A stretch of DNA of 37,296 nucleotides, from contig WAPO01000026.1 of NCBI GenBank assembly GCA_015520705.1, positions 1 through 37,296 of the forward strand, given 5' to 3'. Position 1 is the first letter of the stretch; every line of letters begins with the position of its first letter. This stretch comes from Thermococcus sp. (GTDB lineage Archaea > Methanobacteriota_B > Thermococci > Thermococcales > Thermococcaceae). Below the pieces are notes generated by a model that did not search any database, was not told the DNA's origin, and saw only the letters and a program-made list of their open reading frames with translations. Below are positions 1-37,296 of this stretch, piece by piece. A program made the position numbers and the translations under genes.

Positions 1-2
1 AT

Positions 3-647
3 GAAGCTGGCAGAGGGCCGGTTATAGGGCCGCTGGTTATCGCTGCTGTCGTGGTTGATGAGGGAAACATCCAAAAACTTGAAAATCTCGGGGTTAAGGA
101 CTCCAAAAAGCTGAGCCCGGGAAGGAGGGAAAGCCTGTTTAATGAGATAATCAACGTTTTAGATGATTATGTAATTATTGAATTATGGCCGAAGGAGATA
201 GACGGCAGAGGAGGCACGATGAACGAGTTCGAGGTCGAGAACTTCGTTAAGGCCCTGAACTCCCTTAAAGTCAAGCCCGATGTCCTCTACATAGACGCCG
301 CGGATGTTAAGGAAGAGAGGTTCGGAGAGCTGATCAGGGAAAAGCTGGACTTCTCCCCTGAAATAGTGGCAGAGCACAGGGCTGATGATAAGTATCTTCC
401 TGTTTCAGCGGCCTCGATTCTCGCTAAGGTTACGAGAGACAGAGCTGTGGAGAAGCTCAAGGAAGTTTATGGGGAAATCGGCTCCGGATATCCAAGCGAC
501 CCCAGAACGCGGGCCTTTCTCGAAGACTACTACAGGAAGCACGGCTCTTTTCCTCCAATAGTCAGAAAGAGCTGGAAAACGCTGAAGAAAATAGAGGAGA
601 AGCTAAAACCGGAGCAGCTCACACTCAGCGATTTCCTGAAAAAGTGA
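3..647 (+). CDS. rnhB: Ribonuclease HII, 5' end outside window
   Basis: Frame 3 reads EAGRGPVIGPLVIAAVVVDE (RNase HII N-terminal motif) and continues into the 51..647 ORF with DSKKLSPGRRE, VLYIDAADV and HRADDKYLPVSAASILAKVTRD. Confidence 0.95.
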   Translation, partial: EAGRGPVIGPLVIAAVVVDEGNIQKLENLGVKDSKKLSPGRRESLFNEIINVLDDYVIIELWPKEIDGRGGTMNEFEVENFVKALNSLKVKPDVLYIDAADVKEERFGELIREKLDFSPEIVAEHRADDKYLPVSAASILAKVTRDRAVEKLKEVYGEIGSGYPSDPRTRAFLEDYYRKHGSFPPIVRKSWKTLKKIEEKLKPEQLTLSDFLKK

Positions 648-2025
648 GCCTTTGGATTTTTCTTTTCATCCAGCTGAAGCTTCTCCTGATGAGATTCCAG
701 TAAATCCTGAGGGATTCCCTGAAGTAGTCCCACTTTATGATGTCGTAGAGCACCACACCCATCACAACGGCAGCTTCCGGAACCAGTGCTGTCGCATAAA
801 AGCTGAACTGGGTTGTTCCTCCAAGGGCATACTGGAGGGCAAACATACCTATCGTGCTCCAGAAGACCGCCAGAGGCATCCATGCGTTTCTGCGCTTCAG
901 AGCTATGTAGGGAATGGCAAATATGAAGACTATCATTGCAGAAAGGAGGAAGGGGTCTGTCTCAGCGAAGACATTGGGATTGAAGTGAAAGGGAAACGGG
1001 TGCAGATCAACAAACCACTCCCAAAAGGGCGATGTGTTCGGATTGGGTCCCTTATAGCTGAGGTGCCATCTGAAGCTTCCTAAGAAATACGTCAGCCAGA
1101 GGTCGAATCCAAGGGCTTTAATGGCAGGGAGCTCAGGAACCAGAAAGCCGAGTCCAGGAAGTATCAGACCAGATATAAAAAATCGCTTGAAGCCCCTTCT
1201 TTCTTTCAAAAGCTTAATGAAGAGCACAGGATAACCAAAGCCCCCATTAAGCTTTGCAGCTCCTGCAAGCCCAACTGCAAGGCCTGAGGAGTAATCTCTA
1301 TCAGAGACGAGGAGATATACGAAGAGAGCAACGAAGAGGGCGACGTATATATCGAGCATTGCAGCCACCGATGTTGCCATCAGCGTTGGGTCAACAGCCG
1401 AGAAAAGCAGGGCAATTAGAGAAGCGAGATAGCTCTTTGTTAGCTTGTATGCCGTCAGTGCCACGAGGATGTTGATTATGGCGAGCGCCACCACTCCGGG
1501 CAGCCTCCACCAGAAGGGGTCATCATGCACCATCATGCCGAGCATTATGAAGTCCTTCCCCAGAAAGGGATGCTCCGTGTTCAGGTAGTTCTGAATGTTG
1601 TCCTTGTCCGGATATCTGAAGCCTGTTACAACTTCAACTTCTGAATATTTGGAGCTGACGGCTTTTATAAAGGGCTCCAGGTTCTTTCTTGGAATTTCGA
1701 AATATACTGCCGGGAAATTTTCATAGTTTATGAAAAGAGTATAGTTATACCTGTTGGCAACCTCCAGCACACCGAGCTGGTTCTCATTTTTGTCCCCATC
1801 GTTTGGGAAGATTATATTAACTCCCTCAGCATTGCTTGTCCGGTTGACGTAGTGGACGCTTATCCCAAGCCTGTGGAGGATGTTGCGGGAGGCAGGGACA
1901 TACCAGACCTCATCGCCTATGTAATCGTGCAACTTTGAGCTGGATGCGGTTTTATATGAGTAGTAGAATGATCCTCCTACCATCAGAATTACCAGCACGA
2001 TGTAAATGACCTTCTTCCAGTTCAT
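625..2025 (-). CDS. Multi-pass membrane glycosyltransferase-like protein (GT39/ArnT-like)
   Basis: 466 aa with many hydrophobic segments; EHPFLGKDFIMLG and DDPFWWRLPGVVALAI resemble dolichyl-phosphate-mannose-protein mannosyltransferases. Confidence 0.7.
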   Translation of the reverse strand: MNWKKVIYIVLVILMVGGSFYYSYKTASSSKLHDYIGDEVWYVPASRNILHRLGISVHYVNRTSNAEGVNIIFPNDGDKNENQLGVLEVANRYNYTLFINYENFPAVYFEIPRKNLEPFIKAVSSKYSEVEVVTGFRYPDKDNIQNYLNTEHPFLGKDFIMLGMMVHDDPFWWRLPGVVALAIINILVALTAYKLTKSYLASLIALLFSAVDPTLMATSVAAMLDIYVALFVALFVYLLVSDRDYSSGLAVGLAGAAKLNGGFGYPVLFIKLLKERRGFKRFFISGLILPGLGFLVPELPAIKALGFDLWLTYFLGSFRWHLSYKGPNPNTSPFWEWFVDLHPFPFHFNPNVFAETDPFLLSAMIVFIFAIPYIALKRRNAWMPLAVFWSTIGMFALQYALGGTTQFSFYATALVPEAAVVMGVVLYDIIKWDYFRESLRIYWNLIRRSFSWMKRKIQRLTFSGNR

Positions 2026-2116
2026 ATTTTATCCCCACGCCAGTCTACCCGGCATTCTTTAAATTCTTTCGCATAAGGTATTTAAAATGAGTGCAGAAAT
2101 GTGTGGCGGTGGAAAC

Positions 2117-3247
2117 ATGGAGGATTACATAAAGCTAACCGTCGAGATGATAAGGAGAGGATATGACGAGAAAAAGATACGCTCCAAGCTTCCGCGGGAG
2201 ATGGCTGATGAGATTATCGAGATAGCGAGGGCCAGAATCAGAGCTAAGGATAAGTTCTCACGCAGCGACCTCTGGATGGATATGGAAGGTCTCAGGTATG
2301 CAACCCATGAAATTGTTGCTCAATACCGGGCGGAGAGGGTTAAGCCGGAGAGCATAGCTGATGTCTCCTGCGGAATCGGCATCCAGCTGATTTTCTTTGC
2401 CAGATATGCAAGCGAGGCCTACGGGGTGGATATAGACAGAAGAAAGCTCTTCTACGCGGAGAAAAACGCGGAGAAATATGGCGTTCGTGAGAAGATAAGA
2501 TTCATCCACGGTGACAGCTTAAGTCCCGAGATAGTCGAGCAGATAAACGCGGATGTCATATTCTCTGATCCAGCGAGACCGCCCCAGATGCCCGAACGCC
2601 GTCTGGAAGACCTCCTTCCGAGCCCCCTGCAGGTGTATGAGGCATACAGGCATAAAACCGATGCGTTTATATTCGACCTCCCGCCCCAGATAAGGCGCGA
2701 GAAAATTCCATGGAAGGGGGAGTTTGAGTATATAGACCTATTCGGTGCCCTGAACAGGCTCACCTTCTATTTTGAGCCGCTGGCGAAGGCCGAGAGGAGC
2801 GCAGTCCTCCTGCCGCAGGGGGTAAGGCTTGAAAGTGATCCCTCTCTGGAGGATATAGTCCAGTGGAGCCGGCCTCTGGAGTATCTCTATGAAATCCCGC
2901 AGGCTGTGGACTATGCTGATCTCATAAACGAGCTGTTCCACAGGGTCAGCGGCACGCTATACATGCTCCTGAGGGAGAAGAGGCGTGTTCTGGCAACGAG
3001 CAGTGAAGAGCTGAGGAGCGAATACTTCAAGAGGGCATACATCATCACAGGAACCACGAAGTTTCATCCCGTCAGGATAAACGATTTCCTGAGGAAAAAC
3101 GGCTACGGAAGGGCCACCCTCCGCGTGTCTATTCCCGACAGTGCATACTGGAGCTTCAGGAGAAGGATTGAAAGCGGTCTTAAGGGAGAGAAGAGGGCAT
3201 TCGTTTTCCAGTACAGGGATATGGCCATAATAGCCGAGGCTTTATAG
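2117..3247 (+). CDS. Class I SAM-dependent methyltransferase with THUMP-like C-terminus
   Basis: Motif [26 protein letters not shown] and [11 protein letters not shown] 2117 follows a GGCGGTGG ribosome-binding site (ORF track start is 2087). Confidence 0.75.
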
Positions 3248-3448
3248 CTCCTCGATTTTAGCGTTTCTTATCCTTTTAGAGCCTATTCTCAGGCTCTTAA
3301 AGTATTCTATGTGTTCCCCGGGGAGGAAATCCTCCAGACTGAGGGGACGCAGCCTTTTCCTCCTCGGTTTATGATTGCCCTTTGATTTCATGCTGATTTT
3401 ATTATCTTTCAGGAACTCATCGAGTTTCCTGTCCATTGATGCACCCAT
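3242..3448 (-). CDS. Small basic hypothetical protein
   Basis: 68 aa ORF in a region not otherwise coding; convergent 6-bp overlap with the methyltransferase gene. Confidence 0.5.
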
Positions 3449-3477
3449 TAAGCATGAATGAGTATGGTTATATAGCT

Positions 3478-3519
3478 TTTTCTCCTGAGAAAATGTGCTG
3501 AACCTTTTCCGGAGAAAAG
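3478..3519. repeat. Two inverted repeats upstream of glmS: TTTTCTC-CT-GAGAAAA (3478-3493) and CTTTTC-CGGA-GAAAAG (3504-3519)
   Basis: Read directly; centers about 26 bp apart in a divergent intergenic region. Confidence 0.5.
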
Positions 3520-3624
3520 AACATTTCTGAAAAAGCCGTTAATTCTCCCCGGAAATCGTTTAAGAGAAATGCTTTTAACTGGACGTCCTTATCTAATCAA
3601 AGAGTAACTGAAAAGGGGATGGCC

Positions 3625-5433
3625 ATGTGCGGGATAATCGGCTACATTGGTGATAGGAAGGCCTGTGATGTTATTGTCAGCGGATTGAAAAGGCTCGAAT
3701 ATAGGGGTTATGATTCTGTTGGGGTTGTCACCGAGAATGGAGGGACGCTGCACATCAGGAAGGGTGCAGGCAAGATAGGGGAGCTTGAGAAGAAGCTCGG
3801 ACTTTCGGAGCTGCCTGGAACTAGGGGAATCGGCCACACGAGGTGGGCGACGCACGGCATTCCGGATGACACGAACGCACATCCTCATACGGACTGCACA
3901 GGGAGAATAGCACTCGTCCACAACGGAATCATCGAGAACTACCTTGAACTGAAGGAGGAGCTCCTGAAAAGAGGCCATATATTCAAAAGCGACACAGATA
4001 CGGAGGTAATAGCACACCTCATTGAGGAGGAGCTCAAAACTGCGGCAAACTTTGAGGAAGCCCTCAGAAGAGCTCTGAACAGGCTGAAGGGTTCGTTTGC
4101 CCTTGGGATAATATACTCCGGAGACGGGGAGCATCTATACTTCGTCAGAAATGAGAGCCCCCTCGTTCTGGGCATAGGGAAGGGCGAGATGTTTGCGGCG
4201 AGCGACGTTCCGGCTTTTCTGCCCTACACGAACAGGGCGGTTTTCATAGACGATGGCGAATACGTCATTCTCTCCAAGGAGGGATACATCGTTAAAGATT
4301 TCAGAACTGGAGAGGTTAGAGAGAAAGATGTTCACACGATTGAGTGGAGCCTTAAGATGGCCGAAAAGCAGGGATATCCCCACTTTATGCTGAAGGAGAT
4401 ACACGAACAGCCGAAGGCCGTGAAAGAGGCCATCTATGGAAATGCGGAAGGCATAGCAGATATTGCGGAAGAGATAGCCGGCTATGATAAGATATTCATA
4501 GTGGCAATGGGGACATCCTATCATGCGGCAATCGCGGGCAAATACCTCTTCCAGAGGCTGGCCAGAAAAGTTCCGGTTGTTGAGGAGGCCAGCGAGTTCA
4601 GATACGAAGCTGAAGGACTCCTCGATGAGAACACGCTCGTTATCGCCATAACCCAGAGCGGCGAAACCGCCGACACGCTTGCGGCAATCAAGCTTGCAAA
4701 GAGGAACGGTGCAAAGACACTCAGCATAGTAAATGTGGTCGGGAGCATGGCCACGAGGATAAGCGATCTGGTTCTGTACACCCACGCCGGCCCTGAAATA
4801 GGTGTGGCCGCAACCAAAACATACACCACCCAGCTGACGGTTCTGGCGATGCTCGCCATAGCTCTGGCAAGGCACCTCGGAACAGCCGATGAGCAGCTGC
4901 TGAATGCTCTGGAAAAAAGACTCTACGAGCTTCCAGACCTGATTGCCGAGGCGCTGAAGCACGAGGAAAACCTTAAGGAGCTCGCAGAAGCGCTCAGAGA
5001 CAGGAAAGATTTCTTCTACATAGGAAGGGGGATAAGCGTTGCAACGGCACTTGAAGGTGCTCTCAAGCTCAAGGAGATCAGCTACATCCATGCGGAAGGG
5101 CTCTCTGCCGGAGAGCTGAAGCACGGCCCTCTTGCACTCATCGAGGACAGCGTCCCTGTTGTGGCGGTGGCACCCTCCGGAAGAACATTCGACAAGATTG
5201 TCTCCAACATAGAGGAGGCCAAGGCCAGAAAAGGATTTATAATAAGTCTCGGAGATAATGATGAGCTCATGAAGATAAGCGATGTGTTCATCAGAATGCC
5301 TGAGGTTGATGAGCTGCTCAGCCCCATACTGTATGTGGTTCCCCTTCAGCTGCTTGCCTACCATTTAGCTGTCCTCAGGGGCAACGATCCGGACAAGCCG
5401 AGGAATCTTGCTAAATCCGTTACCGTTGAATGA
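3625..5433 (+). CDS. glmS: Glutamine--fructose-6-phosphate aminotransferase (isomerizing)
   Basis: Start at 3625 gives MCGIIGYIG with N-terminal Cys nucleophile; [20 protein letters not shown]-terminal NLAKSVTVE. Confidence 0.97.
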
Positions 5434-5443
5434 GGTGATTTGA

Positions 5444-8305
5444 ATGGTAAAAACAAAGGTTAAAGAGAAGAAAAAGAAGAAAGAGAAGGACGAGGAAATA
5501 CACATACCCTTCAATTATCAGAAGTTCAAAATGTATGGCTTTCCTCTTCTCGTTCTTTTGGTGGCCTTTATAGGCTACAGGATAAGAATGCACACCGCCC
5601 AGCTCAAGTATTTTGTCGACCCTGATACCTTCTACCACTACGAGATTTACCGTCTGGCAGTGCATGAGTGGATTCCAAAGTATTTTGCCTATGCAGAACC
5701 TCCGGCCGGCATAAAGGTTACGGGCTCCCTCGGACTCTACATGATACCGGCAGCCTTCTACAAAATCTTTGCAGTCTTTGGAGTTACGGAGCTTGGGTTC
5801 TACAGGATGTGGCCTGCTCTGGTGGGTTTCCTAACAATCATTGCAGCATACTTCCTCGGCAGAAAGCTCCACTCAGATTGGGCAGGACTCTGGGCAGCTT
5901 TGATAATGATGTTCTCCTATGCAAACTTCACAAAGACCATGTCGGGAAACGGGAGAGGTGAGGGCCCATTCATGATGTTTTTCTTCTATACCGTGCTCTT
6001 CATGACAATGTATCTCGATGAAAAGAGCTTAAACTGGAAGAAGATTCTCTGGGGGGCATTGTTCGTTCTGACAGGCTTGGCCTTCACCAGCGTCTGGAAT
6101 GGAAGCCAGTTCGGTATAGGAATACTGCTGGTATTTATGGCTGTGAATGCAATTATCCTCTTCACATGGGGCAGAATTGAAGAGCTCAAAATCTTTGTCA
6201 GAGACTTCTACCCTGCATTTTTCCTGATTCTAATTATAAGCCTCGGACTCAGCTACAGCGGGATAGTAGGCATCAGAAACTTCCTGATATTCGCGCTTCA
6301 GGGCTTTGCAGCAGTGGCTGTGCTGACAGCGGTGATGCTCTACGGCGGGAGGCTGAAGCTCAACTATTCAGACAAAAAGCACAGGTTTGCTGTTGTGGTC
6401 GCCGTCGGCATACTGGGCTTCCTCGGCGCATATCTCTACTTCGGCCCGGATCTGTGGAAGTTCATGGGAGGAGCATACCAGTCAAATCCCCTATACCAGA
6501 CCGTCGCAGAGCTCGCAAAGACGAGCTGGAAAGACATCAAAATATACTACAGCATCAAGACGAATGATGCCCTGATCTTCTTCCTGTCTATCGTCGGGTT
6601 CTTCCTGGTTCTGCTGAGGTTCGCGCGCAAGCTGATGCAGGGGGACATAACGGGCTACAAGGAGGTTTTCCTCGTCACCTACTACATAGCTTCCATGTAT
6701 CTCCTCGCGATGGCGGTCAGGTTCATATTCCAGGCTTCAGGTTCGATAATACTCTTTGCGGGAATCTTCATCGGAGAGCTCTTCATTTTCGTGGAGAAGA
6801 TGAAGGATACGCCCACGACAAAGGCGATGTATTCAATCCTCCTCATACTCCTCTTCATACCCATTCCGCTCGTCGGGGCACAGCATATGAACGATCTGGC
6901 AGCATACTATTCAAAAGGCGAACAGGTGCCCCCATCATGGCAGAACACCCTTGACTGGCTCAAGAAGAATTCTAACCCTCTTGACAGCGCCACCTCGTGG
7001 TGGGACTACGGCTACTGGATTGAGTCGAGCCTCCTGAGCCACAGAAGAGCCTCAACAGACGGCGGTCATGCATACGACAGGAGGTATATTGTCGCAGACT
7101 TCCTATCACACTACGGAAACCGCAGTGAGGTGGACTTTGAGGCATGGGAGCTGAACTACTTCATAGTCTGGCAGCAGGACATCTATAAGTTCAACGCCAT
7201 AAGCTACCTAGGAGGAGCCATCAATTATGGAGAATACAGGAACACTCCCATGTTCCAGCCGATTCCTCTAACAGCGATTCACCGCGACAACCAGACAGGA
7301 AAATACTACATCTCGACCCGGCAGGGTTCCTACCAGCCTCTAATGACAATTGACCTGAGGTCTGGCAGGATTGTTCAGGGCGGCGGTAACATACCCTATG
7401 TCCTCTACATCTTCCAGAACTACGGTCTTCTGGCCTATAAAAACGTTGCCTTCAGCAACTTCGTAAGGTTGGCATTCCACCTCCCGTTCTCCTTTGAGAA
7501 GTGGGACGCCCAGAAGCTATTCGCCAACTTCAAGCTGGTTCACAATGCCGGCGATGTGGCGACATACAAGTTCAGGCCCTTTGCTGTCTATATGATCCAG
7601 ACTCTGGAAAACGGCACATGGAAAATCATCTACACCTCACTTGGAGGCGGAAAGCTCCCTGTCGGAAATCACCGGTTCAAGCTCTATATTTCGGCCTTTG
7701 GAAGGGACATAAAAGACGCCAGTCTAATTTTTGAGGCATACAATGGGACAAAGCTCGTTGAGAAAAAAACCATAGCGGAGAACCTAAACATGAATCACCT
7801 CCACGAACAGCCGCTGGAGTTCAACCTGACAGTTCCAAATGCGAAAAAATACAGGTTCGTTCTGATTCAGGATGGACCCGTTGGGGTCATCGACGGAAAG
7901 GTTAAGGTCAACGGAAAGGTTGTGAATCCTACATACGTGCTGGGAGAAGGGAAGAGCGGGACGCTTCAACTCACCGCAGCGTTCAGAAAGGACTACACTG
8001 CTGATCTGTATCTCAGGGCCAGCATGATTTATTACGTAACCCCAAACGGCAAGGACATCTATAAGGACAAATTCCAGCTTGAGCCTCATATGGACATAGT
8101 TAGCTACATCCCTGTTAGGAAAGACCTGAACGTGAAAGCCGGGGACAACAAGATAACCGCACACGTGAGCGTTCCTGAAAACGTGTTTGACAGCTACATC
8201 CAGAAGCTCTACAGCAAATACGGAAAGGACAAGGTCGTTGTTGTCAGAAAACGTATTGAGCCCATCTTCATCGCAAAGAAGGAATACGTGGTGTGGGAGG
8301 GTTAA
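5444..8305 (+). CDS. aglB: Dolichyl-phosphooligosaccharide-protein glycotransferase (STT3/AglB)
   Basis: 953 aa multi-pass protein with FVDPDTFYHYEIYRL and the STT3 signature SWWDYGYWIE. Confidence 0.95.
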   Translation: MVKTKVKEKKKKKEKDEEIHIPFNYQKFKMYGFPLLVLLVAFIGYRIRMHTAQLKYFVDPDTFYHYEIYRLAVHEWIPKYFAYAEPPAGIKVTGSLGLYMIPAAFYKIFAVFGVTELGFYRMWPALVGFLTIIAAYFLGRKLHSDWAGLWAALIMMFSYANFTKTMSGNGRGEGPFMMFFFYTVLFMTMYLDEKSLNWKKILWGALFVLTGLAFTSVWNGSQFGIGILLVFMAVNAIILFTWGRIEELKIFVRDFYPAFFLILIISLGLSYSGIVGIRNFLIFALQGFAAVAVLTAVMLYGGRLKLNYSDKKHRFAVVVAVGILGFLGAYLYFGPDLWKFMGGAYQSNPLYQTVAELAKTSWKDIKIYYSIKTNDALIFFLSIVGFFLVLLRFARKLMQGDITGYKEVFLVTYYIASMYLLAMAVRFIFQASGSIILFAGIFIGELFIFVEKMKDTPTTKAMYSILLILLFIPIPLVGAQHMNDLAAYYSKGEQVPPSWQNTLDWLKKNSNPLDSATSWWDYGYWIESSLLSHRRASTDGGHAYDRRYIVADFLSHYGNRSEVDFEAWELNYFIVWQQDIYKFNAISYLGGAINYGEYRNTPMFQPIPLTAIHRDNQTGKYYISTRQGSYQPLMTIDLRSGRIVQGGGNIPYVLYIFQNYGLLAYKNVAFSNFVRLAFHLPFSFEKWDAQKLFANFKLVHNAGDVATYKFRPFAVYMIQTLENGTWKIIYTSLGGGKLPVGNHRFKLYISAFGRDIKDASLIFEAYNGTKLVEKKTIAENLNMNHLHEQPLEFNLTVPNAKKYRFVLIQDGPVGVIDGKVKVNGKVVNPTYVLGEGKSGTLQLTAAFRKDYTADLYLRASMIYYVTPNGKDIYKDKFQLEPHMDIVSYIPVRKDLNVKAGDNKITAHVSVPENVFDSYIQKLYSKYGKDKVVVVRKRIEPIFIAKKEYVVWEG

Positions 8306-8700
8306 TCCCTCACTATTTTCAAATCGTCGAGCTTCTTTTTCTTTACGGTTTTTACAATTCCAATCTCAACATTGTTTGGAGGCTTCAGAATGATCGCCTC
8401 AACTTCCGAAAATCCCAGTTTTTTAAGCGCAAAAGCCCTGTGGTGGCCGTCTATCACGTAGTAACTCCCGCCAAATTCAATAACAATTACAGGGGCATCA
8501 TAGCCATGCTTTATCTCCTGAAGAACAACAAGAAGTTTGGCTTCGCTGAGTTCTTCCTGTGTAGGTATAAGATTCTCCAGAGGGATGTATCCGCTGCTAA
8601 TCTCAAATCTAGAACCATGGATAATCTCATACTCTTTTTTAATTTTCTCCGCCCTCTTTAGCACCTCTTCCCGGCTTATCAGGCAGATTTCTTCCCTCAC
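8302..8700 (-). CDS. ParB/sulfiredoxin-like domain protein
   Basis: 132 aa; APVIVIEFGGSYYVIDGHHRAFALKKLGFSEVEAIIL matches the ParB N-terminal fold motif. GTG start overlaps upstream stop (GTGA). Confidence 0.75.
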   Translation of the reverse strand: MREEICLISREEVLKRAEKIKKEYEIIHGSRFEISSGYIPLENLIPTQEELSEAKLLVVLQEIKHGYDAPVIVIEFGGSYYVIDGHHRAFALKKLGFSEVEAIILKPPNNVEIGIVKTVKKKKLDDLKIVRD

Positions 8701-9386
8701 ATTTTCACACCCCTAACAGCAACAAAAGCGGCCAGCTTCCTGCAGCTCCTGTGGAATTTTCTGTCCACCTTTTCAGCCAGACCCAGAAAAGGCCAGAAGG
8801 AGGGGAAGAATATAACCCCCGCACTCTGCACCCCAGCGAAACCGGAAGCTTTAAGGAGCTCCTCAAGCTCTTCCGGAGTGTAGAACCTCGCATACCTGTA
8901 TGCCGTCTCAACGAACAAACTTTTGATGCGCTTGAAGATAAACCACAGACTATTGCCGTTCATTGTCCCAATAACGACCTCCCCGCCGGGCTTTAATACC
9001 CTGTGAATCTCACTCACGACCTTTTCAGGCTCATGTATGAACTCAAACATGGTGACGCTCAGAACAACGTCAAAGCTTTCATCCGGGAATGGAAGCTGGT
9101 ATGCATCTCCATGAACAAAGCTAACCTGTGGAAGCTTTTTTCTTGCAATCTCAAGCATCTTCTCACTCGCATCGAGGCCAACAACATCAAAACCCCTCCT
9201 GTAAAGCTCCGCGGTATAGTTGCCAGTTCCACATCCCAGATCCAGTGCCTTCCCTCCTCTGCTCCGAAGCATGGAGAATACAAGCCATTTCTCGGTTCTG
9301 TCAACATATCTGCCTGTTCCCGTCTCATACCACCGGTCATAACGGCTGGCTATTTTATTGAAGTACTCAGCCACCTCAGACACCAA
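8697..9386 (-). CDS. Class I SAM-dependent methyltransferase (UbiE/Methyltransf_11-like)
   Basis: ALDLGCGTGNYTAELYRRGFDVVGLDASEKML and SFDVVLSVTMFEFI motifs. Confidence 0.85.
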   Translation of the reverse strand: MVSEVAEYFNKIASRYDRWYETGTGRYVDRTEKWLVFSMLRSRGGKALDLGCGTGNYTAELYRRGFDVVGLDASEKMLEIARKKLPQVSFVHGDAYQLPFPDESFDVVLSVTMFEFIHEPEKVVSEIHRVLKPGGEVVIGTMNGNSLWFIFKRIKSLFVETAYRYARFYTPEELEELLKASGFAGVQSAGVIFFPSFWPFLGLAEKVDRKFHRSCRKLAAFVAVRGVKM

Positions 9387-9657
9387 GCTTGCTCTCTATA
9401 GTGAGCTTTTTGTCCGTCCGGTCGTCTATTCTGAGGCTGATGACAACCCTCTCCGCTCCGGCTTTAAAAATCGCCTCATGGCATTTCTTTACGAGCTGGA
9501 GTATATCATCCAGTTCCCCCTCCACGATCGTGCCCATGGCACATACCTGATACTTAAGGCCGCTTTTTTTAATCTCTTCAATGACCGGCTCCAGATATCT
9601 ACCGACGCTCGGACTTCCGGTTCCTAGGGGAAAGAGGCACAGTTCAGCAACCGGCAT
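9376..9657 (-). CDS. MTH1187/DUF77-family thiamine-binding-like protein
   Basis: MPVAELCLFPLGTGSPSVGRYLEPVIEEIKKSGLKYQVCAMGTIVEGELDD; start set at the internal ATG. Confidence 0.75.
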   Translation of the reverse strand: MPVAELCLFPLGTGSPSVGRYLEPVIEEIKKSGLKYQVCAMGTIVEGELDDILQLVKKCHEAIFKAGAERVVISLRIDDRTDKKLTIESKLGV

Positions 9658-9925
9658 TGCCGCCACCTGCAGGGGGGAATATATGCACCACGTCCTCATC
9701 TCTGAGCTCTGTCTCCAGGCCGTTGAGATGGAGGATGTTGTGACCATTCACGAGTATCATGCCATCTATCTCCTTCCTGCCCCTCTCCAGCAGTTCTTTT
9801 TTTATCTGCGGGCTGTATTTCTCGGACAGGTAATCAATTAGCTCTCCCACGTTTTTAACTCCATGAACCTCAATCTCCTTTTTACCCACAATCTCTCTGA
9901 ATGTAGCGTAGAACTTAACCTTCAT
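9644..9925 (-). CDS. MoaD/ThiS-family ubiquitin-like sulfur carrier protein
   Basis: MKVKFYATFREIVGKKEIEV...GMILVNGHNI...LRDEDVVHIFPPAGGGNAGC; start set at MKVKFYATF. Confidence 0.85.
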   Translation of the reverse strand: MKVKFYATFREIVGKKEIEVHGVKNVGELIDYLSEKYSPQIKKELLERGRKEIDGMILVNGHNILHLNGLETELRDEDVVHIFPPAGGGNAGC

Positions 9926-9953
9926 CCTACACACCAAGTTCAGTTTCTCATGA

Positions 9954-10628
9954 TTATTCATAAGTTTTCCTCTTCCTCTCCCTGTTATGTATGTAGTCCA
10001 GAAGGGGCCTTATACGCTCCCATACCTCGGATATGCCCCCGTGCCCGTCTATCTTCACATAAATTCCCTGCTTCTTGTAAAATTTGATTATAGGGCTCAT
10101 GTTGTTAATGTAGATGTCATACCTCTTCTCAGCGACTTCAGGTCTGTCATCCTCCCTCTGGATGAGTGTGCCGCCGCAGATGTCGCATTTTCCTTCAATC
10201 TTCGGTGGATTGTATTTAACGTGATAAACAGCACCGCAGCTGGAACATATCCTCCTGCCGGATATTCTCTGCACGCTTTCATTCTTTGTTATGTAGATGT
10301 CAATTGCCGCATCTATCTTTATGCCGTGGTCATAGAGGTAGTTCTCCAGTGCCAGAACCTGCTCTGCCGTCCTCGGATAACCATCAATAATGAAATTCAG
10401 CCGGATTCTCCTGAGTTTGGATAGAACGAGGGTGTTTATCACTGTGTCAGGAAGCAGATCGCCCTTCTCTATAAATTTCTTCATCTCCAGACCGAGTGCG
10501 CTTCCCTTCCATATCTCCTCACGGATTATGTCTCCAGAGGCAATGTATGTCAGGGTGTATCTCTTCATAATTGTCCTTGAGTGGGTTGATTTCCCGCTCC
10601 CCGGAGGTCCGAATAGAAGGATATTCAT
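9954..10628 (-). CDS. adk: Adenylate kinase
   Basis: MNILLFGPPGSGKSTHSR P-loop, FIIDGYPRTAEQ, LID zinc cluster CSSC...CDIC, DDRPEV. Confidence 0.95.
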   Translation of the reverse strand: MNILLFGPPGSGKSTHSRTIMKRYTLTYIASGDIIREEIWKGSALGLEMKKFIEKGDLLPDTVINTLVLSKLRRIRLNFIIDGYPRTAEQVLALENYLYDHGIKIDAAIDIYITKNESVQRISGRRICSSCGAVYHVKYNPPKIEGKCDICGGTLIQREDDRPEVAEKRYDIYINNMSPIIKFYKKQGIYVKIDGHGGISEVWERIRPLLDYIHNRERKRKTYE

Positions 10629-10679
10629 TTTTTCACCGGTAGGAATTTATATTTTCATGCTAAAATACTTTTGGTGATG

Positions 10680-11129
10680 CCCATGGAGCTGAGGAGCGGT
10701 TATGTTAGGGCATCCGGCTATGCGAACAAGATCAGGAAGGTTCTGTTTGCCATCACCCGCGGGAGAGCTGAACCCGAGGAAGTTGTCAGAGCCGCCGCCG
10801 AGCTCAACCAGTATCTTTTTGGGAAGTTTCAGGAGCTGGGCGTGAGGAAGGAGGACGTTGTCAGAATCTCCATAGGGTTCTCTATCGATGGAGGGAAAAT
10901 CATATGGGATTACGACAGCCTCAAAATAGAGGTGTACAGAAGGGAAGAGGAGAAAAATCTCGCTCAGGCAATGGAAGAAGTGGAGGAGAGAGAAAAAGCA
11001 CTGGATGAGGCAATAAAGGAGCTTGAAAATCTGGCAGAGAGGCTCAGAGCTCTGAGCGATGAGATTTCAGAGAAGGTTGAGAAGTTAAAACAGGAACACA
11101 GCGGGTTGAAGCTCCAGGTAGAAAGGTGA
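10680..11129 (+). CDS. DUF2258 / ThermoDBP-related single-stranded DNA-binding protein
   Basis: MELRSGYVRASGYANKIRKVLFAITRG... N-terminal domain followed by a coiled coil, as in ThermoDBP-related proteins. Confidence 0.65.
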   Translation, partial: PMELRSGYVRASGYANKIRKVLFAITRGRAEPEEVVRAAAELNQYLFGKFQELGVRKEDVVRISIGFSIDGGKIIWDYDSLKIEVYRREEEKNLAQAMEEVEEREKALDEAIKELENLAERLRALSDEISEKVEKLKQEHSGLKLQVER

Positions 11130-11174
11130 TCTGCAAACTGTTTTTACATTTTTTGCCTAAAAAGTAAGAGAAAA

Positions 11175-11855
11175 TCAGTCAAGGGCTGCGAGAAGTTTCT
11201 CCATGAACATCTTCTCTGGGTAAGCTCCTTCAAATTCAACCCTGTCTTCCCCATCCACCTGAATGACTATCTTCGGCACGGCCATGACCCTGTATCTGTC
11301 AGCCCATTCAGGATACTCAATGGCCTCGACCATATCGCCCAGGATTCTGTCCTTGCCTGCGAGCGCGTTCTCAATTGCAAACTTGTGGGCCATCCTGACG
11401 GCGAGCGGGCAGTATGGACATGTCGGTGTCACAAAGACGAGAATCCTGACATCCTTTTCAATTCTTGAAAGTTCCTCCTTGCTCTCAGGCATGAGGTCCG
11501 TGGTGGCGTTGCTAACATCTACTATGTCCTCGAGGAACGCCCCGAATTCATGACCAGCTGGAAGGCCGAAGAAGCGCACACCCATATCCCTGCCATCCTG
11601 GGTTATGGTAACGGCTGGAGCACGGTCAATTCTGTACTTTTCAGCTATCTCCCTGCCCCCCTCACTGTCAAAGTCATGGAATTCAAAGCTGAGCTTATCG
11701 CTGAGCTCGCTTAGTTCCTGAACAAGCTGCTTGAGCTGCTCGCAGTACTGGCAGTGCTCTCTACCTGTGAATCCAATGATCCTGACTGGCCTTGTCATCT
11801 TTGAAAAGAACTCTTCTCTTATAACCTTCTTATCTCCATCACTTATCAGTCCCAT
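11175..11855 (-). CDS. pdo: Protein disulfide oxidoreductase (tandem thioredoxin folds)
   Basis: 226 aa with two CxxC motifs (HCQYCEQL and TCPYCPLA); divergent from surR as expected for Thermococcales. Confidence 0.93.
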   Translation of the reverse strand: MGLISDGDKKVIREEFFSKMTRPVRIIGFTGREHCQYCEQLKQLVQELSELSDKLSFEFHDFDSEGGREIAEKYRIDRAPAVTITQDGRDMGVRFFGLPAGHEFGAFLEDIVDVSNATTDLMPESKEELSRIEKDVRILVFVTPTCPYCPLAVRMAHKFAIENALAGKDRILGDMVEAIEYPEWADRYRVMAVPKIVIQVDGEDRVEFEGAYPEKMFMEKLLAALD

Positions 11856-11874
11856 GCTAACACCTCCTTCTCGA

Positions 11875-11895
11875 CTAAAGGTTTATAACCTTTAG
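11875..11895. promoter_or_regulatory. 21-bp inverted repeat CTAAAGGTT-TAT-AACCTTTAG containing the SurR motif GTTn3AAC (11881-11889)
   Basis: Nine-bp perfect arms read directly; overlaps TATA-like TTATAAA about 30 bp upstream of the pdo ATG. Confidence 0.8.
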
Positions 11896-11994
11896 AGTGC
11901 AACGATTTATCAGATTTGACAAATTTAAAGTTTCGGGTCGGGTTTGGATGGACACTATATAAACTTTACGTCACAAATTTGGGTGGTGTGGGAC

Positions 11995-12708
11995 ATGAGT
12001 GAACCGGATATTTTTTACATCCTGGGGAACAAGGTGAGGCGGGATCTGCTCAGCCATCTGACATGCACCGAATGTTATTTCAGCTTTTTGAGTAATAAAG
12101 TTAGCGTATCCTCAACTGCAGTATCCAAGCATCTAAAAATCATGGAAAGGGAGGGAATAATTCAATCGTTTGAAAAGGAGGGGCCGTTTGTCGGCCCAAC
12201 GAGGAAATACTATGAAATAGTGCACTCCGCAACCTACGTGGCAACGCTCACCCCAAATCTCTTCTGGTACGAGGATCTGCAGCTTAAAAAGAAGCCCAAG
12301 ATGGAGGACTTCACTATAAAGCTCGCAGAGCTCCCTGCTGAGCCCTCAGGTCTTCTATCAATGATCAAAAGCTTCATCGATGCTGACAGGGAGCTCAGAA
12401 AAATTTTGAGGGCGCTTCAGGCTGTGGAGAGCTACAGGGATGTAATGATGAGGAAGATTAAGGACACTTATCTCAGGGAGATTGGCGACATGACCCAGCT
12501 TGCAATCCTCCACTATGTGCTCCTCTATGGAGAAGCAACCGTGGATGACCTGAGCGATAGGTTAAATCTCAAGGAGAGAGAGGTTACCAGAAAGGTTGAG
12601 GAGCTCAACAAGTTTGTACCGTTAATCATAAAAGAGGGTAAAATTAAAATCGACGCAGAAAAGCTGGAGCAAAAGTTAAAGGGTGTCGGAGATGGTGGAG
12701 AAGGTTAA
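11995..12708 (+). CDS. surR: SurR-like sulfur/redox response transcriptional regulator
   Basis: MSEPDIFYILGNKVRRDLLSHLTCTECYF contains the CxxC switch; STAVSKHLKIMEREGI winged HTH; closely matches remembered P. furiosus SurR sequence. Confidence 0.92.
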   Translation: MSEPDIFYILGNKVRRDLLSHLTCTECYFSFLSNKVSVSSTAVSKHLKIMEREGIIQSFEKEGPFVGPTRKYYEIVHSATYVATLTPNLFWYEDLQLKKKPKMEDFTIKLAELPAEPSGLLSMIKSFIDADRELRKILRALQAVESYRDVMMRKIKDTYLREIGDMTQLAILHYVLLYGEATVDDLSDRLNLKEREVTRKVEELNKFVPLIIKEGKIKIDAEKLEQKLKGVGDGGEG

Positions 12709-12892
12709 AATCGTTATGGATGAAGACAGGTGCTACCTCTGCGGAGGATGTGCCGGCATGTGCCCGACTCTGGCCATAAACGTTGGTCCGAAATGGGAGT
12801 TCTTTCTGGACAGATGCATATCATGTAAAATCTGCGTAACCGCATGCCCTGTTGGTGCACTTAAAGCGGTTCCTCTGGAGGGAGAATCATGA
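12692..12892 (+). CDS. 2[4Fe-4S] ferredoxin
   Basis: [16 protein letters not shown] and [16 protein letters not shown]. Confidence 0.9.
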
Positions 12893-14070
12893 GATATGAT
12901 GTTGCTGTTGTGGGTGCAGGTATAGCCGGGCCGATAATAGCGAGGAACCTCGCCAGAGCCGGATATGACGTTTTAATGATAGACAAAAAAGCTGAAATCG
13001 GCTCCCCAAAGCGGTGCGGGGAAGGGATAAATATTGGAATTTTTGAGAAATACGACATCCCCTATGACAGGCGCTTCATAAACCGTGAAATATACGGAGC
13101 AAAGCTCTACTCACCAAGTGGCTATGAGCTTGAGCTGAGATATAAAGAGGTCAGCGGCGTTATCATAGAAAGGAAGGTTTTTGATAAAATGCTCGCCTTC
13201 TATGCCGCGAGAGCCGGGGCTGATGTGTGGCCGAGGACAGAGGCTACAGGCCTCATAAGGAAGGGCGGCAGGATTGCAGGGATCAGGGCAAAGCATGAAG
13301 GAGAGCCCGTTGAAATCGAGGCAGATATAATCGTCGCAGCGGACGGCGTTGAGAGCATGGTGGCGAGGTGGGCGGGCATAAACACCTATGCTCCTCCCCA
13401 TGAGTTTGATTCTGCCTACGAATACGAGATGCTCATCGAGGGTTATGATCCGGATTTGATACACCTCTGGTTCGGCAATGAAGTTGCACCCAGGGGTTAC
13501 GTCTGGGTCTTTCCCAAGGATGAGGACAGGGCAAACGTGGGGATTGGGATAAACTCCGACAATCCACAGACGGCCAAATACTACCTTGACAAGTGGCTGA
13601 GAGAGAATGGCATACCTGCCAGAAAGCTTCTTGAGATAAACGTCGGCGCCGTGCCTGTGGGCGGCTTTGTGAAGGAGCTTGTTAAAGATAACGTTCTCGT
13701 CGTTGGCGATGCGGCGAGGCAGGTCAATCCAATGCACGGCGGTGGAATGGCCGAGGCTATGGAAGCGGCAACCATAGCCAGCAGATGGATGATAAAAGCC
13801 CTCGAAGAGGAGGATATGTCTCTGCTCAAGAACTACACAAGGGAATGGTGGGAGAAGGACGGAAAGAGGCTGGAGAAGGTTCTGAAGGTCAGACGTGTCA
13901 CGGAGAAGCTCACGGACGAAGACCTCGACCTGTTTATTCAGATCCTCAGTGGAGCAGACGCGGAGAAGATAGCAGGGGGCAACTACGGGGAGGTCATTAA
14001 AGCCCTCCTGAAGCATCCGAAGGTTCTCCTGAGCCCAAGAAGAATAAAGCTCCTAAAGGAGCTCCTCTAA
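12889..14070 (+). CDS. Geranylgeranyl reductase family FAD protein (archaeal lipid saturation)
   Basis: [64 protein letters not shown]. Confidence 0.88.
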
Positions 14071-16184
14071 TGCTTCTTCCCCTTCTTCCACTCCTTGCAG
14101 TTCATGTCCAGACAGATTTCATACTCCTGGCCTTTTTCGCGTATCTTAACCACCGGCGCACCACCACAGCACGTCTTGTTCGTCGGGATTATCTGCCCGC
14201 GCTGGAGCAGAGGGTAGGTAACATTGCACTTCGGCCAGTTTGAGCAGCCCACGAATCTCTTCCCGCTTCTCCTGTTGTAGCGCACCACCAAATCACCGCC
14301 GCACTTCGGGCATTTTCCAACCACAAGGAGCTTCCTGTCAGCTTCCTTTTTGATTTCACGCTCCTCTTCCTCACTCAGGTCTTTGACCTCCTTCCGGCTC
14401 TCAATCAGATTTCCTACCAGCTCTCTTCCTATAGTTTCCTCCTTTTCCCTGAATTCCTTCAGGATTTTCAGCAGCTGCGTTTTTGATTCTTCTATGACCC
14501 TCTCCTTGCTCAGCTTCCGCTTCATAATCTCCTCCATCTTCTCCTCAAAAGCCTTCGTTAGCTCAACGCTCACAATGTCAGGAACGTTTTTTTCAAGCGC
14601 CTCAACCACCTTCATTCCCAGAGGAGTTACCTTAATCTTCCTTTTGCCCTCGATGTAGCCCCTCTGGTAGAGGGTCTCAAGAATCTGGGCACGGGTCGCT
14701 TTGGTTCCGATTCCCAGGTCTTCCATTTTTTTAATGACCGCCGCTGGAGAATACCTCGCTGGCGGCTTGGTCTTCTTTTTCTCCCTCTTTATCTGGAGGA
14801 CTTTAATGCCTTCGCCATCTCTGAAAGGCGGCAGAATCACCTCATCGAACTTAACATACTTGCCGTAAATCTTGAGCCAGCCCTCCTTCAGAGTCCTCGC
14901 CCCGCTCAGGATGAAGTGATGGCTGTTTGAGTTGATGATGACCTTCATTATCTCTCTAATCGCCGGATCTGCAAAGGCCGCCAGAAACCTGCGCACAACA
15001 AGGTCGTATATGTTCCTCTCATCCTTCGTCAGGTCGCCGCTCTTCGGGATTTCACCCGTGGGATAAATTGCAGGGTGAGCCGGATCATCCTTGGGGCCCT
15101 CGACGGGCTTCAGATACCCCTTTCCGAGAAGGTCGTGGGCATGGGGTTTATACTCAGGTAGCTTTGCAAGGTTCTGGATTATTGTCTTAAAGTTAAGGTT
15201 CTTTGGTAGCTTTTGAGATGAGGTTCTCGGGTACGACTGCAGTCCCTTCTCATACAGCTTCTGCGCAATCTCCAGGGTCTTCTTGGGGCTGTAGCCGAAA
15301 GCCGAATATGCCTCCCTCTGGAGGGTTCCCAGATCAAAGGGATACGGTGGCTTTCTCTTCTGCTGCCGGACTTCAATTTTCTCAACAAATGCCGGCCCTT
15401 TCCTTGCTTCTTCTACAATTTTCTTCGCTTCATTCTCGTCTAAAATCCTTTCCTTTTCATAGATGGCCGTATACTGCCCTCCATCCTTCTCAAGGAGCAT
15501 CTTGATTACCCAGTAAGGTGTGGGCTTGAAGCTGGCTATCTCCTTCTCCCTCTCAACCAGAAATCTCAGAGTCGGCCCCTGAACCCTGCCTGTGCTCAAA
15601 ACCATCCACTTACCGCTTGCCCGCTTTATGGACTGCGTTAAAGCCCTTGAAAGGTTGACTCCCCAATACCAGTCAAGAACGTGCCTCGTGATCCCAGCAT
15701 CGGCCATTCCGAAGTTTATCGTCGGTTCAAGGTTGTACCACGCCCTCAGAAGGTCTTTCCTCGTCAGGGCGGAGAACTTCATGCGTTTGGCCTTTGAGGG
15801 GTCGACACCACAGGCGTATTTGAGGGCTGTGTAACCTATAACCTCACCCTCCGTGTCGTAATCGCAGGCAACTATGAACTCGTGTGCCCTCTTGGCCAGC
15901 TCCCTCAGTGTCTTCACATAATTCTTGGCATAGCTTTTCCCCTTTTCAGCGGCATAAACAGGCACCCACTCGATGTCAAAAATCGGGTATCCATAGACCT
16001 TGGTCTTCGGCGCAAGCGTGAAGAGATGTCCCACAGCCGGAGCCACAATAATCCTCTTCCCGTCCCTGCTGAGCTCATAATAGGGAACACTGTTCATTGT
16101 TTTCCTGACAGGCTTGCCTTCAGCAAGGGCATAGGCGATTTTTCTGGCAACGGTGGGCTTTTCCGCAATTATCAGTGTTACCAT
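14067..16184 (-). CDS. topA: DNA topoisomerase I (type IA) with C-terminal zinc ribbons
   Basis: [73 protein letters not shown]. Confidence 0.94.
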
Positions 16185-16273
16185 GGCGACACCTCTAAAA
16201 AGTTCGATGGGGCATATAAAAGCCTTTAGGAACACAGCCAAAAACTTATAACGATTGAGCTTAAGTGGCACAT

Positions 16274-16777
16274 ATGGCAGGCACGATAAGCAAAATAGTG
16301 AGCTTTGAGGATGAGGAGCTTTTTATAGATGAGATGGACAGTGTTCTTCAGGCATTTACATATCTTGCGGGCAGATACGGCAGCGGGAGTGTTGTGGAAG
16401 GAGTGATTTTGTGGGATTCCATCGCGGTTCAGGATGAGGAGGGCGTCAAGGTCTTCCGCGTTGGTGAGTTCCCCTATGTCGAGGGGACTCTGAACGTGGA
16501 TATGGAGACCCTCAGAACACTGGAGAGGTATTTTGATGAGATGGAGAGCAGATGGGACGAGCTGACCGTCGAGGAGATAAACTACTTCGTGGAGATGACC
16601 AACGAGGCTCTGGGGAGGAACATCGTTTTCTATGACTCCTACGCCCTCGGTCTGGATAGAAATCAGGCGTATATCATACTGAACCTGAAGGCCCTTCAGT
16701 ATCTTGAGCACGTGGTTGATGCAGAAGATAGAGAGGTCTTTGAGGACGCCCTCGGGATGCTCATGAAGTATATTTAA
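16274..16777 (+). CDS. Acidic hypothetical protein
   Basis: 167 aa ORF with own upstream TATA-like AAAACTTATAACG; no recognised motif. Confidence 0.7.
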
Positions 16778-16822
16778 TCACATAATTATTTAATGATGTA
16801 AAAATGCAGAAAGGTGATTAGG

Positions 16823-17071
16823 ATGCTCTTCAAAAAGAAGGGGCTGTTCGATGAAAGGGATGCGCTGAAGGTTATTGAAATGGCCAGCAGGCAGAATGCA
16901 GGGGAGATTATAGTGATGTGCGAAAGGATAACCGACTCCGCCAGAAGGAGGCTCTGGGATTACGCGAGGGGAGTTCAGCTCATGAGCGACCTGACAGGAG
17001 AGAAAAGGGAGGTAAAAATAGAAATCCTCGAAGGATACGTGAGCGACAGGGTAAAGGGCGTGGAGCTTTAA
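16823..17071 (+). CDS. Small hypothetical protein
   Basis: GGTGAT ribosome-binding site then MLFKKKGLFDERDALKVIEMASRQ; family not recognised with certainty. Confidence 0.6.
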   Translation: MLFKKKGLFDERDALKVIEMASRQNAGEIIVMCERITDSARRRLWDYARGVQLMSDLTGEKREVKIEILEGYVSDRVKGVEL

Positions 17072-17134
17072 TATTCGAAGATTTCTTCCTTTAATCTGCT
17101 CAACTTCATCCATAACCCCTATCGGCGGCGAAAG

Positions 17135-17144
17135 GTTTATATAG
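17135..17144 (+). promoter_or_regulatory. TATA-box-like promoter element of the three-gene cassette
   Basis: CGAAAGGTTTATATAG, purine-rich BRE followed by TTTATATA. Confidence 0.6.
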
Positions 17145-17145
17145 T

Positions 17146-17165
17146 AGGTAAATAAATATTTACCT
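17146..17165. promoter_or_regulatory. Candidate operator AGGTAAATA-AA-TATTTACCT
   Basis: Nine-bp perfect inverted repeat, 2-nt spacer, between TATA box and RBS/start (GGTGA-atcgt-ATG). Confidence 0.65.
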
Positions 17166-17175
17166 GGTGAATCGT

Positions 17176-17739
17176 ATGTTGAACACATATAAAAAGATGG
17201 GTGTTGTTTTGTTAGCTCTTACTGTAAGTGGTTTGATTTTTGTTGTGGTTAGTGGGGATGAACTGCCACCAGCACCACCCCAGCAGAGTTCTCCAAACCC
17301 TCCCCAAGAACCTCATGCTTCTGAACAGCCCATTCCTCAGCCACATATAGATCCAAATTCGACTCCCCCAGCAAAACCACCTGAACCATCCCCCCAGGCC
17401 TCTCCAGGCACTCCTCAGCCACGCACAGATCCAAATTCAGCTCTTCCATCAGAAAAAAAGGAGATTTCTCAACCTCCAGCTTCACCTGCCCCCCCTTCAG
17501 AGAAAAACATCGCAAAGGATGAAATATGGCATGCTTATAATGAATTTCAGGATGTTGAAGCCCTTTTATCAAACTCTCAAAAGACAGAAGAAATCAAAAA
17601 TCTTGAGAATATCGCAAGACAGTTTTACACAAAGTCTGAAAAGCTTTATGAAGAAGGTAGATATAAGGAGAGTAGAGTATATGCACACCTAACCGTGGAG
17701 ATCCTGCATGGGATAAGAGATATCATGAGAGGGAGATGA
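17176..17739 (+). CDS. Secreted/anchored Pro-rich protein with helical C-terminal domain
   Basis: N-terminal hydrophobic segment MGVVLLALTVSGLIFVVVSG, then ~90 aa Pro/Ser/Gln-rich region, then helical domain. Confidence 0.75.
   Translation: MLNTYKKMGVVLLALTVSGLIFVVVSGDELPPAPPQQSSPNPPQEPHASEQPIPQPHIDPNSTPPAKPPEPSPQASPGTPQPRTDPNSALPSEKKEISQPPASPAPPSEKNIAKDEIWHAYNEFQDVEALLSNSQKTEEIKNLENIARQFYTKSEKLYEEGRYKESRVYAHLTVEILHGIRDIMRGR
17331..17443 (+). repeat. Imperfect 78-bp period tandem duplication in the Pro-rich region
   Basis: cattcctcagccacatatagatccaaattc (17331) recurs as cactcctcagccacgcacagatccaaattc (17409), encoding PQPHIDPNS / PQPRTDPNS. Confidence 0.7.
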
Positions 17740-17960
17740 AGATGCCAGTGCCTCCCCTCCCACCGGGAATGGAGATCTTTTGGTGGGTTTTATTAATTAT
17801 TTTGATCGCAGGAACTATTTTGGTGCTCATAAAATATGCGGGATCATCAAGTTCTGTGTCTTCCAGTTCAGAAATGAACGAAACCATGGAAGCTCTCCTT
17901 GAGGAGATTAAACTTTTAAGGAAAGAAATCCGAGAGCTTAGAGAAGAACTTGAAGAATGA
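17736..17960 (+). CDS. Small membrane protein with cytoplasmic coiled coil
   Basis: One TM segment (IFWWVLLIILIAGTILVLI) then MEALLEEIKLLRKEIRELREELEE; ATGA overlaps at both ends. Confidence 0.7.
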   Translation: MKMPVPPLPPGMEIFWWVLLIILIAGTILVLIKYAGSSSSVSSSSEMNETMEALLEEIKLLRKEIRELREELEE

Positions 17961-18301
17961 AGTGGGGGATAGTCATCGTTCAAAAAGATATAGCCCAGAG
18001 GAGTGCCACCATATTCAAAGCTCTCTCAAGTCCAATAAGGTTAAAGATACTTGCATTATGTTTGGATGGAGAAAAGACAAGTAGAGAACTCCGGGAAAAA
18101 CTTGGAATCTCAAAACCCCTCTTAATTTCACATCTCCGAAAGCTGATAAGCAGTGGTCTCTTGGAGTATCGGGTAGAATTTGATGAGAGGAGAATGATTG
18201 TCAGAAAGTATTACAGAACCAAAAACGTTGACCTCTGCATGATGGCAATCTTACGAGAAATAATAAGAGAATTAAAATTAGGGAGCTCAAATCAAAAATA
18301 G
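17957..18301 (+). CDS. ArsR-like winged-helix transcriptional regulator
   Basis: ATIFKALSSPIRLKILALCLDGEKTSRELREKLGISKPLLISHLRKLISSGLLEYR. Confidence 0.85.
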   Translation: MKWGIVIVQKDIAQRSATIFKALSSPIRLKILALCLDGEKTSRELREKLGISKPLLISHLRKLISSGLLEYRVEFDERRMIVRKYYRTKNVDLCMMAILREIIRELKLGSSNQK

Positions 18302-18339
18302 GTCTGTTCACGTTTTGAAAATTTTAAGCTTACAGCAAC

Positions 18340-19158
18340 CTAACCGAATCTAAATCTTTTTATTAGTTCGGCAACCTTCACGGCATCGAGCGTCTCCCTG
18401 ACATCATGGGTTCTGATTATGCCTGCCCCGTTGAAAACAGCCACCGCGGTTGCCGCCAGGCTCCCTGCCAGCCTCTCCTCAGCTTTTCTCCCGGTTATGA
18501 CCCCTATGAAGGACTTCCTTGAGACTCCCACGAGGATTGGCTTTCCAAGCACCTTCAGCATGTTGAGGTTTGCCAGAATTTTGGAGTCCCACTCATACCA
18601 AGGCGGCCATTCGGGGCGGAAGAAGCCAATTGCCGGATCAACTGCAACCTCCTCAACCCCGTAAGCCTCTGCCACTGTCAGGCTTTCCCTGAGGGCATCA
18701 ATCACCATGTGGATGGGGTCTTTGAGGTTGACCTCCCCTGCATGGGCGCAGAGCACGGCCGGAACACTGTATTCAGCCGCAACTTCAACCATTCTGCTGT
18801 CGCCTTTAAAGCCGGTAACATCGTTTATTATGTCTGCTCCGGCTTTTATGGCCTCCTCAGCCACCCGGGAGTTTGTGGTATCAATGCTTATAGGAACATC
18901 AACGTAGTCCCTTATTGTGCTCACTGCCCATACAGCCCTCCTTATCTCCTCCTCAAGGGGTATCTGCGTCTCCAGATAGGGAGCGGTCGATTTTGCTCCT
19001 ATGTCAATAAAGGAAGCGCCATCCTCCACCATCCTGAGCACGGCATCAATGAGTTCCTTTTCACACCTTTTAACGCTCTCCTTGTAGAAGCTCTCTGGGG
19101 AGACATTGATAACGCCCATAATCCTCGGTTCTTTAAGGTCAACTCCGGCAAACTTCAT
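18340..19158 (-). CDS. Dihydropteroate synthase family protein
   Basis: RIMGVINVSPESF, FIDIGAKSTAPY, VPISIDTTNSRVAEEAIKAGADIINDVTGF, GVSRKSFIG, RTHDV. Confidence 0.9.
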   Translation of the reverse strand: MKFAGVDLKEPRIMGVINVSPESFYKESVKRCEKELIDAVLRMVEDGASFIDIGAKSTAPYLETQIPLEEEIRRAVWAVSTIRDYVDVPISIDTTNSRVAEEAIKAGADIINDVTGFKGDSRMVEVAAEYSVPAVLCAHAGEVNLKDPIHMVIDALRESLTVAEAYGVEEVAVDPAIGFFRPEWPPWYEWDSKILANLNMLKVLGKPILVGVSRKSFIGVITGRKAEERLAGSLAATAVAVFNGAGIIRTHDVRETLDAVKVAELIKRFRFG

Positions 19159-19238
19159 GATATCACCGCAGGGAGTTAGGAAAACCAGATAAAAAAGCTA
19201 TGCCAAAAGTTAAAAGCCAAGCGCGGCAATGTGTGAAC

Positions 19239-20000
19239 ATGAAGCTGATCATGGCCGAGGTCTTCAACAGCTGGCAGGGAGAAGGGGGAAGCGTCAGGGG
19301 AAGTGCATTTGGGAGGAGGCAAATTTTTGTAAGATTCGCCGGCTGCGACCTGAACTGTGTCTGGTGCGACAGCAGAGCCTTCATAAACGCCTCAGAAGTC
19401 GCCCGGTGGAGGTATGAGACTGAGCCGTTCACGGGAAAGTTCGAGTACAGCCCGAATCCTGCGGATGTTGACGAGGTCGTCAATGCTGTTCTACGGCTCG
19501 ATACGGGCGATATACACTCCATAAGCTACACCGGCGGGGAGCCGACGCTTCAGATAAAGCCACTCAAAGCGCTGATGGAGCGCATGAAAGAAGTGGGCTT
19601 CGACAACTTCCTTGAGACCCACGGCGGTTTACCGGAGCTGATTAAAGAGGTCGCCCCGCTCGTTGATTACGCGAGCGTTGACATAAAGGACGAAACAGCG
19701 AGAGCAGCGGAGGACTGGAAGGGGCTGGTTTTAAGGGAAGTGGAGAGCGTTAGGATCCTGAGGGATGCAGGAGTGAAGACATACGCGAAGCTGGTGGTTA
19801 CGGAAGGAACAAAAACCGAAAACGTCCGCTGGTATGCATCCCTGCTGAAAGACACCGCACCCCTTGTAATCCAGCCAAAGGAGCCGATAGACATCAGCCA
19901 GCGTAAGCTCATGGAGCTCTACCGCGAGGCGGCGCTGGTTATGGGCAGAAAAAACGTCGGGCTCAGCTTTCAGGTGCATAAATACCTCAATGTGCTCTGA
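19239..20000 (+). CDS. queE: 7-carboxy-7-deazaguanine synthase (radical SAM)
   Basis: MAEVFNSWQGEGGSVRG, CDLNCVWCDS (CX3CX2C), SYTGGEPTLQ, ETHGGLP. Confidence 0.9.
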   Translation: MKLIMAEVFNSWQGEGGSVRGSAFGRRQIFVRFAGCDLNCVWCDSRAFINASEVARWRYETEPFTGKFEYSPNPADVDEVVNAVLRLDTGDIHSISYTGGEPTLQIKPLKALMERMKEVGFDNFLETHGGLPELIKEVAPLVDYASVDIKDETARAAEDWKGLVLREVESVRILRDAGVKTYAKLVVTEGTKTENVRWYASLLKDTAPLVIQPKEPIDISQRKLMELYREAALVMGRKNVGLSFQVHKYLNVL

Positions 20001-20051
20001 GCTAAGGGTCAAAAGCTAAAATTTAAAAATTCCTTTTCGAATTTCCCTCCG

Positions 20052-20504
20052 ATGGGCACAAAATACTGGAGTGCAGTAACCGCTTCCATTCTCCTTGCTG
20101 CACTGTCCCTCTATACACAGGATTCAGAGGGCTATGTTTCGCAGGTAGCCGCGCTTCTCTCCCTGCTTTTCCTTATTGCAGGGGCTTTTTACATAAATAG
20201 AAGCAAACGCGGAAGTAGCTCCAGAGCTGGAATCCTTGCAGGCCCTCTGCTCATCGTAGCCCTTTATCTCACCTATGGAAATCCTCTCTACCTGCTCGCC
20301 GCCCTGCTTCTCGGGGCAGCACTGCTCTGGAATTCCAGATACTCCATTGTCATCGCTCTATCCTCTGGATATCTGCTGGGCTATCTCGCAGTTCATGAGC
20401 AGCAGTATATTGTCAGGACGATTGGAGGATTTATCCTCGCTGTGAGCATTTTCACAACTGCGGCCGCAATGTATTTCCTTGCAAAGAATCAGATTGATTT
20501 TTAA
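20052..20504 (+). CDS. Small multi-pass membrane protein
   Basis: 150 aa, four to five hydrophobic segments, RNRSKRGSSS-type cytoplasmic loop. Confidence 0.65.
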   Translation: MGTKYWSAVTASILLAALSLYTQDSEGYVSQVAALLSLLFLIAGAFYINRSKRGSSSRAGILAGPLLIVALYLTYGNPLYLLAALLLGAALLWNSRYSIVIALSSGYLLGYLAVHEQQYIVRTIGGFILAVSIFTTAAAMYFLAKNQIDF

Positions 20505-20526
20505 GTTTCCAGAGAAATTCACTCAG

Positions 20527-20582
20527 GCGATGATGACATTGGCCTTTGGGGTAGTGATGCCCGCATCGACCAAGGCTGAGCC
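20527..20582 (+). ncRNA. Candidate C/D box guide sRNA
   Basis: GGC-g-ATGATGA (C box 20530-20536), C'-like GTGATGC (20554-20560), CTGA (D box 20576-20579)-GCC; short GGC/GCC closing stem; D' box not clear. Confidence 0.4.
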
Positions 20583-20614
20583 AAAAACTTTTAAGGATTA
20601 CTTCCTCCCAATTT

Positions 20615-21646
20615 ATGGTGGTAATTATCCAGACCCTTAGATGCAGAAGGTGCAATGCCCCGCTGGACGTATCGCCGGAGGATATAATCGTCGTCTGCCC
20701 CTACTGCGGCTTCCCAAATTCCTTCGATGAGGTGTTCGGGGAAAGCAACGCCTTTTTTGCTGAAAGCCTCCCTGAGAAGGAGATTGTCAGGAGATTCTGG
20801 CAGAGGATGAGGAAGGACAGGGACTTCACGGGATCAAGGGACAGAATCAGCGTTGTGAAGGTGGAGGGATTCTACATTCCCCTGTGGTTCGGGAGGGTTA
20901 AGGCCAGAGGCTACGTGAGGTATGAGGTCTATGAAAACAAGGGCGGGAAGAAGAGGAAGACAATCAGACACAGGGAATTCAGAGAAATCCTGACCGTCTG
21001 CGCCTCCGGGAGGAGAAGCGTCTATGACATCGCTCTGGAGGAGCTAACACGGAAGATAGAACGGCTCCATCTTTCATTTAATGACCTCGGGGAGATGCTG
21101 AAGTCCGCGGTGGGTGCGGCACCGCTGAAGGAGCTGGACGTGGAGAGGTGGGAAAGTCTAAAGCTGGACTTTCTGAATACTGAATTCGGCAGGAAGAGGG
21201 CGGAAAAGATACTGCTCGACAGAGCCTCTGACAGAGCCAAGGAGCTTCATGTTCCCAGAGACAATGACCTCCTCAGCTTCAGCTTTGAAGGGACGGTTGA
21301 AGACGTGGCGCTGGTGTTCTACCCTGTGTGGAAGGTTTATTATGACTTTGAAGGCGGGACATACTTTGTCGCCTATGACGGGCACAGCGGAAGGGAAATC
21401 GTGGCCCTTGAACCCATGAGAATCTGGAGAAAGGCCGGCTACCTCCTCATGGCAGTTCTCGGCGTTGTGGTTTCAGGTATTTTTGCGGCCCTCATCGGAA
21501 ATCCCGTCTTCTGGAGGGCCGTGGTGGAGATGAAGAAAGGCGCTGTGATTCCGATTCTCCTTGTGGTGGCAGGCCTCTACTTTGGCTATGAAGTCGCCAG
21601 AGGATACGGGAGGAAGATGAGCTGGGATGTGAGGGTTGAGAGATGA
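20615..21646 (+). CDS. Zinc-ribbon membrane protein (copy 1)
   Basis: N-terminal CRRCNAPL...VCPYCGFPN, central soluble domain, C-terminal hydrophobic segments. Confidence 0.8.
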   Translation: MVVIIQTLRCRRCNAPLDVSPEDIIVVCPYCGFPNSFDEVFGESNAFFAESLPEKEIVRRFWQRMRKDRDFTGSRDRISVVKVEGFYIPLWFGRVKARGYVRYEVYENKGGKKRKTIRHREFREILTVCASGRRSVYDIALEELTRKIERLHLSFNDLGEMLKSAVGAAPLKELDVERWESLKLDFLNTEFGRKRAEKILLDRASDRAKELHVPRDNDLLSFSFEGTVEDVALVFYPVWKVYYDFEGGTYFVAYDGHSGREIVALEPMRIWRKAGYLLMAVLGVVVSGIFAALIGNPVFWRAVVEMKKGAVIPILLVVAGLYFGYEVARGYGRKMSWDVRVER

Positions 21647-22593
21647 AGGTGAGATGTCCCAACTGCGGTGCCCTCTTTGAGGCTGAGGAGGAGGGAATCG
21701 CCGAATGCCCCTACTGCGGGTTCAGGATAAAGATCGGCGAGGCGAGGGATTTCATGTATCCCCTTAAAATCCAGAACCCGCGGCACTTCCTTATGAGCTT
21801 CATCCGGCTTCAGAGCATATCACCGAATGACGTTGATTCAAAAGCCCGGATACTGGAGCAGAAGCTCTATTATGTGCCCTTCTACCTTTTCTTCGTCGAG
21901 GCCAGCGGAAGCGCACACCACGGCTATATAAGCTCTGAGGGCTTCGGAAGGGTTGAATTCATGAACTACATTGCTGTTCCCGCTGTGGAGGGTTTTGATG
22001 AGCTCATAAACTACCCTCTGCCCGCAAAGGGAAGGCGGTACTTTGAAAGGAGTGAAATTAAGGGAAAACTGCTTGAAAAAACGCTGGATGTTGGGAAGGC
22101 GAGAAGGGCCGTGATTGAAACCGTCAGCAGATCGCTGAAAAAGGAAGCGGAGAGATACTATCACTGGGGCGGGGTTGATGTATCCCTTGAAACGAGATAC
22201 GCGGAGATGGAAGGGCTGGTTTATTATCCCATCTGGAGGGTCACATACAAATACGGCTTCTTCACATACACCGCATACGTTGATGGCGTTGATGGAAGGA
22301 TTCCCTTCGCTGAATTTCCGATATCGGGCGTTAAACGCTTTGTAAACCTCACCTTTTCCTCGCTTCTCCTCCTGACGGGGGTCTTTACCGGAAAGCTTCT
22401 CATGGGCTACGGGATAACAGCACCTCTGGGAGCAGTCGGGACGGCGGTTATAGGAGCCTATCCCTCCCTCAGGAAGTCGCTCCGAGTAAAAGGCCGGGCG
22501 AGCGAGCACAGAATACTGAACGAAGTCAAGGAGGAGATAATGCCCGAAGAGGAAGCCTTTCGCTTTGCCAGACAGCTCTTCAGGGAGATTTAG
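21643..22593 (+). CDS. Zinc-ribbon membrane protein (copy 2)
   Basis: CPNCGALF...ECPYCGFRI; same domain plan as the preceding gene; ATGA overlap. Confidence 0.8.
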   Translation: MKVRCPNCGALFEAEEEGIAECPYCGFRIKIGEARDFMYPLKIQNPRHFLMSFIRLQSISPNDVDSKARILEQKLYYVPFYLFFVEASGSAHHGYISSEGFGRVEFMNYIAVPAVEGFDELINYPLPAKGRRYFERSEIKGKLLEKTLDVGKARRAVIETVSRSLKKEAERYYHWGGVDVSLETRYAEMEGLVYYPIWRVTYKYGFFTYTAYVDGVDGRIPFAEFPISGVKRFVNLTFSSLLLLTGVFTGKLLMGYGITAPLGAVGTAVIGAYPSLRKSLRVKGRASEHRILNEVKEEIMPEEEAFRFARQLFREI

Positions 22594-23474
22594 AGGAGGC
22601 CAGTTTCAACCAGAACTCTCTCCACTTCCTGAATCTCCTCCTCGCTCAGCGGCAGCGACGGCATCCTCGGGTAGCCCACACTGAGGCCCCGCATGTTCAT
22701 GGCCTCCTTTATCGCACTCACCTGATTGAGCCTCTTTACAAGAACCTCGTTCAGATGATTTATGAGAATCTGAAGCTTTCTGGCCCTCTCAAGCTTCATC
22801 TCGGTGAATGCATTGTAGAGCTCGACGCAGAGACGGGGCGCCACGTTTGCAACGGCTACGACAGCACCGCTTGCTCCCAGCATCAATGCGGGCAGAATCA
22901 CATCTGCCGTTCCTGCCAGAACGGCTATCTCATCTCCAACCCGCCTTATCAGCTCTGTAATTCTCCCGATTGAGCCGCTTGAGTCCTTTATACCTATAAT
23001 GTTTGAGTGCTCACCCACGAGGCGTTCGATAACATCTAAGCTTATGTTTATCCCTGTAAATTTCGGGACGTTGTAGATTATCACTGGCGCATCTACCTTC
23101 CCCGCGATTGAGGAGTAGTGTGCAAAAAGCTCGGAGTCCTTCGGCTTGAAGTAGAAGGGAGGGGCTATAAGAAGGGCATCCACGCCAATGTCCCATGCCT
23201 TTCTGGCCAGCTCCAGCGTTTCCTTTGTGGAATTTTCCGTTACACCCGCTATGAGCGGCCGCTCTGTGGCGTTTCTAACCGCTTCGAGAACTCCAAGCTT
23301 TTCAGCCCTGCTGAGGTATGGGAACTCGCCGTTGCTTCCAAGCGTCACAAAGCCGCTTATACCGGCGTCCTCAAAATACTGTATCAGCTCGGAAAGGATT
23401 TCCATGTTGATTTCTTCATCCTCATCGAAGGGAGTTACATGAGGGACAAATATGCCTTCAAGCATTTCAATCAT
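22590..23474 (-). CDS. Dihydrodipicolinate synthase / N-acetylneuraminate lyase family
   Basis: GIFVPHVTPFDEDEEIN, GFVTLGSNGEFPYLS, PVIIYNVPKFTG, IIGIKDSSGS. Confidence 0.9.
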   Translation of the reverse strand: MIEMLEGIFVPHVTPFDEDEEINMEILSELIQYFEDAGISGFVTLGSNGEFPYLSRAEKLGVLEAVRNATERPLIAGVTENSTKETLELARKAWDIGVDALLIAPPFYFKPKDSELFAHYSSIAGKVDAPVIIYNVPKFTGINISLDVIERLVGEHSNIIGIKDSSGSIGRITELIRRVGDEIAVLAGTADVILPALMLGASGAVVAVANVAPRLCVELYNAFTEMKLERARKLQILINHLNEVLVKRLNQVSAIKEAMNMRGLSVGYPRMPSLPLSEEEIQEVERVLVETGLL

Positions 23475-23578
23475 CCAGAGGTCACCCTTGAAGTAATTAA
23501 GCTTTTTGCCTGCTCCCGGCCGTTAATCTTTTAAACGGTGCTTTTAATAACAAAATGGAATTTAAAGGGGGTGGGAGA

Positions 23579-24904
23579 ATGGCAATGATCGAGGAGGTGC
23601 CTAAGGTTAGCTTCGAGAGGGTCGGAATGCACTCCCACATAAGGGGACTGGGCCTGGACGAGAGCGGAAGGGCCAGATTCGCAGCTGACGGGATGGTCGG
23701 GCAGGTCAAGGCCAGGGAAGCTGCAGGAATAGCGGTTCAGCTCATAAAGAGGGGCAAGCTGGCGGGCAAGGGAATTCTCCTCGTGGGGCCCACCGGCAGC
23801 GGCAAGACTGCCATAGCAATGGGCATAGCGAGGGAGCTTGGTGAGGATGTGCCCTTTGTTCAGATTGCGGGGAGCGAAATCTACTCCGCCGAAATGAAGA
23901 AGACGGAATTTCTGAAGCAGGCCCTCCGCAGGGCAATCGGTGTTAAGATAAGCGAGGAAAGGAAGGTCTACGAGGGCGCCATTGAGAAGATTGAAATCAA
24001 AAAGACGAGGCACCCCTTCAACCCCTATGTTGAGGTTCCGGATTCCGTTCTCATCACGCTGAAGACAAAGGACGATGAGAAGACCTTCAGGGCAGGGAGG
24101 GAGATAGCGTATCAGATACTTGAGCAGGGCATTGAGGAGGGGGATGTCATCCAGATAGACGCTGAGAGCGGGAGGGTCTCAAAGCTCGGCACGACAAAGG
24201 AGGAGGAAGGAATCTTCCTGAAGCGCAGGGTTAACCTCCCAACAGGCCCTGTGCTGAAAATCAAGGAATTCACATATACGGTGACGCTTCATGACCTCGA
24301 CATTGTCAATTCGAGGGCGGGAGGAATACTGAGCCTCTTCTTCGGCGGAGGAATGGAGATCAACGACGAGGTCAGGCAGAGGGTTGATGAGACCGTCAAG
24401 AGCTGGGTGGAGGAAGGGAAGGCGGTTCTGGTGCCGGGAGTCCTGTTTATAGACGAGTGCCACATGCTCGACATAGAGGCCTTCTCTTTCCTCGCGAGGG
24501 CCATGGAGAGCGAGCTGGCGCCGATACTCATCCTCGCGACGAACAGAGGAAAGACAAGGATAAGGGGAACAGATATAGAGGCGCCCCACGGCATTCCAAT
24601 AGACATGCTGGACAGACTGCTCATCATCAACACCGAACCCTACAAGAAGGATGAAGTCAGGGAGATTGTCAAAATCAGGGCAAGAGAGGAGGGCATAGAG
24701 ATAAGCGATGAGGCCCTTGAATATCTCGCCGAGCTCGGAGAAAAGACCAGCCTAAGATATGCTGTCCAGCTCCTCGCACCGGCCCATATCATAGCCGGCA
24801 GAAAGAAGGTGGAGAGAGAACATGTCAAAAAGGCGGAGGAGTATTTCGCGGATATAAGGAGGAGCATAAGCTTCGTGGAGAAGCTTGAGGGGATGCTTCA
24901 GTAA
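23579..24904 (+). CDS. TIP49/RuvBL-like AAA+ ATPase
   Basis: SHIRGLGLDESG, Walker A GPTGSGKTAIAMGIARELGEDVPFVQIAGSEIYSAE, Walker B FIDECHMLDIEAFSFLARAMES, ATNRGKTRIRGTD. Confidence 0.93.
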   Translation: MAMIEEVPKVSFERVGMHSHIRGLGLDESGRARFAADGMVGQVKAREAAGIAVQLIKRGKLAGKGILLVGPTGSGKTAIAMGIARELGEDVPFVQIAGSEIYSAEMKKTEFLKQALRRAIGVKISEERKVYEGAIEKIEIKKTRHPFNPYVEVPDSVLITLKTKDDEKTFRAGREIAYQILEQGIEEGDVIQIDAESGRVSKLGTTKEEEGIFLKRRVNLPTGPVLKIKEFTYTVTLHDLDIVNSRAGGILSLFFGGGMEINDEVRQRVDETVKSWVEEGKAVLVPGVLFIDECHMLDIEAFSFLARAMESELAPILILATNRGKTRIRGTDIEAPHGIPIDMLDRLLIINTEPYKKDEVREIVKIRAREEGIEISDEALEYLAELGEKTSLRYAVQLLAPAHIIAGRKKVEREHVKKAEEYFADIRRSISFVEKLEGMLQ

Positions 24905-25917
24905 TCAGTAGCTGATTTTTTCCCTTCCATTATTCTCATGAGCTTTCTGCAGAGCTTAAGATGGAACTCAAATTCATTGTAGAGACGGTTTTCGTGCTGG
25001 AAAATCAGCTTCAGCTCGTTAAGTCCTTTCTTTCCGCCGAATTCACCGAACACAAGTATTCCGTTGACTTCAATTATACCAAAAACCGCCGCAAGGTTGA
25101 ATATAAGCGTCCTGAGCTGATAGGCTGAAACCTCATGCTTTCCGAGCTTTTCACGGGGATATTCAAAGAGGAAATACTCCAGTCCCTCTATTTCAGCGAC
25201 ATCCGTTATGGCTATGTCAGCGGTCAGGAAGACGACGAGGCTGGGGGTCATGTTGTCAAAGCGTTTGAGGGATTTGACTATGATTTCGTCGTTGTTGTGG
25301 GCTTCCTCCCTGACGCTCTCGGCGATTATAATCCTGTCCTTCAGCCGCTCAAATTCCTTTAGGGCTATATAGGCGGCTTTCCTAGATTTTTTCATCCGCC
25401 TGTTGCTGAGCTCGTTCAGCAGATAGCTGTTTTTAACCGCTCTTTTCAGCTCGGCGAGCTGGGAATGGTGGTATTTGTAGTTCATGGCATTTTCTATTTC
25501 CTTCTGAACACCCTCGGCAACGGCAATCTGATACCTGTCCAGCGGCCTGAAGTTCGAGATGAAGCGGTGATAGAACAGATTGGTATCGGGGGCAAAGACA
25601 ACACCCTTCCTTAGATATTCGTAAAGCTCAAGGCTCTTCTGGAATTCGTCGATATTGTCATACTTCAGTATGCCCGATGATATGAAGCACTCGTAGAAAT
25701 CAGCGTAGCCCGGGAGGTCATAGGCCAGATGCTCGGGCAGAAAGCGGGCAAAATCCCTCCTCTCCGCAAGGGCCTCAACGATGTAACCCCTCTCTGAAGG
25801 CCTCGCCCTGATGAGGGGTATCTCATAAAGGGGATAGCCCACCTGAACCTCGGGCAGGATGTTGATCAGAATCTGAAGCTCCGGCTTTTCAATTATCTCA
25901 CTCCACATTCCCATCAC
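24898..25917 (-). CDS. PIN-domain-like nuclease protein
   Basis: GVVFAPDTNLFYHRF, VAEGVQKEIENAM, DRIIIAESVREEAHNNDEIIVKSL, VVFLTADIAITDVAEIEGL: spaced acidic motifs typical of PIN folds. Confidence 0.7.
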   Translation of the reverse strand: MMGMWSEIIEKPELQILINILPEVQVGYPLYEIPLIRARPSERGYIVEALAERRDFARFLPEHLAYDLPGYADFYECFISSGILKYDNIDEFQKSLELYEYLRKGVVFAPDTNLFYHRFISNFRPLDRYQIAVAEGVQKEIENAMNYKYHHSQLAELKRAVKNSYLLNELSNRRMKKSRKAAYIALKEFERLKDRIIIAESVREEAHNNDEIIVKSLKRFDNMTPSLVVFLTADIAITDVAEIEGLEYFLFEYPREKLGKHEVSAYQLRTLIFNLAAVFGIIEVNGILVFGEFGGKKGLNELKLIFQHENRLYNEFEFHLKLCRKLMRIMEGKKSATDY

Positions 25918-26386
25918 CGAGGAAGTTCTTGAGCCTCTGCATATGTTTGGGAATCATCATGTAGGGCCTCTCAGGAAAATCAAAATCAAGAAGTGCCATG
26001 TATATGATTCTATCCACGCTGAAATCTCTAACCTGAACAACGGCGGCTGTTGCGAGGGCCTTTCTGCCCGAGGTTATATCGAGGCCTATTGTGTATCCCT
26101 CCGATTCCAGTTTCTGGAAAAGCTCTTTAAACCTCTTATCCGCTTCAAGAAAGCTGTTGTTGGGGATTACTATTGTCGTTATCTCAGGTTCGAAGTTATA
26201 TGCTTCAGAAATCGCTCTTATTGCCTCCACAATATCCGGAAGCTTCTTTCTGTACATCTCCTCTGTGAAAATAAAGACTCTCTCAGGCTTCTTTCCTCTG
26301 GAAGCGACGGCATAGTAGGTATTCACTAGAGCCCAGCCGGAGCGGCCCAGCAGTGTTACATAGGCAATTTTTCTTGAGGGGGTCAT
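25898..26386 (-). CDS. CARF-like Rossmann-fold protein
   Basis: IAYVTLLGRSGWALVNTYYA at first strand and LDITSGRKALATAAVVQVRDFSVDRIIYMALLD, resembling CARF D-x-T-x-G-x-K motifs. Confidence 0.65.
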   Translation of the reverse strand: MTPSRKIAYVTLLGRSGWALVNTYYAVASRGKKPERVFIFTEEMYRKKLPDIVEAIRAISEAYNFEPEITTIVIPNNSFLEADKRFKELFQKLESEGYTIGLDITSGRKALATAAVVQVRDFSVDRIIYMALLDFDFPERPYMMIPKHMQRLKNFLGDGNVE

Positions 26387-26409
26387 TTTTCATCCCATAT
26401 ATGTTTGCT

Positions 26410-26871
26410 TCAATCAATAAAAATCATTCCATACAGTGCGCTTTCATGAAAGTCTATCCTGACGAGTCTGCTGATTTCAATGCCGATTGCATCTATTGAC
26501 GGCCTGACCTTATCCGGCATTTTGCAGGGTTCGCCCCGCTCAAAGGGACAGTCATCGCACAGGTTGCAGCTGCCGGGAAAAAGAGCCAGTGCATACATAT
26601 AACCCTTCTTGAAAAACTCTTCCTCCCGCTTCAGCAGATAGCTGAGAGTTTTGCGCTTTTCATTCTCAAAGTCATCATAATCAATCCCGAACTTAATTAT
26701 CAGGGCTTTTCTGAAGGAGCGCACCCACTCCCTTGCTTCCCTCCAGTCAGGAGCGTGGGGCGGGCAGCCCGGCCTTCTGCCATACATAGGGCACAGCCTA
26801 CACTTCCAGACAGGCCTCGGAGAAACAACAACCTCTGAAGCAGTGATTTCCTTCTCCCAGAGCACCTTCAT
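26410..26871 (-). CDS. DUF2284-like predicted metal-binding protein
   Basis: WKCRLCPMYGRRPGCPPHAPDW, FPGSCNLCDDCPFERGEPCKMPDKVRPSIDAIGI. Confidence 0.8.
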   Translation of the reverse strand: MKVLWEKEITASEVVVSPRPVWKCRLCPMYGRRPGCPPHAPDWREAREWVRSFRKALIIKFGIDYDDFENEKRKTLSYLLKREEEFFKKGYMYALALFPGSCNLCDDCPFERGEPCKMPDKVRPSIDAIGIEISRLVRIDFHESALYGMIFID

Positions 26872-26914
26872 AGGACATCGGAAAAAATAGGAGGGAGGTT
26901 TTAAAACTTTAACC

Positions 26915-27637
26915 TCAGTCCATCAGCCGCCCGCCGTTTACATCCACAACCTCACCGGTTATGTGGTCGTTTTCAAGGAGGAAGATAACCGCATGGGCAA
27001 TTTCCTCAGGCTTTGCTATTTCCCCTGTCAGTGAAAGGGGGCGCAGCTTCTCCCTCAGCTCATCGTTTATCATGTCGGTGTCGACAGGCCCGGGGGCAAC
27101 GGCGTTAACGAGTATATCTGGAGCGAGATGCCTCGCGAGGTTGAAGGTCATCGCTATCAGGCCTCCCTTTGAAGCGGCATAATGCGGCCCCACGGTTCCG
27201 CCGTCCTTCCCGGCTATGGATGCTATATTGACTATCTTGCCCTTCTTCATGTATCTCAGGGCTTCCTGTATGACGATAAACGCTCCTTTCAGGTTAACAT
27301 TCATGACGGCATCCCACTCCTCATCTGTGACATCTATGGGGTTCTTCGACTTTCCAAGGATGCCGGCGTTGTTTATGATGATGTCAATTCTGCCGAATTT
27401 TCCGATGATCTCATCAATCATCCTCCTGACTTCGTCCCTCTTGCTAACATCCGCCTTAATTACAAGGGTTTCCACACCATAGCTCCTGCACATCTCCTCC
27501 GTTTTTCTGGCTTCGCTCTCACTGTGGGCATAGTTTATGACGACATTCGCCCCCTTCCGGGCAAGGGCAGCTGCTATGGCCCTCCCGATTCCCCTTGCAG
27601 AACCAGTTACGAGGGCAACCTTTCCAGCCAGCTCCAT
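26915..27637 (-). CDS. Short-chain dehydrogenase/reductase (FabG-like)
   Basis: MELAGKVALVTGSARGIGRAIA, NNAGI, GPHYAASKGGLIAMT, NAVAPGPVDTDM. Confidence 0.92.
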   Translation of the reverse strand: MELAGKVALVTGSARGIGRAIAAALARKGANVVINYAHSESEARKTEEMCRSYGVETLVIKADVSKRDEVRRMIDEIIGKFGRIDIIINNAGILGKSKNPIDVTDEEWDAVMNVNLKGAFIVIQEALRYMKKGKIVNIASIAGKDGGTVGPHYAASKGGLIAMTFNLARHLAPDILVNAVAPGPVDTDMINDELREKLRPLSLTGEIAKPEEIAHAVIFLLENDHITGEVVDVNGGRLMD

Positions 27638-27720
27638 AGCAATCACCGTGATTAATAGTGTTTTAAAATTAAAAAGGATTGGGGCGAAATATTTTTACGT
27701 TTGGAATTCGAGTTATGCAC

Positions 27721-28266
27721 ATGAGAAAGATAAGCCTCATCATGGTTTTAATCGTTCTCCTGTCCGGATGTATATCCCATCAGAAAGGAGATGAGAAGAT
27801 GAAGTTGGAAGTCAATTCGGTTTTCCATGAAGGGAGCTTCATACCCAAAAAATACACATGCGAAGGTGCAGACATAAACCCGCCGCTTTATCTGGCCCAT
27901 ATTCCCTCCGGGGCGAAGAGCATGGCCATAATCGTCGACGACCCCGATGCCCCCATCGGGACATTCACCCATTGGATCGCGTGGAACATACCTCCAACGG
28001 AGCAGATTCCCGAAGGCATTCCAAAGATAGGCAACGTCAGCAAGCCTATAAGAATGATTCAGGGCCGGAATGATTTTGGCAGGATAGGCTACGGCGGCCC
28101 CTGCCCTCCGAGGGGTCACGGCGTGCACCACTATCACTTCAGGGTGTATATCCTCGACACAACCCTCAACCTGCCGCCGGGAGCGAGCAGAAAAGAACTG
28201 GAGAGGGCTATGAAAGGCCATATCATCCAGTGGGGTGAGCTGGTAGGCCTCTATGAAAGAAAATGA
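27721..28266 (+). CDS. PEBP/YbhB-YbcL (Raf-kinase-inhibitor-like) lipoprotein
   Basis: Lipobox IVLLSGC; MAIIVDDPDAPIGTFTHWIAWNIPP, GYGGPCPPRGHGVHHYHFRVY. Confidence 0.9.
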   Translation: MRKISLIMVLIVLLSGCISHQKGDEKMKLEVNSVFHEGSFIPKKYTCEGADINPPLYLAHIPSGAKSMAIIVDDPDAPIGTFTHWIAWNIPPTEQIPEGIPKIGNVSKPIRMIQGRNDFGRIGYGGPCPPRGHGVHHYHFRVYILDTTLNLPPGASRKELERAMKGHIIQWGELVGLYERK

Positions 28267-28267
28267 G

Positions 28268-28522
28268 TCAGACATACCTGAGCTTCACATAAAGGTTGAC
28301 CCCGCTCTGGAAAGCCGCCAGAAAATTCAGCGTGAAGAATATCCAGTCCCTCACCAGATAGGAATACACGGTCAGCAGAGATGATGCCACAACATAGACC
28401 ACTATGAACTCCAAGTTCATTGGGCAGTGCCTTTTCTTTATCGTCTCCCATGTCTGGGGCACCCATGAACTGACCAGAAGTAGCATTCCAAGGAGCCCTA
28501 TAGCCGCTGCACCTCCTCCCAT
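28268..28522 (-). CDS. PQ-loop / SemiSWEET-like membrane protein
   Basis: 84 aa, SSWVPQTWETIKKR PQ-loop motif and three hydrophobic segments. Confidence 0.65.
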   Translation of the reverse strand: MGGGAAAIGLLGMLLLVSSWVPQTWETIKKRHCPMNLEFIVVYVVASSLLTVYSYLVRDWIFFTLNFLAAFQSGVNLYVKLRYV

Positions 28523-28644
28523 TCAGCGCACCTCCTTTTTTTATTTACCCCGCTGAGCTTGGAGGGGACATAAAAAAGCTTTATGGATGAGTTTGTGTTA
28601 AATATCCAGGTCTCACAGGGCAGAATAGGCAGAAGAATGGAAAC

Positions 28645-29109
28645 TCACAGAGTGCTGACCAGCCTCGAAGTCACCCATGTTTTGACGTCCTCATCCATTA
28701 TGCTGTTGATTATCTTCATGGCCTCCGGAACCCTTCCTCTCCTCGCCAGCTCCAGCGCAACTTCAGCTTCTATTTTGGAACGGTTAGACACATCCTTAAT
28801 AAATCTGGCAATATCAAGGGCATCTTCGATCTTTCCAAGATTCAGGAATTCAAATGCAAGGCTCATGAGGGTTTTTGTTGTCTCTTCAGCATTGTTAATG
28901 TCATACGCCGCTTTGATAGCTCTGTTTATGGCTTCTTTGTAATCCTTATCCTTCTTTGCCATTTCTATGGCAATTCTGGAGAAAGCCTTTGCCCTGATGC
29001 TCTTGTCAGATATCTCCTGGGCCATCATGTATGCATTCTCAAAATCACCACTGCTTATCAGTTTGGTAACGGCTTCATAAAGAGCCCGCGATTGATACCA
29101 TTCCTGCAT
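28645..29109 (-). CDS. Alpha-helical repeat protein (TPR/solenoid-like)
   Basis: Repeated ~33-aa helical units (SGDFENAYMMAQEISDKSIRAKAFSRIAIEMAK...), typical of solenoids. Confidence 0.65.
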   Translation of the reverse strand: MQEWYQSRALYEAVTKLISSGDFENAYMMAQEISDKSIRAKAFSRIAIEMAKKDKDYKEAINRAIKAAYDINNAEETTKTLMSLAFEFLNLGKIEDALDIARFIKDVSNRSKIEAEVALELARRGRVPEAMKIINSIMDEDVKTWVTSRLVSTL

Positions 29110-29208
29110 GATAACCCCCTTATTAACTTGCACTACATAGATTTAAGCTTTCCTAAACCGAAGGATAGATTTATATTTAATCCCCATGATAAATAGACAG
29201 GTGAGAAG

Positions 29209-29832
29209 ATGAAAAAGATTGGAGTGCTTCTGGCACTGTTTTTTGTTATGTCCCTTCTTTCGTATGCTGTAGCTGAAAGCCAGATTGATCCCAGCAAGGT
29301 GCATTTTTACATGTATGGAGCGAGTTCCTGCCCGCACTGCCGGAGAATGAAGGAGGAAATCCCAAAGGTCTTCGGGAAGAACAGTTTGACCTACTACGAA
29401 CTGGTGGGAAACGAGGAGAACTCAAAACTCTTCAGCGAGCTCTACCAGCTCACAGGAATAAGTGGAGTTCCCGCCATCGGAATAGCCTATGAGGGAAAGC
29501 TCTATGCAGTTATTGAGGGGGAATTCAACGTATCTGCAACTCCAATGATAATTAAAGATGCCCAGAAAAATGGCGGCTTAATCCTTGTGGTCGGCGGAAA
29601 AGCATACCTAATCAAAAACCAAACCCACATCCAGAAACTGCAAACACTATTCATAGAACATAAATCGGTCTTCAAAACATCCTCCAGCACCACAAATTCA
29701 GCATCTACAACAAGTTCTGAAACAGCCTCCAGTTCTACACCAACTTCCACAACATCGGGCAGAAAAACCTGCGGGCCTGCACTGATGGTGCTATTAGCAC
29801 CGCTACCGTTGCTTTTGAAGAGGAGGCGCTGA
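29209..29832 (+). CDS. Extracytoplasmic thioredoxin-like protein with CGP-CTERM anchor
   Basis: Signal peptide; YGASSCPHCRRMKEEI; cis-Pro SGVPAIG; Ser/Thr-rich linker then CGPALMVLLAPLPLLLKRRR. Confidence 0.9.
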   Translation: MKKIGVLLALFFVMSLLSYAVAESQIDPSKVHFYMYGASSCPHCRRMKEEIPKVFGKNSLTYYELVGNEENSKLFSELYQLTGISGVPAIGIAYEGKLYAVIEGEFNVSATPMIIKDAQKNGGLILVVGGKAYLIKNQTHIQKLQTLFIEHKSVFKTSSSTTNSASTTSSETASSSTPTSTTSGRKTCGPALMVLLAPLPLLLKRRR

Positions 29833-29904
29833 ACTTTTTGTTTTTAACTTTTTGTGTTGGAAATGCTGAAAAGAGGTTCTCTTTAATTTCCGAGGGGGAG
29901 AGAA

Positions 29905-30627
29905 ATGAAAAAAGACATCGAGGCACTCTCTGCAATACTGCTGATGTCATTTGGGATAAGTTCTGTTGCACTCTACTCTCTTGGCTTTTCATGGTTTATT
30001 CCCCAGTTCTTGGCTCTGGCTCTCTCCGATTCCATAAACCCGTGCACCTTCGTAATTTATACCATGCTGCTGATAGCCCTGTCAGTTAAAGAGGTTTCAA
30101 AGAGACAGATATATATCGTGGGCATGAGCTTTGTTGCGGCGATATACATTTCCTATTACCTCCTCGGGCTTGGTCTGGTCGTTTTTGCCACCACAATCCC
30201 CACATGGGTCGCAGGGATTCTTGCCATAGCCTTTGGGTTATACACTATGATAACGGGATACATGGAGAGATCAAGGATAGGCAGTAAGAAGGAAGCAAGG
30301 AGAAAAATATTCAGTAGAGATGCGACCCTGATAGGGGCATTTACCCTCGGTGTAATTGTCTCATTCACACTCCTGCCGTGCTCCGCAGGGAGCTATCTGG
30401 TCTATGCGATACTGATATCTAAAACAGGGAGATTACTGATATTTCTGCTGCTCGCGCTCTACAACCTCCTCTTTGTTCTGCCTCTGATAGTTATACTCTT
30501 TGTAATGGGAGGCATAAGCGAAAGCAAGAGCGTATCTCAGAAACTTGTTCAAAGAAGCAAGGAGCTTTCAATTGCGGCTGGAGCTGCTCTGGTCGCAATC
30601 GGAATTTGGGTGCTTTTGAGATACTGA
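29905..30627 (+). CDS. CcdA/DsbD-like transmembrane electron carrier
   Basis: SDSINPCTFVIYTMLL and SFTLLPCSAGSYLVYAILI Cys-containing TM helices. Confidence 0.85.
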   Translation: MKKDIEALSAILLMSFGISSVALYSLGFSWFIPQFLALALSDSINPCTFVIYTMLLIALSVKEVSKRQIYIVGMSFVAAIYISYYLLGLGLVVFATTIPTWVAGILAIAFGLYTMITGYMERSRIGSKKEARRKIFSRDATLIGAFTLGVIVSFTLLPCSAGSYLVYAILISKTGRLLIFLLLALYNLLFVLPLIVILFVMGGISESKSVSQKLVQRSKELSIAAGAALVAIGIWVLLRY

Positions 30628-30715
30628 TCCTGCAGGACATTCAAATTCATCGGTGCTGATTGATGTGCAAAAAGCCTTAAATAGAATTCCATTAAAAATT
30701 CCAGAAGGTGATGGT

Positions 30716-31243
30716 ATGGAAAATGTTGAAAAAGCCCTCCAGCATTTTCATGCTTTGAAATTAAAGCAAATCATGCCCGCAACATCCTCTATTCCGGTTG
30801 TTGAAGCAGATTCCGCGGTTATCAATGTTCTAAAAATCCTGCGCACAAGGCATCACGTGTGGGTGGTTAAGAACAGAAAGAACATGGAGCTGTGTGGGGT
30901 GATCAGGTATCTTGATACGATGGATATCCTTCTCCCTCCTGAGGTGCATAAATTTCGCCTCGGAATGACAAGTGCCGTCATGAAGTCTCTCCTTGGTGGT
31001 GCCCAGAAAGCCGAAGAGATAATGGAAAAAAATGTGCTGACGATTGAAGAAGATGCAACAGTTCTGGAAGCACTGACAAAGATGAAGCGCTATAAAACCC
31101 AGGTGCTGGCTATCGTTAAAGGTGATACCCTTGTAAGTGAGATAAGCCTTAGAATCCTAATAAATGAACTGCTGAGACTGCTTAGGGTAGGTGGTACGTC
31201 ATGGAGCCAACATGGATCCTCCTCACAATCGGAATTGCACTGA
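30716..31243 (+). CDS. Tandem CBS-domain protein
   Basis: LKQIMPATSSIPVVEADSAVINVLKIL and AEEIMEKNVLTIEEDATVLEALTKMKRYKTQVLAIV; start after AGGTGATGGT. Confidence 0.8.
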   Translation: MENVEKALQHFHALKLKQIMPATSSIPVVEADSAVINVLKILRTRHHVWVVKNRKNMELCGVIRYLDTMDILLPPEVHKFRLGMTSAVMKSLLGGAQKAEEIMEKNVLTIEEDATVLEALTKMKRYKTQVLAIVKGDTLVSEISLRILINELLRLLRVGGTSWSQHGSSSQSELH

Positions 31244-32493
31244 TATTTGCGAAAATTGGAGACAGCATTATAGAGAGGTTTGAGCTTCCGGGTGTTCTCG
31301 GAGAGCTGCTTATGGGCATGATGCTCGGAAATCTTGTCTATTTTGGAGTGGTGAGCTCCCAGTATCTCCCCATAACAGTAAACACCAGCGAGGTCATAGA
31401 TTTCCTAGCAAAGCTCGGCATAATATTTCTGCTTTTCCTCGGTGCCCTTGATACCGACATCAGTATGCTGAAAAGAACAGGAGTAACAGCGACAATTTCC
31501 ACTGTTCTTGGAGTTTTTGTTCCGCTGATTCTTGGATGGTTTGCGCTTATGGAGATGGGATATCCGAGCAGGGAAGCCTTTGCCGGTGGAGTTCTGCTCA
31601 CAGCAACGAGCATCGGACTGACAGTCAGGGTTATGATGGATTTGGGTGTTTTGAGGAGCGAGGTCGGGGCAGCTTCGCTGAGTGCAAGCGTCATGGATGA
31701 CTTCCTCGGCATAGCCCTCGTCATATTTGCCGTCGGGAGCGGCAGCCTGACAGGGCTTGGTATTAAGATAGCAGTTTTCTTCCTGATAACAGGGGTTATA
31801 GGGTGGTTTGCCGTCGATTACTATGTTAAATTTGCCGAGAGGCTTCATGTCGAAAAGGGCATCCTCGGCCTTGTTCTGGGCATGATGTTCCTGTTTGCCG
31901 CTCTAGCTGAAAACTGGTTTGCGGCGGCGATTGAAGGCTCTTTCATGGCAGGCCTTATCCTGGCGAAACTGCCAGAGGGCAAAAAGCTGATGGAAGACGT
32001 GAGGGCCATCGGATACGGATTTCTGATTCCAATCTTCTTTGTGCATACTGGAGCAATGCTCAACCTCAAGGTATTCGAGAGCTATTCTGCCCTGACGCTG
32101 GCGGCGGTTCTCACTGTAATTGCAGTGGTTGGGAAGATAGCTGGCAGGGGTTTTGGAGCATGGATAACCGCATGGGGCAGAGGAAGAGCATTTTTATTCA
32201 ATCCGAGAAACTTCAAGATGTCCCTGCAGATGGGTATAGGATCAATACCGAGGACTGAGGTTGCCCTCGTTGACCTCATGGTTGCAATCCATGGCAGGGC
32301 CATACCCCCTGCCGATGCCCCAAAATTCATAGCAGCAACGCTCATATTCATCACAGTATCGGTGCTCGTAACGCCTCCCATGCTTAAGTGGGCCTTTAAG
32401 GAGGATATTGAAAAGAGAGTAGAAAGCAGGGCAAGTAGTAAGGTTGAACGCATACAGGAAACAAAGCAGAAAATCAAGGAACTCAAGAGCTGA
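31201..32493 (+). CDS. CPA2/Kef-type cation:proton antiporter
   Basis: 430 aa, 11-13 TM helices, LPGVLGELLMGMMLGNL, FLLFLGALDTDISMLK, SVMDDFLGI, FFVHTGAMLNL. Confidence 0.9.
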   Translation: MEPTWILLTIGIALIFAKIGDSIIERFELPGVLGELLMGMMLGNLVYFGVVSSQYLPITVNTSEVIDFLAKLGIIFLLFLGALDTDISMLKRTGVTATISTVLGVFVPLILGWFALMEMGYPSREAFAGGVLLTATSIGLTVRVMMDLGVLRSEVGAASLSASVMDDFLGIALVIFAVGSGSLTGLGIKIAVFFLITGVIGWFAVDYYVKFAERLHVEKGILGLVLGMMFLFAALAENWFAAAIEGSFMAGLILAKLPEGKKLMEDVRAIGYGFLIPIFFVHTGAMLNLKVFESYSALTLAAVLTVIAVVGKIAGRGFGAWITAWGRGRAFLFNPRNFKMSLQMGIGSIPRTEVALVDLMVAIHGRAIPPADAPKFIAATLIFITVSVLVTPPMLKWAFKEDIEKRVESRASSKVERIQETKQKIKELKS

Positions 32494-32830
32494 GCTTTTC
32501 TTTCACTTTTCTTTCAAATTCAGAAAAATTTGGGACTCCGATGAACTCAACCCTATTATCTATCAATATCGTCGGAGTTCCCAGTATATTGTGCTCCATC
32601 GCTTTCCTTCTGCCTTCAGGCGTTGCAACGCTCAGCTCCCTCGCAACAACCCCTTCATACCTCTTTTGCAGCTCCTGGGCCATTGCCCACGCTATCGGAC
32701 AGTAAGGACAGCCCGGTGATGTAATGACTTCAATGACAACCTTGGGCTTTTTTGGTTTTTCTTCTATCATTCCCATCCGTCTCATGAGCTCAAGCATCTT
32801 CTTCCTCCTTATCATCTCAAGCTCGTCCAT
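32483..32830 (-). CDS. Thioredoxin/glutaredoxin-like protein
   Basis: VVIEVITSPGCPYCPIAWAMAQEL (CPYC) and cis-Pro LGTPTILID. Confidence 0.88.
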   Translation of the reverse strand: MDELEMIRRKKMLELMRRMGMIEEKPKKPKVVIEVITSPGCPYCPIAWAMAQELQKRYEGVVARELSVATPEGRRKAMEHNILGTPTILIDNRVEFIGVPNFSEFERKVKEKLSS

Positions 32831-32896
32831 GCCCTCACCTCCATAGAAAAGAAAAACCAGGGGTTTAAAAATAAATCTTTGAAAAAAGCTTCAACC

Positions 32897-33709
32897 TTAA
32901 AATGCCCCACTTCCCGGGCCGCATATATTTGCAAATGGACAGATCGAGCAGTTTTCTGTATATGGTTGAAGATATGGTTCGCCCTTGACAGATTTTGTTA
33001 TCTCCTTGGCTTTCTCAATGGCCTCCTCATCTCCTTCAAGGACAAGGGTAACACTGCCTTCAGCTCCACCCGCACCCCCTGCTGCTATTGGTATCGCTTC
33101 AACTCCAGCCAGAATTCTGTATGCCTCAACCTCCGTGACCGGGTGGGAGTGCGGAATTGGAACGAGTGCCGAGTAGAGACCTGTTCCCCAGTCAAAGGAG
33201 TAGATGCCTGTGAGCTTTGCACTTTCTTCAACCGGCGTCGGCACGAACTTCTCAAGGCTAACCGGCGTTATTGTGAAGACGCCCTTTGTTATCGTCCATC
33301 CAAAGGTCTTTCCTATTGTCCCGCCGTCCGGAGCTGCGGCAAAGACTGCCACATTCCAGTTGATATCTATTGCGTTGGCTCCCTTTATGAACACATCTTT
33401 TGGCCCCATCTGCTTGAGCGCCTCCAGAGGATCGTCGAAGGGCTCGCCCTTGTAGAGGACGAGGTGCTTGGGCCAGGTCGCCTTTGGTGTAACACAGGTT
33501 CTACCCTTGCTTATCACCCCGACCGTCCACTTCTCCTTCTCAATCTTTCTCTCAAGGAGCTCCTCAGCTACGTAAGCCGCAGTCGTTCCAGTGGCGATAT
33601 ACACGAAGCCATCCCTGAGGGCGTGCTGGACTTCATTCATAGACACAACTGCCTTAGCTATCAAGCGCTTGCTCTCCGGCGGGGTTAATGTCACCAAAGC
33701 TCTTTTCAC
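32897..33709 (-). CDS. Conserved hypothetical protein with C-terminal CxxCx5C motif
   Basis: MKRALVTLTPPESKRLIAKAVVSM... ending in NCSICPFANICGPGSGAF; GTG start 3' of GGTG (ORF track start 33718). Confidence 0.75.
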   Translation of the reverse strand: MKRALVTLTPPESKRLIAKAVVSMNEVQHALRDGFVYIATGTTAAYVAEELLERKIEKEKWTVGVISKGRTCVTPKATWPKHLVLYKGEPFDDPLEALKQMGPKDVFIKGANAIDINWNVAVFAAAPDGGTIGKTFGWTITKGVFTITPVSLEKFVPTPVEESAKLTGIYSFDWGTGLYSALVPIPHSHPVTEVEAYRILAGVEAIPIAAGGAGGAEGSVTLVLEGDEEAIEKAKEITKSVKGEPYLQPYTENCSICPFANICGPGSGAF

Positions 33710-33763
33710 AGCTACCACCGCATTAGGATGATATCGAGAGCATATTAATGTTTTGGAACAAAA

Positions 33764-33781
33764 TGTTCGGGAAGCCGAACA
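33764..33781. promoter_or_regulatory. Inverted repeat TGTTCGG-GAAG-CCGAACA (operator or hairpin)
   Basis: Seven-bp perfect arms read directly, upstream of the 32897-33709 gene; flanking GAACA-AAA-TGTTC forms an overlapping repeat. Confidence 0.5.
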
Positions 33782-33792
33782 GATTGCTGGTT

Positions 33793-34185
33793 CTATTCAC
33801 CAAAGAGGTCAAGGCACACCTGACACCTGCCGGGGTCAATTTCAGGATCGATGTGGGAGTGAAAAGAACATACATAGCCTTTTCCAAGCATCTCTAGGGA
33901 AATAAGCACAAGTCGAGAGTGAAGTTCATACTCGCCGGGAGGATTGGTAATTATCTCCATGGCCAGCTTTCTGAGCTCCTCATCAATATCCTCAAAGCTT
34001 TTCACATCTATCAGCGCTCCCCTGTCCATCTTCAGATATCTGGAAACAGCTGACTGGGTTATGTGCAGAAGCCTTGCTATATCCATCTGTTTGAGTCTGT
34101 GCTCTCGATAGAGAATTTCAACCAGACGCCTCCTAAGGGAGGGGTAGACATACTTAGCAGCAACTTCAAATGCATTGGTCTTCAT
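33793..34185 (-). CDS. HTH transcriptional regulator with C-terminal Cys/His cluster
   Basis: LVEILYREHRLKQMDIARLLHITQSAVSRYLKMDRG HTH; C-terminal VCSFHSHIDPEIDPGRCQVCLDLFGE. Confidence 0.8.
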   Translation of the reverse strand: MKTNAFEVAAKYVYPSLRRRLVEILYREHRLKQMDIARLLHITQSAVSRYLKMDRGALIDVKSFEDIDEELRKLAMEIITNPPGEYELHSRLVLISLEMLGKGYVCSFHSHIDPEIDPGRCQVCLDLFGE

Positions 34186-34194
34186 AGTAACAAT

Positions 34195-34210
34195 TATGAC
34201 ATGTGGCATA
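34195..34210. promoter_or_regulatory. Operator-like site A: TATGACATGTGGCATA
   Basis: Imperfect copy next to the TATA-like element of the HTH gene. Confidence 0.55.
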
Positions 34211-34304
34211 TATAAGGATTTCGGAGTTTTAAGAACTACATTTTTGCAGATGTTATTAAACGTTGATCTTTCTATTCTTCCATAGGATGCTCCCTATACA
34301 GGTG

Positions 34305-34322
34305 TTATGACATAAGTCATAA
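34305..34322. promoter_or_regulatory. Operator-like site B: TTATGACATAAGTCATAA
   Basis: Seven-bp arms TTATGAC / GTCATAA around a 4-nt spacer. Confidence 0.65.
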
Positions 34323-34389
34323 ATCTCTAACGATTTCCCTTCCCTTCCTTTATATTTTTGACAAAAATACATAACTTTATAAAAAGAAT

Positions 34390-34408
34390 ATGTGAAAAAT
34401 TATCACAT
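34390..34408. promoter_or_regulatory. Second inverted repeat ATGTGA-N7-TCACAT in hcp upstream region
   Basis: atgtgaaaaattatcacat read directly. Confidence 0.35.
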
Positions 34409-34497
34409 CTTATTCAATTTGCTCCCATAAATTTTTCCTTTTAGGTTAAGAAACCACAAGGTTTTTATGAAATGAGATTCATAGATTAATTGCAGGA

Positions 34498-34513
34498 TAT
34501 GACAATTGTCATA
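34498..34513. promoter_or_regulatory. Operator-like site C: TATGACAATTGTCATA
   Basis: Perfect 16-bp palindrome 18 bp upstream of the hcp ATG, downstream of TATA-like GGTTTTTATG. Confidence 0.75.
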
Positions 34514-34531
34514 AAATGGAGGTGTATAAAA

Positions 34532-35902
34532 ATGGTGATAAAGATGCCCGAAAATTTGGAAATGCTCTGCAATCAGTGCTCGATGAGCCTTGCGGGAGGA
34601 TGCACCGTTAGAGGAGTCTGCGGCAAAGACCCAGATCTCCACTCACTCCAGGAGGCTCTGTTATACGGCATTAAAGGGACGTCTGCCTACTACTACCACG
34701 CCCTTGAGGTCGGCTACGACGACCCGAGGATTGGCCACTTTCTGGCAGAGGCGCTCTATTCGACGCTCACAAACGTCAACTTTGATAAGAACCGCTTCCT
34801 TGAACTCATCCTTGAAAACGGAAGGGTTCACCTTGAGGCGATGAAGCTCCTTGATAAGGCCTACGTCGAGACATTTGGAAGACCAGAGCCGGTGAAGGTT
34901 CCCACCGGCAGCTTTAAGGGGCACGGCATACTCGTTACAGGCCACAGCTACAAAGCTCTTTATGAACTCCTCAGGCAGATTGAGGAGAAGGGCCTTGATG
35001 ATGAGCTTAAAGTTTACACCCATGCGGAGATGTTCCCGGCTCATGCCTATCCGGAGCTCAGAAAGTTCAAAGCCCTCTACGGCAACTGGGGAGGCTCGTG
35101 GCTCTATCAGAAGAAGGAGTTTGCAGAGTTCCCGGGCGTTATTCTGGGCACAAGCAACTGTGTCCAGCAGCCGACGAAGGCTTACAGGGACAGGATTTTC
35201 ACCGTTGGCATAGCCGGCCTTGAGGGAGTTCCCCACATAGAGGACTACAACTTCGAGCCGCTCATAAAGCGCGCCCTTGAAACGCCGAGGATGGAAGCTT
35301 ACGACGGCGGAAAGCTCCTCACTGGCTTCCATCACACCAACGTTCTGGCCATGAAGGACAAGCTGATAGAGCTGATTCAGGAGGGCAAGATAAGGCACAT
35401 CTTCGTGGTCGGCGGCTGTGATACACCGCACAAGGGTATGGGCTACTACGAGAGGCTCACCGAGCTGATCCCCGATGATGCGCTCATACTCTCCGCTGCC
35501 TGCGGCAAGTTCCGCTACAACGCGAGGAACTACGGCACCATCGAGGGCATCCCGCGCTTTCTCGACTTCGGTCAGTGCAACAACGTCTATTCGATAATTG
35601 AAATCGCCGTCGCTCTGGCAAATGAGCTCGGAGCAGATGTGAACTCACTTCCGGTCAGCATAGTCCTCAGTTGGATGGAGCAGAAGGCAGTGGCGATACT
35701 CTACTCACTCCTCTACCTCGGGATCAAGGGCATATACCTCGGACCCAAGCCGCCCGAGTTCCTGACGCCAGGGGTCTTTGAGATACTGAGGAAGCAGTTC
35801 GACCTCAGGCTTACAGGCGATCCGGAGAAGGATTTGAGGGACATGCTCAACAAGGGCGTACAAGTAGAGGAGGGCTCCGCCCTTGCGGAGGAGCTCGACT
35901 GA
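34532..35902 (+). CDS. hcp: Hybrid cluster protein (hydroxylamine reductase), short form
   Basis: CNQCSMSLAGGCTVRGVCG N-terminal Cys motif, GTSNCVQQP, VVGGCDTPHKGMGYY, SAACGKFRYN, FGQCNN, SWMEQKAV. Confidence 0.96.
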   Translation: MVIKMPENLEMLCNQCSMSLAGGCTVRGVCGKDPDLHSLQEALLYGIKGTSAYYYHALEVGYDDPRIGHFLAEALYSTLTNVNFDKNRFLELILENGRVHLEAMKLLDKAYVETFGRPEPVKVPTGSFKGHGILVTGHSYKALYELLRQIEEKGLDDELKVYTHAEMFPAHAYPELRKFKALYGNWGGSWLYQKKEFAEFPGVILGTSNCVQQPTKAYRDRIFTVGIAGLEGVPHIEDYNFEPLIKRALETPRMEAYDGGKLLTGFHHTNVLAMKDKLIELIQEGKIRHIFVVGGCDTPHKGMGYYERLTELIPDDALILSAACGKFRYNARNYGTIEGIPRFLDFGQCNNVYSIIEIAVALANELGADVNSLPVSIVLSWMEQKAVAILYSLLYLGIKGIYLGPKPPEFLTPGVFEILRKQFDLRLTGDPEKDLRDMLNKGVQVEEGSALAEELD

Positions 35903-36033
35903 CCCTTTTTCTTTTTACTCCGCCACTGAGGCCGGTGACAGAACCCAGCTTTTGCCGTGAAACATCTGCGGCATAAAATAGAGTGCCAGAAAGAGATTTA
36001 AAGGTCTTTATGAAGTGAGGTGCGGGTGAAAAA

Positions 36034-36480
36034 ATGGATGAAAAGCTCATCCTCTTTGTGTGCATTAAGAACTCGGCCAGGAGTCAGATGGCGGAAGCGT
36101 TTTTCAACAACTTAAACGATGGCATGCACTTTAGAGCCATGAGTGCAGGAACAGAACCCGCTGGTGAGATAGACCCGCTTGCAAGGGAAGTAATGCGTGA
36201 AATAGGAATCTCGATGGAGAACCAGAGGCCTAAGCCCTACACGAAAGACATGGCCGATAGAGCCTATCTTGTCATAACTATGGGCTGCCTTGACAGGTGC
36301 CCCTACGCTCCCCCGGAAAAAACGTGGGACTGGGGTCTTGAGGATCCTTATGGAAAACCGGTTGAGACATATCGGGCGGTAAGGGATGAAATAATGGAGA
36401 GGGTTTCGAGGCTCGTAAAAGATTTGAAGTCTGGAAAGAGCAGGGAGGAAATAATTGGAGGAGGTCTTTTTGCCCTCTGA
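36034..36480 (+). CDS. ArsC-like / low-molecular-weight phosphatase family protein
   Basis: LFVCIKNSARSQMAEAFF P-loop; MGCLDRCPYAPPEKTWDWGLEDP as in thioredoxin-coupled ArsC. Confidence 0.85.
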   Translation: MDEKLILFVCIKNSARSQMAEAFFNNLNDGMHFRAMSAGTEPAGEIDPLAREVMREIGISMENQRPKPYTKDMADRAYLVITMGCLDRCPYAPPEKTWDWGLEDPYGKPVETYRAVRDEIMERVSRLVKDLKSGKSREEIIGGGLFAL

Positions 36481-36486
36481 CTCTTC

Positions 36487-36972
36487 TCATGTCTCTTTTA
36501 ACCTTCTCAGCTCCCCCATCATCTCCTTAAAGCGCTCGTCATTCATTCCAAGAAGTTCCTTGGCTTCTTTCAGCGTTACTGTCCTCGCGAGGGTCTTTCT
36601 CATGAGCGGATTTTCTAGAGGTGAGAAACCGTACCTTACGAGGATTTTGAGAGATTCGGGGTGGGCTTTGAGTAACTTCGCCACATTGGTGTTTTCTGTT
36701 ATCTCTTCCAGCTTATCATCGCACTCCTTAACCTGCAAGTTGAGCTCCTTTGATTCCTCAGTCTTTATAACTTTAAGAACAAAGGAACCCGAGAGTTCCT
36801 TTACCTCAACACTGTAACCAGACTCTTCAAGCTTTGGTATTATGTCCACAAAGGGTTTATCCCCAATCACCTCAAGGGTTTCCCCGGCTTTTAGCTTTCC
36901 AAGTGCCTCTATTATCATAACCGCCGGCTGTGGTGCTTTTAAACCTCTAACATCAAGCATCATATTCCTCAC
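36487..36972 (-). CDS. DUF2249/TusA-like domain fused to DUF1858-like domain
   Basis: MLDVRGLKAPQPAVMIIEALGKLKAGETLEVI (no Cys at the TusA position) followed by NVAKLLKAHPESLKILVRYGFSPLENPLMRKTLARTVTLKEA. Confidence 0.8.
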   Translation of the reverse strand: MRNMMLDVRGLKAPQPAVMIIEALGKLKAGETLEVIGDKPFVDIIPKLEESGYSVEVKELSGSFVLKVIKTEESKELNLQVKECDDKLEEITENTNVAKLLKAHPESLKILVRYGFSPLENPLMRKTLARTVTLKEAKELLGMNDERFKEMMGELRRLKET

Positions 36973-36982
36973 CGCTTTAAAC

Positions 36983-36998
36983 TATGACATTAGTCATA
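36983..36998. promoter_or_regulatory. Operator-like site D: TATGACATTAGTCATA
   Basis: Six-bp arms, overlaps minus-strand TATA-like GGTTTATATGAC of the 36487-36972 gene. Confidence 0.7.
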
Positions 36999-37045
36999 TA
37001 AACCTTACTGGTCGAAAATGGGTAGAAAGACTTAAAAATGGTTAA

Positions 37046-37061
37046 TATGACATATGTCATG
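37046..37061. promoter_or_regulatory. Operator-like site E: TATGACATATGTCATG
   Basis: Core ATGACATATGTCAT is a perfect 14-bp palindrome just downstream of CTTAAAAATGG and upstream of the ATG at 37075. Confidence 0.7.
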
Positions 37062-37074
37062 AAGGTGATAGAGA

Positions 37075-37296
37075 ATGACAGAGTTACTTAAGACCCGTGA
37101 ATATAAGAAAGAGCAGCTGAAAAAGTTGCTCCTTAGAATCCATGGAGGAGAGGACGTTAACAGGCTTAAAGAGGAGTTCCGCCAGGTTTTAAGCGGCATC
37201 TCGCCACTTGAGATACCTCTCATAGAGCAGGAACTCGTTAAGGAAGGTGTCTCCGCCAAGGATATAGCCAAGATGTGTGATTTACATGTCGAGCTC
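37075..37296 (+). CDS. DUF438-like protein, 3' truncated by window end
   Basis: Open frame not in ORF track: MTELLKTREYKKEQLKKLLLRIHGGEDVNRLKEEFRQVLSGISPLEIPLIEQELVKEGVSAKDIAKMCDLHVEL. Confidence 0.8.
   Translation, partial: MTELLKTREYKKEQLKKLLLRIHGGEDVNRLKEEFRQVLSGISPLEIPLIEQELVKEGVSAKDIAKMCDLHVEL

Follow-up and report, generated by a model that had tools for sequence, protein, structure and literature searches.

The stretch of DNA analysed here (37,296 nucleotides, hereafter the window) carries five copies of the palindrome TATGAC-N4-GTCATA in front of genes for a small helix-turn-helix (HTH) regulator, the hybrid cluster protein Hcp and two further proteins. With a probability of roughly 0.7, these five sites are the operators of a small, self-regulated repressor regulon run by the 130-aa HTH protein, which would bind them directly and respond, through a putative cofactor, most likely to NO and possibly to O2. 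The operators, their conservation, the membership of the regulon and its loss together with the regulator are all computed observations. The regulon would serve NO (possibly O2) detoxification and the repair of iron centres.

Operators and target genes in the window

The features of the locus are as follows.

33796-34185, minus strand: regulator gene, 130 aa, with an N-terminal HTH and a C-terminal C106-x2-H109-x11-C121-x2-C124 set (proposed sensor)
34195-34210, minus strand: operator A, TATGACATGTGGCATA, one mismatch, ending 9 bp before the regulator ATG
34208-34215, minus strand: TATA-like element of the regulator, TTATATAT, read from the sequence, with the adjoining consensus kept in relatives
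34306-34321, no strand assigned: operator B, TATGACATAAGTCATA, perfect, lying between the hcp promoter and the divergent promoter of the regulator
34462-34469, plus strand: putative hcp TATA-like element, read from the sequence
34498-34513, plus strand: operator C, TATGACAATTGTCATA, perfect, ending 18 bp before the hcp ATG
34532-35902, plus strand: hcp, hybrid cluster protein, 456 aa (Pfam Prismane, 3e-113; NCBIfam TIGR01703, 642.9 bits)
36487-36972, minus strand: TusA-DUF1858 gene, with a GTG at 36972 and a likelier ATG start at 36963, after GGTGAGG
36983-36998, minus strand: operator D, TATGACATTAGTCATA, perfect, upstream of the TusA-DUF1858 gene
36996-37002, minus strand: TATA-like element of the TusA-DUF1858 gene, TTTATAT, read from the sequence, with TTTATATG conserved in relatives
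37031-37039, plus strand: putative TATA-like element of the DUF438 gene, CTTAAAAAT, read from the sequence, with cTTAaAA conserved in relatives
37046-37061, plus strand: operator E, TATGACATATGTCATG, one mismatch, covering the point where transcription of DUF438 is expected to start
37075-37296, plus strand: 5' part of the DUF438-hemerythrin-PAS gene, cut by the window end and continued in contig C92

Each of the five copies named in the original prediction was confirmed at its place, and the exact coordinates agree with its view that all of them are located in promoters. Across genomes the operator consensus is TATGACAYRTGTCATA. Operators A and D each have 3 bp in common with the TATA-like element of their gene, and operator C lies just downstream of the expected hcp transcription start. 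Operator B, which had been assigned to hcp, is placed between the two divergent promoters, about 190 bp upstream of C and away from both starts, and is a doubtful hcp site. The start-to-start distance between D and E is 63 bp (about six helical turns) in most genomes and 87 bp in a few, and for A-B-C two main sets of spacings were seen, ~51/80 and ~111/192.

Hcp is most likely an NO reductase (PMC13056359), and in many bacteria its gene is under regulators related to NO (PMC1274295); the reason for its retention in strictly anaerobic archaea is an open question (PMC10210160). The product of the gene behind operator D had been described as DUF2249-like/DUF1858. Its C-terminal DUF1858 domain was found by Pfam, but the N-terminus is rather a TusA domain (45.6 bits, cut-off 28.6), with DUF2249 at cut-off only (29.5 bits). 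Contig C92 begins with the same 151 bases that end the window (37146-37296) and is therefore the continuation of the window's contig; the whole protein thus joined has DUF438, hemerythrin and PAS_10 domains. Between hcp and TusA-DUF1858, this genome has an ArsC/LMWPc-type gene (36034-36480); lacking its own operator, it was rejected as a target.

Specificity, conservation and joint loss of the operator

At up to two mismatches, TATGACN4GTCATA occurs five times in the window against 0.75 expected, a count that 1 of 100 shuffles reached, and B, C and D are the only perfect copies in the whole genome (2.27 Mb). Genome-wide, the plain pattern gave 10 matches at up to one mismatch and 85 at up to two, against 7 and 72 for a reversed control. 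Because the mismatch-tolerant pattern fails to separate the sites from background, a sequence model was used instead. The training sites of the first model, R1, took in the same genus and perhaps the window, making it possibly circular; a held-out model, R2 (alignment A4), was therefore built from sites of other genera only. On the window's genome at E<=10, R2 returned A-E and nothing else (150 of 619 first-look candidates fully scored). Thus, the sites are real and the motif, once modelled, is not equally frequent at random, but the simple pattern first put forward is not specific at up to one mismatch and gives no proof alone. Other places with at most one mismatch (C1, C66, C118, C154 and C203) had no score in the models and were rejected, that at C66 lying inside a coding frame.

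For conservation, ~20 kb around the regulator was taken from 60 further Thermococcaceae genomes, and the same locus anatomy was found on either strand. The operator in front of the regulator ends 9-10 bp before the ATG in 51 of 61 loci and has at least three mismatches in the other 10; hcp has an operator within 320 bp upstream in all 43 loci, perfect in 41. An operator also stands before the TusA-DUF1858 gene in 41/41 loci and before the DUF438 gene in 43/53, and operator B is kept in many genomes. Ten permuted palindromes, run on the same stretches as a control, gave 0.2-1.5 matches per set. In the twelve specified columns of the motif, pairwise identity was 0.92-0.98, versus 0.39-0.69 in the 50 bp upstream (TATA elements included). 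Conservation upstream of orthologous genes, on which the proposal depended, therefore extends over ~60 genomes. The plain pattern with one or two mismatches is common in the genome, as would be expected if the sites were chance palindromes in A+T-rich promoters, but the held-out model yields the five sites only and their conservation is position-specific, which together rule this reading out and leave it a negligible probability.

Outside the Thermococcales, a metagenome-assembled genome (MAG) labelled Thermoproteota encodes a regulator (53% identity) and a DUF438 protein (50% identity), with operators at both. A second MAG, with the label Desulfurococcales, carries the regulator, and hcp with an operator at two mismatches. 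These loci may be binning errors, more readily so in the Desulfurococcales-labelled MAG.

In nine of the ten DUF438 loci that lack an operator directly in front, a flavodiiron gene lies between operator and DUF438 gene, and the operator thus leads an operon of flavodiiron and DUF438 genes. The tenth, G017, is without the regulator, and its DUF438 promoter reads AATGTGACTGTGAAGGTGAT compared to TATGACATATGTCATGAAGGTGAT in the window, an eroded operator. In G005, hcp is ~540 kb away from the regulator and two perfect operators are kept. The motif tracks genes, not location. When R1 was run over 30 genomes, some of which had supplied part of its training sites, a new site appeared in G093 (C6:42202), 10 bp upstream of another type of flavodiiron gene; given this overlap, the independent results of the run are the absence of other matches and the G093 site only. 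The third flavodiiron gene lies close to the regulator in both G005 and G009, with the 2-mismatch operator TATGACATGTGGCAAA 33 bp before its start; in G007 the corresponding sequence is degraded. Altogether, three arrangements put the operator before a flavodiiron (NO/O2 reductase) gene.

Further sites were seen in these genomes. The near-perfect operator TATGACACATGTCATC stands between nucleoside-phosphorylase-like and orc1/cdc6-like genes in two genomes of genus g3 (L187:1556 in G005, L186:1688 in G007), perhaps near a replication origin. In G009, TATGACAGGTGTCATT lies between ferritin-like and hydrogenase-maturation-protease-like genes (L192:1698); as hcp in G005 has a similar neighbourhood, this operator may have stayed behind in G009 after a loss of hcp.

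Regulator and targets are also lost together. Of the 11 good genomes that lack an intact regulator, none has hcp (G065, whose contig ends inside the regulator, was set aside), and DUF438 is present in 1 of these 11 versus 60 of 62 regulator-bearing genomes (Fisher p=1e-9, with no correction for kinship or linkage). R1 matches numbered 0, 0, 0 and 1 in four genomes without the regulator, and broken or partial copies of the regulator were found in G011, G027 and G049. This joint loss partly reflects linkage, since regulator and targets are mostly neighbours.

The regulator and its relation to known systems

A Pfam search with the regulator gave weak HTH_24/HTH_5 matches only, none above the curated cut-off. 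Its structure model is all-helical (pLDDT 87); it matched no solved structure at E<=0.001, and the sequence had no significant match in the PDB. Residues C106, H109, C121 and C124 are invariant in 61/61 orthologues, and the C-x2-H-x11-C-x2-C tail is probably a metal or Fe-S sensor site. Such a C-x2-H/C-x2-C set could also be a structural zinc site. The [2Fe-2S] regulator IscR has a ligand set of three Cys and one His, and because the regulator's residues match this set, an Fe-S centre is favoured over zinc.

Paralogues of ~300 aa align to regulator residues 8-111 (HTH region). Distant small archaeal HTH relatives (L219, L220, L223, L251, L253 and L255), most of them with C-x2-C, C-x2-H and C-x2-C, adjoin nadA, ferredoxin, cysteine desulfurase or arsenite-permease-like genes, and these relatives are possibly a family of Fe-S regulators. 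Tentatively, and at somewhat under even odds, the regulator might belong to a family of small HTH proteins spread across the archaea, as the first member to be recognised and to have its operator and regulon mapped. The family would bind an Fe-S or other metal centre via the C-x2-H/C-x2-C tail, and the regulator would have evolved its NO sensing independently of bacterial FNR/CRP, Rrf2 and NorR. A conserved gene on the regulator's strand, 75 bp downstream (32900-33718), has a cysteine-rich end, NCSICPFANICG, and is found downstream of the regulator in several relatives as well.

Among bacterial systems, HcpR of Geobacter and related delta-proteobacteria recognizes the motif wyTTGACnnnnGTCAArw (PMC1274295). 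HcpR controls hcp in anaerobic bacteria, and the archaeal sites are upstream of hcp too. The original prediction held that the two motifs differ, which is true of the flanking base (A rather than T before TGAC, ATGAC versus TTGAC) but not of the TGAC-N4-GTCA core, identical in one HcpR group. HcpR is a CRP/FNR protein, whereas in the 130-aa archaeal regulator no CRP/FNR fold (cNMP-binding domain plus Crp-type HTH) was found, Pfam giving weak general HTH matches and the model being all-helical. As the two proteins are unrelated, the shared core looks like convergence.

The targets of the nitrite/NO-sensitive, Rrf2-family repressor NsrR, which controls hcp and RIC di-iron proteins in bacteria (PMC1274295, PMC9268430), make up a similar set, in which hcp is joined by RIC/YtfE, a di-iron repair protein of which the DUF438-hemerythrin-PAS protein is an analogue alike in outline. 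Fe-S sensing, for which the invariant tail is the candidate site, would be a further likeness. NsrR differs in its motif, the promoters here are archaeal, and Pfam found no Rrf2-type domain in the regulator. The regulon appears to work like the NsrR and HcpR regulons; with neither an Rrf2 nor a CRP/FNR domain found in its regulator, it belongs to neither family.

Archaeal regulators of the ThiR type, ThiN-fused HTH proteins, are homologous in the HTH and middle region, and many of the relatives have a C-x2-C/C-x2-H/C-x2-C stretch; the window's genome encodes one such paralogue (326 aa, ThiN 9e-50). In contrast, the initial C-x2-C pair is missing from the regulator, its targets are different, and no ThiN domain was found in it by Pfam. 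SurR, a small HTH redox regulator of Thermococcales with a GTTn3AAC operator and a CxxC switch, is set apart by these features, both motif and tail being different. The TrmB-type thiol regulator OxsR of Haloferax, active in oxidative stress (PMC9426492), is likewise a single-domain archaeal stress regulator, but Pfam found no TrmB domain in the protein studied here. An earlier description of the motif or regulon was not found among the open-licence papers covered, and both are probably new.

Mechanism, signal and significance

Under the proposed mechanism, a dimer of the HTH protein encoded at 33796-34185 would bind the consensus palindrome and block TBP/TFB or RNA polymerase, as A and D overlap TATA boxes while C and E are placed at the start or just beyond it. 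Four units would thereby be kept low: the regulator's own gene, hcp, the TusA-DUF1858 gene and the DUF438-hemerythrin-PAS gene. The C-terminal Cys3-His site, which probably forms an iron-sulfur or other metal centre, would read the signal, most likely NO and possibly O2; loss or change of this centre would release the DNA and allow the NO/O2-reducing enzymes (Hcp and, in some species, flavodiiron proteins) and the di-iron repair-type protein to be made.

Archaeal repressors act at TATA elements and at or just past transcription starts. With A and D on TATA-like elements and C and E at or past starts in nearly all genomes, the operator positions suggest repression. The remote and widely conserved operator B is what would fit an HTH protein that activates, or that represses or activates depending on the site (e.g. 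via B), but the placing of the other four makes this improbable. It is also conceivable that another transcription factor binds the motif and that the adjacent HTH gene is merely a target, as regulators need not adjoin their sites; the loss of regulator and motif together across genomes, and the motif that accompanies the regulator outside Thermococcales too, make this very unlikely.

The NO reading is based on the targets, namely Hcp and flavodiiron proteins, and from the control of hcp by NO-related regulators in bacteria. The redox/nitrosative regulon originally proposed is thus supported, with flavodiiron genes joining in three ways and a hemerythrin domain in the DUF438 protein. The same regulon and repressor might instead form an oxidative-stress circuit of a strict anaerobe, with oxygen or peroxide rather than NO as the signal. 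In favour of such a circuit, flavodiiron proteins can reduce O2 as well as NO, and O2 is bound by hemerythrin domains. Hcp, however, is known best for NO and is the largest enzyme among the conserved targets, and the sites examined yielded no established target that encodes a superoxide reductase, peroxidase or rubrerythrin (one G009 site adjoins a ferritin-like gene), so that an oxygen signal, while possible, is rather unlikely. A response to sulfur/persulfide stress or to the general Fe-S cluster state, with NO incidental, would draw on the TusA domain, which points to sulfur chemistry, and on the nadA, ferredoxin and cysteine desulfurase genes beside distant relatives of the regulator. However, those relatives are distant in sequence and have two more cysteines, and nitrosative stress fits hcp and the flavodiiron genes better, leaving this response quite unlikely.

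The operator, by tying hcp to flavodiiron and hemerythrin proteins, gives Hcp a context in archaea. Motif and candidate regulator are now open to test in the genetically tractable Thermococcus and Pyrococcus, and an uncharacterised archaeal regulator family is assigned a putative role. The Thermococcus group would thus have a nitric-oxide/oxygen defence circuit run by a protein family unrelated to the bacterial counterparts that do the same job.
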